In this document: in pieces, positions 1 to 64,000 of the stretch
Layout: the number at the start of each line of letters is the position of its first letter
Position numbering within the stretch: position 1 is the first letter of the stretch
From: Sulfurovaceae bacterium
Lineage (GTDB): Bacteria; Campylobacterota; Campylobacteria; Campylobacterales; Sulfurovaceae
DNA: 64,000 nt
Direction: 5' to 3'
NCBI GenBank assembly: GCA_028714675.1
Contig: JAQTLV010000006.1
Coordinates: 1 to 64,000, forward strand
Program-made: the position numbers and the translations under genes
The notes under the pieces: model-generated
The model's input: only the letters and a program-made list of their open reading frames with translations
Told to the model about the DNA's origin: nothing
The model's database searches: none

Positions 1-1685
1 ATAGAGACAATGGTGGCTTATTTTATGATTCAGATGGATATGGTGGTAAATATGGCGCACAACCAATAGCTTATTTTACTACGATAGATGATATGCATCC
101 AATGATAGATGTTTCGTGTTTTGTTGTTGTCCATGATGTTAACGATTCGCCTGTGGCAAGTAATGATGTTATTACTGTTGCAGAAGATACTATATATAAT
201 GGGATATTGCCTATATATATTGATGAAGATGGGGATAGCGTAACTTATTCACTTAACACTAATGCAAGCAATGGCGCAGTTACTATTAATACTAATGGCA
301 CATACACTTATATGCCAAGTGCTAATTATAATGGAGTCGACTCATTTACTTACACTATTAATGATGGACATGGTGGCATAAATACCTATACAGTTTCTAT
401 AACAGTAACGGCAGTTAACGACCCACTAAACCTCATAGTTACACCAGTTACTACTATTATTGAAGATAGTGTAAGCGAAGGAACTGTTGTTGCAACAAGC
501 AGTGCAAGTGATGTAGATGGTGGAGATATCATTTACTCTATAGATGATACAATTAACTATACAATCAATACAACAACTGGTGTTGTTACACTTACATTAG
601 CTGGTGCTGCAATAGTAAATAGTGGAGCTGATTTACCAGCATTTAATGTAACAGCACAAAGTACAACAGGATTAACATCAAGCAATACAGTTAATGTTAT
701 ACCGCCTGCTACAATCACTTTAGATAATGGTATGATTAATGGCACAGATGGTGATGATGTTATAAATGGCACAGATGGTGATGATATAATAAATGGGTTA
801 GCTGGTAATGATATAATAAATGGGTTAGCTGGTAATGATATAATTGAAGGTGGTCTTGGTGATGATACTCTAAATGGTGGAACAGGAATAGATACAGTAA
901 CTTATGAAAACTCTACAGTTGGAGTGATAGTTAATCTCACCACCACTACTGCCCAAAATACAGTTGGAGAAGGCATTGATACACTTAGTAATTTTGAAAA
1001 TATTATTGGTTCAAACTATAACGATACATTAATAGGAAACAGTTTAAATAATGTTTTAGAAGGTGGTCTTGGTGATGATACTCTAAATGGTGGAACAGGA
1101 ATAGATACAGTAACTTATGAAAACTCTACAGTTGGAGTGATAGTTAATCTCACCACCACTACTGCCCAAAATACAGTTGGAGAAGGTATTGATACACTTA
1201 GTAATTTTGAAAATATTATTGGTTCAAACTATAACGATACATTAATAGGAAACAGTTTAAATAATGTTTTAGAAGGTGGTCTTGGTGATGATACTCTAAA
1301 TGGTGGAGCAGGAATGGATACCATGAGTGGAGGTGCAGGACAAGATGCATTTGTATTTAATGTCGCTTACACTATAAGCAATCAAGACACAGTAGTTGAC
1401 TTTAATTATAATGAAGATAAGATTTATCTTGATAATAGTATATTCAAATCATTGGGGTTGGAGGGTACTTTAAATGAAAATTTTTTCAAAGATATTACTC
1501 CTATTGATGGACAAACTGTATATAGAGATTCAAATGATTATTTGTTATACAATAGAGACAATGGTGGCTTATTTTATGATTCAGATGGATATGGTGGTAA
1601 ATATGGCGCACAACCAATAGCTTATTTTACTACGATAGATGATATGCATCCAATGATAGATGTTTCGTGTTTTGTTGTGATATAG
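1..1685 (+). CDS. RTX/cadherin-like secreted protein, 3' part (5' end outside window)
   Basis: The reading frame is open from base 3 with no stop, so the gene starts upstream of the window; the first in-frame ATG (93) is not a believable start. About 560 residues are visible. In order they are: a copy of the C-terminal end module (about 1-41), a cadherin/VCBS-like domain opening with NDSPVASND and closing with TVTAVNDP, a second similar domain, glycine/aspartate RTX nonapeptides (GTDGDD, GLAGND, GGLGDD) in blocks separated by a repeated spacer, and a serralysin-like C-terminal end (DFNYNEDKIYLD, then YYDSDG-like DG motifs). Such proteins are exported in one step by type I secretion using an uncleaved C-terminal signal, and the RTX repeats fold on binding Ca2+. 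The role is probably surface adhesion or biofilm formation, but that is inference; no enzymatic domain is visible. No type I exporter genes lie in the window. The internal copy of the terminal module is odd and is treated separately. Confidence 0.85.
   Translation, partial: RDNGGLFYDSDGYGGKYGAQPIAYFTTIDDMHPMIDVSCFVVVHDVNDSPVASNDVITVAEDTIYNGILPIYIDEDGDSVTYSLNTNASNGAVTINTNGTYTYMPSANYNGVDSFTYTINDGHGGINTYTVSITVTAVNDPLNLIVTPVTTIIEDSVSEGTVVATSSASDVDGGDIIYSIDDTINYTINTTTGVVTLTLAGAAIVNSGADLPAFNVTAQSTTGLTSSNTVNVIPPATITLDNGMINGTDGDDVINGTDGDDIINGLAGNDIINGLAGNDIIEGGLGDDTLNGGTGIDTVTYENSTVGVIVNLTTTTAQNTVGEGIDTLSNFENIIGSNYNDTLIGNSLNNVLEGGLGDDTLNGGTGIDTVTYENSTVGVIVNLTTTTAQNTVGEGIDTLSNFENIIGSNYNDTLIGNSLNNVLEGGLGDDTLNGGAGMDTMSGGAGQDAFVFNVAYTISNQDTVVDFNYNEDKIYLDNSIFKSLGLEGTLNENFFKDITPIDGQTVYRDSNDYLLYNRDNGGLFYDSDGYGGKYGAQPIAYFTTIDDMHPMIDVSCFVVI
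846..1271 (+). repeat. Two tandem 213-bp units in the RTX gene
   Basis: Bases 846-1058 and 1059-1271 are the same 213-bp unit (71 codons, in frame). I found one difference, C at 974 against T at 1187. A partial third copy starts at 1272 and diverges after about 36 bases. Each unit encodes an RTX nonapeptide block (GGLGDDTLNGG) plus a spacer with the motif IDTVTYENS. Near-identity implies a recent duplication or ongoing gene conversion. Confidence 0.93.
1552..1678 (+). repeat. Second copy of a direct repeat that also occupies bases 1-127
   Basis: Bases 1552-1678 are identical to bases 1-127, the left limit being hidden by the window edge. The offset of 1551 bases is exactly 517 codons, so both copies are read in the same frame. 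The first copy runs on into a cadherin-like domain; the second ends seven bases later at the gene's stop codon. Confidence 0.95.
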
Positions 1686-1700
1686 TTTTAACTTTAAAAC
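1685..1700. terminator. Candidate bidirectional terminator hairpin
   Basis: GTTTTAA and TTAAAAC form a perfect 7-bp inverted repeat with a 2-base spacer, starting on the last base of the RTX stop codon. It lies between two converging genes, the RTX gene and queF. The stem is AT-rich and therefore weak. Confidence 0.35.
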
Positions 1701-1731
1701 CGTAATAATTTTATGGAAAATTTTTAATATT

Positions 1732-2109
1732 TCAAAAATCAGAACTATCTATAGTGATGATTGTATGGACATTTCCTCTTGGATTGAAATCTGCTACTAA
1801 TTTCATCCATTTTGGATTGAGGTTTTTATATAAAATATCAAATATTTCATTTGCTGAGTTTTCATGTGAAATATGTTTATTCATAAAAGAGTTTATATAT
1901 AGTTTCAGAGCTTTTAGTTCTATTACTTTTTCATTTGGTTGATATTGAATATGAATCTTTGCAAAATCTGGATATCCAGATCTGGGACATTTACACATAA
2001 ATTCTGGAAGTTCTATATCTATAGTGTAAGCTTTTTTATGCTCATTAGGCCAGTAATTTTCATCTTTATTTATATCAAAATGTAAAATTTCTTCTTCGCC
2101 ATATTTCAC
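1732..2109 (-). CDS. queF: NADPH-dependent 7-cyano-7-deazaguanine reductase QueF (short type)
   Basis: Reduces the nitrile preQ0 to preQ1 with NADPH in queuosine tRNA-modification synthesis, in the cytoplasm. The 125-residue protein has the unimodular (Bacillus YkvM-like) length. The catalytic Cys is C41 in CKCPRSGYPDFA, with the partner Asp at D48; in this family the Cys forms a thioimide with preQ0. The QueF-specific NADPH-binding motif appears as ELKALKLY, and the C-terminal FNPRGN motif is present. The start overlaps the stop of the upstream EAL-type gene by four bases (ATGA), so translation is probably coupled and the gene belongs to the gyrB transcript. The queF position close behind gyrB is common in this phylum; here a third gene is inserted between them. 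Confidence 0.93.
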   Translation of the reverse strand: MKYGEEEILHFDINKDENYWPNEHKKAYTIDIELPEFMCKCPRSGYPDFAKIHIQYQPNEKVIELKALKLYINSFMNKHISHENSANEIFDILYKNLNPKWMKLVADFNPRGNVHTIITIDSSDF

Positions 2110-3530
2110 GAATTTTCCTTTTGCAATTTATTTAAAAATTCATCTTCATAAAGTGGCTTATGTACTTCAAATCCTTGTATATAATCAATGTCAAATGCCT
2201 CTAATAGTTCTTTTTGTTCTTTTTTATCAACCCATTTTGCAATTGTTATAATAGAATTTTTCTTTGACATTTCAACCATACTTGATAGGATAGAGCTCGT
2301 TTTGTCATCATAAATATTTTGCGTATAATCTCTATCAAATTGAATCATATCAAAATTAAAATGTCTCAAATAATCCATAGATGAGTTTGAAGAGCCAAAG
2401 TTGTCTATACAAATTCTTACCCCTTCATCTCTTAGGCTTTCAAGAATCTTTAAATATCCACTCAAATCATGATGTGTTTTTTTCTCATACAATTGTATTA
2501 TTATCCTGCTTGGATTTATATCACTTGATTTTATTATTTTTAGTAATTTTTTTTGAAATCCAACATCTCTTAATGAAAAAGGAGATAAGTTAAAAGCTAT
2601 AGATACATTTTTATCTATTTTTTCTAGCATTCTTACAATATGTTTAGCTATGGTTAAGTCGTATTCTCTACTTAGTCCCAAACTATTTAAAATTGGTAAA
2701 TAAAATCTTGGAAGCAAATCCTCACTATTATTTGCTTTTAGCTTAACAAAAACCTCATAAATATTTATATTGTTGTCTTTTAGACTCATAAGTGGTTTGT
2801 ATGTGAAGATTAGATTTTTATGTTCAAGCGCCTGAAGAGTTAGTTTTTCTATATCTTCGATTTTAATATTATTTTCTAAACTTTCAGTTTTGGAAGTATT
2901 TTTTTGTATTTTAATCAAATCTTTTAAATAGAGAATAGTTTTGTCATACAACTTTGTAGAATCCGTAATAGCAAAATTATATTCTATATCTATTGTGTTT
3001 ATCTTATTGTTTTTGTCTGTAAAAACTTTTATAGTATCAAGCAGTTTTTCTTTATCGTCATCTTTGGTTGCTATCAGAAAACCATTATGATTTCTTCTCC
3101 CCATTATAGTAAAATTAAAATCATTTTGTTTTAACGACATATTTAACTTGTTAACAAAAATTTTTAACATATTTTCTATTTCAAAAGTGTTATAAAACTC
3201 TTCTATGGTATCAAAATTACCAATTTCTATAAGAGCTATAACATCTATTTTGTATTTTTTTGCAACTTTTATAAAAGATTGTTCTTTAAATATATTTGTT
3301 ACATCATCTATCATTTTTTCAGATGCACTTAGTTCTATTATAAAAAATATAAAATAAACTGTGATAAAACACATAGCAATAAACAACACGATCACTAATG
3401 TATTTAATATAATATTTTCTTCTTGGAAAACACTATATACGATTAAACCAATTAATGCTAATATAGGAAGTCCAGCTCTAAGAGCAAGCTTGAATTTTCT
3501 TTCTCTTTCAATTTTTTGTGAAACTAACAT
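2106..3530 (-). CDS. Membrane-anchored protein with a degenerate EAL domain
   Basis: 474 residues. Two hydrophobic segments at about 18-36 and 43-66 anchor the N terminus in the inner membrane. A middle region of about 80-220 is diverged and could be a relic GGDEF-like fold. The C-terminal half (about 225-470) is an EAL-type domain. Expected catalytic motifs are altered: the EAL/ExLxR position reads YEVFVKL, the usual DDFGTG reads DNFGSS, and the usual AEGVE reads AKWVD. The flanking FNLSP and QGF motifs survive. Intact EAL domains hydrolyse cyclic di-GMP; this one most likely cannot and may bind the nucleotide or a protein partner instead (inference). Its ATG follows the gyrB stop with no gap, and its 3' end overlaps queF, so it appears co-expressed with gyrase. 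Confidence 0.75.
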   Translation of the reverse strand: MLVSQKIERERKFKLALRAGLPILALIGLIVYSVFQEENIILNTLVIVLFIAMCFITVYFIFFIIELSASEKMIDDVTNIFKEQSFIKVAKKYKIDVIALIEIGNFDTIEEFYNTFEIENMLKIFVNKLNMSLKQNDFNFTIMGRRNHNGFLIATKDDDKEKLLDTIKVFTDKNNKINTIDIEYNFAITDSTKLYDKTILYLKDLIKIQKNTSKTESLENNIKIEDIEKLTLQALEHKNLIFTYKPLMSLKDNNINIYEVFVKLKANNSEDLLPRFYLPILNSLGLSREYDLTIAKHIVRMLEKIDKNVSIAFNLSPFSLRDVGFQKKLLKIIKSSDINPSRIIIQLYEKKTHHDLSGYLKILESLRDEGVRICIDNFGSSNSSMDYLRHFNFDMIQFDRDYTQNIYDDKTSSILSSMVEMSKKNSIITIAKWVDKKEQKELLEAFDIDYIQGFEVHKPLYEDEFLNKLQKENS

Positions 3531-5846
3531 TTATACATCCAAATGTTTTACATCTTTTGCATGAGCTTCTATGTAGTTTCTTCTAGGCTCTACTTCATCG
3601 CCCATGAATAGAGTGAATACTTCACTTGCACTATCTACATCATCTATTTTTACTTGCAAAAGTCTTCTGTTTTCTGGCATCATTGTTGTTTCCCAAAGTT
3701 GCTCTGGGTTCATTTCCCCAAGACCTTTATATCTTTGTATATAGGCACCTTTTTTGGCAGAAGCTTCTATTTGACTTAACATTTCTAGCAGATCTTTACC
3801 TTGAAATTCTTCTGTTGTGTGGTCTATAATTTTTTTATAAATATAAAGTGCTTCATTATAGTGAGGATTTGTAAAAAGATTATCATCTATTACCAACTCT
3901 TCAAGTCCATCATCAGTTTGAACAAACAGATGAATTCTTTCTTCATTTGCAGAGTGGTTAAGGATATTAAAACCTAAATTTTCTATATATGTTTTTAGGT
4001 TTTCCAAAAGAGCATCATTGTTTGTAATAATATCTGGATTTTCTATCATATATCTAATAACTTGAGGAAGAGAAAATCTTTTTTCAAGCTCTTTAAGTGT
4101 CATTTTGTAATATGACACTAACTTAAATAAATCAGCCAAGTCATTAAAGCCCATCGTAGAAGATTCTATCTCTGAGATACCATTTTCTATCAAGTAATCG
4201 TTTAATGCTTTATCATCTTTTAGATAAGTTTCATTTTTACCTTTTTTATATCTATATAGTGGTGGTTGAGCCAAATAAAGATATCCATTCTCTACAATTG
4301 GTCTTAAGAATCTAAAGAAAAATGTCATAAGTAGTGTTTGTATATGACTTCCATCAACATCGGCATCTGTCATAATGATAATTCTATGATATCTTAGTTT
4401 TTCTTCACTGAACTCATCTCCTATGCCACATCCAAGAGCTGTTATCATATTTTTAATCTCATCAGATTGCAATACCTTCTCAAGTCTTGCTTTCTCAACA
4501 TTTAAGATTTTACCTTTCAGTGGCAATATAGCCTGAAAGACTCTATCTCTTCCTTGTTTTGCAGAACCCCCAGCAGAATCCCCTTCCACTAGATATAGCT
4601 CACATTCTTTTGGATCTTTGCTTTGGCAATCTGCAAGTTTTCCAGGAAGAGTTCCTATGCTCATAGATTCTTTTCTTTTTACTAAGTCTTTTGCTCTTTT
4701 TGCAGCATCTCTGCCTCTTGCGGCAAGTAGCACATGAGCCATTATTTCTTTTGCTTCTAGCGGTATCTCTTCCAAGTATCTATTGAAATTTGCAGAAAAG
4801 AATTTTTGAACTAGTGGTCTTACATAACTTGAACCCAGTTTTCCTTTAGTTTGACCTTCAAATTGAGGTTCTGGAACTCTAACGGAAACTATAGCAACCA
4901 ATCCTTCTGCAGCATCTTCGCCTGTAATTTTTGTGCTTTTTTCTTTTGCATTTGCATTTTTTTCTATATAACTTGAGAGTGATCTTGTAAGTCCAGCTCT
5001 AAATCCAGCTTCATGTGTACCACCATCTGGAGTTTTGATATTATTTACAAAAGAAAGCACCAAGTCCGTATCACTATCATTATACATTATAGCTATATCA
5101 ATCTCTATATCTTCATCTTTGCCCTGAAAAAATTGTGCCGAAGATAAAGGAGTTTTTTTATTCATATCTTCTACAAATTGTTTTAATCCACCTTCAAAGT
5201 GAAATATTTCTTTTGTATCATCTCTTTCATCATTAAAAATAATGCTTATTTTAGGGTTTAGATAAGCTAATTCTTTAAATCTCTTCATGAGAATATTTTT
5301 GTCAAATACATTGCCTTCTGTGAAGATTGTATCATCAGGCCAAAATTCAACTTTTGTACCTTTTTTCTTTGTATCGCCAGTAATACTCAGGATATCTTGA
5401 GGAATACCTTTGGCAAAAGTTTGTTCATGTATATGCCCATCTCTTGAAACCGTAAGTTTCAACTCTTTTGATAATGCATTAACTACAGAAACACCAACGC
5501 CATGGAGACCACCAGACACTTTATAAGTGTCTTTATCAAATTTTCCACCAGCATGAAGTACAGTCAATACAACAGTAGCAGCTGAAATTTTCTCAGTCGG
5601 ATGTTCGGCTACAGGAATTCCTCTGCCGTTGTCTTCAACTATAGCTGATCCATCTTTTGTGAGTGTTACTTTTATAGTATCACAATGACCACCCATTGCT
5701 TCATCTATCGAGTTGTCAACAACCTCATAAACTAAGTGATGAAGACCTCTTATTGATGTATCACCTATGTACATCCCTGGTCTTTTTCTAACTGCTTCAA
5801 GTCCTTTTAGAACCTTAATATTACCTGCGCCATAACTGTTTTCCAT
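3531..5846 (-). CDS. gyrB: DNA gyrase subunit B
   Basis: ATPase subunit of gyrase, which with GyrA introduces negative supercoils and relieves stress ahead of replication forks. 771 residues, a normal length for short-type GyrB. The GHKL ATPase domain is N-terminal (VVDNSIDEAMGG, EDNGRGIP, GLHGVGVSVVNALS). The TOPRIM domain has EGDSAGG near residue 418 and DADVDGSHI near 493, supplying the metal-binding acidic residues. The C-terminal tail carries the conserved QRYKGLGEMNPEQLW segment. The start MENSYGAGNIKVLKGLE is typical of the family, and GGAG lies just upstream of the ATG. Divergently transcribed from the DUF4010 gene. dnaA and dnaN, frequent neighbours in related genomes, are not adjacent. 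Confidence 0.98.
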   Translation of the reverse strand: MENSYGAGNIKVLKGLEAVRKRPGMYIGDTSIRGLHHLVYEVVDNSIDEAMGGHCDTIKVTLTKDGSAIVEDNGRGIPVAEHPTEKISAATVVLTVLHAGGKFDKDTYKVSGGLHGVGVSVVNALSKELKLTVSRDGHIHEQTFAKGIPQDILSITGDTKKKGTKVEFWPDDTIFTEGNVFDKNILMKRFKELAYLNPKISIIFNDERDDTKEIFHFEGGLKQFVEDMNKKTPLSSAQFFQGKDEDIEIDIAIMYNDSDTDLVLSFVNNIKTPDGGTHEAGFRAGLTRSLSSYIEKNANAKEKSTKITGEDAAEGLVAIVSVRVPEPQFEGQTKGKLGSSYVRPLVQKFFSANFNRYLEEIPLEAKEIMAHVLLAARGRDAAKRAKDLVKRKESMSIGTLPGKLADCQSKDPKECELYLVEGDSAGGSAKQGRDRVFQAILPLKGKILNVEKARLEKVLQSDEIKNMITALGCGIGDEFSEEKLRYHRIIIMTDADVDGSHIQTLLMTFFFRFLRPIVENGYLYLAQPPLYRYKKGKNETYLKDDKALNDYLIENGISEIESSTMGFNDLADLFKLVSYYKMTLKELEKRFSLPQVIRYMIENPDIITNNDALLENLKTYIENLGFNILNHSANEERIHLFVQTDDGLEELVIDDNLFTNPHYNEALYIYKKIIDHTTEEFQGKDLLEMLSQIEASAKKGAYIQRYKGLGEMNPEQLWETTMMPENRRLLQVKIDDVDSASEVFTLFMGDEVEPRRNYIEAHAKDVKHLDV

Positions 5847-5903
5847 GCCAAAAACTCCATATATAAACTAAATTAATTATATCCAAAATATTCTTTCTTT
5901 AGG

Positions 5904-5909
5904 TATAAT
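5904..5909 (+). promoter_or_regulatory. -10 element for the MgtC/DUF4010 gene
   Basis: TATAAT preceded by G (an extended -10) about 45 bases upstream of the ATG at 5955. No clear -35 is seen, which is usual for sigma-70 promoters in this phylum. Confidence 0.55.
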
Positions 5910-5954
5910 TAATTTGAAAGTATTTTTCAATATTTTAAACAACAAAGAAGAATA

Positions 5955-7208
5955 ATGGAACCACTCTTTATCCAGAACACTATTTTATCTATAGTTTTAG
6001 GTTTTCTAATAGGATTGCAAAGAGAAATGCATATCATTTATTCTCAAAAAGATAGAGACTTCGGCGGAACTAGGACTTTTGCCATAATATCTCTACTTGG
6101 ATTTTTGAGCGGATGGATTAATAAAATTTTCCCATACACATTAATTGTTTTCACCATAATGTTTTCTTTGATGTTAATAGTAGCCTATGTAGTAAATAGC
6201 ATAAATGCTTCACACAAAGGCACAACAACCGAATTTGCCGCAATGGTTGTGTTTATAATCGGTGCAATATTAAATTTTTATACACCAATTGCAGCTGTTT
6301 TTTTAACAATAATAATAATGTTTTTATTGAACTTAAAAGAACAAATCCAAGATTATGAGAAAAGTTTAACAAAACAAGATTTTGGTGCAGCTATATTTTT
6401 TTTATTGATGACATTTGTTATTTTACCAATTTTACCAAATCGTCCAATAGATCCATATGGGCTTATAAATCTTTATAAAATATGGGTTATGGTAGTAGTT
6501 GTAGCTGGGATTTCATTTTTTGGTTATGTTGCGATAAAGTTACTAAAAGCAAAAAATGGAATTATAGCAGCTGGGATTTTTGGAGGACTAATATCTTCAA
6601 CTGCAGTTGCTATGAGTATGGCAAGAAAAATACATGAAAATGGATTTTTGGCTAAAAATCTTGCCACCGCAATAATGCTCGCTTCTTCTGTGATGATAAT
6701 TAGAATAGGATTGATATTATTTACATTTAATTCTAATTTAGCAAAAATTATAATAGCTCCATTATTAATAGGATTGATTGCAGGATTGGGTTATATATTG
6801 TTTGTTTATTCTAAAATAGATAAAGACCAAAATATTTCTAGTGAGATTGAATTTAAAAATCCATACGATTTTAAAGAAGCACTTTTTATGGGAGTTGTGT
6901 TTGGTTTTGTATTGGCTTTGGTAGAACTTACAGATAGATATAGTGGTTCATATGGTGTTTATGCAATTTCTTTTTTATCTGGCATATCAGATGTGGATGC
7001 GATTACTCTTTCATTATCTTCCCTCTCAAATAATGGATTAAATTTAGAGGTAGCATATGTTGCTGTTATTATTGCTTTGGTTAGTAATACAATAGCAAAA
7101 CTAGGATTAGTTTTTTTTCTTGGGAATAAGACGATTTTTAAAGAAGTTCTTATCTACTATTTTATTTCCATTGGAAGTTTGGTAGTCAGTAGTATTTTAT
7201 TGAATTAA
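5955..7208 (+). CDS. MgtC/SapB and DUF4010 family membrane protein
   Basis: 417 residues, almost entirely hydrophobic, with roughly ten to eleven membrane segments. The N-terminal part has the MgtC-like signature (LGFLIGLQREM, then GTRTFAIISLLGFLSGW). The C-terminal two thirds match the DUF4010 layout, with a glycine-rich stretch (GGLISSTAVAMSMARK) and a final SGISDVDAITLSLSSL segment. The exact function is unknown. MgtC-domain proteins modulate ATP synthase or Mg2+ and acid adaptation in other bacteria, but DUF4010 fusions may instead be transporters. A purine-rich AAAGAAG precedes the ATG, and the gene has its own promoter, divergent from gyrB. It converges with tsaD, leaving a gap of only 10 bases. 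Confidence 0.8.
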   Translation: MEPLFIQNTILSIVLGFLIGLQREMHIIYSQKDRDFGGTRTFAIISLLGFLSGWINKIFPYTLIVFTIMFSLMLIVAYVVNSINASHKGTTTEFAAMVVFIIGAILNFYTPIAAVFLTIIIMFLLNLKEQIQDYEKSLTKQDFGAAIFFLLMTFVILPILPNRPIDPYGLINLYKIWVMVVVVAGISFFGYVAIKLLKAKNGIIAAGIFGGLISSTAVAMSMARKIHENGFLAKNLATAIMLASSVMIIRIGLILFTFNSNLAKIIIAPLLIGLIAGLGYILFVYSKIDKDQNISSEIEFKNPYDFKEALFMGVVFGFVLALVELTDRYSGSYGVYAISFLSGISDVDAITLSLSSLSNNGLNLEVAYVAVIIALVSNTIAKLGLVFFLGNKTIFKEVLIYYFISIGSLVVSSILLN

Positions 7209-7218
7209 AACAATAAAG

Positions 7219-8229
7219 TTAAAGTTCCCCATTTTGTCTTTTTCTAGATACCAAAGTAGATATGTTTTTATAGTCTGTTGTATGATTGTCCAAAAAATAA
7301 TCCAAAGCGATTCTACCTACCATTGCAGCATTATCTGAACAATATTTAAGTTCTACAAAATGTTGTTTTATGTTGTATTTATTACATAAAGAAGAAAAAG
7401 CATTTCTGATAGACTTATTTGCTGCGGCTCCACCAACTATAGCAAAATCTTTTATATTTTGAGTAGATAGTATTTTTTTGCTTTTTTGAAGCAGATGAGA
7501 AGTTATTGCTTTTTGAAATGATGCAGATATATCACATTTATCTTGATTACTTAAACTTTCAGCCCCGCCAAGTTCTTCTATTTGAACTCTTACTGCATTT
7601 TTAAGACCAGAGAGAGAGAATGCTAGCAATGGAGAATTTGAAAGTGGAATGGGAAAATTAAATCTATTTTCATCGCCCATTAAAGCTAATTTTTCAATTT
7701 CAGGTCCTCCAGGATAACCTAAGTTCATCATTTTTGCACATTTATCAAAACTCTCACCTATACTGTCATCCATTGTTGATGCAAGTATTTGCATTGAATT
7801 TAAAGATTCTACTTTTACTATCATTGTATGCCCACCAGAGATCAACAATACAAGTATTGGGAATATAGCTTCTTTTTCTATAAAAAGTGAGTAAATATGA
7901 GCTTTTAGATGATTTATGGCGATTATAGGAATATTCAACATAATAGAGATTGTTTTTGCCATTTCTACGCCTTCCATCAATGTTACGCCAAGACCTGGAC
8001 CGTTTGTAACTGCTATAGCTTTTAGTTTTGGAAAAAACTCTTTTGACTCTTCTAGTATCTGAGGTAAAGCAACTGCATGAAGTCTTGAAGCAAGTTCTGG
8101 GACAACTCCACCAAAGTGGCTATGCTCAATCTCTTGCGAGATTTTTCTATAAAATAAAAGCTTTTTGCTATCAATTTCTGTTATAGCTATAGAGCTATCA
8201 TCGCAACTACTCTCGATACTTAAAATCAT
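7219..8229 (-). CDS. tsaD: tRNA N6-adenosine threonylcarbamoyltransferase TsaD
   Basis: Transfers the threonylcarbamoyl group from TC-AMP to A37 of ANN-decoding tRNAs (t6A), normally together with TsaB and TsaE. The ATG at 8229 was chosen because family members begin with [11 protein letters not shown] and this start gives a four-base ATGA overlap with the preceding gene; an in-frame ATG at 8265 would add 12 residues inside that gene. The product is 336 residues, as in E. coli. Metal-binding histidines lie in NHLKAHIYS. Other ASKHA-fold motifs are [38 protein letters not shown] and CSDNAAMVG. Last gene of the cdsA-dxr-hydrolase-tsaD run, so its expression should depend on that operon. Confidence 0.96.
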
Positions 8230-8765
8230 TTTTTTCGCTCCAGCAGTTTTTCTATATATTCCCATTTTCCAAATCCACTATCGCTATTAATGTGTCCAGC
8301 ATTGTGCAGTATTTTTAAATTTATATTATATTTATCCGCTATGTTTTTTGCTTCTTCTATTTTCATATAAGGGTCATTGTCTGAAACAATAAAATCTATT
8401 TTTGAAGCTTTTAGAGAGGTTGGAAGAGAACAAGGAAAAAAACTCTTAACAGTTTCTATCTTTGTATCCAAACTAGGAGGAGATACTAAAACCAAGTGAT
8501 CAATTTGACTTATATTTTCACTTGCCAACCAAAACCAAAGTATACATGCCAAAGAGTGACATACAACAGTATTTGGTTTAAATTCAGTTAGTATCTGTTT
8601 AGTTTGCTCTATCCATCTATTTTTAGTAGGAAAATGAGGATTGTCAAGCAGGGGGAAAGATACAGTTCCATAATTTGATGCTAGTCTCCCAGCAAGCCAT
8701 GCTTGCCAATGTGGATAGTCACTTCCACCCCATCCATGCAATATAAGAACTCTATCTGTTGACAT
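8226..8765 (-). CDS. RBBP9/YdeN-family serine hydrolase (alpha/beta fold)
   Basis: 179 residues, the usual size of the RBBP9/YdeN family. The start motif [16 protein letters not shown] carries the oxyanion HGWGG. The nucleophile Ser sits in CHSLAC at about residue 71, replacing the common GHSLG. The acid is probably in SDNDPY and the catalytic His in [10 protein letters not shown] near the C terminus. No signal peptide, so cytoplasmic. The substrate is unknown. It overlaps dxr by 14 bases upstream and tsaD by four bases downstream, so all three are translationally coupled. Nothing in the sequence ties it to isoprenoid or tRNA metabolism beyond this position. Confidence 0.85.
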
Positions 8766-9822
8766 ATTGTCTTACTTCTTTATTTATTTTTATTATATCT
8801 TCTATATTGCCTTGATTTATATTTTCAAATTTCTTGTAAGCATCTAGAACAATTTCACTCATGCCTATAAATGAACATTTACCAGCTTTGTATTTTTTAA
8901 TTGCCTCTTCATTTGCTGCATTTATAACAACACCGAGATAAGGTTTTTCTAAAATCTCATCTTTTATTTGCCAAATTGGATAGCGTGCAGTTTCTATTGG
9001 TAAAAACTCAATCGCACCTATACCAATAAGATCTACCGGTTTTAAAATCTCATCGTTTACTTTACCAAGAATAGCAAAAGCAATAGGAAGTTTCATATCA
9101 ATATTTGCCAAATGAGCTGTTGTTGAACCATCAACAAATTCGACAAGGGCATGTATAATTGATTTTTTTTCCAACACAGCATCAATGTTTGTCGTATTAA
9201 AAAGCCATTTAGCTTCAAGTAGTTCAAATAGCTTATTTGTCATTGTTGCACTATCAATTGTAATCTTATCACCCATAGACCAGTTCGGGTGATTTAATGC
9301 GTCTTTAAATGTTGCATTTTTTATTTTTTCGATATCCCAGTCTCTAAATGCTCCACCACTTGCTGTTATGTATAGTTTACTAAACTTTTTCTCTTGAGCT
9401 AAGTACCATAGTCCAAAATGCTCACTATCAATAGGTGTTATTTTTGAAATATCTATCAAGTGTCCGGCAACAACAAGTGATTCTTTGTTGGCAAGTGCAA
9501 CTTTTTTGCCAAGTTTTATAGAGTGTAGTGTGGGCATCAGTCCAGCATAACCAACAAGGGCATTAACAACAGTTTTGCTTTCACACGAAGAGAGCATCTC
9601 GAGTATCTCTTCTTCACCACAAAAGATATTTGCATGATTTACTAGGTGCTTTTTAGCACCATCTTTTATACCTACATATTTTGGTTTATATATACTAATC
9701 TGTTCATTTAAAAGTGAAATATTATCGCCTGCAGCTAGAGCCTCGATTTGTATATTGAAGCGAGATGCAATTTGGAGTGTATTGACTCCTATGGAGCCAG
9801 TAGAACCTAAAATTACAATCAT
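8752..9822 (-). CDS. dxr: 1-deoxy-D-xylulose 5-phosphate reductoisomerase
   Basis: Converts DXP to 2-C-methyl-D-erythritol 4-phosphate with NADPH, the first committed step of the MEP isoprenoid pathway. The 356 residues begin with the Rossmann motif ILGSTGSIG. Further signatures are ANKESLVVAG, DSEHFGLW (metal-binding Asp/Glu), TASGGAFRDW, and HPNWSMGDKITIDSATM. The protein is slightly shorter than the E. coli enzyme (398), as is common in this phylum. Its ATG abuts the cdsA stop with no spacer. The prenyl synthase at 30.3 kb would use the products of the same pathway. Confidence 0.97.
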   Translation of the reverse strand: MIVILGSTGSIGVNTLQIASRFNIQIEALAAGDNISLLNEQISIYKPKYVGIKDGAKKHLVNHANIFCGEEEILEMLSSCESKTVVNALVGYAGLMPTLHSIKLGKKVALANKESLVVAGHLIDISKITPIDSEHFGLWYLAQEKKFSKLYITASGGAFRDWDIEKIKNATFKDALNHPNWSMGDKITIDSATMTNKLFELLEAKWLFNTTNIDAVLEKKSIIHALVEFVDGSTTAHLANIDMKLPIAFAILGKVNDEILKPVDLIGIGAIEFLPIETARYPIWQIKDEILEKPYLGVVINAANEEAIKKYKAGKCSFIGMSEIVLDAYKKFENINQGNIEDIIKINKEVRQYVNR

Positions 9823-10584
9823 TTATGAAGGTATAGCACGAAGAGCTATTACCATTATGACAACACCAAAGAGATATCCATCTATCCTATCAAGCATTCC
9901 CCCATGTCCTGGCAAAACATCACCACTGTCTTTTACTCCAGCTTCTCTCTTTAGGTAACTTTCAAAGAGATCTCCGAATATAGAAGCAATAGAAATAGCC
10001 AGTGATACTAATATAGACTTTGATAGGCTATATGTATATAATCCTATTAGTGTACCAATAACCGTAGCTATCAATACTCCACCTATTACACCCTCTAATG
10101 TTTTGTTTGGTGACACAGATGCAAACTTTATTCTGCCTATTGTTTTACCAACAAAAAATGCCCCAATATCAGTAAATGAAACTGTAGCCAAAAGCCAAAA
10201 CATATGATTAATACCATAATCTTTATATAGGGTTAAAAAAAACATAGCCCCAATTGTTGGGTACAAAAATGGCAGAAGTAGTCTTTTATCAAAATTGTGA
10301 AAATATGCCAAGCTCGCGCCAAATATAACTGCAATTAGAAAAAACATGTCATCTGGGCTTGGATAAAAATATGCAATTATCCATAAAAAAACAGCCCAAA
10401 AATATGTAGATGGAAATTCTAATTTATAAAGTTTCATAGCTTCGTAAAACGCTAGCATATAAACAATACCTAAAAATAACCACATAATAAAAAGATTATC
10501 AATAATTCCGATAAAAGCAACAACTCCCAACAGAGCAAACCCAGTCATCCATCTTTCTTGATAATCCGTAAAAAGTCTTTTCAT
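9823..10584 (-). CDS. cdsA: Phosphatidate cytidylyltransferase (CDP-diglyceride synthase)
   Basis: Makes CDP-diacylglycerol from phosphatidate and CTP in the inner membrane, the branch point of phospholipid synthesis. 253 residues with about seven or eight hydrophobic segments. The family signature is C-terminal: SVSPNKTLEGVIGG, then DLFESYLKREAGVKDSGD, then LPGHGGMLDRIDGYLFG, with the metal-binding acidic residues. First gene of a tightly packed operon (cdsA-dxr-hydrolase-tsaD) with a likely promoter in the 49-base gap behind it. AGGG lies about nine bases before the ATG. Confidence 0.96.
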   Translation of the reverse strand: MKRLFTDYQERWMTGFALLGVVAFIGIIDNLFIMWLFLGIVYMLAFYEAMKLYKLEFPSTYFWAVFLWIIAYFYPSPDDMFFLIAVIFGASLAYFHNFDKRLLLPFLYPTIGAMFFLTLYKDYGINHMFWLLATVSFTDIGAFFVGKTIGRIKFASVSPNKTLEGVIGGVLIATVIGTLIGLYTYSLSKSILVSLAISIASIFGDLFESYLKREAGVKDSGDVLPGHGGMLDRIDGYLFGVVIMVIALRAIPS

Positions 10585-10615
10585 TCTTTAGCAACCCTAT
10601 ATAATATATTCTATA

Positions 10616-10621
10616 ATTATA
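10616..10621 (-). promoter_or_regulatory. -10 element for the cdsA-dxr-tsaD operon
   Basis: TATAAT on the minus strand, about 32 bases upstream of the cdsA ATG, within the short gap between cdsA and the NFACT gene. It would allow expression independent of the upstream gene. Confidence 0.5.
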
Positions 10622-10633
10622 TCATATATCGTG

Positions 10634-11974
10634 TTAAGTTCTTATCTCAATGCCTTCTTTTCTTATAAAAATAGAGTCATAATTTGTGTAAAAAACATTT
10701 GCTTCTCCTGCGGGCTTTACAAATTTTCTTTTAGTGTAGTCAACTATATAATCCCCAGCATTTTTTGAAGAGTATTCAACACAAAGTTGTGCAGCATTTT
10801 TTATGACACTTGAAGGAACATTTTGTTTATCTGTTTTTATTATTACATGAGAAGATGAAACATCTCTTATATGCATCCATATATCGTTTGATTTTGATAT
10901 TTCAAGTAGAGTTTTATTCTCATTTTTATTTCGCCCTATATAGACTTTATAATTTTCAATCCAAACTAAATTTAGATTTTCATCAATGCTTTTTGATTTT
11001 TTTTGCGATGATTTTTGCGGAATAAAGAATGATAACTGTTCATAATCCTTTGCATTTTGTATCAAATTTATCGTTGTGTCTAAAAAATCTAATTTTCCAT
11101 TTATATTTTCTTTTTGGATGTATATATGCAATGCTCTTTTTTTAGCTTTTTTAGCCTTATTAAAAAAATAATTACCCATTTTATTAACGGATATATCTTT
11201 TGGTAATTGTATAGATATTGGATTGCCTTCAAAGTCAAAAGTATCAAATTTGAGACTATATGGAGTTATTTTATTTAGATTTGACAATACTATAGTGCCA
11301 TATAAATTATTTATTATAGACTCATTTTCCAATTCTTCTATTTGTGGCATTGATATCAATATTTTTTTTAAACTTTTTTGTTTTGTTAGCATTGACGATA
11401 GAAGTTTGTGCCTAACGTTGTCTATTTTTGATTTTTGAGTATTTTCATAATTTTGAGTTAGGATATTTTCTATATCAATATAAGCTGTATCTGTTTTTTG
11501 TGCTCTTGGGATAAGCGGAATTAATTTAATATTTGGTCTAATAACTCTAAAAGATTTTGAGCTATCTATATGTCGTAAAGCTTCTATGATGGTTTCATCT
11601 TCATTTAAAATAATAATATTGGTAAACTTACCAGTAAATTCAAACTGTAAATAAATAGTTTGTGTTTTATAGCTATTTTTTGATTGGAGTGTAAATCTAA
11701 GCACTCTATCGTTTGATACTATATCGACACTAATGATTTTACTATTTGTTGCAAGTTGCTCCAAAAGATTGTCAAAAGGAGCATTGTAATTTTGCAAAAA
11801 TGTTCCCTGTTTTGTTTTATAAACATTACTATTTCCACGATTCATGATAAACCCATATTCAAATTCTTTATCAAATCGTAAAATTACTGTATTGTCGTCT
11901 ATTCTTTTTGCTTTATGGATAGTTTTAAAAGTTTTTAGATGAGATTGTAGGGAAAGTAACTCATTATAATTCAC
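10634..11974 (-). CDS. NFACT-family (RqcH/FbpA-like) ribosome quality-control protein
   Basis: 446 residues from a GTG start at 11974, chosen because AAGGAG lies five bases upstream, a -10-like TAAAAT lies just before it (11997-12002), and VNYNELLSLQSHL resembles family N termini. An in-frame ATG at 12025 is upstream of that promoter. The N-terminal half matches NFACT-N, with the Asp-Arg pair (D89, R90 in NDRVLRF) that in Bacillus RqcH is needed for tRNA recruitment. A short lysine-rich linker follows, then the NFACT-R (DUF814) domain from about residue 340 (IWMHIRDVSSSHVII, GDYIVDYTKRKFV). By homology it may bind peptidyl-tRNA-obstructed 50S subunits and drive C-terminal tailing. It is shorter than RqcH (about 570), and the old fibronectin-binding label is not supported here. 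Confidence 0.85.
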   Translation of the reverse strand: MNYNELLSLQSHLKTFKTIHKAKRIDDNTVILRFDKEFEYGFIMNRGNSNVYKTKQGTFLQNYNAPFDNLLEQLATNSKIISVDIVSNDRVLRFTLQSKNSYKTQTIYLQFEFTGKFTNIIILNEDETIIEALRHIDSSKSFRVIRPNIKLIPLIPRAQKTDTAYIDIENILTQNYENTQKSKIDNVRHKLLSSMLTKQKSLKKILISMPQIEELENESIINNLYGTIVLSNLNKITPYSLKFDTFDFEGNPISIQLPKDISVNKMGNYFFNKAKKAKKRALHIYIQKENINGKLDFLDTTINLIQNAKDYEQLSFFIPQKSSQKKSKSIDENLNLVWIENYKVYIGRNKNENKTLLEISKSNDIWMHIRDVSSSHVIIKTDKQNVPSSVIKNAAQLCVEYSSKNAGDYIVDYTKRKFVKPAGEANVFYTNYDSIFIRKEGIEIRT

Positions 11975-12014
11975 ACATACTCCTTGTATGGGTGGTATTT
12001 TACCGTATTTTTGG

Positions 12015-12020
12015 TATAAT
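12015..12020 (+). promoter_or_regulatory. -10 element for leuC
   Basis: TATAAT in the context TTGGTATAAT. Transcription would start near 12027, leaving a leader of about 100 bases before the leuC ATG at 12126. Confidence 0.55.
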
Positions 12021-12026
12021 CCCACA

Positions 12027-12125
12027 AAAATAGCGACTAGCTCAGAAGAGTCCTCGCGCCTAAGACTTAATTTGAAGCAAGGCTATCAAATTTGAGTATT
12101 AATTTAATGGATACAAGGATATAAA
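12027..12125 (+). promoter_or_regulatory. Long leuC 5' leader with hairpin
   Basis: About 100 bases between the predicted transcription start and leuC. It is richer in G and C than nearby spacers. A hairpin forms at 12071-12090 (TTTGAAGC with GCT-A-TCAAA). No leucine-rich leader peptide is visible, and it matches no riboswitch that I recognise. Confidence 0.3.
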
Positions 12126-13403
12126 ATGGGACAAACCATTACTGAAAAGATATTTTCAGCTCATGCCAACAAAGATGTAAAAGCTGGAGAAATTGTAAGA
12201 GTTGATATAGATATGATTATAGGAAATGATATAACAACACCTATTTCTATACGAGCATTCGAAGAGAGCGGAGCAACAAAACTTGCTCGTCCTGATAACT
12301 TTTGTATAGTTATGGATCACTACATTCCAGCAAAAGATATAGCATCGGCAAACCAAGCAAAAATTAGTAGAGATTTTGCATACAAGCATGATTTGAAGAA
12401 TTTTTTTGATGAAAAAGATATGGGAATAGAACATGCCTTATTGCCGGAAAAAGGTTTGGTAATTCCTGGAGATGTTATCATAGGAGCGGATAGCCACACA
12501 TGTACACATGGAGCCTTGGGCGCTTTTAGTACTGGTATGGGCAGTACAGATCTTGCATTTGGTATGATAACAGGAGGAAATTGGTTTAAAGTTCCTGAAT
12601 CTATCAAAGTTGAATTGAAAGGCAAACCAGCAAAACACATTTATGGTAAAGATATTATCTTAGAAGTTATAAGACAAATAGGCGTAGATGGAGCACTTTA
12701 TAAAGCATTAGAGTTTGTAGGAGATGGGGTTGCATACTTAAGTATGGATGATAGATTTTCTATTTGCAATATGGCTATTGAAGCTGGAGCAAAAAGTGGA
12801 ATAATAGCGGTTGATGATATAACATTGGCATATCTTGAAGAGAGACGAGTGGCAAATGGAAAATTGAGAGATGAGCCAAAAATTTACATTTCTGATGATG
12901 ATGCTTCTTATGTTCAAACTTTAACTATCGAGCTTGATAAATTATCTCCTGTGATAGCTTATCCATTTTTGCCATCAAATGGTAAAAGTGTAGAACAAGC
13001 AGCAGCTGATGATATTAAAATAGATCAAGTTATGATAGGAAGTTGCACAAATGGAAGATTAGAAGATCTTAGAATTGCCGCAGCTATCATGAAAGGCAAA
13101 AGGGTAGCAAGACACACTAGAATGATAGTAACTCCTGCGACTCAAAAGATATTTATGCAAGCTGAGAAAGAAGGATTAATAGACATATTAATCGAAGCTG
13201 GTGCGGTTGTAAGTAATCCAACTTGTGGGGCATGTTTGGGCGGATATATGGGTATACTTGGCGATGGAGAGAGATGTGTAGCTACAACAAATCGTAACTT
13301 TGTAGGCAGAATGGGTGCGAGAACAAGCGAGATTTATTTAGCAAATTCTGCTGTTGCAGCAGCTAGTGCAATTGCTGGCAAGATTGTAGATCCTAGAGTT
13401 TAG
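12126..13403 (+). CDS. leuC: 3-isopropylmalate dehydratase large subunit
   Basis: With LeuD, isomerises 2-isopropylmalate to 3-isopropylmalate in leucine synthesis. 425 residues, the shorter archaeal/epsilonproteobacterial LeuC/HacA type of the aconitase superfamily. The three [4Fe-4S] cysteines are one in IGSCTNGRLEDL and two in NPTCGACLGGY. Substrate-binding motifs GADSHTCTHGALGAFSTGMGS and RNFVGRMG are present. leuA, leuB and leuD are not in the window, so the pathway is dispersed. The last 11 bases overlap the converging MFS gene. An AAGGA-type site precedes the ATG. Homoaconitase is an alternative reading of the superfamily but less likely in this phylum. Confidence 0.93.
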   Translation: MGQTITEKIFSAHANKDVKAGEIVRVDIDMIIGNDITTPISIRAFEESGATKLARPDNFCIVMDHYIPAKDIASANQAKISRDFAYKHDLKNFFDEKDMGIEHALLPEKGLVIPGDVIIGADSHTCTHGALGAFSTGMGSTDLAFGMITGGNWFKVPESIKVELKGKPAKHIYGKDIILEVIRQIGVDGALYKALEFVGDGVAYLSMDDRFSICNMAIEAGAKSGIIAVDDITLAYLEERRVANGKLRDEPKIYISDDDASYVQTLTIELDKLSPVIAYPFLPSNGKSVEQAAADDIKIDQVMIGSCTNGRLEDLRIAAAIMKGKRVARHTRMIVTPATQKIFMQAEKEGLIDILIEAGAVVSNPTCGACLGGYMGILGDGERCVATTNRNFVGRMGARTSEIYLANSAVAAASAIAGKIVDPRV

Positions 13404-14631
13404 AATTTTTATAATATAGAACAAAATATAGCAATATTACACTCATAATAAGCAGTGCTGGAGCAAAGAAAAGTGATGTAATTTTTGTCAGCGTTGCCAT
13501 AATAGCAGGAGTCATTCCTCCTACTATTCCAGATGCAATGCCAAGAATTAAAGCTGTAAAAGAGGCTCTGTATTCATGTTTATCTATTGCATTTACACAG
13601 AGTGCAAATATTGGAGCTTGAGCAGTACAGAGAAGAACAGTCATAACAAAAATAGCTACTGAGCTTATAGTAACATCTCCTTTTGACATAAGCCAAAAAA
13701 TAGGTATTATCAATACAAAAGTAAATAAAAAGGATATGTTTATTACTTTCTTTGAGCCCATTTTGTCTGCAACCATAGCCATTGAAGGGATTAGTATGAC
13801 TCCAAGAGTAATAGAAAAAGTATTTAATCTCGATGCGGTCTCTTTTGTAAGCCCACCATATGTTTCGAGCCAAAGAGGAAGATAAATAAACAGAGTATAA
13901 TAAAATATCCAAATAGCACTTGCCATTATTAAAAAATACCAAAAAAGAGAACGATAATTTTTCATTATTTCAAAAAGTGGAATTTCTTCATTTTTAACAG
14001 CCTTATACCCACTTTCTAAATTTTTTCTAAGCATAAAACCTATTATTGTTAAAACTATACTAAACAAAAAAGGCACTCTCCATACCCAAGAAATCATCTC
14101 TCCTTCTCCGTACATAAAAAGCAAAAGTGTACATACTGCAGAACCAATCGCCATCCCGAGTTTTGCGCCCAAAGATACAAAAGAACCATATAAATTTTGA
14201 TGTTCTTTAGGAGACTCTTCTATAAGATAGACAATAGAGCTTGAGTATTCTCCTCCAACAGAAAAACCTTGTATCATACGCAAAATTACGAGCAAAATAG
14301 GTGCTAAAATTCCAACTTGTGCATATGTTGGCAAAAAACCGATAAAAAATGTAGGAAATGCCATCATGGCAAGAGATCCAAAAAGCGCATATTTACGATC
14401 TATTTTATCTCCTATATGCCCAAAGAATATTGCTCCTATTGGACGCATTACCATTCCTGCTGCAAAAGCCCCCAGAGAGCCAAGAATTGATATGAATGGA
14501 TCATTTGAGGGGAAAAATAGTTGCCCCATAACAGTAGCTAAAAATCCTATGAGAGCAAAATCATAATATTCTATAACATTGCCTATAATACCAGCTGCTA
14601 TAATGCGCCATCTAGTTTTGTGTTTTAGCAT
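13393..14631 (-). CDS. MFS transporter, metabolite:H+ symporter (ProP/ShiA-like) family
   Basis: 412 residues with about twelve membrane segments. The family signatures are GHIGDKIDRKYAL after the second helix, and RMIQGFSVGGEYSSS with LIEESPKEHQNLYGS around helices four and five, typical of the MHS branch (proline/betaine ProP, shikimate ShiA, citrate and dicarboxylate carriers). The substrate cannot be told from sequence; a small organic acid or betaine is likely. It lacks the C-terminal coiled coil that gives ProP its osmosensing, so simple H+-coupled uptake is favoured. Single gene, convergent with leuC (11-base overlap). Confidence 0.85.
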   Translation of the reverse strand: MLKHKTRWRIIAAGIIGNVIEYYDFALIGFLATVMGQLFFPSNDPFISILGSLGAFAAGMVMRPIGAIFFGHIGDKIDRKYALFGSLAMMAFPTFFIGFLPTYAQVGILAPILLVILRMIQGFSVGGEYSSSIVYLIEESPKEHQNLYGSFVSLGAKLGMAIGSAVCTLLLFMYGEGEMISWVWRVPFLFSIVLTIIGFMLRKNLESGYKAVKNEEIPLFEIMKNYRSLFWYFLIMASAIWIFYYTLFIYLPLWLETYGGLTKETASRLNTFSITLGVILIPSMAMVADKMGSKKVINISFLFTFVLIIPIFWLMSKGDVTISSVAIFVMTVLLCTAQAPIFALCVNAIDKHEYRASFTALILGIASGIVGGMTPAIMATLTKITSLFFAPALLIMSVILLYFVLYYKNSKL

Positions 14632-14700
14632 TACTCATCCATTATTTTATCTATGTTAAATTATATTTTACCCAAATAACTTACATAAAGCCAACAAAGC

Positions 14701-14706
14701 TATAAT
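14701..14706 (+). promoter_or_regulatory. -10 element for the 168-aa unknown gene
   Basis: TATAAT 27 bases upstream of the GTG start at 14734. Confidence 0.45.
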
Positions 14707-14733
14707 TCTCTTATATTAACAAAAGGGCTATAT

Positions 14734-15240
14734 GTGGCGCATTTTTTACAAAAATTAGATGACAAAGATAAGGTGGCATTGAGAGACGAACTTCTTGTTT
14801 TTGCAGATATTGTGGGTGGTAAAAATTCTTTTTTAAAAATACTTGAAAGTATACGCCACTCATCGCCTCATCCTTTAGTATCAAAAGATCCAATACTTAG
14901 ATTTGTTGGTGGATATATAAAATGGAATAAAAATGTACATAAAAACAACCTCATGCTTTTAAGTATAAGAATGAATGCTAGAAGCGATGAGGTTCAAAAC
15001 CTTATGCCTACCAAAGAAGATAAATCATATAAAAATAGTTCAAATATGCTTCGTTCTCTCTCGCCTCTCACATTTGAAGTAGTTCTCAATAAAGAACCAG
15101 AAAAAACTGTTTTTAGTTTTAAAATGTTTGATATTATTGATAGCCAAACTACTAATATGAATAAGATATTTGAAGTGATTTTCTTTTCCCCTATCAATAT
15201 GGTAAAGAAACTTATTAATCTTGAGGATACAAAAGACTAA
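14734..15240 (+). CDS. Uncharacterised 168-aa cytoplasmic protein
   Basis: Not assigned to any known family. The start is GTG at 14734, preceded at good distance by AAAAGGG; the overlapping ATG at 14732 is in another frame that stops after eight codons. The protein is soluble, mixed alpha/beta in character, with no cysteines, no signal peptide and no membrane segment. It contains several basic and acidic clusters and an ending rich in hydrophobics (FEVIFFSPINMVKKLINL). It has its own promoter and ends overlapping the stop of the converging sdhB by four bases. Good RBS, promoter and long open frame support a real gene. Confidence 0.7.
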   Translation: MAHFLQKLDDKDKVALRDELLVFADIVGGKNSFLKILESIRHSSPHPLVSKDPILRFVGGYIKWNKNVHKNNLMLLSIRMNARSDEVQNLMPTKEDKSYKNSSNMLRSLSPLTFEVVLNKEPEKTVFSFKMFDIIDSQTTNMNKIFEVIFFSPINMVKKLINLEDTKD

Positions 15241-15932
15241 TCGAATCCAAACCCACCAAATCCAAAATCCATATTTGTAAAATTTGGATCGTTGTATCCA
15301 CTCTGCACACTTTTGCTTCTTAAGTTCATTATATCCATTTTTGGGTCAATTCCCTGAGGACAAGCAATAGTGCATTCGCCACAAAGTGTACAATCCCAAA
15401 TACCATTTTTTTGAATAGCATCTATACTTGTTTTATTATCATTAGATTGTAGAGTATATCTATAAACTTTTGTGAGGGCAAATGGCCCTAAAAAGTCACC
15501 ATTAACTACCAGCACAGGGCAAGCAGAATAACAACTGTCACACAATATACAATCACTCTGTACTGTAACCTTTGGAGAGTTTTCTACTTTTGCTTCGCCA
15601 TTTAGCCAAGAATGAGAAGTTTTAAGCGTATAGTGAGCTTTATTTTTATCAACTATTAAGTCTCTTTGTACTTCATGGTAACCCAATGGTTCTATATAAT
15701 CTCCATTTTTTGGCTTATAACTACAAGCAAGTTTAGCTTTACCATTTACCATCACACTACAACTTCCACATACCCCAGAACGACAAACTCCGCTAAAGAC
15801 AAGAGTTGGATCAATTGTGGTTTTGATTTTTAGAAAGTTTTCTAAAAGGGTAAGCCCCTCAAATACAGGATAGCTCATATCTATACTATTTGGTTCTTTA
15901 TATTTGTCAAATCTTTTTATTATTATATTCAT
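15237..15932 (-). CDS. Succinate dehydrogenase/fumarate reductase iron-sulfur subunit (extra-Cys type)
   Basis: 231 residues. The ATG at 15932 was chosen: family members begin at MNIIIKRF, AAGAAGAG lies upstream, and it overlaps the flavoprotein stop as ATGA. The N-terminal plant-type ferredoxin domain has [2Fe-2S] ligands C50, C55, C58 and C70. A [4Fe-4S] motif follows at C128, C131, C134 and C138. The third motif is C181, C184, C187 and C191. Canonical SdhB/FrdB has only three cysteines there, holding a [3Fe-4S] cluster; the extra C184 predicts a second [4Fe-4S] centre, as proposed for archaeal-type SdhB. The tail is glycine/phenylalanine-rich. No membrane anchor subunit gene follows; the next gene faces the opposite way. 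Confidence 0.92.
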   Translation of the reverse strand: MNIIIKRFDKYKEPNSIDMSYPVFEGLTLLENFLKIKTTIDPTLVFSGVCRSGVCGSCSVMVNGKAKLACSYKPKNGDYIEPLGYHEVQRDLIVDKNKAHYTLKTSHSWLNGEAKVENSPKVTVQSDCILCDSCYSACPVLVVNGDFLGPFALTKVYRYTLQSNDNKTSIDAIQKNGIWDCTLCGECTIACPQGIDPKMDIMNLRSKSVQSGYNDPNFTNMDFGFGGFGFD

Positions 15933-17572
15933 TTCACACTCTTCTTGTGAAGCGAAGCGGTTGTGGAACAATCACTCTCTTTGAGAAACTCTGCACAAAG
16001 CACCCCATCAACTTTATAAAATATACTATGAGATTTAAAGGTGTCATTGGTTTGTGGAAAATCTTCTCTATAATGAGCACCTCTACTCTCACATCTATGA
16101 AGTGCACCCACCAAAATCATTTCGGTAACTTCTAGAGCATTGCCAAATTCTATAAAATCAACCAAATTTGTATTAAACTCTTTTGATTTATCACTTATGC
16201 CCATAAAGGTAAATTCTTTTTGCATTTGTCTAAGTGCTGATAGAACACCTTTGAGTCCAGTATCATTTCTGATAACTCCTGCATTGTGATATAAAATTTT
16301 TCCTAAAAATTCTCTTTTTTCATAGAAATTTATTTGGTTTGTAAAAGTACTATAGATAGCATTTATAAAAGCTTTGTCTTTGAGTAATTGATTATTTTCT
16401 TTTTCTATTTTTTTTGGAGTATAATTGGAAGCATTTTCACCTGCTATTAGCCCCATAGAGATAATTTCTAAAAGAGAATTTCCTCCAAGACGGTTAGCTC
16501 CATGGATGTGTGCATTTGAGCATTCTCCTACAGCAAAACACCCTTTTAGTCTGCTTGCTTGTAATTTTTGATCTACCTCTATCCCACCCATTGTATAATG
16601 AGCAACACTTTTGATAGGTATGAGATCACAAGCCATATCAAGACCTTCGTGTATCTTACAAAGTTTGAGCTCTTGAGGAAGAAGATGAGATAATTTCTCA
16701 CTCCCAAGATGTCTAACATCTAAAAATACCTCTTTTTTTTGGCTCAATTCTTTCGATATTGCTCTACTTACTTCATCTCGTGGTAATAGTTCATCTATAA
16801 ATCTTACACCATCACTATTGACTAAATATCCACCTTCGCCTCGTGCTGCTTCACTTATAAGTATGGAAGATTTTTTTAAAGCAGTTGGATGAAATTGGAC
16901 AAATTCCAAATCACTTGCTATGCCTCCAGCTCTGATGACAGCAGCTATTCCATCACCTGTGCTTCCAAAACCATTCGTTGTAAATCCATTATATACACCA
17001 CTATATCCACCAGTTGCAATGATGACACTTTTAGCTCTAATCTCTCTAACCTCGCCAGAACTTATATCAAGAAAAGTTGCTCCACTAACTTCCTTGCTAT
17101 CTTCATCAATGATGAGATTTAAAAGATAATAGTTTTCTTTGAAAGTTATGCTATTTTTTAAACACGTATCATACAAAGTTTGTAATATTTTAAGTCCTGT
17201 GTAATCCTCGGCATAGTATGTTCTTTTGTTTGTTGACCCACCCATAAATCTATTTGCAAGTTTTCCATTATCATCAAGACTAAATGGGACACCAAGAGCA
17301 AGTAACCAGTCAAGTGCATCATTTGATTTTTCGCACATTGTTTTTATCATAACAGGCGAACCAATGCCTCTTGAAGATTTTAAAGTATCATCTATATGAG
17401 TTTGCACATCATCACTATTTGAAGCGTTAAATCCACCTTGAGCCATACAAGTGTTTGCATTTGTTGGTAATGTTTTTGTTGCTACTACAACATCACATCC
17501 AAGCTCTTTTGCTTTAATTGCCGCACTCAGTCCTGCTCCACCGCTTCCGATTATGAGTATATCCGTAGTCAA
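15929..17572 (-). CDS. Succinate dehydrogenase/fumarate reductase flavoprotein subunit
   Basis: 547 residues. The N-terminal FAD-binding motif is DILIIGSGGAGLSAAIKA. A conserved RTYYAEDYTG segment follows, with the substrate-site elements TTNGFGSTGDG, EFVQFHPTA, EAARGEGGYLVN, the catalytic-region PRDEVSRAI, HYTMGGIEVD and GANRLGGNSLLE. HYTMGGI separates it from L-aspartate oxidase. There is no twin-arginine leader, unlike the periplasmic methylmenaquinol fumarate reductases (Mfr) of this phylum, so it should face the cytoplasm. It pairs with the downstream iron-sulfur subunit by a four-base overlap. With no cytochrome b or CCG-domain anchor beside it, the electron partner and reaction direction are open; a rTCA fumarate reductase role would fit the porGDAB genes. 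Confidence 0.9.
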   Translation of the reverse strand: MTTDILIIGSGGAGLSAAIKAKELGCDVVVATKTLPTNANTCMAQGGFNASNSDDVQTHIDDTLKSSRGIGSPVMIKTMCEKSNDALDWLLALGVPFSLDDNGKLANRFMGGSTNKRTYYAEDYTGLKILQTLYDTCLKNSITFKENYYLLNLIIDEDSKEVSGATFLDISSGEVREIRAKSVIIATGGYSGVYNGFTTNGFGSTGDGIAAVIRAGGIASDLEFVQFHPTALKKSSILISEAARGEGGYLVNSDGVRFIDELLPRDEVSRAISKELSQKKEVFLDVRHLGSEKLSHLLPQELKLCKIHEGLDMACDLIPIKSVAHYTMGGIEVDQKLQASRLKGCFAVGECSNAHIHGANRLGGNSLLEIISMGLIAGENASNYTPKKIEKENNQLLKDKAFINAIYSTFTNQINFYEKREFLGKILYHNAGVIRNDTGLKGVLSALRQMQKEFTFMGISDKSKEFNTNLVDFIEFGNALEVTEMILVGALHRCESRGAHYREDFPQTNDTFKSHSIFYKVDGVLCAEFLKESDCSTTASLHKKSVK

Positions 17573-17619
17573 TATTTCCCTTTTTTATAGCATCTATTTT
17601 TTTATATTTACTCTTTGCC

Positions 17620-17693
17620 ACTTTTTTATAAAAGTAGCACAAAAATCGCAAACACTCAGAGTTCGCTTTGCTCGTAATGTGCTTCGTGTTTGC
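17620..17693 (-). terminator. Candidate terminator structures after purT
   Basis: Between purT and the flavoprotein gene are two inverted repeats: GCAAACAC (17648-17655) with GTGTTTGC (17686-17693), spanning a 30-base loop, and ACTTTT with AAAAGT at 17620-17635. Read on the minus strand the first is followed by a T-rich tract (GATTTTTG). The block is visibly richer in GC than the flanks. Confidence 0.35.
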
Positions 17694-17721
17694 ATTATTA
17701 AATTATTTTAGTAAGAATGGT

Positions 17722-18885
17722 TTATTTGTCTGTAATTTTACCAGCAATTTCAAGTGCTTTTTCTTTTGCATATTCTACCTCTCCAAATACAAGAGATACT
17801 GCCATTCTTCGACCTATGTGTGATTCTGGTTTACCAAAAATTCTTACAAAACTATCCTTACTAAATGCATCATTAGGTATATCTAAATTTGGATTGTGGC
17901 TCTCATTTTTTGCTTTATAAGCTCCACTTGCTCCACTTCCATAAAATGTAAAATCAAGAGGCAATCCAAGCACAGCTCTAACATGTAGGGCAAATTCACT
18001 TTGACTTTGTGTGATAAGTGTAACCATTCCTGTATCGTGTGGACGAGGAGATAATTCAGAGAAATAAACTTCATTGTCTTTGACAAAAAATTCAACACCA
18101 AATATACCCCTACCGCCAAGTCCATCAGTTACAGCTTTTGCGATTGTTTGAGCTTTTTTAAGTGCTTCATTGCTCATAGCCATTGGCTGCCATGAAAGTA
18201 TATAGTCACCATCTTTTTGTACATGACCGATTGGCTCACAAAATACAGTCTCTCGCTCTGTTCTAGCCGTTAATAATGTTATCTCATAATCAAATTTGAT
18301 AAATTCCTCGACTATAAGCTCACTCGCATCGCCTCTAGCCTCTTTGGCTATCTCCCATGAACGCTCTATATCATCTGGAGTTTTAGCAACACTTTGTCCA
18401 TGACCAGAACTACTCATAACAGGTTTGATAACACAAGGAAATCCAAGTCTGCTTCCAGCATCTTTTAAGCCTTCTAAAGTAGTTACAAACTCATATTTAC
18501 TTGTTTTTAGCCCTAAATCTTCCGCAGCAAATTTGCGTATATTTTTTCTATTCATTGTTTTATTTACTGCTTCAGCATTTGGTATGACATGAAAACCTCT
18601 TTTTTCGGCTTCAAAAAGAGCTTCGATACTTATAGCTTCTACTTCTGGTAATATATATGTAGGTTTTTCTTTTTCTATAATCTCTAAGAGTGCATCTTTA
18701 TTTTTCATATCAACAGCATAACTACGATTGGCTACAAGATGTGCAGGAGCATTTTCATATTTGTCAACTGCTATTACTTCAACTCCAAGTCTTTGTGCTT
18801 CTATGGCAACTTCTTTGCCAAGTTCTCCACTTCCCAGTAGCATGATTTTAATAGAATTTTGTTGTAACGGTGTAGTAAATTGCAT
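17722..18885 (-). CDS. purT: Formate-dependent phosphoribosylglycinamide formyltransferase (PurT)
   Basis: Makes formyl-GAR from GAR, formate and ATP in purine synthesis, the folate-independent alternative to PurN. 387 residues, as in E. coli. An ATP-grasp protein: pre-ATP domain with [13 protein letters not shown], the ATP-binding stretch [15 protein letters not shown], the glutamate ligands in [15 protein letters not shown], and the metal site in [21 protein letters not shown]. Single gene with its own start and a spacer on both sides. The organism also encodes a PurN-type enzyme at 23.2 kb, so both routes appear present. Confidence 0.96.
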
Positions 18886-18964
18886 ATTTTCTCACTTTTG
18901 ATTTATTAGTAAGATTTTAGCAAAATAGTTATTAGTATTTGGTAATTAGTGTGTGTGAGTGTAT

Positions 18965-18989
18965 GGATTCCTGCTTCCGCAGGAATGAC
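18965..18989 (-). repeat. REP-like 25-bp hairpin element, copy 1; possible rpsU terminator
   Basis: ATTCCTGC (18967-18974) and GCAGGAAT (18979-18986) form a perfect 8-bp stem with a 4-base loop. Read on the minus strand it matches the element at 25662-25686 with three differences. It sits just downstream of rpsU and may serve as its terminator, although no strong T-run follows. Confidence 0.7.
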
Positions 18990-18994
18990 ATATT

Positions 18995-19207
18995 TTAGAG
19001 TCTTGACTCGTATCTTCTAAGAGTGTAGATCTTTTTAAGGATTTTCTTTCTTGTAGCGATTTTTTCTTTTTTACGCTTTTCAGTTTCAGTTTCGTGATAC
19101 TGTCTAGCTCTCGCTTCTGTAACGATTAGGTTACGGTCGCATTGTCTTTTGAATTTTCTGTAAGCATCATCAAAAGAGTCTCTTGAGTTAACAACTATTC
19201 CTGGCAT
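18995..19207 (-). CDS. rpsU: 30S ribosomal protein S21
   Basis: 70 residues, highly basic, with the S21 start [21 protein letters not shown] and a C-terminal Lys/Arg helix ending in LRRYESRL. S21 helps base-pairing of mRNA Shine-Dalgarno sequences with 16S rRNA. The gene has a very strong site itself: AAGGGGGTGA lies a few bases upstream of the ATG. It stands alone, without the dnaG-rpoD neighbours seen in gamma-proteobacteria, and is preceded by a structured, GC-richer leader. Confidence 0.97.
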
Positions 19208-19237
19208 AAAATCACCCCCTTCCGTTTATAGATTAAC

Positions 19238-19302
19238 GCCAACAGAGCAAAGCTCCTTTTGGCTACGCTGACCGCTATGGTACTAAAGCTTCGGCTTTCG
19301 CC
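19238..19302 (-). promoter_or_regulatory. Structured leader upstream of rpsU
   Basis: On the rpsU strand this region can form a two-tier hairpin at 19238-19263 (GCCAA/TTGGC outside, GAGC/GCTC inside). A second short hairpin lies at 19285-19298 (AAAGC-TTCG-GCTTT), and GGC-GAAA-GCC at 19293-19302 is an alternative fold overlapping it. This GC-rich block in an AT-rich spacer, ending about 30 bases before the rpsU ATG, is a candidate for leader control of S21 synthesis. No known class was recognised. Confidence 0.35.
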
Positions 19303-19414
19303 TCAGAAATCGGAAACTTTTGCGTTTTAATTATCGGATTATATCAAAATAAGTTTATATAGAGTTTATATTCCTATTGTCCCCCTGTTTTATTTTTTAA
19401 TAAGATTCGTTGGT

Positions 19415-19420
19415 TATAAT
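19415..19420 (+). promoter_or_regulatory. -10 element for the ClC gene
   Basis: TATAAT in the context GGTTATAATATTC. Transcription near 19427 rules out the in-frame TTG at 19410 as the start codon. Confidence 0.5.
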
Positions 19421-19448
19421 ATTCTTAAGCTCAAAAATAAGTCCGTCA

Positions 19449-20903
19449 ATGAATGTGGAAACAATAAAATTTAAACATCTTAGAATAATCGCTAAAATCA
19501 AAAATCACTTTTTAAGCCAAATGATAATGGAATATTTCAAAGAGTTATATATTGCTGCAAAAGAAGCAAATTCACAGTTTAAATTACAATTTTTTCAATT
19601 TTTACCATTTCTTTTAGCTTCTCTTATAACAGGAGCAGTTGCGTTTGGATATTACAAGGCATTTAGATATGCAGAAGAGTTATCATTTTCCATATATGAG
19701 CAAAATAGATTATATATTTTTCTAATTACACCTATTAGCTTTTTATTATCATGGTGGCTTGTAAAAAGATATGCACCATACTCTAGAGGAAGTGGTATTC
19801 CTCAAGTTATGGGTGCGATAGAAGTATCAGGACGCAAGAAAAACTATATTATAAAAAGTTTTGTAAGTCTAAGAATTATTATAGTAAAGATTTTATCTAG
19901 TATTATTAAGGTATTTGGCGGAGGTGTGCTTGGAAGAGAAGGTCCGACCATACAAATTTCTAGTTCAATTTTTGTAGTAATTCATAAAATGTTGCCCTCA
20001 TGGTGGCCACATGTATCGCAAAAAAATATTTTAATAGCAGGGGCAGCATCAGGTTTGGCGGCAGCATTTAACACTCCTTTGGGAGGGATTATTTTTGCCA
20101 TAGAAGAGTTATCAAAATTTCATGTAAAGCATTATCAATTTTCACTCTTTATAGGAGTTATCATAGCCGGTCTTACTGCACAAGGATTGGGCGGCTCTTA
20201 TCTATATTTAGGATATCCAAAGTTGACGAGTGAAGGGTGGAGTGTGCTGTATGCTATTTTGATTACAGCTTTACTATCTGGTTATTTGGGGAGTAAAACA
20301 GGTGTTATAATGCTTAAAATTATGGATTTGTTTAGTTTAGCAAAAAGCAATACAGCTCAAATAGGCGTAGTATTGTTGTCCGCTTTTTTAGTAGCTATAC
20401 CAATTTATTATTTTGGAACAAATGTCATGGGTTCAGGGAAAGAACTTATGGAAAGTCTACTATTTAATGATAACAAACAGTTAGAATGGTATATACCATT
20501 TGTAAGGATTAGTAATCTTATAACATCGTTTAGTTTTGGTGGTTCTGGGGGAGTATTTGCTCCTTCTTTAAGTTCTGGAGCTGCTATAGGCGCGATAGTT
20601 TCACAATATTTTGATATAGTAGGAACCAAAGCAAATCTTATCATCTTAGTAGGAATGACATCTTTTCTAACTGGCATGACAAGAGCTCCATTTACATCTG
20701 CAATTATTGTTTTTGAAATGACAGATAGACATAGCGTAATTTTCTTTTTGCTTTTTGCAGCTATTATCGCTAATATGATTGCAACTTTTGTGGATAAGCA
20801 GTCTTTTTATGATAGATTGAAAGCTAAGTATATAAAAGATGCTACATCGTCAAAAGAGCAAAAAGTAGAGCCAAAAGTAGTGCCCATAGAAAGCTCACAA
20901 TAA
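19449..20903 (+). CDS. ClC-family chloride channel or H+/Cl- antiporter
   Basis: 484 residues from ATG 19449; ATG 19521 or 19527 is also possible, and neither has a strong ribosome site. About ten to twelve membrane segments. The three ClC anion-pathway signatures are present: GSGIPQV, GREGPTIQ with the gating glutamate, and GSGGVFAPSLSSGAAIG. The helix with NTPLGGIIFAIEEL carries the acidic pair matching the internal proton glutamate of the E. coli exchanger, so Cl-/H+ exchange rather than pure channel activity is likely. No CBS domains at the C terminus; the tail is polar and lysine-rich. Probable role: chloride/pH homeostasis. Monocistronic, with its own promoter. Confidence 0.92.
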   Translation: MNVETIKFKHLRIIAKIKNHFLSQMIMEYFKELYIAAKEANSQFKLQFFQFLPFLLASLITGAVAFGYYKAFRYAEELSFSIYEQNRLYIFLITPISFLLSWWLVKRYAPYSRGSGIPQVMGAIEVSGRKKNYIIKSFVSLRIIIVKILSSIIKVFGGGVLGREGPTIQISSSIFVVIHKMLPSWWPHVSQKNILIAGAASGLAAAFNTPLGGIIFAIEELSKFHVKHYQFSLFIGVIIAGLTAQGLGGSYLYLGYPKLTSEGWSVLYAILITALLSGYLGSKTGVIMLKIMDLFSLAKSNTAQIGVVLLSAFLVAIPIYYFGTNVMGSGKELMESLLFNDNKQLEWYIPFVRISNLITSFSFGGSGGVFAPSLSSGAAIGAIVSQYFDIVGTKANLIILVGMTSFLTGMTRAPFTSAIIVFEMTDRHSVIFFLLFAAIIANMIATFVDKQSFYDRLKAKYIKDATSSKEQKVEPKVVPIESSQ

Positions 20904-20933
20904 ATCCATATTTATCTAATGTATAAAATTTGC

Positions 20934-20939
20934 TATAAT
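20934..20939 (+). promoter_or_regulatory. -10 element for nnr
   Basis: TATAAT in the extended context TTTGCTATAAT, 30 bases upstream of the nnr ATG. AAAGG follows at ribosome-site distance. Confidence 0.6.
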
Positions 20940-20969
20940 TATCACAATAGCTATTACTAAAGGTAATTT

Positions 20970-22376
20970 ATGCAAAAAGTTTTTGACAACTGTTTTTATT
21001 TGGATAAGCGATGCTATGACGAGTATGGATTAAGTGAAGATATACTCATGGAACATGCAGCAAGTGGCATGGAGAGTTTTGTGCGAGAAAACTTTGCTTT
21101 TGGCAAATCTGTATTGATAGTTGCAGGCAGAGGAAATAATGGAGCAGACGGTATAGCATTGGCAAGATTGTTGCATGGAGATTATGATGTGAGACTTCTT
21201 CTGGCAGAAAAGCCAACATCTGATATGGCAAAATTGCAACTTAAAAGAGCAGAAGCTATCGGCATAAAAACAACAAAAGAGTTGAAAAATGCTGATGTGA
21301 TAGTCGATGCCGTGTTTGGCTCTGGGCTAAAAAGAGAACTTGATGATGACACAGTTAAACTTATAAATACTCTCAATGAATTTAGTGGATACAAAATAGC
21401 CTGCGATATACCAACTGGCATAGATGAACATGGCAATATAAAAAATGTAGCTTTCAATGCTGATATAACATTTGCTATGGGGGCTTTGAAAAAAAGTTAT
21501 TTTTTAGATAGCGCAAAAGATTATATTGGGGAAATAAAAGTCGTTAGACTTGGTGTCAGCCAAAATTTATATGATGGCGAAACAAAAATGTTTGCTTTAG
21601 AAGAGAGTGATATGGCATTGCCATCGCGAAAAATGCAAAGTGCCCATAAAGGGACATTTGGTCATGTGGCAATATTTTGCGGAGAAAAAGAAGGTGCTGC
21701 CGTGATGAGCGCAAAAGCCTCTATGAGATTTGGAGTGGGGCTTGCAACTCTTGTTATACAAGACAAAGTATATACTCCATACTATCTTATGCAAAGCACT
21801 ACATTACCTACAAATACAACTGCAATAGCCGTTGGTATGGGGCTTGGTACTTTCTTTGAAGAGAGTTTTTTGGAAAAACATATCATATCAAACTCACTTC
21901 CAATCGTCATAGATGCTGATGCTTTGTACTCGAAAAAAATACTTAGTGTTTTGTCAAAGAAAAGAAAAATAGTCGTTACCCCTCATCCAAAAGAGTTTAT
22001 ATCTATGTGGAAGATATTGACTGGCGAAGATTTAAATATAGACGAACTCCAAGAAAACAGATTTGAATATGTCAAAAAATTTAGCTTGAAATTTCCAAAT
22101 GTAGTGCTTTTGCTAAAAGGCGCAAACACCATCATTTCTTATAAAGATGAAATATATATAAATTCCCTTGGTTCATCTAAACTTAGTAAAGGTGGAAGTG
22201 GAGATGTGCTTAGTGGACTTATAGCTTCGCTTTTAGCTCAAGGATATGATGCTTTGCATTCTGCCGTGCATGGCTCGCTTGCTCTTACGACAGCAGCTAG
22301 AAATTTCTCAGGTTCAAGTTACGCGATGCTGCCAACAGATTTGATAGATGAGATAGGAAAGTTGGAGGATAAATGA
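20970..22376 (+). CDS. nnr: Bifunctional NAD(P)H-hydrate repair enzyme (epimerase plus dehydratase)
   Basis: Repairs damaged NAD(P)H hydrates. 468 residues. The N-terminal YjeF_N epimerase domain (about 1-205) has the phosphate-binding GRGNNGADGIALARLL, the catalytic Asp region IVDAVFGSGLKREL, and CDIPTGID. The C-terminal ribokinase-like domain (about 220-465) is the ADP-dependent dehydratase, with GTFGHVAIFCGE, VIDADALY, VVTPHPKEF and the nucleotide loop SKGGSGDVLSGLIASLLAQG. The stop overlaps the next start by four bases (ATGA), coupling it to an unrelated-looking repeat-cytochrome gene. Confidence 0.96.
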   Translation: MQKVFDNCFYLDKRCYDEYGLSEDILMEHAASGMESFVRENFAFGKSVLIVAGRGNNGADGIALARLLHGDYDVRLLLAEKPTSDMAKLQLKRAEAIGIKTTKELKNADVIVDAVFGSGLKRELDDDTVKLINTLNEFSGYKIACDIPTGIDEHGNIKNVAFNADITFAMGALKKSYFLDSAKDYIGEIKVVRLGVSQNLYDGETKMFALEESDMALPSRKMQSAHKGTFGHVAIFCGEKEGAAVMSAKASMRFGVGLATLVIQDKVYTPYYLMQSTTLPTNTTAIAVGMGLGTFFEESFLEKHIISNSLPIVIDADALYSKKILSVLSKKRKIVVTPHPKEFISMWKILTGEDLNIDELQENRFEYVKKFSLKFPNVVLLLKGANTIISYKDEIYINSLGSSKLSKGGSGDVLSGLIASLLAQGYDALHSAVHGSLALTTAARNFSGSSYAMLPTDLIDEIGKLEDK

Positions 22377-23146
22377 AAAAAATTGTGTGGTTTATTGTTT
22401 TGATGTCTATGGTTATATTCGCTTCTACAACCACCGCAAAAGTAATAAAAGAGTATTATGAAAATGGGAATATAAAAAAAAGTACATCTTATCGGTTTAA
22501 CCAAAAAAATGGAGTTGAAAAAGAGTATTATTTAAATGGCAACATTATGTCAGAGACTGAGTACAAAAATGGTAAAATAGATGGTTTTGGAAGAATTTAT
22601 TTAATAAATGGAAGAATAGAAAGAGAGAGAAGTTATATGAATGATAAACTAAATGGAGTAAACAAAATTTATTTTAAAAATGGTAATTTAAGTTTTCAGG
22701 CATACTATTCGGATGGAAAAATAACAAAAGAAGTTCGTGCATTTTTTGAAAACGGAAAATTGAAATACAAAGCCCCTGTATCCAATGATGAAGAAATATT
22801 TGAAATGTACAACAACAACGGAACCTTGGTTGTTAAAATGCCATTTGGCAAATACCTAGACGAAAAAGCAAAAAATTTAAATAAAATATCAAAAAATATT
22901 GAGTCAACAGGTGAAGAATATTTTGCCCCTTGCTCTGCTTGCCATGGCGCCGATGGAGGTTTCCCAGCTCTTGGAAAGTCGAAAATTATAGCAGGACAAC
23001 CAGCCGATGTTATTTATAAAAAATTTATAAAATATCAATTAGGAGCAAAGGATGAAACAGGAAACGGTTCTCTTATGACCGGTCAAGTTGCAATGCTAAC
23101 AGATGATCAACTCAAACAACTTGCATTGTATATCTCGCAGTTATAG
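22373..23146 (+). CDS. Exported YwqK/MORN-like repeat protein fused to a c-type cytochrome domain
   Basis: 257 residues. A signal peptide (about 1-22, KKIVWFIVLMSMVIFAST) targets it to the periplasm. Residues about 26-140 hold roughly five imperfect repeats of 22-24 residues built on the pattern YY.NGN....E..YKNGK.DG, as in the MORN_2/YwqK family. A linker of about 40 residues follows. The C-terminal 75 residues are a class I cytochrome c with the haem motif CSACH at about 186-190, a following GADGGFPAL, and a probable Met ligand near GQVAM. Periplasmic electron carrier or sensor is likely; the role of the repeat region is unknown. Translated coupled to nnr. Confidence 0.85.
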   Translation: MKKIVWFIVLMSMVIFASTTTAKVIKEYYENGNIKKSTSYRFNQKNGVEKEYYLNGNIMSETEYKNGKIDGFGRIYLINGRIERERSYMNDKLNGVNKIYFKNGNLSFQAYYSDGKITKEVRAFFENGKLKYKAPVSNDEEIFEMYNNNGTLVVKMPFGKYLDEKAKNLNKISKNIESTGEEYFAPCSACHGADGGFPALGKSKIIAGQPADVIYKKFIKYQLGAKDETGNGSLMTGQVAMLTDDQLKQLALYISQL

Positions 23147-23178
23147 AGTGAAAATAAAAAATATAAATAAATTTTTGC

Positions 23179-23184
23179 TACAAT
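23179..23184 (+). promoter_or_regulatory. -10 element for purN, possibly leaderless
   Basis: TACAAT ends six bases before the purN ATG at 23191, and no Shine-Dalgarno sequence lies in between. A start point at the usual distance would coincide with the ATG. Confidence 0.4.
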
Positions 23185-23190
23185 TCGCCC

Positions 23191-23739
23191 ATGAAAAATA
23201 TAGCAATCCTTTTTAGTGGTGATGGTACAAATTTCGAGTATCTCATCACACACTTACCACAAGACAAAATTTGCATCAAAAAAGCCATTTGTAATAATCC
23301 AAAAGCACTTGGCATAAAAAAAGCGATAAAACATGATATACCTCTAGAAATTATCGATTCTTCAGCATTTGAAGTACGAGAAGAGTTTGATGAGGTTTTG
23401 GTAGAAGCTATAAAAAAAGCAGATGTTGATTTAGTTGTATTGGCTGGATTTATGAGGATATTAACTCCTGTTTTTACCAAACAAATCAAATCTATCAACC
23501 TTCATCCATCACTCCTTCCTAGACACAAAGGGGTAAATGCCATAGAAAAAAGTTACCATGATGAGCATAGAGAGGGCGGCGTGAGTGTGCATTATGTAAA
23601 CGATGAACTTGATGGTGGAGAGATAATACTCCAAAGAGAGATTTCTAAAGATGCTTTAAGCTTCGATGAGTATCATCAGAAAATAAAAAATTTAGAAAAA
23701 AAAGCTCTTTTGGATGCTACTTTGGAAGCTTTGAGTTAA
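23191..23739 (+). CDS. purN: Phosphoribosylglycinamide formyltransferase, folate-dependent (PurN)
   Basis: Transfers formyl from 10-formyl-THF to GAR in purine synthesis. 182 residues. The N-terminal phosphate loop reads [10 protein letters not shown]. The catalytic Asn-His pair is in [13 protein letters not shown], and the catalytic Asp in DELDGGEII. The segment after HPSLLP ([16 protein letters not shown]) is typical of the phylum. It is followed after 11 bases by thiG, so the two are probably co-transcribed. The genome also carries PurT; the two enzymes use different one-carbon donors (formyl-THF versus formate). Confidence 0.95.
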
Positions 23740-23750
23740 ATGGAGAAATT

Positions 23751-24524
23751 ATGGATACACTAAAAATCGGAAAATATGAATTTAATAGTCGTCTAATCGT
23801 CGGAAGTGGCAAATATGATAGTTTTCAAACTACTCTTGATGCAACACTTGCAAGCGGGAGTGAACTTATCACAGTTGCTGTTAGAAGAGTAAATATCACA
23901 AATCCCGCAGAAGAAAATCTTATGACTTATTTTAAAGATACAAATGTCAAATTTTTGCCAAATAGTGCCGGATGTACAACAGCCGAAGATGCTATCACAC
24001 TATTTCGTCTAACTAGAGAAGCGACAGGTATCGACCTCATTAAACTTGAAGTTATTGGAGATACAGCCAAAACACTTTATCCTGATGTTATAGAGACTAT
24101 CAAAGCGTGTGAAGTATTGAGTAAAGATGGATTTACTATCATGGCATACACAAGCGATGATCCTATAATGGCAAAACGGCTAGAAGATGCAGGTGCACAT
24201 GCTGTGATGCCTCTCGCTTCTCCTATCGGAAGCGGACTTGGGATACAAAATAAATTCAATATTCACTTTATCAGAGAAGCCATATCTGTTCCTGTTATAG
24301 TAGATGCAGGGATAGGGTGTGCGAGCGATGCAAGTGTCGCGATGGAGCTTGGAGCGGATGGTGTATTGACCAATACCGCCATAGCACAGGCAAAAGATCC
24401 AATACTAATGGCAACTGCTATGAAACATGCAGTAATGGCAGGTAGGATGAGTTATCTAGCAGGTAGGATTCCAAAAAGACCGTTTGCGACGGCGTCGTCT
24501 CCGGTAGATGGCATGATATTTTAG
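23751..24524 (+). CDS. thiG: Thiazole synthase
   Basis: Builds the thiazole phosphate of thiamine from DXP, dehydroglycine/iminoglycine and ThiS thiocarboxylate. 257 residues in a TIM barrel. The Schiff-base lysine is in LIKLEVIGD. Other conserved elements are [11 protein letters not shown] at the start, [26 protein letters not shown], and the phosphate-binding [20 protein letters not shown] with [17 protein letters not shown]-like site precedes the ATG. thiS, thiF and thiH are not adjacent. No TPP riboswitch is seen upstream; the 11-base gap to purN leaves no room for one. Confidence 0.97.
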
Positions 24525-24656
24525 TCTTTATCGCGATTTTGCACAATCTTCGCTCGAAACTTTCGAGTTTCGCTCGGGCACTTACTAAGTGTAAGTTTCT
24601 TCGCTCCACTTAAAATTTTCAAGCAAATCTCATACAAACTTACGATAAATTTATTT
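24525..24656. other. Hairpin-rich spacer between thiG and the histone-like gene
   Basis: 132 bases between converging genes. It contains CTCGAAA-C-TTTCGAG (24553-24567) and other short inverted repeats in a GC-richer patch. No open frame stands out. It may terminate both genes. Confidence 0.4.
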
Positions 24657-24857
24657 TTACGCTGCTTTTTTGATAGTTTTTTTAGCTACTTTTTTAGCAA
24701 CTTTTTTCGTTTTTGGTTTTTTGGCAGAAACTACTTTTGTTACTTTTTTTGTTAAAGATTTAGAATCTTTTTTCTTGATTACATCTTTTTTTACTGCTTT
24801 TTTCACGGCTTTTGTTGCAACTTTTTTAACTACTTTTTTCTTTAATTCTTTTGCCAT
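24657..24857 (-). CDS. Histone H1-like lysine/alanine-rich protein
   Basis: 66 residues, nearly half lysine, in repeated KK(V/A)(A/V)KK and KKV.KK patterns, with alanine, valine and threonine making up most of the rest. This resembles the C-terminal tails of histone H1 and bacterial H1-like nucleoid proteins. It should bind DNA or RNA through charge. GAGGAAATCAA precedes the ATG, which favours this strand over the equally long frame on the other strand. The simple repeated coding sequence on the plus strand reads as a phenylalanine/threonine-rich ORF and is a shadow. Single gene. Confidence 0.75.
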   Translation of the reverse strand: MAKELKKKVVKKVATKAVKKAVKKDVIKKKDSKSLTKKVTKVVSAKKPKTKKVAKKVAKKTIKKAA

Positions 24858-25010
24858 TTGATTTCCTCAATCATTTATTTTTATTGCCAACGAGCAATAA
24901 ATTATATAAACTATATGACTTTTTTGTTATTTTGTCAAGTTTGGTGGTAAAAACAATAGAATAGGATAAAATTATAAAATCATTTTGTGAAGAAAATATA
25001 AGGAGAGATA

Positions 25011-25580
25011 ATGTCACAAGCTATACCAGGTGGAGGGTTGCCAAAGTTTGAACGATTTTTTATAAAGACATTTATCATTCCCATGACCAAATACATTTTT
25101 ACTTGGGATTTGGCTTTGAAATTTTTCAATAAAGAAGCAAAAAAAATTGAAAAAATTGTAACACAAATAAAGAGAGAAGATTTGCAAAAACGCGTCAAGA
25201 TAGGACGTGTATTTGGCATCGAGGAACATAGTAGAGACTACTCTATCAATATGACGCTAGAGCATCTTGTCATAGCAGGAACAGGCGTGATGGGGATCAT
25301 ACATAAACTTTCGCAAGAGAAAATATTTACCAAAGAGGTGACTATCCAAGGGGTAAAACCGCACGCCAATGAGGCTGATACACTAGAGGAATTTGTAAAG
25401 CTTGCAGAAAAATATACTGCGTTCATCGATGCTCTGCCAAAGAAAAAATCGCTCATGAGACACCAACATCCGTGGTTTGTTGAGTTTAACAACTTTGAAT
25501 GGAGTGTTTTTATGTTTATCCATACATTTGTACACAGAAGACAGATTGAAGCAATAGCCAAGATACTTAGAGATGAGTAG
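25011..25580 (+). CDS. DinB-like (DUF1569-type) putative metal-dependent protein
   Basis: 189 residues, soluble, mainly helical. Three histidines match the DinB/YfiT metal site: H85 in TLEHLVIAG, and H171 and H175 in FIHTFVHRRQ near the C terminus. DinB-superfamily proteins are four-helix bundles, several of which act as thiol transferases or hydrolases; the substrate here is unknown. AAGGAGAG gives a strong ribosome site before the ATG. It starts the accessory stretch and is followed directly by ORF6N remnants. Confidence 0.7.
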   Translation: MSQAIPGGGLPKFERFFIKTFIIPMTKYIFTWDLALKFFNKEAKKIEKIVTQIKREDLQKRVKIGRVFGIEEHSRDYSINMTLEHLVIAGTGVMGIIHKLSQEKIFTKEVTIQGVKPHANEADTLEEFVKLAEKYTAFIDALPKKKSLMRHQHPWFVEFNNFEWSVFMFIHTFVHRRQIEAIAKILRDE

Positions 25581-25591
25581 GATTAGCGATA

Positions 25592-25639
25592 GTTAAAAAA
25601 GAGTTTGAAAACTTGAGGTCGCAAATTGCGACCAGTTAA
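25592..25639 (+). pseudogene. ORF6N-domain gene remnant, fragment 1
   Basis: The frame reads VKKEFENLRSQIATS and then stops. (E)NLRSQIATS is the recognisable core of ORF6N/KilA-N-type DNA-binding proteins found in phages and accessory islands, where it is normally followed by a GG-rich YAFTEQG segment. There is no plausible start or downstream domain. The same DNA forms a palindrome (GGTCGCAA with TTGCGACC), which is explained by the codons. Confidence 0.6.
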
Positions 25640-25661
25640 ATAATACAAAACTACACACCTC

Positions 25662-25686
25662 GTCATTCCTGCGAAGGCAGGAATCT
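25662..25686 (+). repeat. REP-like 25-bp hairpin element, copy 2
   Basis: ATTCCTGC and GCAGGAAT form an 8-bp stem. It matches the element at 18965-18989 in inverse orientation with three differences, and sits between the two ORF6N remnants. Confidence 0.75.
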
Positions 25687-25721
25687 AGCATTGACTTTAA
25701 ACAAATTTCAAATTAGTTTAT

Positions 25722-25838
25722 AAAAACTTGAGGTGCCAATTTGTCACCTCAAATCATAGTGGCATCAGATATGCACTCACTTATGATGAGTTAGCCAAAA
25801 AGAAAGTAGAGTGGGTTGAAAGTAGAGCTAAATTATAA
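25722..25838 (+). pseudogene. ORF6N-domain gene remnant, fragment 2
   Basis: The frame reads KNLRCQFVTSNHSGIRYAL, then TYDELAKKKVEWVESRAKL and a stop. The first part is again the ORF6N core (NLR.QFVTS), but the expected YAFTEQGVAML stretch is missing, so the gene carries an internal deletion as well as a lost 5' end. This fragment is a diverged paralogue of fragment 1. The remaining bases 25839-25939 hold no gene, only an AT-rich presumed promoter for gajA (TATTAT at 25906-25911). Confidence 0.6.
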
Positions 25839-25939
25839 TAATTTTCCTTTATGCCTAATTTTATACTGATTCATTAAAATCCTATGAAATATGCAAAAAA
25901 ATTGATATTATTATCAGAATGTATATTTATGGGGGATAA

Positions 25940-27568
25940 ATGAAAATAAAAAAAGTATATATTGAAAATTTTAAAAATTTTAAAAAGCTAGAGCTTGATT
26001 TGGATAGCGGCATCAATATTCTTGTTGGCAATAATGAAGCAGGAAAATCAACTATTTTAGAAGCTATTCATTTGGCACTTACAGGATTGTTTAATGGCAA
26101 ATATTTAAAGAATGACTTAACAGAGTATTTATTTAATGTTGATTGTATTAAAGATTATTTAGTGAATCCAGAAACTTTGCCTTATATACTTATTGAAATA
26201 TTTTTTGAAGATGGAAGCCATCCAATATTTGAAGGTACTCTGAATTATGAAAAAAAAGATAAAGAAAGCGGTGTTTCATTTAAAATAGCATTTGATGAAA
26301 AATATCAAAATGAATATAATGAACTTTTAAAAGATAAAGAGAGTATAAAAACACTACCCATAGAATATTATGAAGTATTTTGGTCTTCATTTGCACGAGA
26401 CAGTATTACTTCGAGAAGTATTCCTATTAAGTCGGCCTTTATTGACTCTTCCTCTAATCGTTTCCAGAATGGCTCTGATGTTTATTTGTCGAGAATTATT
26501 AGAGAAAATTTAGATGAAAATGATTTAGTAAAAATTTCTCAAGCTCATAGGAAAATGAGAGATGCATTTATGGAAGATGAAAGCATCCAAGCAATTAATT
26601 CAAAAGTCAAAACTCATTCAACTCTAACAGCAAAAGAGTTGGCATTATCTGTAGAACTAGTTTCAAAAAATGCTTGGGAAAGTAGTTTGATGACATATTT
26701 TGATGATATCCCATTTCATTATATTGGCAAAGGGGAGCAGTGTATTATCAAAACCGATCTAGCATTAAGTCATAAAAAAAGTAAAGAATCAAATTTACTT
26801 TTAATCGAAGAACCAGAAAATCATCTAAGTCACACTAAGCTAAATGCCTTAATCAATAAAATTAAAACTGGAAATGAAGACAAGCAAATTATCATATCAA
26901 CTCATAGCAGTTTTGTAGCCAATAAGCTAGGCTTGGAACATTTGATTTTTTTACATGATAAAAAGACCACACAGCTTAATGAATTATCACCTGACACGCA
27001 AAAGTTTTTTGAAAAAATAGCTGGTTATGATACTTTGAGATTGATTTTATGTAAAAAAGCGATACTGGTCGAGGGTGATTCCGATGAACTTGTAATTCAA
27101 AAAGCCTACATACTTCAAAATGCTGGAAAGCTACCTATTGAGGATGAAATAGATGTTATTTCTGTTGGTATTGCATTTAAGAGATTTTTAGAAATTGCAG
27201 AAAAGATAAATAAAGAAGTTGTTGTGGTAACGGATACTGATGGGGATATTCAAAAAAATATTAATGATAAATATACAGATTATTTGGGGAAAAATGCAAA
27301 ACCAAATATTAAAATTTGCTTCGATGCTACTGTTGATACTGGAGATTTGATGATTGGCAAAAAACCTTATAACTACAATACACTAGAGCCAAAGATTTTA
27401 AAATCTAATAGTTTAGCAAAACTAAATACGATTTTTGGGACATCATACATTACAGAAGATGAATTAAGAAAATACATGAAAAGTCATAAAACCGAATGTG
27501 CTTTAAATATTTTTGATACAGAAGAAGAAATGGTTTTCCCCGACTACATTATAGAGGCTATAAAATAG
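25940..27568 (+). CDS. gajA: Gabija GajA-like OLD-family ATPase/TOPRIM endonuclease
   Basis: 542 residues. N-terminal ABC-type ATPase: Walker A GNNEAGKST (30-38), Walker B LLLIEEPENHLS (near 287) and the switch histidine in IISTHSS (near 319). C-terminal TOPRIM nuclease: ILVEGDSDELV (near 374) and VVVTDTDGD (near 428), with later acidic residues. This is the overcoming-lysogenization-defect architecture. Followed after one base by a UvrD-like helicase, it matches class 2 OLD and the Gabija anti-phage pair, in which GajA is a nucleotide-regulated DNA nuclease. GGGGG precedes the ATG. Length is close to the described GajA (about 580). Assignment rests on domain order and partner; another OLD system is possible. 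Confidence 0.85.
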   Translation: MKIKKVYIENFKNFKKLELDLDSGINILVGNNEAGKSTILEAIHLALTGLFNGKYLKNDLTEYLFNVDCIKDYLVNPETLPYILIEIFFEDGSHPIFEGTLNYEKKDKESGVSFKIAFDEKYQNEYNELLKDKESIKTLPIEYYEVFWSSFARDSITSRSIPIKSAFIDSSSNRFQNGSDVYLSRIIRENLDENDLVKISQAHRKMRDAFMEDESIQAINSKVKTHSTLTAKELALSVELVSKNAWESSLMTYFDDIPFHYIGKGEQCIIKTDLALSHKKSKESNLLLIEEPENHLSHTKLNALINKIKTGNEDKQIIISTHSSFVANKLGLEHLIFLHDKKTTQLNELSPDTQKFFEKIAGYDTLRLILCKKAILVEGDSDELVIQKAYILQNAGKLPIEDEIDVISVGIAFKRFLEIAEKINKEVVVVTDTDGDIQKNINDKYTDYLGKNAKPNIKICFDATVDTGDLMIGKKPYNYNTLEPKILKSNSLAKLNTIFGTSYITEDELRKYMKSHKTECALNIFDTEEEMVFPDYIIEAIK

Positions 27569-27569
27569 T

Positions 27570-28688
27570 ATGAGCAAAATTAATAAACTTATCATTGCTG
27601 CTGCTGGAGCTGGCAAAACCACATATTTAATAAAAGAAGCTTTAAAGCAAGATAAAGAAGTATTAATCACAACTTACACAGAAGCAAATGAAAGCGAGAT
27701 AAAAAAGAAGTTTATAGAAATAAACGGCGCAATCCCAAAAAATGTAACTATTCAAACTTGGTTTTCAATGTTATTACAACATGGAGTAAAGCCATATCAA
27801 GACTATCTAACTGATAAAAAAATTAATGGAATGTTGTTGGTAAATGAACAATCAGGTTTGAAATTTAGAGGAAAATTCCCTGTTTACTACAAAGAGGAAG
27901 AAGTTGATAAGCATTATTTTTCCAAAGAATATAAAATTTATTCTGATAAATTGTCAAAATTTGTTTTCAAATGCAATGAAAAAAGTAGTGGTGCTGTTTT
28001 TGATAGATTGAGTCGAATCTATGATTGTATTTTTATAGATGAAGTTCAGGATTTAGCAGGATATGATTTAGAGTTGATAAAGCTTTTATTTCAAAGTAAT
28101 TCAAATATTATATTGGTCGGTGATCCTAGGCAAGTGACTTATTTAACACATAGTGAAAATAAATATACGAAATATAGAGATGGAAAGATTAGAGAGTTTA
28201 TTCAAAATGAATGTAAAAAAGTTGTAGTTGAAATTGATGAAGAAAGTTTGAATTGTAGTTATAGAAATAATGAGTTAATTTGTCAATTTTCTTCTAAATT
28301 ATTTCCTGATTATGTAGTTTCTACATCAAATCAGAATGATGAAGTAGAACACAAAGGAATCTTCTTAATTAAAGAAAATGATGTTGATGCTTATTTGGAA
28401 CAATTCAACCCAATTCAATTAAGAGCAAATAGAAGTAGAGCGGTAAATAATGATTATATAGCTATGAATTTTGGAGAGTCAAAAGGTTTGGGATTTGATA
28501 GAGTTATGATTTATCCGACTCAACCTATATTGGACTTTATTTTGAAGAATAAAAATCTTGATGGTACAAGTCGTGCAAAATTTTATGTTGCTGTTACAAG
28601 AGCAAAACATAGTGTTGGCATAGTTTATGATTTTAAAGATAGTGATATTGTTGAAAATATCCAAAAATGGAAAAAAGTAGAGAATTAA
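27570..28688 (+). CDS. gajB: Gabija GajB-like UvrD-family helicase (compact)
   Basis: 372 residues. Superfamily 1 helicase motifs in order: Walker A AAAGAGKTT (10-18), Walker B/II IFIDEVQDLAG (near 154), motif III VGDPRQVTY (near 184), motif IV-like NCSYRNN, motif V ESKGLGFDRV, and motif VI FYVAVTRAKHS (near 338). The protein is clearly shorter than the Bacillus GajB (about 490) and far shorter than UvrD (about 700), so the accessory B domains must be minimal. In Gabija, GajB senses DNA ends and partners GajA. It starts one base after gajA and is probably co-translated with it. Confidence 0.83.
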   Translation: MSKINKLIIAAAGAGKTTYLIKEALKQDKEVLITTYTEANESEIKKKFIEINGAIPKNVTIQTWFSMLLQHGVKPYQDYLTDKKINGMLLVNEQSGLKFRGKFPVYYKEEEVDKHYFSKEYKIYSDKLSKFVFKCNEKSSGAVFDRLSRIYDCIFIDEVQDLAGYDLELIKLLFQSNSNIILVGDPRQVTYLTHSENKYTKYRDGKIREFIQNECKKVVVEIDEESLNCSYRNNELICQFSSKLFPDYVVSTSNQNDEVEHKGIFLIKENDVDAYLEQFNPIQLRANRSRAVNNDYIAMNFGESKGLGFDRVMIYPTQPILDFILKNKNLDGTSRAKFYVAVTRAKHSVGIVYDFKDSDIVENIQKWKKVEN

Positions 28689-28690
28689 CC

Positions 28691-28777
28691 ATGTCTAACC
28701 AAACCACCATTCAATGCCCAGAATGCGGCACACAAATTGACGCAACAAACATCCAATATTCACATCAATCTAAGTGA
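28691..28777 (+). pseudogene. Truncated DUF2130-family gene (N-terminal stub)
   Basis: Begins two bases after gajB and reads MSNQTTIQCPECGTQID, then eleven more residues and a stop: 28 codons in all. The zinc-ribbon start (CPECG..ID) is the N terminus of DUF2130 proteins, which normally continue for about 400 residues as coiled coil plus nuclease-like domain. Everything after the first 28 codons is lost. It could be translated as a peptide but is most simply a relic. Confidence 0.6.
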
Positions 28778-28822
28778 CTTTTAGTAAGATTCTAAAAACC
28801 AAAATATAAACTCACACTATGC

Positions 28823-28828
28823 TATAAT
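28823..28828 (+). promoter_or_regulatory. -10 element for the CAP-domain gene
   Basis: TATAAT in the context CTATGCTATAATGACAC. The 24 bases from here recur at 29423-29446 with one change. Confidence 0.6.
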
Positions 28829-28845
28829 GACACAATTTAAAAAAG

Positions 28846-29382
28846 ATGATAAAGATGGCATACAAAAGCAGATTAATATTTTTATTGATATTTATTTTAT
28901 TTAATATTCACAGTTATGCACTTAGCGTGCAAGAGCAAGTCGAAATATTGACAGCACACAACAAAGTACGCAATAAGCTTAATTTGCCAAATCTAAAATG
29001 GTCCAAATCTTTGGAATATAAAGCAACCAATTGGGTAAATACTCTTAGCGTTAAGTATGAATGTAAAATGTTTCATAGCCATATGCCAAATTTAGGAGAA
29101 AATTTATATTGGGCTGGTCCACTTTCTTATTCAAATGGAAAAAAAGAAATACAGCCCATTCGTCCTTTTGATGTAGTTTCGGCATGGAGTTCTGAGGAGC
29201 CTTATTATGATTATAATGCAAATCGTTGTATAAGTGGCAAGGTATGCGGTCATTATACACAACTGATATGGAAAGATACTACCGAGGTTGGATGCGCAAA
29301 AGTAATCTGTTATGACAAATCTCAAATTTGGTCATGCAACTACAATCCGCCTGGTAATTATATAAACCAAAAACCATATTGA
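28846..29382 (+). CDS. Secreted CAP (SCP/PR-1) domain protein
   Basis: 178 residues. A signal peptide covers roughly the first 25 residues (hydrophobic LIFLLIFILF), so the protein is exported. The CAP domain follows: a first helix with EILTAHNKVRNKLNLPNL, the motif GENLYW, the core CAP signature CGHYTQLIWKDTTEVGCAKV, and the C-terminal CNYNPPGNY. The CAP tetrad His/Glu positions appear conserved, and several cysteines could form disulfides. CAP proteins bind lipids or act in cell-surface interactions; the role in bacteria is mostly unknown. ATG at 28846 was used; 28855 is an in-frame alternative. Gene order and isolated promoter suggest it was acquired with the accessory block. Confidence 0.88.
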   Translation: MIKMAYKSRLIFLLIFILFNIHSYALSVQEQVEILTAHNKVRNKLNLPNLKWSKSLEYKATNWVNTLSVKYECKMFHSHMPNLGENLYWAGPLSYSNGKKEIQPIRPFDVVSAWSSEEPYYDYNANRCISGKVCGHYTQLIWKDTTEVGCAKVICYDKSQIWSCNYNPPGNYINQKPY

Positions 29383-29422
29383 TATTGATATGGCAATAAT
29401 GCAAAATTGTAAGTATATTTTG

Positions 29423-29428
29423 TATAAT
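29423..29428 (+). promoter_or_regulatory. -10 element for aroK
   Basis: TATAAT followed by the same GACACAATT(C)AAAAAAGA leader seen before the CAP gene. Confidence 0.55.
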
Positions 29429-29453
29429 GACACAATTCAAAAAAGAGTAAAAA

Positions 29454-29963
29454 ATGGATAAAAATATAATTTTGATAGGTTTTATGGGTGTAGGCAAAGG
29501 TACAATCGCAAGAGCGTACGCAAAAGCATACGGTGTGTATAACATAGATACAGATGATCTCATAGTATCAAAAGTCAAAAAAGAAGTAAAAAAGATATTT
29601 GAACAATACGGCGAAGAGCGTTTTAGAGCATTGGAACAAGAGACTGCTAATTGGATAGAAGCAGATGTCAAAGGTACTCTTATCAGTTGTGGCGGTGGAT
29701 TTTACAAAGTAAATAACCTCAAAAATTTAGGAACGGTTGTTCTGCTCGATGCTTCATTTGAATGGATACATAAAAGACTTAAAAATGCCAAAAATTCAAA
29801 AGCCAAATTAGCCAAAAGACCACTCTTTGCCAAAGAAAAAGAGGCGAAAAAACTTTACAATGAGAGAGCAGAGATATATAGACAAGTAGCCGATGTAATC
29901 ATAAATGTAGAAAAACTAAGTACCAAAGAGATAGTAGAACAAATCAACAAAGTTGCAATATAA
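29454..29963 (+). CDS. aroK: Shikimate kinase
   Basis: Phosphorylates shikimate at the 3-hydroxyl in aromatic amino-acid synthesis. 169 residues. The P-loop reads GFMGVGKGT, with Gly-Thr in place of the more usual Ser/Thr pair. Shikimate contacts are DTDD (about residues 32-35), the Arg in ERFRALE and the glycine triplet in SCGGGFY. The lid region holds KRPLF, and the C-terminal adenine-binding arginine is in ERAEIYRQVAD. A purine-rich AAAAAAGAG precedes the ATG. Single gene; other aro genes are not adjacent. Confidence 0.93.
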   Translation: MDKNIILIGFMGVGKGTIARAYAKAYGVYNIDTDDLIVSKVKKEVKKIFEQYGEERFRALEQETANWIEADVKGTLISCGGGFYKVNNLKNLGTVVLLDASFEWIHKRLKNAKNSKAKLAKRPLFAKEKEAKKLYNERAEIYRQVADVIINVEKLSTKEIVEQINKVAI

Positions 29964-30038
29964 CAAAATAAAACAAATTTTATAACTATTTATCTTATTT
30001 TGTGCTATCATTAGTAACATTTAAACAAAGGGGTTAAA

Positions 30039-30236
30039 ATGACAAAAAATGTAGGTAGAACGGATCAAATCATAAGACTTGTTTTAGGCACAGTCCTTAT
30101 TTTGTTTGCTATTTGGAGTGGTAATTTACTAGGATATATAGGTATCATACTCGTTGTTACTGCACTTATCGGATATTGCCCACTTTATTCACTAATCGGC
30201 AAAAATACTTGCGGTAGTGACAAGTGCGATAAATAA
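30039..30236 (+). CDS. DUF2892 small inner-membrane protein
   Basis: 65 residues with two closely spaced hydrophobic helices. The opening (KNVGRTDQIIRLVLGTVLI) and the CPLYSLIGKNTCG ending are the DUF2892 signature, also found as the membrane part of YgaP-like rhodanese proteins. The short C-terminal tail has three cysteines overall (CPLY, TCG, DKC). AAAGGGG precedes the ATG. Function unknown; links to sulfur metabolism are speculative. Confidence 0.85.
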   Translation: MTKNVGRTDQIIRLVLGTVLILFAIWSGNLLGYIGIILVVTALIGYCPLYSLIGKNTCGSDKCDK

Positions 30237-30241
30237 AACAT

Positions 30242-30265
30242 AGAGGCTTTATGCCTCTTGATTTT
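30242..30265 (+). terminator. Rho-independent terminator after the DUF2892 gene
   Basis: AGAGGC (30242-30247), a TTTAT loop, GCCTCT (30253-30258), then TGATTTTT. It begins six bases after the DUF2892 stop codon. Confidence 0.75.
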
Positions 30266-30318
30266 TATAAAATACTTCTTCAAAAACTCATAACAGAGTT
30301 GTTTTTATCCTAATTTGA

Positions 30319-30324
30319 TATAAT
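30319..30324 (+). promoter_or_regulatory. -10 element for ispA-tkt
   Basis: TATAAT in the context TTTGATATAATACC, 26 bases before the ATG. GAAGAGA lies at ribosome-site position. Confidence 0.55.
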
Positions 30325-30350
30325 ACCGCCAATACATCTGAAGAGAAAAT

Positions 30351-31199
30351 ATGCAAAGATTTGAAAATTATCTGAAATCACATCTAGTCAAAGTGGCAAG
30401 CTTTCACCCTTGTTATGAAGATGCACTTGGTGCTATGCTCGATGCTGGCGGTAAACGATTTCGTCCTCAATTATTACTTGAGATAGTTGAAGCCAATGAA
30501 CCTCTTTTGTATGATTCGGCACTTCCAGTAGCTCTCGCACTTGAAGCATTTCACACATATTCGCTTATACACGATGATTTGCCTGCTATGGATAATGCTA
30601 GCCTTAGACGTGGGACTCCGACACTACATATCAAGTATGATGAAGCTACTGCTGTATTGGCTGGAGATGCACTAAACACAGAAGCGTTTTTGTTAATCGC
30701 TAAAGCACCATTAAGAGATGATATAAAAATAAAGCTTGTTGAGATACTAGCAGATAATGGTGGAAGTGGTGGAATGGTTCTCGGTCAAGCGATAGATTGT
30801 TATTTTGAAAATCAAAAACTAGAGTTAAAGCAAATAGAGATACTTCATCAAAACAAAACAGCAAAACTCATAGCAGCAAGTTTGCAAATGGGAGCTGTTA
30901 TCGCAGGATTGCCAAAAGATACGCAGAGAGCATTGTATGATTTTGGACTGGATCTTGGATTGTTGTTTCAAGTACAAGACGACATCATAGATGCTACACA
31001 AAGTGAGCAAGAAGCTGGTAAAACTACAAATAATGATGAAAGTAAAAATAGTTTTGTAACAGTTTTGGGGCTAGATGAAAGCTTGAAATATGCTAATGAT
31101 TTAGCCAAAAAATTAGAAGAAAAGCTAACAAGTTTTGATAAAAATACAAAACAAGCTTTGAGTAAAGCAGTAGCTCATTACTTATGGCGACATAAATAA
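30351..31199 (+). CDS. ispA: Short-chain polyprenyl (farnesyl/geranyl-type) diphosphate synthase
   Basis: Condenses isopentenyl diphosphate with allylic diphosphates. 282 residues, an all-helical trans-prenyltransferase. The first aspartate-rich motif is HDDLPAMDNASLRRGTPTLH (the long DDxxxxD form seen in bacterial farnesyl synthases), the second is QVQDDIIDAT, and GGKRFRPQLLLE carries the diphosphate-binding Lys/Arg. Chain length (C15 or C20) cannot be fixed by eye. It uses products of the MEP pathway (dxr at 8.7 kb). Followed by tkt after 24 bases, so the two probably share a transcript. Confidence 0.9.
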   Translation: MQRFENYLKSHLVKVASFHPCYEDALGAMLDAGGKRFRPQLLLEIVEANEPLLYDSALPVALALEAFHTYSLIHDDLPAMDNASLRRGTPTLHIKYDEATAVLAGDALNTEAFLLIAKAPLRDDIKIKLVEILADNGGSGGMVLGQAIDCYFENQKLELKQIEILHQNKTAKLIAASLQMGAVIAGLPKDTQRALYDFGLDLGLLFQVQDDIIDATQSEQEAGKTTNNDESKNSFVTVLGLDESLKYANDLAKKLEEKLTSFDKNTKQALSKAVAHYLWRHK

Positions 31200-31223
31200 A
31201 ATCAAATTAACAAAAGGAAAAAA

Positions 31224-33179
31224 ATGCCAAATTCACCAGAAAACCAAATGCGAAAAAAGATGGCAAACACCATCAGATTTTTAGCTGCGGATATGGTTCA
31301 AAAAGCAAATAGTGGACATCCCGGTGCACCTATGGGGTTAGCAGATATTGCTGTAGTACTTAGTGAACATTTAAAACACAATCCAAAAAATGCAAAATGG
31401 TTAAATCGTGATAGAGTGGTATTTTCTGGCGGTCATGGATCAGCCCTCATATATTCTCTACTTCATTTATGGGGATATGATCTAAGTCTTGAAGATTTAA
31501 AAAATTTCCGTCAACTTGATAGTAAAACTCCAGGACATCCAGAATGTGGACATACTGATGGGGTTGAAATAACAACTGGACCATTAGGTCAAGGAATCGC
31601 AAATGCAGTTGGTTTTGCAATGGCGAAGGCTTTTACGGCAAACCAAGTAAATAGCGAAACATGTGAGTTGATAGACCATAAGATTTATTGTCTTTGTGGC
31701 GATGGCGACTTACAAGAGGGTATTAGTTATGAGGCATGTGCATTGGCAGGGCATTTGGGGCTAAAAGATTTGATTTTGATTTATGATAGTAACTCTATAA
31801 CTATCGAAGGTGACACAAGTATAGCTTGGAGCGAAGATGTAGGGGCTAGATTTGAAGCTCAAGATTGGAATGTGATAAAAATAAATGGACATTGTTACAA
31901 TGAGATAGACAAAGCTATAAGTGAAGCTAAAAAAGCAACTCAAAGACCAACTATCATCATAGCAAATACAATTATCGGTCGTGGAGCTGATGGACTAGAA
32001 GGTAGTCATGAAACTCATGGCGCACCTCTTGGTGAGAGTTGTATAAAAGAGTCAAAAATAAAAGCTGGATTTAACCCAGATGAGAGTTTTGCGATACCAG
32101 AAGATGTGCTAATCAGATTTAGATGTGCAGTTGAAAAAGGTGAATTGTATGAAAAAGAGTGGATTCATAGTCAAAATGAAGCTCCATTGATAGAACAAAA
32201 TGAAGCACTAAGAAGACTTTTAAATCCTGATTTTAGCTCTATTAATTTCCCTGATTTTAGTTCTGAGACAGCAGTTGCGACAAGAGATAGCAATGGTAAG
32301 ATTTTAAATGCAATCGCAACGGCAATTCCAGGCTTTATAGGTGGTTCGGCTGACCTTGCACCGTCAAACAAGACCGAGCTTAAAAATATGGGTGACTTTC
32401 CAAAAGGTAAAAATATCCATTTTGGAATTCGTGAGCACTCTATGGCCGCCATTACAAATGCTATGGCACTTTATGGGACAATAATCCCATTTAATGCAAC
32501 ATTTTTTGTATTTAGTGATTATCTAAAACCGAGTGCAAGAATAGCTGCTCTTAGCCATATTCAAAATTTCTTTATTTGGACTCATGATAGTATCGGTGTT
32601 GGCGAAGATGGACCAACTCATGAGCCAATAGAACAACTTAGCCAATTTAGAGCATTGCCTAACTTTTATGTATGGAGACCTTGTGATGCAACTGAAAATG
32701 TAGAAGCGTGGAAGAAAGCTTTGGACATCCAAGCTCCAAGCGCATTTGTTCTTAGCCGTCAAAAATTACCCATGATAAGTGGAAATAGCGCTTTTGGAAA
32801 TGTAAGCAATGGCGCATATCTTTTGGTAGAGAGTAAAGATGCAAAAATCACTCTTATGGCAAGTGGTAGTGAAGTAGGTATCGCTCTAGATGCCGCTAAA
32901 AAATTAGATGGCTTTGGAATAAAAACAAATGTAGTTTCTGTCCCATGTTTAGATCTTTTTAATGAACAAGACAGCACATATAAATCTAGAGTTATTGATG
33001 CAAATACAAAAGTATTAGCCATTGAGGCAAGTAGTGCAGTTGAGTACTGGAGATATGCAGATGATGTGTTGTGTATGGAAGGCTTTGGTGCAAGTGCTCC
33101 AGCAGAACTATTGTTTGAAAAATTCGGTTTTACAGCAGATAATATCGTAAATAGAGCATGTAAACTTATAGGTGTATAA
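31224..33179 (+). CDS. tkt: Transketolase
   Basis: Thiamine diphosphate enzyme of the non-oxidative pentose phosphate pathway. 651 residues. The start SGHPGAPMGLADIAVVL, then SGGHGSALIYSLLHLWGY and LGQGIANAVGFAMA, are diagnostic. The ThDP/metal motif is CGDGDLQEGISYEA with YDSNSITIEGD. The middle domain has GIREHSMAAITNAMALYG, and HDSIGVGEDGPTHEP carries the conserved Glu and His. The C-terminal domain ends near INRACKLIG-type sequence. AAAGGAAAA precedes the ATG. A DXP synthase is excluded by the transketolase-specific motifs. Confidence 0.97.
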   Translation: MPNSPENQMRKKMANTIRFLAADMVQKANSGHPGAPMGLADIAVVLSEHLKHNPKNAKWLNRDRVVFSGGHGSALIYSLLHLWGYDLSLEDLKNFRQLDSKTPGHPECGHTDGVEITTGPLGQGIANAVGFAMAKAFTANQVNSETCELIDHKIYCLCGDGDLQEGISYEACALAGHLGLKDLILIYDSNSITIEGDTSIAWSEDVGARFEAQDWNVIKINGHCYNEIDKAISEAKKATQRPTIIIANTIIGRGADGLEGSHETHGAPLGESCIKESKIKAGFNPDESFAIPEDVLIRFRCAVEKGELYEKEWIHSQNEAPLIEQNEALRRLLNPDFSSINFPDFSSETAVATRDSNGKILNAIATAIPGFIGGSADLAPSNKTELKNMGDFPKGKNIHFGIREHSMAAITNAMALYGTIIPFNATFFVFSDYLKPSARIAALSHIQNFFIWTHDSIGVGEDGPTHEPIEQLSQFRALPNFYVWRPCDATENVEAWKKALDIQAPSAFVLSRQKLPMISGNSAFGNVSNGAYLLVESKDAKITLMASGSEVGIALDAAKKLDGFGIKTNVVSVPCLDLFNEQDSTYKSRVIDANTKVLAIEASSAVEYWRYADDVLCMEGFGASAPAELLFEKFGFTADNIVNRACKLIGV

Positions 33180-33196
33180 AAATTACTATATTTTTG

Positions 33197-33202
33197 TATA
33201 AT
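33197..33202 (+). promoter_or_regulatory. -10 element for the APC permease, possibly leaderless
   Basis: TATAAT ends five bases before the ATG at 33208, and no ribosome site lies between. The start point would coincide with the first codon. Confidence 0.45.
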
Positions 33203-33207
33203 ATATT

Positions 33208-34512
33208 ATGGAACAAAAAGATAGTAATTTAGGTCTTATAGAACTTATAGCCATAGCAATTGGTGGTATGGTCGGTGGTGGAATATTTACAATACTTGGC
33301 ATATCAGTAGCGATAGTAGGTGCTTTGGCACCGTTTGCGATAGCTCTTGGTGCAGTAATAGCTTTTTTTGCAGCATATTCTTATGTTAAGCTTGGTGTAT
33401 ATTATAAAGACGAAGGTGCAACTTATGCTTTTTTTAAACGCACCTATCCAGATTCTCCAGCTGCCGCATCACTAATAGGATGGTATACTATCTTTGGTTA
33501 TATCAGTACTTTAGCGTTATATGCATACACTTTTTCTTCTTATAGTATTAGCGGATTTTCATTTTCTCACAACATTTGGACACAAAAAATATTTGCCATA
33601 GCTATTTTGTGGGTATTTGTGTTTGTTAATTTGTGGAGTGTTAAGGGAATGGGCAAGATCGAAGATATACTTGTTTATGTAAAGTTACTGATTTTATTTA
33701 CTATCTCAATAATGCTTATAAGTATTGCAAAAACCGATTTTGCTTCTTTTTCCAATGCGATTTCTCATGATTTTACACATACTGGATTTTTGGATATTTT
33801 GATTGTTTCATCTGTTACTTTTGTTGCCTATGAAGGGTTTCAACTTGTAATAAATGCTGTTCGCGATATGGATAATCCAGATAAAAACATTCCTCGTGCT
33901 ATATATACAGCAATTTTTCTTGTTGCTCTAATATATTTTATTATTGCATTAAGTGCAGTTATTGCCATTCCTATAAAAGATATCATAAATAATAAAGAGT
34001 ATGCACTTGCTGCTGGAGCATCAGCAATAATTGGTGATTGGGGTAGGAATTTAGTAATTTTTGGAGCCATCTTAGCTACATCAAGTGCTATTAGTGGAAC
34101 AATTTTTGGCTCTTCAAGGCAAATGGCGAGAATTGCAGATGATGGACATTTTCCAAAGATATTAGGTAAGAGAAAAGGCACAACGGCAGTTAATGCAATT
34201 ATTGCTATGGGAACAATTGCATCTACATTAATTTTTTTTGGAGGATTACGACTCATTTTAGAATTTGGTAGTATTACCTTTTTGCTTGTTTCGCTTTTGA
34301 TGGCTATAGCGAACTTTAAAATAAGAGAAAAAACAAAATCTTCTACTATTGCCACACTAATTGCTATTTTAGGATTAGGTATAGGAGGAGTATTAATTTT
34401 GTGGTATGAATACACTACAAACCCATCACAACTTGTTTTTATTGTGATTTTGTATATAGTTTTAGGGCTTAGTGCATTGAGGTATGTTAAAATTACTTCA
34501 AGAGACTCTTAA
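33208..34512 (+). CDS. APC-superfamily amino-acid permease
   Basis: 434 residues, about twelve membrane segments. The first helix carries the APC substrate motif GGMVGGGIFTILGI, with the usual unwound glycine stretch. Helix five-six region includes FVAYEGFQLVINAVRDMDNPDKNIPRAI (split here: YEGFQ and MDNPDKNIPRAI), typical of the cationic/neutral amino-acid group (YfnA/cationic transporters). The substrate is not determined. Its end overlaps the converging MFS gene by 20 bases. No ribosome binding site is visible, see the promoter entry. Single gene. Confidence 0.87.
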   Translation: MEQKDSNLGLIELIAIAIGGMVGGGIFTILGISVAIVGALAPFAIALGAVIAFFAAYSYVKLGVYYKDEGATYAFFKRTYPDSPAAASLIGWYTIFGYISTLALYAYTFSSYSISGFSFSHNIWTQKIFAIAILWVFVFVNLWSVKGMGKIEDILVYVKLLILFTISIMLISIAKTDFASFSNAISHDFTHTGFLDILIVSSVTFVAYEGFQLVINAVRDMDNPDKNIPRAIYTAIFLVALIYFIIALSAVIAIPIKDIINNKEYALAAGASAIIGDWGRNLVIFGAILATSSAISGTIFGSSRQMARIADDGHFPKILGKRKGTTAVNAIIAMGTIASTLIFFGGLRLILEFGSITFLLVSLLMAIANFKIREKTKSSTIATLIAILGLGIGGVLILWYEYTTNPSQLVFIVILYIVLGLSALRYVKITSRDS

Positions 34513-35824
34513 TTTCATCATCACTTATCATCTCTTTTTCATATTTAATGATTGCTAAATGTTCGGTTTCATTTATATAAACTTCTGCGATAGCTTCATG
34601 GTTTTGTAAATTTAAAATATCATCTCTTTTGTAATCATCTAGAGATAGATAAACATTTGCTCTAGCATTTGGATTATTCATGCTCAAAATCCACAAAAAC
34701 CAAAAAATACAAAGAATAACAACAAAAATAGCAAGTGTTGCTCTATCATAATGATGTATGATATAACCAGCTATTAAACCACCTAAAAATATACCAATAT
34801 AAGCAAATGTGTTTGCAACACCAAGGGCTGCTCCTTTTTGGTGAACTCTAGCAAATTTACTTACAAAGCTTTGAAGTAGCGGCTCAAACATATTGAAACC
34901 TATAAAGAACAATATCACGCCTATTATAAATACAAGAGGTGTGTGGCTAAAGCCCATAGCTAAAAATGCCAATAGTATGAAACCAATAGAAATCATAAAT
35001 ATTTGTTTGCCTTTACCATATTTTTCTCCAAATACTGCTGCTGGTCCCATGGAAAGTAATCCAAAAACCATAGCAGGAAGATAAACTTTCCAAAGTTCAG
35101 CTTTACTCCATCCAAAACCACCATGAGCTATGTCAACTGTCATAACAAGAGGAATGATAAAAAATGCCATAGTCATAATTGACGAATGAAACAAGAATGT
35201 AACATACATACTATTTAGTGCTTTGTCACCAAAAACATCACTAAATCTTGATTCTTTTTGTGTATATGTATGGATAATTTTAGGAGGGTTCGGAACTTGT
35301 CTAAAAAGTACAAATAGACTTAAAACTCCTAAAATTGCAGTAAGCCAAAATAGTTTATCAATGCCGTAATTTCCGCCAACTAGTGGGGCTATAACCATAG
35401 CAACTGCAAAACTAACTGCAATCGTTCCACCCATAATAGCCATTGCATGAGCTCTTTGTTCTTCTTTGACAAGGTCGCTTATCATCGCACTCACAACAGC
35501 ACCAACAGCACCTGTTCCTTGTATAAATCTGCCCAACATTAGCATATAAATATTGTCAGATAAAGCACATATGATCGAACCAATTATAAATATAATAGTT
35601 CCAAATAGTAAGGTTTTCTTTCGTCCAAATTTATCACTCATGTGTCCAAAAGGAACTTGAAAAATTGCTTGTGTGAGAGCATATCCACCAACAACAATAC
35701 CAGCTAAAAATGGTGTTCCACTTTTTAATTCAAGTGCATATACTGAAAGAACTGGAAGTACGATAAATAGTCCGAAAAATCTAAGAGCGATAATTGTGCT
35801 AAGTGGAAAAATTTGTTTAAACAT
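34493..35824 (-). CDS. MFS transporter, YajR-like with C-terminal soluble domain
   Basis: 443 residues. Twelve predicted membrane segments, with the antiporter motif A GHMSDKFGRKKTL in loop 2-3 and motif C-like glycines in GRFIQGTGAVGAVVSAM. The last 60 residues after the final helix are soluble (LSLDDYKRDDI, then HEAIAEVYINETEHLAIIKYE) and resemble the small ferredoxin-fold YAM domain of E. coli YajR. Drug/H+ or metabolite efflux is likely, substrate unknown. Transcribed toward the APC permease; its upstream gap of 66 bases also holds the divergent rdgB promoter. Confidence 0.83.
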   Translation of the reverse strand: MFKQIFPLSTIIALRFFGLFIVLPVLSVYALELKSGTPFLAGIVVGGYALTQAIFQVPFGHMSDKFGRKKTLLFGTIIFIIGSIICALSDNIYMLMLGRFIQGTGAVGAVVSAMISDLVKEEQRAHAMAIMGGTIAVSFAVAMVIAPLVGGNYGIDKLFWLTAILGVLSLFVLFRQVPNPPKIIHTYTQKESRFSDVFGDKALNSMYVTFLFHSSIMTMAFFIIPLVMTVDIAHGGFGWSKAELWKVYLPAMVFGLLSMGPAAVFGEKYGKGKQIFMISIGFILLAFLAMGFSHTPLVFIIGVILFFIGFNMFEPLLQSFVSKFARVHQKGAALGVANTFAYIGIFLGGLIAGYIIHHYDRATLAIFVVILCIFWFLWILSMNNPNARANVYLSLDDYKRDDILNLQNHEAIAEVYINETEHLAIIKYEKEMISDDEIKSLLK

Positions 35825-35890
35825 TTTGATAATCCAAATTAGATAAAATTAGTCGTAATTATATAACCAAAATATTAATGTAAGGCAAAT

Positions 35891-36487
35891 ATGCAAATAG
35901 TTTTAGCAACATCAAACAAAGGCAAAGTCAAAGAGATATCAGGATTTTTTGGAGAAATTGTTGTTCCATACACTCATATAATAGATGCTTTTGATATAGA
36001 GGAAAATGGCGATACATTCGCAAAAAACGCAATTATAAAAGCTAGAGCTATCTATGAAAAATTACCAGATGATAGTATCGTTATAGCAGACGATAGTGGC
36101 ATAAGTGTACCTATGTTGGGTGGCGAACCTGGTGTTTATAGTGCTAGATATGCCAAAATTGGTGCAAGTGATAAAGACAATTTGCATAAATTGATAAATG
36201 AGTTAAAGAAAAAAAATATAAAGTGCACAGCGGCATACTATACTGCTGCTATCGCTCTTGTTTGTCTTGAGGGAGAATTTGTGGTGCATGGTTGGATGTA
36301 TGGCAATGTCATAGATGAAGCACTTGGGGGTGGTGGATTTGGGTATGATCCTATGTTTATCCCTGAGGGGTTTGATAAAACTCTTGGCGAATTGCCAAGT
36401 GATATAAAAAGCGATTTTTCTCATAGAACTAAAGCTTTAAAGTTGATTGTGCCTATAATGGAGATGATAAAACTAGGCAGGATATAA
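35891..36487 (+). CDS. rdgB: dITP/XTP pyrophosphatase (RdgB/HAM1)
   Basis: Hydrolyses non-canonical purine NTPs (ITP, dITP, XTP) to the monophosphates, keeping them out of nucleic acids. 198 residues. Motifs: [12 protein letters not shown] at the start (phosphate-contacting Ser/Thr-Asn-Lys), [40 protein letters not shown] (read as IADDSG then [12 protein letters not shown]), [11 protein letters not shown], and SHRTKAL at the end. TAAGG lies before the ATG. The stop shares one base with the next start (TAATG). Confidence 0.96.
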
Positions 36488-38319
36488 TGAAACAAGATTT
36501 TTTAACAGACATACAAAAAATATATGATGAGTTGACAAGTAGACAAGATAAGCTAAATAGTTATTTCAAACTTTTGCATGAAAGTCATAAAGAAGCCCAA
36601 AAGATTGTTGATGATTTTTTAGAATATATACAAATTGAAAAAGACAGTGATAGTATCATGGCAGCACTTAGTAGAATTGTCAATCTAAAAGAGGACTTTT
36701 TAGAACAAGTTCTTCAAAGAGTTGGATGTGATAGCGATGAGATTGTCACTAAAAAAGAGTTGGCGTATAGCTGGGTTAGTGATTTTTATACAAAATATCA
36801 CAAGAGTTTACTTGATTGGGTAGAAGAAAAGAATCTATTAAGCCCATTTTATAGAACTATTCTTTTTGGTGTTCATGATATTGGGCTGAGTTTAAATAAT
36901 GCTCAAAGTAGATGGACAAATCATATCATTCATACCATAAATGCCAATTTGTTTAAAAAATTTGATGGCGATGAAAAAAGAGTTTTAGAGTATTTGCATA
37001 ACTTTAGTTTGTTTGATAAAGACACATTTGGAGTCATAACAGATAGAAGTTATTCTGCATTAAAAGAGAACGAAGATGGAAGTCATAGTGTTCATAGTTA
37101 TAATGAGATTTTTAGAACAGATATAGAAAATACAAGTAAAGAAATAAGTAAGTTGATATCAGAATTATCAAATTTAGATGATGAGGTATATCATCAAAAA
37201 TCACAATGGATAAAGTATTTTAATGCAATTAATGATGCTTTTTGTGAAAACAATGTTGAAAACCTTCTATCAAAATGGCAAGAGGTTGATATCGCTTGGA
37301 TGAGCATAACAACTCCTATTCAAGTGGGGCATCCGCTTGAGTATTATGAAGATCATTTCAGAAAAGCAGTTGCATTGGAATGGGATGTGCGGATAATAAA
37401 TCCAAAATTACAAACAAGCTCAAGCACAAGAGAAAACATAAAAGGATTTACGGCAAGTTTGGCTAAAGAGATAGGTAAAAATGCCATAAGTATTGCTAAA
37501 AACAATATTTTGCAAGTAGATAAAACGCAACTTTATATCGGTCAGCCGATGCTTTATTACGCAGCAGAACTTAATGGGTTATTCTCGGCTCAAGTAGTTC
37601 CAAATGATAAAATGGTTTCTGATAAATATGGACACAAGATATTTGCATATAGTGATTTTGTTTTGGCTTCAAAACTTGCAAAACCAACAATGAAACTAAG
37701 TGTTGAAGTTATGGGTAAAGAGTTTGTCAAAAATAGTAGAAATTTTGCTGAGCATTGCCCATCTCTTTGGCACGAAGTATATGATATTTCTACTATTGGG
37801 CATGAATTTGGTCATATATTGTGGCTAGAGAGTGATACAGAAGGTGTTATGAACAAAAGTGGGCAGTTTAAAAATATAGAAGAGTTCAAAGCAACATCTG
37901 GTGGGCTTATGGCATTTTTTCACAATGAAAGAGAAAATTTAAAAGAGCATATAGTTGATGATTTGGTTAGTAGAAGTATAGGACTTATGGCATGGAGAGA
38001 AGTTGGAGAAGTTTTGCCTTATTATTGTGAAGGACTTATACATCTTGATATTTTATTTAAATCCAAGATTATTAGATATGAGAATGAAATAGTTATAGAT
38101 TATAGCAAATATGAAGAGATGAAAAATGCTTATAAAGAGAGCTATAAAAACCTAGCAACACATTATGTAAACAAACTAGATGCTAGTGAATTTTTGCATC
38201 GGTATACTGCAAAAGAAAATGGAGTTTATCTACCAAAAGATAAAGATATAAAAGAATTTGTAGAGTATTATTATGATAGATATAAAGAGATTGGTCAGCA
38301 AAGTATAGTTTTAGAATAA
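36487..38319 (+). CDS. M3-family oligoendopeptidase (PepF-like)
   Basis: 610 residues, cytoplasmic zinc peptidase. The HExxH zinc motif is STIGHEFGHILW, with the first His near residue 439; a glutamate in the following helix (EEFKATSGG) is the likely third ligand. The long helical N-terminal region and the C-terminal tail with FLHRYTAKENG fit the M3 thimet/oligopeptidase F fold, which digests short peptides within a closed cavity. The sequence around the active site (FAEHCPSLWHEVYDIS) is characteristic of the proteobacterial PepF-related group. Translationally coupled to rdgB by TAATG; ends nine bases before the next gene. Confidence 0.88.
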   Translation: MKQDFLTDIQKIYDELTSRQDKLNSYFKLLHESHKEAQKIVDDFLEYIQIEKDSDSIMAALSRIVNLKEDFLEQVLQRVGCDSDEIVTKKELAYSWVSDFYTKYHKSLLDWVEEKNLLSPFYRTILFGVHDIGLSLNNAQSRWTNHIIHTINANLFKKFDGDEKRVLEYLHNFSLFDKDTFGVITDRSYSALKENEDGSHSVHSYNEIFRTDIENTSKEISKLISELSNLDDEVYHQKSQWIKYFNAINDAFCENNVENLLSKWQEVDIAWMSITTPIQVGHPLEYYEDHFRKAVALEWDVRIINPKLQTSSSTRENIKGFTASLAKEIGKNAISIAKNNILQVDKTQLYIGQPMLYYAAELNGLFSAQVVPNDKMVSDKYGHKIFAYSDFVLASKLAKPTMKLSVEVMGKEFVKNSRNFAEHCPSLWHEVYDISTIGHEFGHILWLESDTEGVMNKSGQFKNIEEFKATSGGLMAFFHNERENLKEHIVDDLVSRSIGLMAWREVGEVLPYYCEGLIHLDILFKSKIIRYENEIVIDYSKYEEMKNAYKESYKNLATHYVNKLDASEFLHRYTAKENGVYLPKDKDIKEFVEYYYDRYKEIGQQSIVLE

Positions 38320-38328
38320 GGATACATT

Positions 38329-39720
38329 TTGGCACAAATAAAAATCGAATTGCCACCGATTATAAAAACTATCTCAGATGAGTTGTTAAAATTAGATTGT
38401 AGAGTTATTTTAGTTGGTGGATGTGTGCGTGATTTCTTCTTGGACCTGTCTATAAAAGATTATGATGTAGAAGTGTTTGGTATAGAAAATATCGAAGCAT
38501 TAGAGAGTATTTTAGGTAAGTTTGGCACGGTTAATTTGGTTGGTAAAAGTTTTGGTGTTTTAAAATTTGTCTATGATAATGAAGAATATGATTTTTCGCT
38601 TCCAAGGGTTGAAGAAAAAAATGGTGTTGGACACAGAGGATTTAGTGTAGTTTGCGATAGCAGTTTAGACTTTAAAAGTGCAGCTGCTAGAAGAGATTTT
38701 ACTATAAATGCCATAGGCTATGATATACAAAAAGATGAATTTTTAGATCCATTCGGTGGGCGAAAAGATATTGACTCTAAAATAGTAAAAGCAGTTAGCG
38801 AAAATTCTTTTATAGAAGATCCTTTGAGGGTGTATAGAGCAGCTGGGTTTTGTGCAAGATTTGATTTTAAGATTGATGATACGACTTTGAAGCTATGTAA
38901 AGACATGGCAAAAAAAGACGAATTTGCCACACTGCCAAAAGAGCGAATTTTTTTAGAATTTCAAAAAATACTACTGAAATCACCAAAACCATCTATTGGG
39001 TTTGAAATTTTAAGGCAAATCGGGGTTATGAAGTATTTCCCAGAACTTCAAAATATTATAAATATACCACAAAGTCACATTTATCATCCAGAAGGCGATG
39101 TTTGGACTCATACTATGATGGTGGTTGATGAGATGGCAAAACTTAGAATTGGGAAGGAGAAGCTTGATTTGAAACTTATGTTAGCAGCTCTTTGTCATGA
39201 TTTTGGCAAAGCTACACATACCCAGATAGAAGATGATAAAATAAGAGCAATAGGGCATGAAAAAGCTGGAGTTGAGTTAGCAAAAGATTTTTTGTACAGG
39301 CTCACAAATGAACATGATTTTATAAAATCCATATTGCCATTAGTTGAATATCATTTGGTGCCATCAATGTATTTTAAAAATCATGCTAGAGATAAAAAAA
39401 TCAGACACCTATCAACCAAAGTAAATATTTCAGAGCTTTTGATTTTGGCAAGAGCTGATTTTTTTGGTCGCACTACACAAGAGGCGATGAGCGGCATATA
39501 TGAAGCTGGGGATTGGATGGAAAAAAAAGCTAAAGAATTAGGCGTATATAATTCTCCTCCAAAATCATTTCTTAAAGGCAAAGATTTGATAGATTTAGGG
39601 TTAGAGCCATCACCAAAATTTAGTGAGATTTTACATCAAATGTATGAAAAACAACTCAATGGAGAGATAAAATCAAAAGAAGAAGCTATTATTTGCCTAT
39701 CTAAAATAATCAACTCCTAA
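38329..39720 (+). CDS. CCA tRNA nucleotidyltransferase / poly(A) polymerase family protein with HD domain
   Basis: 463 residues from a TTG start with AAGGA seven bases upstream; no better start is in frame. The N-terminal nucleotidyltransferase domain carries RVILVGGCVRDFFLDL, the catalytic DYDVEVFG, and RRDFTINAIGYD. An RNA-binding middle part (DPLRVYRAAGFCARF) follows. An HD phosphohydrolase domain is centred on HPEGDVWTHTMMVVDEMA and LCHDFGKATHT. The C-terminal extension resembles the bacterial class II CCA enzymes with HD. Most likely adds CCA to tRNA 3' ends or the C/A part of it; sequence alone cannot exclude a split-function enzyme. Confidence 0.87.
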   Translation: MAQIKIELPPIIKTISDELLKLDCRVILVGGCVRDFFLDLSIKDYDVEVFGIENIEALESILGKFGTVNLVGKSFGVLKFVYDNEEYDFSLPRVEEKNGVGHRGFSVVCDSSLDFKSAAARRDFTINAIGYDIQKDEFLDPFGGRKDIDSKIVKAVSENSFIEDPLRVYRAAGFCARFDFKIDDTTLKLCKDMAKKDEFATLPKERIFLEFQKILLKSPKPSIGFEILRQIGVMKYFPELQNIINIPQSHIYHPEGDVWTHTMMVVDEMAKLRIGKEKLDLKLMLAALCHDFGKATHTQIEDDKIRAIGHEKAGVELAKDFLYRLTNEHDFIKSILPLVEYHLVPSMYFKNHARDKKIRHLSTKVNISELLILARADFFGRTTQEAMSGIYEAGDWMEKKAKELGVYNSPPKSFLKGKDLIDLGLEPSPKFSEILHQMYEKQLNGEIKSKEEAIICLSKIINS

Positions 39721-39732
39721 ACACTTTTTGTG

Positions 39733-39738
39733 TATAAT
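39733..39738 (+). promoter_or_regulatory. -10 element for the aminotransferase-hisZ-purA-carA-ddl operon
   Basis: TATAAT in the context TTGTGTATAATAATACG. It lies upstream of the ATG at 39770 and downstream of the in-frame TTG at 39728, ruling out the longer start. Confidence 0.55.
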
Positions 39739-39769
39739 AATACGATTTACCAATGTTTTAAGGAATTTA

Positions 39770-40876
39770 ATGTTACTTTTTACTCCAGGACCTACACCAG
39801 TACCTGAATCTGTCAGACAAGCTATGGCTACACCAACTATTCATCATAGAACACCAGAATTTGAAGCTATTTTTGCCCAAGCAAGAGCAAAAATGATGGA
39901 TATGTTCAAAATGGACGAGTGTATATTTTTGGCGAGCAGCGGAACGGGTGCTATGCAAGCATGCATGGTTAACCTTTGTAGTAAAAAAGCATTGACAATT
40001 AATTCTGGGAAATTTGGAGAGAGATTTGGCAAAATTGCAGATGCTTTGAATTTGCCTAAGATTGAATTAAAATATGATTGGAATACACCTGTAAGCATAG
40101 ATGATGTCAAAAAAGCATTGAGTGAAAATAGTGATATAGATGTTATTTGTATTCAAGTTTGTGAAAGTGCAGGTGGACTTAGACATCCAGTCGAAGAAGT
40201 AGCTGCTCTAGTAAAAAGTATCAATAAAGATATCATGGTAATAGCAGATGGCATTACAGCAGTTGGTGTTGAGCCTACTGATGTAACAAATATTGATGCA
40301 CTAATCACAGGCAGTCAAAAAGCGTTTATGCTTCCTCCTGGACTTGCTATGATAGGATTATCAAAAGGTGCAGTAGAAAAAATCGGAAGCGGTAGAGATT
40401 ATTATTTTAACTTAGCAACCGAGATTAAAAACCAACAAAAAAATACTACTGCATGGACAGCTGCTACAACTTTAATAGCAGGGTTAAATGCTATATTTGA
40501 AGAGATTGAAAAGAGCGGTGGAAGCGAAAAATTATATGAAGATACAGCAAAAAGAGCCAAGGCAACAATCGCAGCGCTTAAGGCAATAGGATTACAGATT
40601 TATCCAAAAAATCCTGCACTTTCTATGAGTACAGTTATAGATGATGATGCAGAAAACATAAGAAAAATCTTGAAAAATAATTATGATGTAAATATGGCTG
40701 GTGGACAAGATCATCTCAAGGGCAAAATATTTCGCATAAATCAAATGGGATTAATTCCAGTTTATGAGAGTTGTTGGGTTGTTAATGCTGTTGAACTTGC
40801 TCTTGATAATTTAGGGCGAAGATCTTTTGATGGCACAGCCAACAAAGTATTTAATGAAGTTTATTATAAAGGCTAA
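39770..40876 (+). CDS. Class V aminotransferase (alanine-glyoxylate / serine-pyruvate family)
   Basis: 368 residues from ATG 39770, with AAGGA eight bases before it. PLP enzyme of fold type I: start LLFTPGPTPVPESVR, substrate loop HHRTPEFEAIFA, GSSGTGAMQA-type phosphate loop (FLASSGTGAMQA), Asp in ADGITAVGVEP, and the PLP lysine in TGSQKAFMLPPG. Homologues act on alanine, serine or glyoxylate, and some were mislabelled as soluble hydrogenase subunits. It begins a six-gene run; a role in glycine/serine or photorespiration-like glyoxylate removal is possible and would pair with the phosphoglycolate phosphatase gene at 60.5 kb (inference). Confidence 0.9.
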   Translation: MLLFTPGPTPVPESVRQAMATPTIHHRTPEFEAIFAQARAKMMDMFKMDECIFLASSGTGAMQACMVNLCSKKALTINSGKFGERFGKIADALNLPKIELKYDWNTPVSIDDVKKALSENSDIDVICIQVCESAGGLRHPVEEVAALVKSINKDIMVIADGITAVGVEPTDVTNIDALITGSQKAFMLPPGLAMIGLSKGAVEKIGSGRDYYFNLATEIKNQQKNTTAWTAATTLIAGLNAIFEEIEKSGGSEKLYEDTAKRAKATIAALKAIGLQIYPKNPALSMSTVIDDDAENIRKILKNNYDVNMAGGQDHLKGKIFRINQMGLIPVYESCWVVNAVELALDNLGRRSFDGTANKVFNEVYYKG

Positions 40877-40878
40877 TT

Positions 40879-42983
<2,105 letters not shown>

Positions 42984-42992
42984 GGAGCAATA

Positions 42993-43544
42993 ATGAGACT
43001 AAAACCAAACCAAACGAGATATGTTGCAAGTAAAATAGGAATTGATTTAGCCAATGCCCCTTTTGTAAAACTTCCAAAAGGCAAAGATACAGTTGTGGAA
43101 GTTTGCAAAGAGATAATAGATGAAAATCTAAAAAAAGAGTTTGCACTAGATCAAAAAGTAAAAGAAGTCATGGCTGATTATATGGAGCAAATTGAGTTTC
43201 AAAGTGCAGATGAGAGACAGCTATTTTTTATGATAAAAAAGAAACTAGCACCTGAATTTGGCATAATAATGAATTATGATGATAGATATAATGATCTTGC
43301 TCACACTATTCTAGACGAGCTTTATGAAAATTACTTAGCAGAATATGATGTTAATGAAAATCAAATTAGAAATATAATATTTAAATCATTCAAGTCATTT
43401 GCGGACGCTTATGAAGAGATAGATGATATAGTATATAGAAAAATAAGAGCTATGAAAAAAGACATACTTCCAGGAAGTGAAGACTATGAGCTTCTTTATG
43501 AGAGACTTTACCAAGAAGAACTAATCAGAAGAGGCATGCTATAA
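42993..43544 (+). CDS. DUF507 family protein
   Basis: 183 residues, soluble, strongly charged and helical; the family is common in Campylobacterota, Aquificae and related groups and has no established function. Recognised by the start MRLKPNQTRYVASKIG and repeated acidic helices (DENLKKEFALDQKVKEVM, EIDDIVYRKIRAMKK) ending in EELIRRGML. AAGGAG precedes the ATG. It sits between purA and carA, and its stop shares one base with carA (TAATG), so it is expressed with nucleotide-synthesis genes. Confidence 0.85.
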   Translation: MRLKPNQTRYVASKIGIDLANAPFVKLPKGKDTVVEVCKEIIDENLKKEFALDQKVKEVMADYMEQIEFQSADERQLFFMIKKKLAPEFGIIMNYDDRYNDLAHTILDELYENYLAEYDVNENQIRNIIFKSFKSFADAYEEIDDIVYRKIRAMKKDILPGSEDYELLYERLYQEELIRRGML

Positions 43545-44680
43545 TGGGGAAAGTATCTATTTATCTTGAAAATGGAATTTTTTTAAGTGCAAATAGTTTT
43601 GGTGCAAGTGGAACAAGTGTTGGAGAAATAGTTTTCAATACTTCTATGAGCGGATACCAAGAGATTATAAGTGATCCTAGTTATGCTGGACAATTTGTAA
43701 CATTTACTATGCCAGAAATTGGTAATGTTGGTTGCAATGAGCAAGATATGGAAAGTAGTAAAGCTCATTGTAGCGGTATTATCGTGAGAAATTATCAAGA
43801 AAGACCATCAAACTTTAGATGCGAAGAGAGTTTAGATGAGATGCTTAATAGATTTGGCATTATTGGAATTTGTGATATTGATACTAGATATATTACAAAA
43901 ATATTGAGAGAAGAGGGAGCTATGATGATGATAGCTTCAACTGAAATCCATGATAAAGATGAATTAGCTAATATTTTAAAAACTAGCCCTAGAATAGAAG
44001 AAGTTAATTATATAGAACAAGTAAGCACAAAAAAACCATACATGCACAATATTGGCAAGTATGATATTGCAAACTTTGAATACTCAAAGCCAGTTACCAC
44101 TAAAAAAATTATAGCCCTTGATTTTGGAATCAAAAGAAATATTTTAAATGAATTAGTTAGTGCTGGTATGGAAGTTGAAGTTGCTCCAAACTCCACGAGT
44201 GCTAATGATATTATTGTTAGATATAACTCCAAAGAGATTGATGGAGTATTTTTGTCTAATGGTCCTGGCGATCCTCTTATCTTAAAAGATGAGCACGAAA
44301 AAATACGAGAATTATTGAAGGCAAAAATTCCAATGTTTGGTATATGTTTAGGTCATCAGCTTCTTTCAATCGCACATGGTTATGATACATTTAAACTTAG
44401 ATTTGGGCATCATGGTGGAAATCATCCTGTAAAAAATGTAAAAACAAATTCAGTTGAGATTACAGCACAAAATCATAACTATAATGTACCTGAAAATATA
44501 ACAGAAATTGCTACAGTTACACACATAAATCTATTTGACAATACAATCGAAGGGCTTATATATAATGACACCCCTACGATGTCAGTTCAACATCACCCAG
44601 AGGCTAGCCCAGGACCACATGAAAGTAGTTATATCTTTGGTGATTTTTTTAAAATGATTTGCGAACAAAATAAAGGATAA
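43544..44680 (+). CDS. carA: Carbamoyl phosphate synthetase small (glutaminase) subunit
   Basis: Supplies ammonia from glutamine for carbamoyl phosphate, feeding pyrimidine and arginine synthesis. 378 residues. The N-terminal domain holds GEIVFNTSMSGYQEIISDPS. The class I amidotransferase domain has the catalytic Cys in MFGICLGHQLLS (about C268) and His/Glu in VQHHPEASPGP (about 350). The oxyanion region LSNGPGDP is present. The large subunit carB is not in the window. Translation is coupled to DUF507 by TAATG. Confidence 0.97.
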   Translation: MGKVSIYLENGIFLSANSFGASGTSVGEIVFNTSMSGYQEIISDPSYAGQFVTFTMPEIGNVGCNEQDMESSKAHCSGIIVRNYQERPSNFRCEESLDEMLNRFGIIGICDIDTRYITKILREEGAMMMIASTEIHDKDELANILKTSPRIEEVNYIEQVSTKKPYMHNIGKYDIANFEYSKPVTTKKIIALDFGIKRNILNELVSAGMEVEVAPNSTSANDIIVRYNSKEIDGVFLSNGPGDPLILKDEHEKIRELLKAKIPMFGICLGHQLLSIAHGYDTFKLRFGHHGGNHPVKNVKTNSVEITAQNHNYNVPENITEIATVTHINLFDNTIEGLIYNDTPTMSVQHHPEASPGPHESSYIFGDFFKMICEQNKG

Positions 44681-44682
44681 TT

Positions 44683-45723
44683 ATGAAATTAGCAATACTT
44701 TTTGGTGGATCTAGTTTTGAGCATGAGATAAGCATAGTAAGTGCCATTACTATGCAAAAAGTTTTCAAAAAAACAGAGCTTGTTAATATATTCGTTAGCC
44801 CGATGCGAGAGTTTTATCTCATAGATAAAAAAGATATGAAATCAAAATATTTTAGCTCTGGCGATTATAAAAATGCCAAAAAGCTTCAACTTCAAAAAGG
44901 CGGTTTTGTAATAGGCGGTATGTTTGGGGATAAAAAAGTCGAGTTTGATACTCTTTTAAATCTCATTCATGGTAGAGATGGAGAAGATGGTAAAATAGCT
45001 TCATTGATGGAGTTTTATGGCGTGCCATATATTTCCCCAAGACTTGAAGCAAGCGCACTTAGCTACAATAAATTATTTACAAAACTTTTTGCACAAAGCA
45101 TAGGGGTTAAAACAGTTCCTTATGAGCTATTGCATAAAAATGGCAGTAGAGAGATAAAAACAACTCTTCCTGTTATTATTAAGCCATCTCGCTTGGGAAG
45201 CAGCATAGGTGTTAGTATAGTTAAAGACATAAAAGAACTTGATTATGCGCTTGATGTTGCGTTTGAGTTTGATGATTTGGTGCTAGTTGAACCTTTTATG
45301 AGTGGCATCAAAGAATACAATCAAGCAGGATGTTATACTGATAAATGGGAGCTATCTATTATAGAAGAACCACATAAAGAAGAATTTTTGGATTTTGAAA
45401 AAAAATATATGGATTTTTCAAGAGATGGCAAAGTGGGCGAAGCAGATATAGATGATACAATAGCACAAAAAATACAAGACAGTTTCAAAGCAGTTTATGG
45501 TAATGTTTTTAAAGGCAGTATCATCAGATGTGATTTTTTTGTTCAAGATGCAGAGGTTTATCTAAATGAAATAAATCCAATTCCAGGCTCAATGGCAAAC
45601 TATCTTTTTGAAGATTTTGAAAATATGGTAATCAAACTCTCGCAAAGTCTTAATTTTGAACAAAATATCAAAATAGACTATACATATATACACTCCATTC
45701 AAAGTGCTAAAGGCAAAGCATAA
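44683..45723 (+). CDS. ddl: D-alanine--D-alanine ligase
   Basis: Makes the D-Ala-D-Ala dipeptide for peptidoglycan. 346 residues, ATP-grasp. It begins MKLAILFGGSSFEHEIS, the Ddl start motif. Nucleotide and substrate elements: LIHGRDGEDGKIAS, IIKPSRLGSSIGVSIV, VEPFMSGIKEYN, and LNEINPIPGSMANYLFEDF with the metal-binding Glu/Asn. The GKIASL insert and length are typical of the phylum. AAAGGATAATT precedes the ATG two bases after carA. Last gene of the 39.7-45.7 kb run. Confidence 0.96.
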   Translation: MKLAILFGGSSFEHEISIVSAITMQKVFKKTELVNIFVSPMREFYLIDKKDMKSKYFSSGDYKNAKKLQLQKGGFVIGGMFGDKKVEFDTLLNLIHGRDGEDGKIASLMEFYGVPYISPRLEASALSYNKLFTKLFAQSIGVKTVPYELLHKNGSREIKTTLPVIIKPSRLGSSIGVSIVKDIKELDYALDVAFEFDDLVLVEPFMSGIKEYNQAGCYTDKWELSIIEEPHKEEFLDFEKKYMDFSRDGKVGEADIDDTIAQKIQDSFKAVYGNVFKGSIIRCDFFVQDAEVYLNEINPIPGSMANYLFEDFENMVIKLSQSLNFEQNIKIDYTYIHSIQSAKGKA

Positions 45724-45895
45724 CTTAAAATAAAATTAAGAATAGTTTTTAATAAACTGTTTTTAATTGGCAAGTCATTTTTTTTATTTTTAAGAGTAAT
45801 TTTATCTTATTTATCTTATTGTGAATGAATGTAACATTTTTTTTAATTCTAAAAAATTATTTTACAATAGCTTTATATGCCTATATATCGATATT

Positions 45896-45917
45896 ATGAC
45901 AAACCTGTCATTTTTTT
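45896..45917 (+). terminator. Terminator-like hairpin after ddl, upstream of ccoN
   Basis: ATGACA (45896-45901), loop AACC, TGTCAT (45906-45911) and a run of seven T. It could end the purA-carA-ddl transcript. The palindrome TGACA-N4-TGTCA could alternatively be an operator for the cco promoter. Confidence 0.5.
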
Positions 45918-45984
45918 GTTAATTTTATGTTAAATTTTTTTTATTTATGCACTAAATTTAAGTTTCGTTTTTAAAAATTAGTAA

Positions 45985-45990
45985 TATAAT
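45985..45990 (+). promoter_or_regulatory. -10 element for ccoNOQP
   Basis: TATAAT in the context GTAATATAATTC about 56 bases before the ccoN ATG. Confidence 0.5.
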
Positions 45991-46046
45991 TCATCTTGAA
46001 TGCTCTAATTAAGGTTAGGCATACAATTTTTATAAGGGGGTATTGC

Positions 46047-47516
46047 ATGCAATCAAACGCTGCATTGGAATATGATTATACCGTAGCAAAGTTGTTTACT
46101 TATACAGCAATTTTGTTTGGGATTATTGGTATGACGGTTGGTACACTAATCGCCGCACAATTGGCATTTCCGGAGTTAAACTATTTAATTGGTGAATATG
46201 GTACTTTTAGTAGACTTAGACCACTTCACACTGACGTAGTTATCTACGGATTTATGCTTAGTGGAATTTGGGCAACATTTTATTATGTTGGACAAAGAGT
46301 ACTTAAAGTATCAATGGCTGAGTCAAAATTTTTGATGTTTTTAGGTAAATTTCACTTTGGCTTATATTTTGTGGGAGCACTTGCAGTAGTTGTTTCACTA
46401 TTACTAGGTATCACACAATCAAAAGAATATGCTGAATTTGAATGGCCTTTTGACATTGTAATAGTAGTTATTTGGGTAACTTGGGGTCTTTCTATTTTTG
46501 GTCTTATAGGCATTAGAAGAGAAAAATCTCTTTATATATCACTTTGGTATTATATAGCTGCATTTTTGGGTGTTGCTATGCTTTATCTATTTAACAACAT
46601 GGCAGTTCCTACTTATTTTGCAAGTGGTGGAATTGGTAGTATTTTACACTCAGTTTCTATGTATTCTGGTACAAATGATGCTCTTGTTCAATGGTGGTTC
46701 GGACACAATGCTGTTGCGTTCGTATTTACTGTTGCAATTATTGCTCAAATTTATTACTTCTTGCCAAAAGAGTCAGGTCAAGCAATCTACTCATATAAAC
46801 TTTCACTTCTTTCTTTCTGGGGATTAATGTTTGTTTATCTATGGGCTGGATCTCATCACCTTGTTTGGTCAACTGTTCCAGATTGGATGCAAACAATGGG
46901 TACTGTGTTCTCAGTTGTTCTAATCTTGCCTTCATGGGGATCAGCTATTAATATGCTTCTTACAATGAAAGGTGAGTGGAATCAACTTACAGAGAACCCA
47001 CTTATCAAATTGATGGTACTTGCGTCTACATTCTATATGCTTTCAACAATTGAAGGTCCTATTCAATCAATTAAATCAGTAAATGCGATTGCGCACTTTA
47101 CAGATTGGATTCCTGGTCATGTTCATGACGGTGTTCTTGGTTGGGTTGGATTTATGACTATGGCAGCACTATTTCATATGGCTCCAAGAATGTTCAAAAA
47201 AGAGATTTATTCTAAAAAACTTATTGACATACAATTTTGGGTTCAAACAACAGGTATCGTACTTTACTTTACTTCTATGTGGATCGCTGGTATTACTCAA
47301 GGTATGATGTGGAGAGCAGTTGATGAGTATGGTAACTTGATGTATAGCTTTATAGATACTGTTGCTGTATTACATCCTTACTATACCATAAGAGCAGTTG
47401 CAGGTCTTTTATATTTGGTTGGTTTCTTCATATTTGCATATAATATGGTAAGAACTATGACTTCTGCGAAAAAAATTACAGAAGAGCCGGCAAATAGAAC
47501 GCCTATGGCAGCGTAA
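46047..47516 (+). CDS. ccoN: cbb3-type cytochrome c oxidase subunit I
   Basis: Catalytic subunit of the high-affinity proton-pumping oxidase; binds haem b and the haem b3-CuB site. 489 residues from ATG 46047, with AAGGGGG seven bases before it; upstream in-frame starts are not supported. Twelve predicted helices. Haem/copper ligands: the His in RPLHTDVVIYGFMLSG, the CuB His/Tyr helix WWFGHNAVAFVF, GSHHLVWSTVPDWMQ with two adjacent His, and GHVHDGVLGWVGFMTM with the high-spin haem ligands. First gene of ccoN-O-Q-P-DUF4006-small ORF-unknown-fixH; a short leader follows the promoter. Confidence 0.98.
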   Translation: MQSNAALEYDYTVAKLFTYTAILFGIIGMTVGTLIAAQLAFPELNYLIGEYGTFSRLRPLHTDVVIYGFMLSGIWATFYYVGQRVLKVSMAESKFLMFLGKFHFGLYFVGALAVVVSLLLGITQSKEYAEFEWPFDIVIVVIWVTWGLSIFGLIGIRREKSLYISLWYYIAAFLGVAMLYLFNNMAVPTYFASGGIGSILHSVSMYSGTNDALVQWWFGHNAVAFVFTVAIIAQIYYFLPKESGQAIYSYKLSLLSFWGLMFVYLWAGSHHLVWSTVPDWMQTMGTVFSVVLILPSWGSAINMLLTMKGEWNQLTENPLIKLMVLASTFYMLSTIEGPIQSIKSVNAIAHFTDWIPGHVHDGVLGWVGFMTMAALFHMAPRMFKKEIYSKKLIDIQFWVQTTGIVLYFTSMWIAGITQGMMWRAVDEYGNLMYSFIDTVAVLHPYYTIRAVAGLLYLVGFFIFAYNMVRTMTSAKKITEEPANRTPMAA

Positions 47517-47530
47517 GGAGGAGGTATAAT

Positions 47531-48196
47531 ATGTTTCATTGGTTAGAAAAAAATCCATTCTTTTTTGCAGTTGGTGTATTTCTTGTTATCGCATTCGCGG
47601 GACTTATAGAAATACTACCAAACTTTGCAGAGGCTTCTAGACCAGTTGTTGGTCTTAAACCGTACACAGTACTTGAACTTGCAGGTAAAGAAGTTTATAA
47701 AAAAGACAACTGTATCGCTTGTCATTCACAACTTATCAGACCTTTTAAATCTGAAACAGATAGATATGGTCAATATTCACTTTCTGGTGAGTATGCATAT
47801 GATAGACCATTCCTATGGGGTTCAAAAAGAACTGGTCCAGATTTGCATCGTGTAGGTAACTATCGTTCAACAGATTGGCATGAAAATCATATGTGGGATC
47901 CAAAATCAGTTGTACCACAATCAATTATGCCAGCATATAAACATATGTTTACAAACTTAGCTGATATTGATACTGCTTATGCAGAAGCACTAACTGTTAA
48001 AAAAGTATTTAATACTCCTTATGATGCTCCAAACGGAACAAAACTAGGAACTCTTGATGAAGGTCGAGCAGGCGCTCTTGAAGAAGCAAAAGCAATTGCG
48101 GCTGATATGAAAAATCAAGAAGTTAAAGATGCAGTTGCAGCTGGTAAAATACCAGAAATTGTTGCTCTTATAGCTTATCTAAATAGATTAAAATAA
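47531..48196 (+). CDS. ccoO: cbb3-type cytochrome c oxidase subunit II (monohaem)
   Basis: 221 residues. One N-terminal membrane helix (FFFAVGVFLVIAFAGL) and a periplasmic cytochrome c domain with the single haem motif CIACHSQLIRPF at about residue 61; the distal Met is likely in SIMPAYKHMF. Carries electrons from CcoP to the CcoN haems. Ends in EIVALIAYLNRLK. AAGGAGGAGG lies just before the ATG (TAAGGAGGAGGTATAAT), an exceptionally strong site, so high translation is expected. Confidence 0.97.
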   Translation: MFHWLEKNPFFFAVGVFLVIAFAGLIEILPNFAEASRPVVGLKPYTVLELAGKEVYKKDNCIACHSQLIRPFKSETDRYGQYSLSGEYAYDRPFLWGSKRTGPDLHRVGNYRSTDWHENHMWDPKSVVPQSIMPAYKHMFTNLADIDTAYAEALTVKKVFNTPYDAPNGTKLGTLDEGRAGALEEAKAIAADMKNQEVKDAVAAGKIPEIVALIAYLNRLK

Positions 48197-48205
48197 AAAG
48201 GGCAC

Positions 48206-48424
48206 ATGATGGACATAAAAGGGTTACAAGTATATGCTACTTTTTTTATGACCATTTTTTTGGTTGTGATGTTGTATGGATATATAGTTTATCTATATAG
48301 AAGTGAAAAAAAAGGCGTGAAGGATTATGAGAAATATGGGAAGATTGCACTTGATGATGAGATTGATAGTACTCCCATAGAAAAAAATCCTAAACTTGAT
48401 AATGAAGATAAAGGAGCGAAATAA
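48206..48424 (+). CDS. ccoQ: cbb3-type cytochrome c oxidase small subunit
   Basis: 72 residues. One membrane helix (ATFFMTIFLVVMLYGYIVYLY) followed by a basic then acidic cytoplasmic tail. Identified mainly by position between ccoO and ccoP and by the single-helix layout; CcoQ stabilises the complex or its assembly. AAAAAGGG precedes the ATG; the second ATG (48209) is an equally possible start. ccoP follows directly with no gap. Confidence 0.85.
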   Translation: MMDIKGLQVYATFFMTIFLVVMLYGYIVYLYRSEKKGVKDYEKYGKIALDDEIDSTPIEKNPKLDNEDKGAK

Positions 48425-49312
48425 ATGAATGGTTTAATGATAAAAGCATTAGCTTTCGCAGCAGTATTGATAATTGCTACCGTAGCAGTTGTAAATACTA
48501 TGCATATTGATTTAAATGATCCAGTTAATATGATTACTATGTTTGGTGCTGTAGCGATTGCGTTTATCACAACAGGTGTTGCAGTAAAATATATTAATCA
48601 AATGAAAACTGATAAATCTACTGGTGAACTTGTTGGTGAGAGATGGGATGGTATAGGTGAATATAGAAATGAACTTCCAAGTGGTTGGGCATTTTCATTT
48701 TTGGGTACTATTGTTTGGGCTTTGTGGTATTTCTTAGCAGGATACCCATTAAATGCATATAGCCAAATTGGTGAATATAATGAAGAGACAAAAGCGTATA
48801 ATACAAAATTTGAAGCTGCACATGCTAATGCAGATGCAGCTACTTTGATAGCTATGGGCGAATCAGTATTTTTGGTACAATGTGCACCATGTCATGGTGA
48901 AACAGGTGATGGTATGAGTGGTAAAGCTCAGAACTTCGTTAATAGAATCAGTAAAGATCAAGTTTTAGCTGTTATTAAAAATGGTTCAAATCAACTTGGC
49001 TATGCTATGGGTGCTATGCCTCCAATGTTAGCTCAAGGTGCTGATGCTGAAACTATTGCTACTTATGTGGCTGGTGGTATGCAAGGTACTGCTCCGGCAG
49101 CTTTCGCAACTTGTGTGGCTTGTCATGGAGCTGATGGCAAAGGGAATAACGGTACAGCACCAAATATAGCAGCTTATGACAATACTTTAATTTCTAAAGT
49201 TTTAGTAAATGGTAAAAAAGGTGCAATTGGTGCTATGCCTTCATTTAAAACAAGACTGACTCCGGTTCAAGAAAAAGCTGTAGCAGCTTATATTCAAACA
49301 ATTAAGGGGTAA
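48425..49312 (+). CDS. ccoP: cbb3-type cytochrome c oxidase subunit III (dihaem)
   Basis: 295 residues. Two N-terminal membrane helices, the second near ELPSGWAFSFLGTIVWAL and typical of CcoP, then two cytochrome c domains with CAPCHGETGDG and CVACHGADGKG. Methionine ligands are likely in GAMPPMLAQG and GAMPSFKTRL. Receives electrons from periplasmic carriers and passes them to CcoO. AAAGGAGCGAAATAA contains the ribosome site overlapping the ccoQ end. Standard length for the family. Confidence 0.97.
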   Translation: MNGLMIKALAFAAVLIIATVAVVNTMHIDLNDPVNMITMFGAVAIAFITTGVAVKYINQMKTDKSTGELVGERWDGIGEYRNELPSGWAFSFLGTIVWALWYFLAGYPLNAYSQIGEYNEETKAYNTKFEAAHANADAATLIAMGESVFLVQCAPCHGETGDGMSGKAQNFVNRISKDQVLAVIKNGSNQLGYAMGAMPPMLAQGADAETIATYVAGGMQGTAPAAFATCVACHGADGKGNNGTAPNIAAYDNTLISKVLVNGKKGAIGAMPSFKTRLTPVQEKAVAAYIQTIKG

Positions 49313-49315
49313 GAT

Positions 49316-49549
49316 ATGTCACAAGATAATACAAGTAGAGGTCTTTTTAAGCTCAACGGAATTACAGGAATGCTAATAGCTACTGTTTTATTGCTTTCAA
49401 TTTTAGCTGCTTTGACATTTTTGGGTCTAAAAACTCAACAAGCAAATGCAACTAACTATTATGATCCAGCTCCAATTGTTGGCAGCTTGGATAATGTACA
49501 AATGAAAAGCACAGACAATAAGCAACATGCATTTGTCGATGCAAAATAA
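49316..49549 (+). CDS. DUF4006 family small membrane protein
   Basis: 77 residues. One membrane helix (about 17-38, GMLIATVLLLSILAALTFLGL) with a short N-terminal cytoplasmic part (RGLFKLNGITG) and a polar exported tail. DUF4006 genes occur beside the cbb3 cluster in Campylobacterota and are presumed assembly or stability factors for the oxidase. AGGGGTAAGAT lies before the ATG, overlapping the ccoP end. Confidence 0.82.
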   Translation: MSQDNTSRGLFKLNGITGMLIATVLLLSILAALTFLGLKTQQANATNYYDPAPIVGSLDNVQMKSTDNKQHAFVDAK

Positions 49550-49558
49550 GGGGTTATT

Positions 49559-49660
49559 ATGATAAAAATTATGGATAAAGTTCTCACTATTATGTTAGTG
49601 GTTGCCGCTCTCGTAACACTTTGGGCCGTTGTAACTCCAAATCATTTATACATAGGTTAA
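49559..49660 (+). CDS. 33-aa single-helix membrane peptide in the cbb3 cluster
   Basis: Reads MIKIMDKVLTIMLVVAALVT and ends LWAVVTPNHLYIG. One hydrophobic helix of about 20 residues preceded by basic residues, so the N terminus should face the cytoplasm. AAGGGG lies at ideal distance before the ATG, and the gene sits nine bases after the DUF4006 gene and three before the next. Too short for usual ORF callers but flanked tightly by genes on both sides. Function unknown; a small oxidase subunit or assembly peptide is likely from position. Confidence 0.75.
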   Translation: MIKIMDKVLTIMLVVAALVTLWAVVTPNHLYIG

Positions 49661-49663
49661 AAC

Positions 49664-50269
49664 ATGAACAAAACATTTGCAAGGTTCACCTTGCTTGTTT
49701 TGTTGCTTACTTCAACTATTTTTGCAAATCCGATAATTAATGATGTTTTTTTAAATGAAAAAGCAAAAAAGATTATTACAGATATTTCCACCGAACTTAA
49801 ATCAAAAACAGGAATAAATACATATTTATATACTACAAATGATAATGTAGATCGTGGTGTTAGTATGTATGATTATGCAAGAAAATTTGATAGCAACTTA
49901 AGCAAGCCATATATAATTTTAATTTTTGCTCCAAATAATAAAAGAATTGGTATCATACCATCGTCTGAGAATTTAAAATCAATGTACAATGAATCTGATG
50001 TAAAAAATAATGCCATAGATGTGCTAAAAGATGAAAATGATGGAAATAAAATTGAGGATAAATACAATATCGCAATTGTCCAAAGTTTTTCCGAACTTTC
50101 TGACGAAGTAGCCAAAAGCAAAGGTATTGAGTTAAATAGTGTTTTGCCAAATGAAAGTCACTATATGGTAAATATCTTAAGAGCAATTATTTATATCGGG
50201 GCATTATTTGTATTTTGGATATTTGTAGGACGAGGCATATATCAAAGGTTTAAAAATGGAAGAAAATAA
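49664..50269 (+). CDS. Exported protein with possible TPM-like domain and C-terminal membrane helix
   Basis: 201 residues. Signal peptide about 1-21 (FTLLVLLLTSTIFANP). The periplasmic part (about 25-155) has the alternating pattern FLNEKAKKIITDISTELKSKTGINTYLY, then RKFDSNLSKPYIILIFAPNNKRIGII, reminiscent of TPM domains (remote similarity, by eye). One C-terminal membrane helix (about 169-190) and a basic tail. Overlaps fixH by 14 bases. Its place in the oxidase operon suggests an assembly role; function not known. Confidence 0.7.
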   Translation: MNKTFARFTLLVLLLTSTIFANPIINDVFLNEKAKKIITDISTELKSKTGINTYLYTTNDNVDRGVSMYDYARKFDSNLSKPYIILIFAPNNKRIGIIPSSENLKSMYNESDVKNNAIDVLKDENDGNKIEDKYNIAIVQSFSELSDEVAKSKGIELNSVLPNESHYMVNILRAIIYIGALFVFWIFVGRGIYQRFKNGRK

Positions 50270-50798
50270 AAAAACATATTGGCCTCACATGATAGTTGGC
50301 TTTCTTTTTTTAGGAATTGGACTTGGGATTTGGACGCTTAAATCGGCCTCATCACTACCTGTCGAAAGAGAAAATAAATACATGATGAGTTATCAAGATG
50401 CAGATGCAAATATAAATGAAATATTGGAAAAACAAGCATTATTTAGCCAAAATTACAGTATTAAAATTTTAAATACAAAAATTATACAAGTCGAGAAAGA
50501 CAAAAACAGCAGAAAAAGTTTTATAGATCCTATAGAACTAAAAAAAGGCGAAAATCAATTTAATTATAGTGTTGTTGATAAAAACGGTCAGGCTGTAAAA
50601 AATGCAGCTGTAACATTTATGTTAACGCGACCACATACAGATAAAGATGATCAAAAATTTGATAAAATAAATTTCGTAAATAATTCTTATCAAACACCAA
50701 AGATAAATATTACCAACATTGGTAGATATACATTGGTTGCAAGAGTTGAAATAGGCAAAACGATAGGCTTTTTGGAAACATCAGCTTATTTGCCTTAA
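50256..50798 (+). CDS. FixH-family protein (CcoH-like cbb3 oxidase assembly factor)
   Basis: 180 residues. One N-terminal membrane helix (MIVGFLFLGIGLGIWTL) with a periplasmic domain. The FixH/CcoH pattern is recognisable: YWPHMIVGF at the start, SSLPVEREN with MMSYQDADANIN after the helix, and a beta-rich C-terminal part (TFMLTRPHTDKDDQ). FixH proteins are needed for assembly of cbb3 oxidase, possibly in copper delivery. Last gene of the cluster; a terminator hairpin follows within 10 bases. Confidence 0.85.
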   Translation: MEENKKTYWPHMIVGFLFLGIGLGIWTLKSASSLPVERENKYMMSYQDADANINEILEKQALFSQNYSIKILNTKIIQVEKDKNSRKSFIDPIELKKGENQFNYSVVDKNGQAVKNAAVTFMLTRPHTDKDDQKFDKINFVNNSYQTPKINITNIGRYTLVARVEIGKTIGFLETSAYLP

Positions 50799-50805
50799 TA
50801 ATTAT

Positions 50806-50833
50806 AAGAGGAAGGCAAGAGGCGTTTCCTCTT
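50806..50833 (+). terminator. Terminator-like hairpin after the cbb3 cluster
   Basis: AAGAGGAA (50806-50813) pairs with TTCCTCTT (50826-50833) across a 12-base loop, closely following the fixH stop. The T-run after it is interrupted. Confidence 0.55.
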
Positions 50834-50906
50834 GTCTAATCTTTTATTAGTTAACTGCAACCTACCCACACAATACACAAATACCAATCACTAATCACTA
50901 ATATGT

Positions 50907-50912
50907 TATACT
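50907..50912 (+). promoter_or_regulatory. -10 element for addB, possibly leaderless
   Basis: TATACT ends five bases before the addB ATG at 50918. No ribosome site lies between, so a leaderless transcript is predicted. Confidence 0.4.
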
Positions 50913-50917
50913 AAAAC

Positions 50918-53281
50918 ATGAAAGAAAATCAAAATATACTTAAAGTTTATCCGACATCAAGAGCTATTAGAGAAGTAGCAAAAAGTTATCAGGATGATAA
51001 TATGTTTTTGCCTACTTTAATGCGTATAGATGAATTTGAAGATAGAGCCATATCTACAGATGAAGATGTAGTTATGATGGATAAATTAGAGAGAATTTTT
51101 TTGCTTAGAGAAGTGATTGGTGATACTAAATTTACTAAATTAAAATACAATCTTGACTTAGTGCATTTTTTTACACAAAGTGATGCAATTTTTAAATTTT
51201 TTGAAGAGTTGTCCTTAGAAGGTGTAGCTTTTGAGAATCTCAGATATTCTGATACTTATGGAGAGTTTGAAGAGCATATAGATATTTTAGAAAATTTGTT
51301 TTTAGATTATCAAGCATTATTAAAAAGCCGTAGCTTAACCGATAAATCTTTGTTGCCACAAAATTATACACTTAACAATGGATTTATAAGTTATTTCGAT
51401 GTTATTGAAATTTTTATCGAGGGTTATTTTAGTAACTTTGAATTTGAATTAATGGATAGCATTTCAAAAGTTACAAATCTTATTTTATATTTTCAAACAA
51501 GTAAGTTTACAAAAAAAATGCAAGATAGGTTTAAATTGTTTGGTTTAGATTTAGAAGATGAATTTGATTTTAAAATTGATTTTACAAATAAAAAAATTTT
51601 ATCTAAAGAAAAAATATCAACACATGCAAACATCAAAGTAATTTCAACAAAAGAGAGATTTGAGCAAGTCGGTATTGCTTTTATGGAGATTCAAAAGATG
51701 ATCGATAGTGGCATACAGGCAGATAAAATAGCTCTTATTACGCCAGATGAGAGTATCAAGGATGTATTAGATATATTTGATAAACACAATAATTTAAATT
51801 TTGCCATGGGGTTTGATTATAAAAATCAAAAAATATACAAAATTCTTGAGGCTTTAGAGCAATTTTGGAAAACATTAGACGCCAAAGATTATCAAAGAGT
51901 TTTGTCATATGGATTAAATTTAAACATTGATTTTGACTTTGAAAAAAATGTTGACTGTAAAGATTTTTTTGTATTTTTAAATGAGTTTAAACTTATTGAG
52001 ACTCCTCTAGACGAAAATTCTCAAGTTTTATCCAATCATAATGCAGAGGTGCAACAAAAGTATTTTTATATATCAATGGTGTTTAGTGAATATATTTTGA
52101 GTTATAAAGAGTGGCTTCACCTTTGGATGAATGTATTATCAGATATCACAATAGATGATATTGGCGGGGGAAAAATTACAGTAATGGGCGCATTGGAGAG
52201 TAGAAGCATCGTTTATGATGGGGTTGTGATAATTGACTTTAACGAGGGCATTATCCCATCATTACCAAGTAAAGATAGTTTTTTAAATTCAAGTGTTAGA
52301 GAATTTGCAAAGCTTCCTACAAAAAACGACAGAGAGGCATTGCAAAAGCAGTTATATAAACGAGTTATACAGAGATCTAAAAACTCTATTATTATATATT
52401 CTACAAGTGATGAAAAGTTGCCATCAAAATTTATTTATGAATTGGGATTTAAAAATATTTTTCAAGTAAGTCCATCTTCTAAGTTGTATTATGAAAAAGT
52501 TTTCTTGGAGGCTGTCGATAGTGATATAGAAGTTGTCTTTGATCCTTATTCTGTCTTGTGGTCATCAACTATGCTAAAAATATTTCTTGAGTGCAAGAGA
52601 AAGTATTATTATAGATATATAAAAAACATCAAGCAAAAAAAGACACAAGAAGAGAATGAGGGTAGCTTTATACATAAGTTATTAGAAAAAGTTTTTGAAA
52701 ATGAGAAATTTTTTGAAAAAAGTGAAAATTTATCAAAAAAAATTTCCAATATTTTAGAAACCATGCTTGATAATAGCCCTTATGGCTTATATCAAAAGCT
52801 TTTATACTCTCAAATGCTTACTGGCTTTATTCAAAATCAAATTTTACATTTTAAAGCCGGGTGGAGAGTTTCTGAAGTAGAAAAAATTATCAGAGGCAAT
52901 ATATCTGGATTGGAATTTCAAGGCAGATGTGATAGGGTAGATCAAGATAATACATCCACTTTCGTCATAGACTACAAAACAGGAAAATCAAATAAAGAAA
53001 ATAAAAGCAAAAATATTGAAACACAAAAAGATTTTCAGATGAATATCTATAAAGAGATATTGGGAAAACAATATAAAAATTTAAATCTAGCATTTGTGAA
53101 AGTGTTCGATGGAGGAGTATTTGAAGAGGTTAAGAATTTTGAAGAAAAAGACCAATATTTTTTTGAAGCTATAGATGAACTCAAAAAAACGAAAACATTT
53201 ATAAATTCTAAATGTGAAGATTTGAAAACTTGTGAATATTGTGAATTTGCACTTATGTGTCAAAGAGGAGAATACATATGA
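50918..53281 (+). CDS. addB: AddB-type double-strand break repair nuclease subunit
   Basis: 787 residues. C-terminal PD-(D/E)XK nuclease: QGRCDRVDQDNTSTFVIDYKTGK, read as GRCDRVDQ and VIDYKTGK, gives the catalytic Asp and Lys. A four-cysteine Fe-S pin surrounds it: one Cys in LECKRKYYYRY (about 566) and three in CEYCEFALMC (C-x2-C-x5-C) near the C terminus, exactly as in AddB. The long N-terminal part is a degraded helicase-like region with no Walker A, as expected. Partners AddA in end resection for RecA loading. The stop overlaps addA by ATGA. Confidence 0.9.
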   Translation: MKENQNILKVYPTSRAIREVAKSYQDDNMFLPTLMRIDEFEDRAISTDEDVVMMDKLERIFLLREVIGDTKFTKLKYNLDLVHFFTQSDAIFKFFEELSLEGVAFENLRYSDTYGEFEEHIDILENLFLDYQALLKSRSLTDKSLLPQNYTLNNGFISYFDVIEIFIEGYFSNFEFELMDSISKVTNLILYFQTSKFTKKMQDRFKLFGLDLEDEFDFKIDFTNKKILSKEKISTHANIKVISTKERFEQVGIAFMEIQKMIDSGIQADKIALITPDESIKDVLDIFDKHNNLNFAMGFDYKNQKIYKILEALEQFWKTLDAKDYQRVLSYGLNLNIDFDFEKNVDCKDFFVFLNEFKLIETPLDENSQVLSNHNAEVQQKYFYISMVFSEYILSYKEWLHLWMNVLSDITIDDIGGGKITVMGALESRSIVYDGVVIIDFNEGIIPSLPSKDSFLNSSVREFAKLPTKNDREALQKQLYKRVIQRSKNSIIIYSTSDEKLPSKFIYELGFKNIFQVSPSSKLYYEKVFLEAVDSDIEVVFDPYSVLWSSTMLKIFLECKRKYYYRYIKNIKQKKTQEENEGSFIHKLLEKVFENEKFFEKSENLSKKISNILETMLDNSPYGLYQKLLYSQMLTGFIQNQILHFKAGWRVSEVEKIIRGNISGLEFQGRCDRVDQDNTSTFVIDYKTGKSNKENKSKNIETQKDFQMNIYKEILGKQYKNLNLAFVKVFDGGVFEEVKNFEEKDQYFFEAIDELKKTKTFINSKCEDLKTCEYCEFALMCQRGEYI

Positions 53282-56019
53282 GTTTTGAGCCTCTTTTTGG
53301 ATATTTAGCAAGTGCTGGAAGCGGAAAAACATTTGCACTTAGTGTAAGATATGTTTCACTTCTTTTTATGGGTGAATTGCCAAACAATATACTTGCAGTT
53401 ACTTTTACAAACAAAGCAGCAAGTGAGATGAGAGAAAGGATACTTGAGTATCTTTTGTATTTTAAAGAGCCAAAAAATAGTGATTTCGTAAAAAAAGTAT
53501 CTGATGTTACTGGATTTTCAAGAGAGATTCTTTTTGAAAAGCATGATGATGTTCTGGAAGTTTTTTTAAACAATACAAACTATATATCGACATTAGATAG
53601 TTTTTTTGGTTCTATTTTTCGCTCATCCTCTCTTGAAATTGGTATTGACCCAGATTTCGAAACAGTCAATGAAAAAGATACTTCAAGAGTTGATATGTTA
53701 TTTCTTGATGAGTTGCATAAAATAGGACTTTTAAGTTCTCTAGTTAGCTTATCTATTGCATTGGAGAGTACAAAGCTATCAAGCATCACATCAAGACTAA
53801 AATCTCTTTATGACATCAATCCGTTATTGATAGATACTAAATATTTAGAGTACGACACATTTGAGATTATCGAAAAGATAAAAAACAAGGTTTTGGATAT
53901 TCAAAAAGAGCTTATAAATTCAGAAGCAAATCCAAGAGAAATAAAACTTTTTGATTTTCATAAAATAGATGAGTTAATCTCAAAAAAAATATTTGAAAAA
54001 GAAAATATCATAGAACATTCATGGTTTGAAAAAGCAGTAGTTAAAAACATAGAGATTGAAAATAATTTTCAAGAATTAAAAAAGCTTATTATGCAATATA
54101 TCTACATGAATGAAAGTAATTTCTTATTTAAATTATTTGAGATTTTTGATAGTTTTAAAAATGCGATTTTGAGCGATTTGAAAAAAAATTTAGTTTTTGG
54201 GTTTGATGATATTACACAATTTACATACAAACTTTTATATGAACATATAAGCAGAGATTTTTTGTATTTTAAACTTGATACAAAGTTTAAACACATTTTA
54301 ATAGATGAGTTTCAAGATACTTCAATATTGCAATCTTTGCTTCTTGCCCCAATGATTGAGGAGATTATATCTGGTAAGGGGGTACATGAGTTTAAGTCTT
54401 TATTCTTAGTTGGTGACACAAAACAATCCCTTTATCGTTTTAGAGGCGGCGAAGAAGATGTATTTGATATGGTTTGCAATAAGTACGGAATCAAAATAGA
54501 AAACATGAATATAAACTATAGAAGTGATAAGCATATTGTAGGGCAAGTAAATAAATGGTTTTTTGGGAAAATGAACGATTATGTAGAGCAACATAGCCAA
54601 TCAAATAGTAGTGGGTATGTGAGAGTTGTTAATGTTGCTAGTGATGAGATTATCATTAATAAGGCCATAGCACAAGCCAAGGATTTACTGCGTAGAGGTA
54701 TACACTTATGTGATCTCGTTTTTTTAGTTAATACGAATGATGATGGAGTGAAACTTCAAGAAGCTTGTTTAGAACATAATATAGATACTATTTTAGATAC
54801 ATCAAGTTCTATCAAATTTATACCATATATAGCATCACTTGTAAATGCTATGGAGTATTTATATAAAGGTGAATTTATAGATATATATCCTATTTTAGAA
54901 TTTAGTCAAAAAAGTTTAAATGAGATTGATTTTTCATGGTTTAACAGGTTTCTTACCCCGCTAGAAGTTATACACAAATTAATAGAGGAGTTTGGGTATC
55001 AAGATATAAATTGTTTAAAATTATTAGAGTTTGCTTCAAAATACAAAGATATAGATATTTTTATAGACGAGTTTAAAAGAAGTAAGATATCAATTGCAAA
55101 TAGTGAGCAAAATGGTTCCAAAATCATGACAATCCACGGTTCTAAAGGTTTGGAGTTTGATCATGTTATAGTTCTTGATAAAATAAAACAAGAATCTAGC
55201 GACAAAAGTCAGTTTATTTATGACTATAATGAAGATTTATTTATCGAAAAAATATATTACAAAAAGCCAAGTTTGAGAGAAAATTTTGATAGCAAATTTA
55301 AAATTGTCAAAGCAAAAGAAATCGAAAAACAAAAAAAAGATAGATTAAATTTGCTATATGTTTCACTCACGAGAGCCAAGAATGGTCTAAGTGTTATAAA
55401 AAAAGATGAAAAATCTATATTTGATGCTGTTGGAATGCTACCAATTTCTATTGGTGATATTGTGGTTGAAAATATCAAAAAAGATAATGCATTATCAATA
55501 AATATAGAATTTTTACAAATTGCAAATTATGGGCTGCAGCCACAAATTCAAAAAGAAGATACCATTTCAACTTCGCTAAAGGCACAAGCTTTTGGCGTGG
55601 CATTGCATTATGCTTTGGAAATGTTAGATTCTTTTGAATATGATTCTTTCAAGTTTGCTTTATCCAGCACTAGACTTAGATATGAAAGACTTTTGGGTAA
55701 TGAAGCGATAAACGAGATAGAAAAAAGAATCAAAGCTCTTATAGATGATGATAAATTTCAAAAACTTTGTTTTGGAGCTATCATAAAAAAAGAGGTAACA
55801 TTTTGTTTTGATGGCGAGATAAAACGCATTGATTTGATGCTGGAGCGGGAAGATAAGATAGTTATAGTTGATTATAAAAGCTCGAAAAATGACCAAGATA
55901 AACATATATCACAAGTTTCGTATTATCAAAAAGCTACTGCTAAAATAAGCTCAAAACCAACTCTCGGCAAAGTCATTTATCTTTTGGAGGATAAAATAGA
56001 TATACTTTCCTTAAATTAA
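53278..56019 (+). CDS. addA: AddA-type (RecB-like) helicase-nuclease subunit
   Basis: 913 residues from ATG 53278, preceded by AGAGGAG and overlapping the addB stop as ATGA; a GTG at 53257 would add seven residues. UvrD-like motifs: Walker A ASAGSGKTFALSVR, ILIDEFQDTS, VGDTKQSLYRFRGGEEDVF, TIHGSKGLEFDHVIVLD and LLYVSLTRAKNGL. C-terminal nuclease: GEIKRIDLML and KIVIVDYKSSKND supply the catalytic Asp and Lys. It processes double-strand ends with AddB. Length fits the compact Campylobacter/Helicobacter type rather than the 1230-residue Bacillus AddA. Confidence 0.93.
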   Translation: MSFEPLFGYLASAGSGKTFALSVRYVSLLFMGELPNNILAVTFTNKAASEMRERILEYLLYFKEPKNSDFVKKVSDVTGFSREILFEKHDDVLEVFLNNTNYISTLDSFFGSIFRSSSLEIGIDPDFETVNEKDTSRVDMLFLDELHKIGLLSSLVSLSIALESTKLSSITSRLKSLYDINPLLIDTKYLEYDTFEIIEKIKNKVLDIQKELINSEANPREIKLFDFHKIDELISKKIFEKENIIEHSWFEKAVVKNIEIENNFQELKKLIMQYIYMNESNFLFKLFEIFDSFKNAILSDLKKNLVFGFDDITQFTYKLLYEHISRDFLYFKLDTKFKHILIDEFQDTSILQSLLLAPMIEEIISGKGVHEFKSLFLVGDTKQSLYRFRGGEEDVFDMVCNKYGIKIENMNINYRSDKHIVGQVNKWFFGKMNDYVEQHSQSNSSGYVRVVNVASDEIIINKAIAQAKDLLRRGIHLCDLVFLVNTNDDGVKLQEACLEHNIDTILDTSSSIKFIPYIASLVNAMEYLYKGEFIDIYPILEFSQKSLNEIDFSWFNRFLTPLEVIHKLIEEFGYQDINCLKLLEFASKYKDIDIFIDEFKRSKISIANSEQNGSKIMTIHGSKGLEFDHVIVLDKIKQESSDKSQFIYDYNEDLFIEKIYYKKPSLRENFDSKFKIVKAKEIEKQKKDRLNLLYVSLTRAKNGLSVIKKDEKSIFDAVGMLPISIGDIVVENIKKDNALSINIEFLQIANYGLQPQIQKEDTISTSLKAQAFGVALHYALEMLDSFEYDSFKFALSSTRLRYERLLGNEAINEIEKRIKALIDDDKFQKLCFGAIIKKEVTFCFDGEIKRIDLMLEREDKIVIVDYKSSKNDQDKHISQVSYYQKATAKISSKPTLGKVIYLLEDKIDILSLN

Positions 56020-56053
56020 GCTAAATTTAAATAAATTTTAAGTTTAAGAAGAT

Positions 56054-56059
56054 ACAATT
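56054..56059 (+). promoter_or_regulatory. -10 element for rplM-rpsI
   Basis: TACAAT in the context AGATACAATTCC, 30 bases before the rplM ATG, which has AAGGAAA at ribosome-site distance. Confidence 0.5.
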
Positions 56060-56089
56060 CCTCCACAAAATAAAACAAGGAAACACATC

Positions 56090-56515
56090 ATGAAATTGAC
56101 ATCAGTCTTAAAACCTCATGAAGTAAAAAGAGATTGGCATCTAATCGATGCAGAAGGTAAAACTTTTGGTCGTATATTAACAGAAGCTGCTACTTTACTT
56201 AGAGGTAAACACAAACCATCATTTACTCCAAATGTAGATTGTGGTGATTATGTAGTTATCATCAATGCTGAAAAAGCTGTATTTACAGGGGCTAAACTTG
56301 ATGACAAAGAGTATTTTAGATATAGCGGATATTTTGGGAGTACAAAAAGCAACAAGCTTAGAGACATGTTAGAAAATCATACTGAAAAGCTTTATATGCT
56401 TGCAACAAGAGGTATGCTTCCAAAAACTACTCTTGGTAGACAAATGATTAAAAAATTAAAAGTTTATGCAGGTAGCGAACATCCTCACACTGCACAAATA
56501 GCTAAAGGAAACTAA
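56090..56515 (+). CDS. rplM: 50S ribosomal protein L13
   Basis: 141 residues. Family signatures: [29 protein letters not shown] at the start (read as [15 protein letters not shown]), [16 protein letters not shown], and the C-terminal [21 protein letters not shown]. Early assembly protein of the large subunit. Always paired with rpsI in bacteria, here with a one-base gap, and expressed from a promoter just upstream. Confidence 0.98.
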
Positions 56516-56516
56516 T

Positions 56517-56906
56517 ATGGCAACAATTTACGCAACAGGTAAAAGAAAAAGTGCTATTGCCAAAGTATGGCTTACTCCAGGTAAAGGCGAAATATCAGTA
56601 AATGGTAAAAATCTTGATGAATGGCTAGGTGGTCATGAAACTTTGAAAATGAAAGTTAGACTTCCATTAGAAGCAACAAAACAACTTGAATCTGTAACTA
56701 TCAAAGCTACAACATTGGGCGGCGGTTATTCAGCTCAAGCTGATGCCGTAAAACATGGTATTACAAAAGCATTGGCTCTTTTTGAACCAACATTTAGAGC
56801 TACACTAAAACCTATGGGATTACTTACTCGCGATTCTAGAATCGTTGAGCGTAAAAAACCAGGTAAAAGAAAAGCGAGAAGATCTCCGCAGTTCTCAAAA
56901 AGATAA
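56517..56906 (+). CDS. rpsI: 30S ribosomal protein S9
   Basis: 129 residues. Start [20 protein letters not shown], middle [19 protein letters not shown], and the basic ending [18 protein letters not shown] with the terminal SKR tail that touches the P-site tRNA anticodon region. The stop codon lies inside the stem of a terminator hairpin. Confidence 0.98.
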
Positions 56907-56919
56907 TCTCTTATCTTTT
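56898..56919 (+). terminator. Terminator hairpin overlapping the rpsI stop codon
   Basis: AAAAGATAA (56898-56906), loop TCTC, TTATCTTTT, then more T. The stop codon TAA is part of the stem. Confidence 0.65.
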
Positions 56920-56926
56920 TATCTAC

Positions 56927-56946
56927 AAAGAGCCTTTCGGCTTTTT
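56927..56946 (+). terminator. Second terminator after rpsI
   Basis: AAAGAGCC, loop TTTC, GGCT and TTTTT. A compact GC stem followed by a T-run, 20 bases after the rpsI stop. The rest of 56950-57078 is AT-rich with no gene seen. Confidence 0.7.
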
Positions 56947-57078
56947 GGTATCTCTACAAAAAAATATAAATTTCAATAATTTTTTATTTTAAATATCAAT
57001 TATGTATTAGTGGCAAATGTTTTTGTTTTATTTTAAAGATGATATTTTTATAATGAGTTGAAAAAAATAAGAAGATTA

Positions 57079-57098
57079 AATGTGCCAAAAGGCACATT
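57079..57098 (-). terminator. Rho-independent terminator for the sqr-55 aa ORF unit
   Basis: On the minus strand AATGTGCC, loop TTTT, GGCACATT, then TAATCTTCTTATTTTTTT. A perfect 8-bp stem starting eight bases beyond the 55-aa ORF stop, which supports that ORF as the last gene of the transcript. Confidence 0.75.
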
Positions 57099-57105
57099 CA
57101 TATTA

Positions 57106-57273
57106 TTAGTGGTGAGATCTTAAGATTAAAATAGTCATTTTTATATTGATAGCAATAAATCTCATAAGTTGCCAAATTACGCAAGTGCGTAAAAATTTTC
57201 TAAAGTTTGTAGGTATCATAGTACCTGATTGTAAGCTATACGGTTGTATATGCTCCATATGTTTTGCTGCCAT
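57106..57273 (-). CDS. Uncharacterised 55-aa basic, membrane-affine protein downstream of sqr
   Basis: Reads MAAKHMEHIQPYSLQSGTMI, then PTNFRKFLRTCVIWQLMRF and IAINIKMTILILRSHH. AAGGAG lies six bases before the ATG, and a strong terminator follows the stop. It sits 74 bases downstream of the SQR-family gene on the same strand. The C-terminal 30 residues alternate basic and hydrophobic residues and could lie on or in the membrane; one Cys (C31). It belongs to no family I can name. A small partner of the SQR enzyme is plausible from position, but that is inference. Confidence 0.75.
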   Translation of the reverse strand: MAAKHMEHIQPYSLQSGTMIPTNFRKFLRTCVIWQLMRFIAINIKMTILILRSHH

Positions 57274-57347
57274 TGTATTCTCCTTGTTTTTTATTAATTA
57301 TTTCTTCTTGAACTCATAGCTCTAAGCTATTTGCTTCCTAAATTTTA

Positions 57348-58811
57348 TTATTCAGGGATTATTGTCCACAGTGGTTTTAATTTTGCTTTCCAAATAAATG
57401 CAAAATGCAAGAAGTGTTTAATCCAGTGTCCAGCTAGACCTATTTCTCCAGTTGTCATATTTATATCTCTACCAATACCTGGATATTTTTCAAAATCAGG
57501 TACTACAGGGTAAACAGTCATAGCAGCTGCAGTTCCACTAAATAATCCTTTACCAGCACTAGCAACACAAGCCGCTCCCATTTCTGCCATACAAGCTGTA
57601 TGAGTTGGTTTACTTGCACCATTTATCATATCTACTATACTGCGAGCAACAGCTTTACCCATCATTGCACTTGGCATACCAGTTCTTGGAGGAGTTGGAG
57701 TGATTGGAGTACCATTTGGCGAACTCATTGGTTTGCTGATTGGATGAGGAGGTGCGAATGCAATTCCTACTGCAAATATATTTCCATATGTTGGATTTTG
57801 TAAAGTTCTAGGCCAGTCACTTGCTTTCCAATTTTCATATGCACCAGCAGCGTAGTTAGCATCAACTTTCAAAAATCCATTTGGTGCAAATAGAGTTTCT
57901 GTTATATCTTCTCCAGCTTTATTTAAAGCTTTTAGACCAACTCCAGCAAACGGAGGTATAAGCATAGCGAAGTCAAATTCTTCAACACCCGTTGAGCCAT
58001 CTAAAAGTTCATAATGCGCTTTCCCTTTTTCTACTTTGTTTACATGTGCTCCGATAATCCAACTAAGTTTTCTTTCACTATATAATGATTCAGCAAATAT
58101 TTTACTTGAAGCTGTGTATCCACCAACATTTAGATGCATTCCGCCCATACCAAAATCACCCAAGAAAGATTCATTTGAAATCCATTTGATATCTACATTG
58201 TCTCTAACACCCGCTTTTTTTGCTTCGTGTTCAATATTGAAGATATATTCAAAAGCAGCACCTTGACAAGTACACATACCATGACCTGTTCCAACTAGAA
58301 TTTTTTGTTTTTTTGTTTTTGCTTTTTGAAATACTTTATGTAATTCATGGCTTGCATGAACAGCATGATCTGCTGTACAAACAGAAACAGTATGTTCGCC
58401 TATTCCATTAGCATCTCCAAGACCAGGAGTAGCTGCAAAATTTAATTTAGGTCCAGTCGCATTTATTAAATAATCATATGTTAGTTCTTCTGTCTGACCC
58501 TCTTTTTCTTTCGATGTATATTCTATTGTTATATAAGGTTTATCTCCAGAATTATTTCCTTCAGGGTGTATAGATATAGCTTTTGCTTGTCTATAATCTA
58601 TGCCAGCTTTTTTATAAACAGGCGCTAAAGCAAATGTAACATCTTCTTTTTTCATTTCGCCCACACCAACCCAAATATTTGATGGAATCCAATTCCAAAG
58701 ACTATTTGGAGTAACAACAACAACTTCATGCTTGCTTCCAAGCCATTTTTTTGCAAATGTTGCAGCGGTGTGTCCAGAAACTCCACCACCCATAACAACT
58801 AATCTTGCCAT
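57348..58811 (-). CDS. sqr: Sulfide:quinone oxidoreductase-family flavoprotein
   Basis: 487 residues. N-terminal FAD motif VVMGGGVSGHTAATFAKKW, then LWNWIPSNIWVGVG, the second nucleotide-fold region LINATGPKLNF, and GTGHGMCTCQGAAFEYIFN. Cysteines likely to hold the sulfur chain are those in SVCTADHAVHAS, GMCTCQGA and HTACMAEMGAACV. The C terminus is an aromatic amphipathic stretch (GHWIKHFLHFAFIWKAKLKP) that should anchor it to the membrane, where quinone is reduced. It oxidises sulfide or a related sulfur species. The subtype (IV or VI of this superfamily) is not settled by eye, and some members have other electron donors. Confidence 0.83.
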   Translation of the reverse strand: MARLVVMGGGVSGHTAATFAKKWLGSKHEVVVVTPNSLWNWIPSNIWVGVGEMKKEDVTFALAPVYKKAGIDYRQAKAISIHPEGNNSGDKPYITIEYTSKEKEGQTEELTYDYLINATGPKLNFAATPGLGDANGIGEHTVSVCTADHAVHASHELHKVFQKAKTKKQKILVGTGHGMCTCQGAAFEYIFNIEHEAKKAGVRDNVDIKWISNESFLGDFGMGGMHLNVGGYTASSKIFAESLYSERKLSWIIGAHVNKVEKGKAHYELLDGSTGVEEFDFAMLIPPFAGVGLKALNKAGEDITETLFAPNGFLKVDANYAAGAYENWKASDWPRTLQNPTYGNIFAVGIAFAPPHPISKPMSSPNGTPITPTPPRTGMPSAMMGKAVARSIVDMINGASKPTHTACMAEMGAACVASAGKGLFSGTAAAMTVYPVVPDFEKYPGIGRDINMTTGEIGLAGHWIKHFLHFAFIWKAKLKPLWTIIPE

Positions 58812-58944
58812 ACTAAATCCTTTTATTTGAAATTAATCAATTTAATCATAATATATTAAAAGTTAAAGTATATTGAAAATTAAGAAAAAATTATAAATAA
58901 AAATAGATTTATTATTATTTTTCACATTTTATATTTTTATGTAT

Positions 58945-58970
58945 ATCAATATTGATGAACCATTAGTTCA
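58945..58970. promoter_or_regulatory. Two adjacent palindromes between sqr and the BT1-like gene
   Basis: ATCAATATTGAT (58945-58956) is a perfect 12-base palindrome. TGAAC (58956-58960) and GTTCA (58966-58970) form a second inverted repeat with a 5-base spacer. They lie in the 193-base divergent promoter region and could bind one or two regulators. The remainder of the spacer is AT-rich. Confidence 0.4.
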
Positions 58971-59004
58971 GTAATATTTATGTATCTTTTAGTTAGGATT
59001 TAAA

Positions 59005-60471
59005 ATGAAAATTAAACAAATGATATTAACACCAATTTTAGCAATTAAAGCTAGATATATTCCGCTACTTTTAATTTACTTCGCATATGGTGCTAGTGGA
59101 TTTACTGCTATCGTTGAGAGTTTTTGGGTAAAAAGTTCACTAAACTTGAGTGCAGAAGCATTGGTTGCACTTAGTGTTTGGCTAACTGTTCCATGGACTA
59201 TTAAGATGATATTTGGTCAAATGGTAGATAGTATTCCTATTTTTGGTTCTAGTCGTAAATCTTATATTGTCATAGGGGCATTATTTATAACATTTGGAAT
59301 TTTTTTGATGCTAGGTTTGATTCAAGAAAGTCATTTGCTTAGTGGATTTAAAAAAGGAAGTGTATATATATTTGCTTCTGTTATTATGGTTATAGGTTAT
59401 GTTATGCAAGATGTAGTAGCCGATACAATGAGTACAGAAGTTGTTGATAGAACTCAAAGTCAAGAAGATATTGAACATGAGCTTGCCATGATACAAGTTT
59501 TAGGAAGACTATCTTTGGGCATCGCAATATTTGTAGTATCTGGTCTTGGCGGATGGTTGGCTGATATATATTCATATAGTACCATATATGCAATTTCACT
59601 TTTAATACCTATTATTAGTATTTTAGGGGTTATTTTTATAAAACTTAATCCAGTTGAAAGTACACCACTAAATTTGCCAATATTTATTGGTGGGTTTCTA
59701 TTTGCTATATTTATTATTTTTATGGGATACAATGATGTACCTTACTCTCAAGAGATAGTATTTGTTATTTCACTTATTATAGTTTTAAGTATGCTTAAAA
59801 TATTAATCAATGATTTAGATGAAACAACACAAAGACATATTGTAATGGCAATGATTATTATTTTTGTTTATCGTGCAACTCCGAATGTCGGTCCAGCTTT
59901 GCAGTGGTGGGAAATAGATGTATTAAAATTCAATGAATCTTTTTTCGGAACACTTAGTCAAATTGGAGCAACTATTGCTCTTATAGGTATGTGGGTTAGT
60001 TCTAGATTTATAGTTAAACAAGCAATAGGAAAAGTTTTAATATTTTTAACAATTATTGGATTTTTTTTATCCCTACCTATCATTGGAATGTATTATGGCT
60101 TACATATAAAATTAGGGCTTGATGCACATACTGTAGCATTAGTAGATACAGCAGTATCATCACCATTTGATTATATATCAAATGTACTCATGTTAACTCT
60201 TGTTGCCATATATGCACCAGAAGGAAAGAGGGGCACCTGGTTTGCTCTAATGGCAAGTTTGATGAATATTGCTTTGAGTGCTAGTGGTTTATTTACTAAG
60301 TATCTAAACAAAATATTTGTAGTTACAAGAGAGGTAAAAGAGAATGGTGTATTGACAAGCGTAGCAAATTATGATAACTTAGGTATCCTATTGTGGATTG
60401 TTATAATTGTTGGCACATTAGTACCTCTTGTTGCAATATGGAAATTCGACCCTAAAAAGGATAATAATTAA
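59005..60471 (+). CDS. MFS transporter of the BT1 (folate-biopterin) family
   Basis: 488 residues, about twelve membrane segments. BT1-type features: LLLIYFAYGASGFTAIVESFW at the start (read as YFAYGASGFTAIVESFW), VPWTIKMIFGQMVDSIP in place of the usual MFS motif A, and DVVADTMSTEVV in the fourth-fifth helix region. Homologues in cyanobacteria and Leishmania carry folates or pterins; bacterial members are mostly of unknown substrate. TTAGGA precedes the ATG. Divergent from sqr; its stop abuts the gph ATG with no gap. Confidence 0.8.
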   Translation: MKIKQMILTPILAIKARYIPLLLIYFAYGASGFTAIVESFWVKSSLNLSAEALVALSVWLTVPWTIKMIFGQMVDSIPIFGSSRKSYIVIGALFITFGIFLMLGLIQESHLLSGFKKGSVYIFASVIMVIGYVMQDVVADTMSTEVVDRTQSQEDIEHELAMIQVLGRLSLGIAIFVVSGLGGWLADIYSYSTIYAISLLIPIISILGVIFIKLNPVESTPLNLPIFIGGFLFAIFIIFMGYNDVPYSQEIVFVISLIIVLSMLKILINDLDETTQRHIVMAMIIIFVYRATPNVGPALQWWEIDVLKFNESFFGTLSQIGATIALIGMWVSSRFIVKQAIGKVLIFLTIIGFFLSLPIIGMYYGLHIKLGLDAHTVALVDTAVSSPFDYISNVLMLTLVAIYAPEGKRGTWFALMASLMNIALSASGLFTKYLNKIFVVTREVKENGVLTSVANYDNLGILLWIVIIVGTLVPLVAIWKFDPKKDNN

Positions 60472-61116
60472 ATGGGTAAAGTGATACTTTTTGATCTTGA
60501 TGGTACTTTGATAGACTCAACTGAAGCTATTTTGGAGAGTTTTGGAGTTGCATTTAAAACATTTGGAGTTGATATTCCAAATGATGAGAAAATAAAGTCA
60601 CACATAGGACATCCTTTAGATATTATGTTTGTAAATCTTGGAGTTAAAGAACAAGAGGTGGATAATTTTGTAGCAAAATATAAAGAACACTACAAAGATA
60701 TAAGTAAAGAAAAAACATTTCTTTTGCCAAATGCCAAAAAAGCCATAGAGTTAGCAAGTTGTCACGCAAGACTTGGCGTTGTAACAACAAAAACTGGCAC
60801 CTATTCTAGAATTTTACTTGAGCATCTTGGCATTATGGATTTTTTTGAAGTTTTAATAGGCAGAGAAGATGTTATAAATCCAAAACCTCATGCTGAACCA
60901 ATTCAAAAAGCTATAAGTTTTTTTGATAATATTGATAATAACAACTGCTTTATGATAGGCGATACGTGTATGGATATAAAGTCGGCAAAAAATGCCATGA
61001 TAAACGGTATAGGCATAACATCTGGGTATGCAACAATAGGTCAACTGAAAGAGTGTGGTGATAATATTTTTTGTGATGTTTTGGAAGCAGTTGAGAATAT
61101 AGTGAAAAAAAAATAA
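60472..61116 (+). CDS. gph: HAD-superfamily phosphatase, phosphoglycolate-phosphatase type
   Basis: 214 residues. HAD motif I DLDGTLIDSTEAI, motif II VVTTKTG, motif III Lys in NPKPHAEPIQKA, motif IV MIGDTCMDIKSAKNA. A small helical cap follows motif I (C1-type). Best guess is 2-phosphoglycolate or a related small phosphate ester; specificity cannot be read from the sequence. It starts directly after the upstream transporter stop, so the two are co-translated. A role in clearing glycolate-2-phosphate under oxygen is possible. Confidence 0.82.
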   Translation: MGKVILFDLDGTLIDSTEAILESFGVAFKTFGVDIPNDEKIKSHIGHPLDIMFVNLGVKEQEVDNFVAKYKEHYKDISKEKTFLLPNAKKAIELASCHARLGVVTTKTGTYSRILLEHLGIMDFFEVLIGREDVINPKPHAEPIQKAISFFDNIDNNNCFMIGDTCMDIKSAKNAMINGIGITSGYATIGQLKECGDNIFCDVLEAVENIVKKK

Positions 61117-61156
61117 CATTTCAAGCCTTTCTTAAGAGTGTTAACATTACAATTGC

Positions 61157-61162
61157 TGTAAT
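61157..61162 (+). promoter_or_regulatory. Possible -10 element for porGDAB
   Basis: TGTAAT in the context TTGCTGTAATATTC, 23 bases before the porG ATG at 61186. Weak match. Confidence 0.3.
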
Positions 61163-61185
61163 ATTCTAGAAATTTGGGAGGAAGT

Positions 61186-61749
61186 ATGGTTGAGATTAGA
61201 TGGCACTCTCGTGCAGGACAAGGTGCTGTTACAGGAGCAAAAGGCTTGGGGGACGTAGTTTCTACTACGGGCAAGCAAGTTCAAGCATTTGCACTTTATG
61301 GCTCAGCAAAAAGAGGTGCTGCTATGCAAGCATTCAATAGAATTGATGATGAACAAATAATTACACATGAAAAATTTATGTTACCAGATTTTGTATTGGT
61401 TATAGATCCAGCTTTGGTATTTACTGATAATATAACAATGAATGATAAAGCTACTACAAAGTATATCATTACAACACATTTGAGCAAAGAAGAGCTTATT
61501 TCTCAACTACCAGAATTACAAGACAAAAAAGACAGAGTGTTTACAGTTGACTGTATGCAAATTTCATTAGATACTATAGGAAGAGCAATTCCGAATACTC
61601 CAATGTTGGGAGCTTTTGTAAAAGTTTCAGAAATGTTTGAACTAGATTATTTTTTAGGTAGAATGAAAAAAGTTCTTTCAAAATTTCCACAAAAAATTAT
61701 AGATTCCAATATGCAAGCAATTACTCGTGCATATAATGAAGTTAAGTAA
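61186..61749 (+). CDS. porG: Pyruvate/2-oxoacid:ferredoxin oxidoreductase gamma subunit
   Basis: 187 residues from ATG 61186, chosen because GGGAGGA lies just before it; an in-frame TTG at 61174 would overlap that site. Gamma (domain III) signature: EIRWHSRAGQGAVTGAKGL at the start and GSAKRGAAMQAFNRI, then IPNTPMLGAFVK. Together with the delta, alpha and beta subunits it forms a heterotetramer that reversibly makes acetyl-CoA and CO2 from pyruvate, or carboxylates acetyl-CoA with reduced ferredoxin in the reductive TCA cycle. The alternative 2-oxoglutarate enzyme (Oor) has a different beta/alpha layout. Confidence 0.92.
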   Translation: MVEIRWHSRAGQGAVTGAKGLGDVVSTTGKQVQAFALYGSAKRGAAMQAFNRIDDEQIITHEKFMLPDFVLVIDPALVFTDNITMNDKATTKYIITTHLSKEELISQLPELQDKKDRVFTVDCMQISLDTIGRAIPNTPMLGAFVKVSEMFELDYFLGRMKKVLSKFPQKIIDSNMQAITRAYNEVK

Positions 61750-61758
61750 GGATAAGAA

Positions 61759-62214
61759 ATGAGTATTGGTAATATGCTTAGTAATGATAAAAGAGGAATG
61801 ATAGAGATTGGTGCTGAAAAGAAAGTAGGCTGGGATGAAGTAACCCATGGTGTAGTTTTACACTCTTTTGAAGATGATGCTACTAATGTTTCAAGTAGAA
61901 AAGCAGAAGATAGAAATTATGCTAAATTTAGTTCTTATGTTGCAACAGTTGCTTCATGGAGGGTAGTGAAACCAGTTTATAACAGAGATATATGTATAGA
62001 CTGTCAAAATTGTTGGGTTTATTGTCCAGATACATCAATTATTTCAAGAGATAAACAAATGTTAGGAATTGATTATGACCATTGTAAAGGTTGCGGAGTT
62101 TGTGTAGAAGTTTGTCCTACAAATCCTAAATCACTATTGATGTTTGCTGAACTCCACAATCTAGAAGATGCAATTGCATCATGGCCTGAAAAAAAGAAAA
62201 AAGAAGAAAATTAA
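61759..62214 (+). CDS. porD: 2-oxoacid:ferredoxin oxidoreductase delta subunit (2x[4Fe-4S])
   Basis: 151 residues. Two ferredoxin motifs: CIDCQNCWVYCP at about residues 77-88 and CKGCGVCVEVCP at about 112-123. The preceding stretch (NRDICIDCQ after WRVVKPVYNRD) is typical of PorD. Mediates electron transfer between the thiamine subunit and soluble ferredoxin or flavodoxin. The N-terminal 70-residue extension before the clusters is also seen in Campylobacter PorD-like proteins. Nine bases after porG, AAGGATAAG lies before the ATG. Confidence 0.95.
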   Translation: MSIGNMLSNDKRGMIEIGAEKKVGWDEVTHGVVLHSFEDDATNVSSRKAEDRNYAKFSSYVATVASWRVVKPVYNRDICIDCQNCWVYCPDTSIISRDKQMLGIDYDHCKGCGVCVEVCPTNPKSLLMFAELHNLEDAIASWPEKKKKEEN

Positions 62215-62223
62215 AGGATATTT

Positions 62224-63459
62224 ATGGCTTTGAAATATGAATTACAAGAAGTAGAAGTATGGGATGGTAATTACGCCGCTTCTCATGCACTTAGACAAGC
62301 TCAAGTTGATGTAGTTGCGGCATATCCTATTACACCATCTACTCCTGTAGTTGAAAACTATGGACAATTTGTGGCAGATGGTTATATCGACGGTGAGTTT
62401 GTAATGGTAGAATCTGAACATGCCGCAATGAGTGGATGTGTCGGTGCCGCAGCTGCCGGAGGAAGAGTTGCTACTGCAACTTCATCACAAGGTTTTGCAC
62501 TAATGGTAGAAGTACTTTACCAAGCAAGTGGTATGAGACTCCCAATAGTATTAAATCTAGTTAATCGTGCATTGGCATCTCCGCTTAATGTTCGTGGTGA
62601 TCACTCTGATATGTATTTAGGTCGTGATGCTGGTTGGATTATGCTTGATTCGTTTAATGCACAAGAAACATATGATTTAAATCTATGTGCTTTTAGAATA
62701 GGTGAACATAAAGATGTTAGACTTCCAGTAATGGTAAATCAAGATGGTTTTATAACATCACATACAGCACAAAATGTAAGACCATTGAGTGATGAAGATG
62801 CATATAAATTTGTTGGTGTTTATGAGCCAGTTGATGAATTACTTGATTTTGCTAGACCTGTAACATATGGTGCACAAACAGAAGAAGATTGGCATTTTGA
62901 ACACAAAGCAAGACAACATAAAGCTCTAATTGATGCAAGACCAATTATTGAAGATATTTTTGCTGAATTTGAAAAATTGACTGGTAGAAAATATAATAGA
63001 GTTGAAAGCTATATGATGGAAGATGCAGAGGTTGCTATAGTGGCTTTGGGGAGTACAGTAGAGAGTGCTAGAGTGGTAGCAAAATATCTAAGAGAAAATG
63101 AAGGCATAAAAGCAGGTGTTGTGGCCACAAGAGTTATCAGACCTTTCCCATTTGATGCTATAAGAACAGCATTGGAAAATTGCAAAGCAATTGGAGCAAT
63201 GGACAGATCAGCTCCAGGTGGTGCTCTTGGTATGTTATTTAATGAGGTAAGTGCAGCTGTTTATACAACATCTTCTAGACCTTTGGTTACAAACTATATA
63301 TATGGACTTGGTGGAAGAGACCTTACTTTAGAGCAAATAAAAGATATATATAGAGAGCTTAAAAAGAATGCAGATGCTGGAGAGATTACAACTAAAATCC
63401 AGCAATTTGTTGGTCTTAGAGGGCCAAAACTAGAGTTTTTCAAAACGAGAAGGGGTTAA
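62224..63459 (+). CDS. porA: Pyruvate/2-oxoacid:ferredoxin oxidoreductase alpha subunit
   Basis: 411 residues. Start and substrate region: NYAASHALRQAQVDVVAAYPITPSTPVVE (read as VDVVAAYPITPSTP), the SEHAAMSG motif, ATSSQGFALM, and RGDHSDMYLGRDAGWI with the arginine that contacts thiamine diphosphate's partner. The C-terminal domain has VALGSTVESARVVAKYLRE and MDRSAPGGALGMLF. The motif YPITPSTP and SSQG support pyruvate over 2-oxoglutarate, though not absolutely. AAAGGATATTT lies before the ATG. Confidence 0.95.
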   Translation: MALKYELQEVEVWDGNYAASHALRQAQVDVVAAYPITPSTPVVENYGQFVADGYIDGEFVMVESEHAAMSGCVGAAAAGGRVATATSSQGFALMVEVLYQASGMRLPIVLNLVNRALASPLNVRGDHSDMYLGRDAGWIMLDSFNAQETYDLNLCAFRIGEHKDVRLPVMVNQDGFITSHTAQNVRPLSDEDAYKFVGVYEPVDELLDFARPVTYGAQTEEDWHFEHKARQHKALIDARPIIEDIFAEFEKLTGRKYNRVESYMMEDAEVAIVALGSTVESARVVAKYLRENEGIKAGVVATRVIRPFPFDAIRTALENCKAIGAMDRSAPGGALGMLFNEVSAAVYTTSSRPLVTNYIYGLGGRDLTLEQIKDIYRELKKNADAGEITTKIQQFVGLRGPKLEFFKTRRG

Positions 63460-63460
63460 A

Positions 63461-64000
63461 ATGGCAATTACATCTACAAAAAATTTAAAAGAGTTTTCAA
63501 CTGCAAATGATAGATTTGAGGGTGCTCATCTTCTTTGTCCAGGATGTGCTCACTCTATGATTGTTAGAGAACTTATGAATTGTACAGATGACAATTTAGT
63601 AATTGCTACAAATACAGGTTGTTTGGAAGTTTCAACTGCTGTTTACCCTTATACTTCATGGGATACTTCTTGGATTCATATAGGATTTGAAAATGCTGCA
63701 ACTGCTGCTGCTGGCGCTGAAGCAATGTATAAAGCAAGAAAAAGAAAAGGAACATTAAAAAATCCTGATGCTCCTGTAAAATTTGTTGCATTTGGCGGAG
63801 ATGGCTCAACATATGATATTGGCTTTCAATGGCTAAGTGGTGCAGTTGAGAGAGGACATGACTTTACTTATATTTGTTTGGACAATGAAAATTATGCAAA
63901 TACTGGTGGGCAAAGAAGCTCATCAACTCCTATAGGTGCGAATACCACAACAGCACCTGCCGGAAGAGTAAGCTATGGTAAAAAAGAAAACAAAAAAGAT
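63461..64000 (+). CDS. porB: Pyruvate/2-oxoacid:ferredoxin oxidoreductase beta subunit, partial
   Basis: The first 180 codons are in the window; the gene runs off the right edge. The start follows porA after one base, preceded by AAGGGG. Beta-subunit features: LLCPGCAHSMIVRELM with the first cluster cysteines (CPGC), ATNTGCLEVSTAVYPY, and the thiamine diphosphate motif FGGDGSTYDIGFQWL with DNENYANTGGQRSS. The order gamma-delta-alpha-beta is the usual one for Por. Confidence 0.95.
   Translation, partial: MAITSTKNLKEFSTANDRFEGAHLLCPGCAHSMIVRELMNCTDDNLVIATNTGCLEVSTAVYPYTSWDTSWIHIGFENAATAAAGAEAMYKARKRKGTLKNPDAPVKFVAFGGDGSTYDIGFQWLSGAVERGHDFTYICLDNENYANTGGQRSSSTPIGANTTTAPAGRVSYGKKENKKD

Follow-up and report, generated by a model that had tools for sequence, protein, structure and literature searches.

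The window, a 64,000-nucleotide stretch of contig JAQTLV010000006.1 from a Sulfurovaceae bacterium (assembly GCA_028714675.1), carries two adjacent genes, gajA and gajB, in the interval between the core genes thiG and aroK. The core neighbours were identified through alignment to congeners. The features of the interval, in window positions, are as follows.

24651–29431, no strand: variable part of the thiG–aroK interval, defined against the near-empty site of congener G421 (∼0.26 kb there)
25560–25811, plus strand: ORF6N gene fragments with no open frame (25560–25603, 25606–25633, 25720–25752 and 25767–25811; blastn)
25661–25685, no strand: palindromic dispersed repeat CGTCATTCCTGCGAAGGCAGGAATC, with 11 genome copies at ≤2 mismatches
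25818–25850, plus strand: segment shared with congener G364 (94%), where it lies upstream of a truncated long-form gajB
25940–27568, plus strand: gajA, OLD-family ABC ATPase and TOPRIM nuclease, 542 residues (PADLOC, Pfam, AlphaFold2 model)
27570–28688, plus strand: gajB, compact SF1 UvrD-like ATPase/helicase, 372 residues, predicted to lack the 2B subdomain (PADLOC, profile against the PDB)
28691–28777, plus strand: 28-codon relict of a DUF2130 gene, MSNQTTIQCPECGTQIDATNIQYSHQSK* (sequence, alignment)

Both gaj frames are intact and on the plus strand, separated by a single base (27569), and an RBS-like GGGGGAT is found 5′ of gajA. GajA matches the PADLOC model PDLC00102 over its full length (702 bits, residues 1–542), with 533 bits for a second GajA model, PDLC00098, and at most 129 bits for the remaining ones; GajB matches PDLC00148 end to end (478 bits, residues 5–369). 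Pfam places an AAA_15 domain (ABC ATPase) in the N-terminal part of GajA, OLD-like_TOPRIM in its C-terminal part, and UvrD-helicase in GajB. The full-length matches to both PADLOC families confirm the initial annotation, which had proposed a Gabija-type pair in the standard order, one base apart. We conclude that the locus is very likely a Gabija (class 2 OLD plus UvrD-like) defence operon of the compact clade.

Three other systems were considered and rejected. PARIS is ruled out by the score of its AriA model, only 81 bits compared with 702 for GajA, and a P2-type solitary OLD (class 1, single gene) by the presence of gajB one base downstream and by the pairing of the two genes in 18 of 18 relatives. 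A retron (class 3 OLD) is ruled out because the neighbours are core genes, a DinB-like gene and a CAP gene, with no Rfam match; among the scanned neighbours neither a reverse transcriptase nor a non-coding RNA was found beside the OLD gene, and the Rfam scan of the window was empty.

An AlphaFold2 model of GajA, built from 21 homologues (pLDDT 84.8, pTM 0.77), finds Bacillus cereus GajA (BcGajA, PDB 8sm3) as its best Foldseek match in the PDB, with an E-value of 2.7e-18; the top four matches are all B. cereus GajA, followed by the class 1 OLD protein of T. scotoductus (TsOLD). The structural alignment with BcGajA shows about 15% identity, and at the level of sequence profiles TsOLD (9e-17) and BcGajA (9e-16) are not separated. 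The length of 542 residues falls between TsOLD (528) and BcGajA (578); a helical insert in TOPRIM makes class 2 proteins ∼50 residues longer than those of class 1. The TOPRIM residues Glu378, Asp432, Asp434, Glu483 and Lys517 are invariant in the 21 homologues, as are the Walker A and EEPE Walker B regions. Glu378, Asp432 and Asp434 align with the catalytic Glu379, Asp432 and Asp434 of BcGajA, and Lys517 is the presumed equivalent of BcGajA Lys541. Sequence and model together identify GajA as an ABC-ATPase/TOPRIM nuclease with the GajA fold and with its predicted metal-binding and Walker residues kept.

GajB is only 372 residues long, yet its SF1 motifs are complete, as the initial annotation had stated: motif I (GAGKT, 13–17), II (DEVQD, 157–161), III (GDPRQ, 184–188), IV (YR, 231–232), V (SKG, 304–306) and VI (YVAVTR, 339–344). 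All are invariant or nearly so across 21 pairs. The shortness singled out in the annotation is real, but GajB proteins of this length have been catalogued before and are very common, and the specific difference, the lack of a 2B subdomain, had not been named. Single-sequence phmmer searches of the PDB matched only the P-loop or motif II. With a profile built from 21 GajB sequences of the compact type, B. cereus GajB (BcGajB) came first (2.4e-18), followed by PcrA (4.3e-17), Rep (4.1e-16) and UvrD (8.6e-15). Residues 3–277 of the compact protein align with BcGajB 12–270 and residues 295–360 with BcGajB 419–475, whereas BcGajB 271–418 is unmatched; similarly, in the UvrD alignment, residues 226–294 bridge UvrD 282–551. 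The 2B subdomain of BcGajB comprises residues 306–416 (PMC10822852). Since the profile spans BcGajB 270–419 with only residues 277–295, we conclude that compact GajB is predicted to keep subdomains 1A, 1B and 2A and to lack the whole of the regulatory 2B. A single-chain model of GajB from four close homologues reached a pLDDT of 33, and the assignment of the 2B loss is drawn from the profile alignment only. The 2B subdomain, which is inserted in 2A in four-subdomain SF1A helicases, plays no part in the PADLOC definition of Gabija.

The compact form is widespread. The PADLOC models that describe it have 532–534 positions for GajA and 365–369 for GajB, and compact Gabija is therefore not new, the clade having already been catalogued. 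By tblastn, relatives of GajA occur in 1,728 plasmid records, mostly from Klebsiella and Escherichia, and relatives of GajB in 1,752; 1,107 of the 1,728 records are conjugative. The E. coli relative is present in 769 of 5,426 complete E. coli genomes, and 780 of its 790 places are plasmids. Compact copies were also seen in Bacillota, Actinomycetota, and Alpha- and Gammaproteobacteria, and gajA and gajB are co-inherited over at least four phyla; the plasmid relatives are paired too, mostly with overlapping genes. Among viral contigs a single GajB query gave no match and an alignment query gave 49 loci; gajA lies directly upstream of the gajB relative (340–403 residues) in 18 of 18 contigs, being split in one. 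In trees of both proteins that included P2 Old and three to four sequences of long Gabija as outgroups, the compact sequences form one group (support 96/98 for GajA and 100/100 for GajB) apart from these; because branches are long and outgroups few, we rely on this grouping only.

In Campylobacterota the system is rare, with a match in 3 of 397 sampled genomes including the window's own. The nearest copies are those of Aliarcobacter, Sulfurospirillum sp. and S. arcachonense, with GajA 86–90% identical. Defence genes neighbour the pair in relatives: a type III methyltransferase, AbiD and RhuM, and Shedu on an Agrobacterium plasmid. A broken copy is seen in Sulfurimonas KA11 (L005, 6001–6887), in which a large internal deletion has fused gajA residues 1–131 into gajB residues 204–353.

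The site itself varies between close relatives. The window has ∼4.8 kb where G421 has ∼0.26 kb, and the thiG–aroK distance, ∼4.9 kb in the window, is 496, 899, 3239, 2505, 2494 and 5262 bp in six congeners. In the same loci the purN–thiG interval is constant by comparison (15–68 bp), and other neighbouring intervals are less variable. The congener intervals hold a 2′-5′ RNA ligase-like gene, a two-component pair, DUF2130, or ORF6N with DUF2130 and a long-subtype GajB. As these contents differ, and as the site is near-empty in G421, the comparison supports the exchange hotspot that had been suggested for the locus. The absence of an integrase or prophage was also borne out, the scanned neighbours containing neither an integrase nor a phage gene, and the pair as prophage cargo is ruled out on the same grounds; no tRNA or Rfam RNA was found in the window. 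The ORF6N fragments reported beside the pair were verified by blastn, matching in pieces, at 83–96% DNA identity, the intact ORF6N gene of congener G364 (L032, 4019–4573; Pfam ORF6N, 1.1e-37). The truncated long-form GajB in the G364 interval (L032, 7066–8625) scores 766 bits against PDLC00115 and lacks the Walker A part; a PDLC00115 search matched 0 of 298 Campylobacterota genomes, a zero that does not demonstrate absence.

Several smaller features of the interval were observed. One copy of the palindromic repeat at 25661–25685 also occurs in the thiG–aroK interval of congener G251. At 28846–29379 and 29454–29960 of the window a CAP-family gene lies upstream of aroK, and in three congeners it lies downstream of aroK; the two genes of the window have similar promoter-like segments ahead of them. 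A short Lys/Ala-rich histone H1-like protein is encoded on the minus strand at 24657–24857, and is found also in G364 (L032, 4691–4933).

Silent-site comparisons bear on the origin of the pair. Between the window pair and copies in other families dS is 0.6–0.8, whereas for thiG, aroK and ispA, compared between the window and a congener, it is 1.1–1.4. The pair is thus closer at silent sites to other families than core genes are between congeners, and we conclude that it reached its variable chromosomal site by horizontal acquisition. The GC content is 28–29% for gajA and gajB and 34–41% for the surrounding core genes. Pairwise dN/dS values with relatives, 0.07–0.18, indicate that the pair is under purifying selection.

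The DUF2130 stub had been taken as a border of the pair. The stub is there, but it is not an unrelated border gene: in two relatives (L002 and L003) gajB is directly followed by an intact DUF2130 gene whose start matches the stub, and the stub aligns with the L003 protein at 61.5% over 26 residues (tblastn), which identifies it as the relict of a third gene. In Campylobacterota, Gabija pairs of the short and of the long type repeatedly have DUF2130 as a neighbour. On the Aliarcobacter butzleri plasmid p63_DSM_105472 (L098, 6001–13266) a DUF2130 gene whose product is 75% identical stands one base before a long-form gajA-gajB, and genes for a type III methyltransferase and RhuM come next. This A. 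butzleri Gabija, although of another subtype, thus has the companions that accompany the compact pair in L002. Eight DUF2130 proteins share without exception a D-x(n)-E-x-K pattern (G-A/G-D ... Y-E-S/T-K), which suggests a putative PD-(D/E)XK nuclease. Of 27 copies examined on plasmids and viral contigs, none has DUF2130 nearby, and the compact copy of S. arcachonense also lacks it. DUF2130 is thus a regional companion; as an obligate component it is ruled out by its absence near every non-Campylobacterota copy examined.

A mechanism can be outlined by analogy with the Gabija systems studied in B. cereus and P. aeruginosa. Gabija is characterised by a GajA4:GajB4 complex. GajA would assemble, as a tetramer in B. 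cereus, and bind GajB through the retained 1A/1B face of the latter. In BcGajB the N-terminal region binds GajA and the C-terminal region does not (PMC10822852), so that loss of 2B should leave assembly intact. The GajA nuclease would be restrained by nucleotides at their normal levels, by host end-processing of DNA, or by both, the second as in the RecBCD-licensing model of Gabija (PMC12407980). On infection, depletion of nucleotides or the presence of phage DNA ends without RecBCD/AddAB would release GajA, which would then nick phage DNA or block it, while ATP hydrolysis by GajB would tune substrate choice. In the UvrD family 2B has an autoinhibitory role, and Rep is activated when 2B is removed (PMC13238157); a GajB motor without 2B should accordingly be gated by GajA alone, with no 2B rotation. 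B. cereus GajB by itself is reported not to unwind DNA. A larger proposal, which we regard as speculative and rather unlikely, sees compact Gabija as a branch with a mechanism of its own, GajA controlling a GajB free of 2B self-inhibition; in Campylobacterota it would form, or once have formed, a system of three genes together with DUF2130, the putative PD-(D/E)XK nuclease that also partners a quite different long-form Gabija.

Other roles for the pair have to be weighed against phage defence. Relatives are widespread on plasmids, many of them conjugative (1,107 of 1,728 records; 780 of 790 E. coli places), and compensation of plasmid cost has targeted a gene now predicted to be a Gabija component (PMC11637435). 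The pair might then use the Gabija mechanism chiefly to resist plasmids entering the cell, or rival mobile elements, rather than phages; however, anti-phage systems are equally expected on mobile elements and the window copy is chromosomal, and we consider this unlikely. A role in host DNA repair or recombination is very unlikely: some OLD ATPases serve non-defence functions, as archaeal Cran1 does (PMC12796447), and the S. arcachonense copy directly follows sbcD-sbcC-like genes, but the patchy distribution in Campylobacterota (3 of 397 genomes), horizontal transfer, frequency on plasmids and viral contigs, and defence-gene neighbours all argue against it.

Decay must also be considered, with DUF2130 reduced to 28 codons, ORF6N to fragments, and the Sulfurimonas copy broken by deletion. 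That the pair is a non-working relic after losing a third component is nevertheless very unlikely, as both frames are intact, DUF2130 is missing as well from S. arcachonense and all examined non-Campylobacterota copies, and comparisons with relatives show strong constraint, albeit as pairwise values that are not specific to the window branch. The pair is a genuine, horizontally acquired and probably functional Gabija system. No functional assay of a recognisable compact-clade member was found in the literature searched.

Gabija is among the commonest defence systems, and taken singly this locus is an ordinary one; what modest interest it has comes from the absent 2B and from DUF2130 as a recurrent companion. 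The way in which GajB assists GajA is unsettled, and a natural clade without 2B, on more than 1,700 sequenced plasmids, makes the role of this subdomain directly testable. As a recurrent neighbour, DUF2130 offers a concrete candidate for an accessory nuclease, and the thiG–aroK interval represents an additional defence exchange site in the genus.

Compared with the compact Gabija of PADLOC (PDLC00102/PDLC00098 with PDLC00148/PDLC00140), the pair shows no substantive difference, lengths, order and full-length match being all alike. With the Gabija of B. cereus VD045 (GajA 578 and GajB 494 residues; PDB 8sm3, 8u7i) it shares the GajA fold, TOPRIM residues, gene order, GajB motifs and the GajA-binding 1A/1B region, but the window GajA is ∼36 residues shorter and GajB appears to lack 2B. 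Class 1 OLD proteins (P2 Old, T. scotoductus OLD) likewise combine an ABC ATPase and TOPRIM at similar size; their genes are solitary, whereas compact GajA always has a GajB partner. The pair annotated as 'AAA family ATPase / helicase UvrD' on Escherichia and Klebsiella IncF plasmids belongs to the same compact clade, with overlapping genes and a 340-residue GajB, but it lies beside vapBC and is only 25–30% identical to the window pair.
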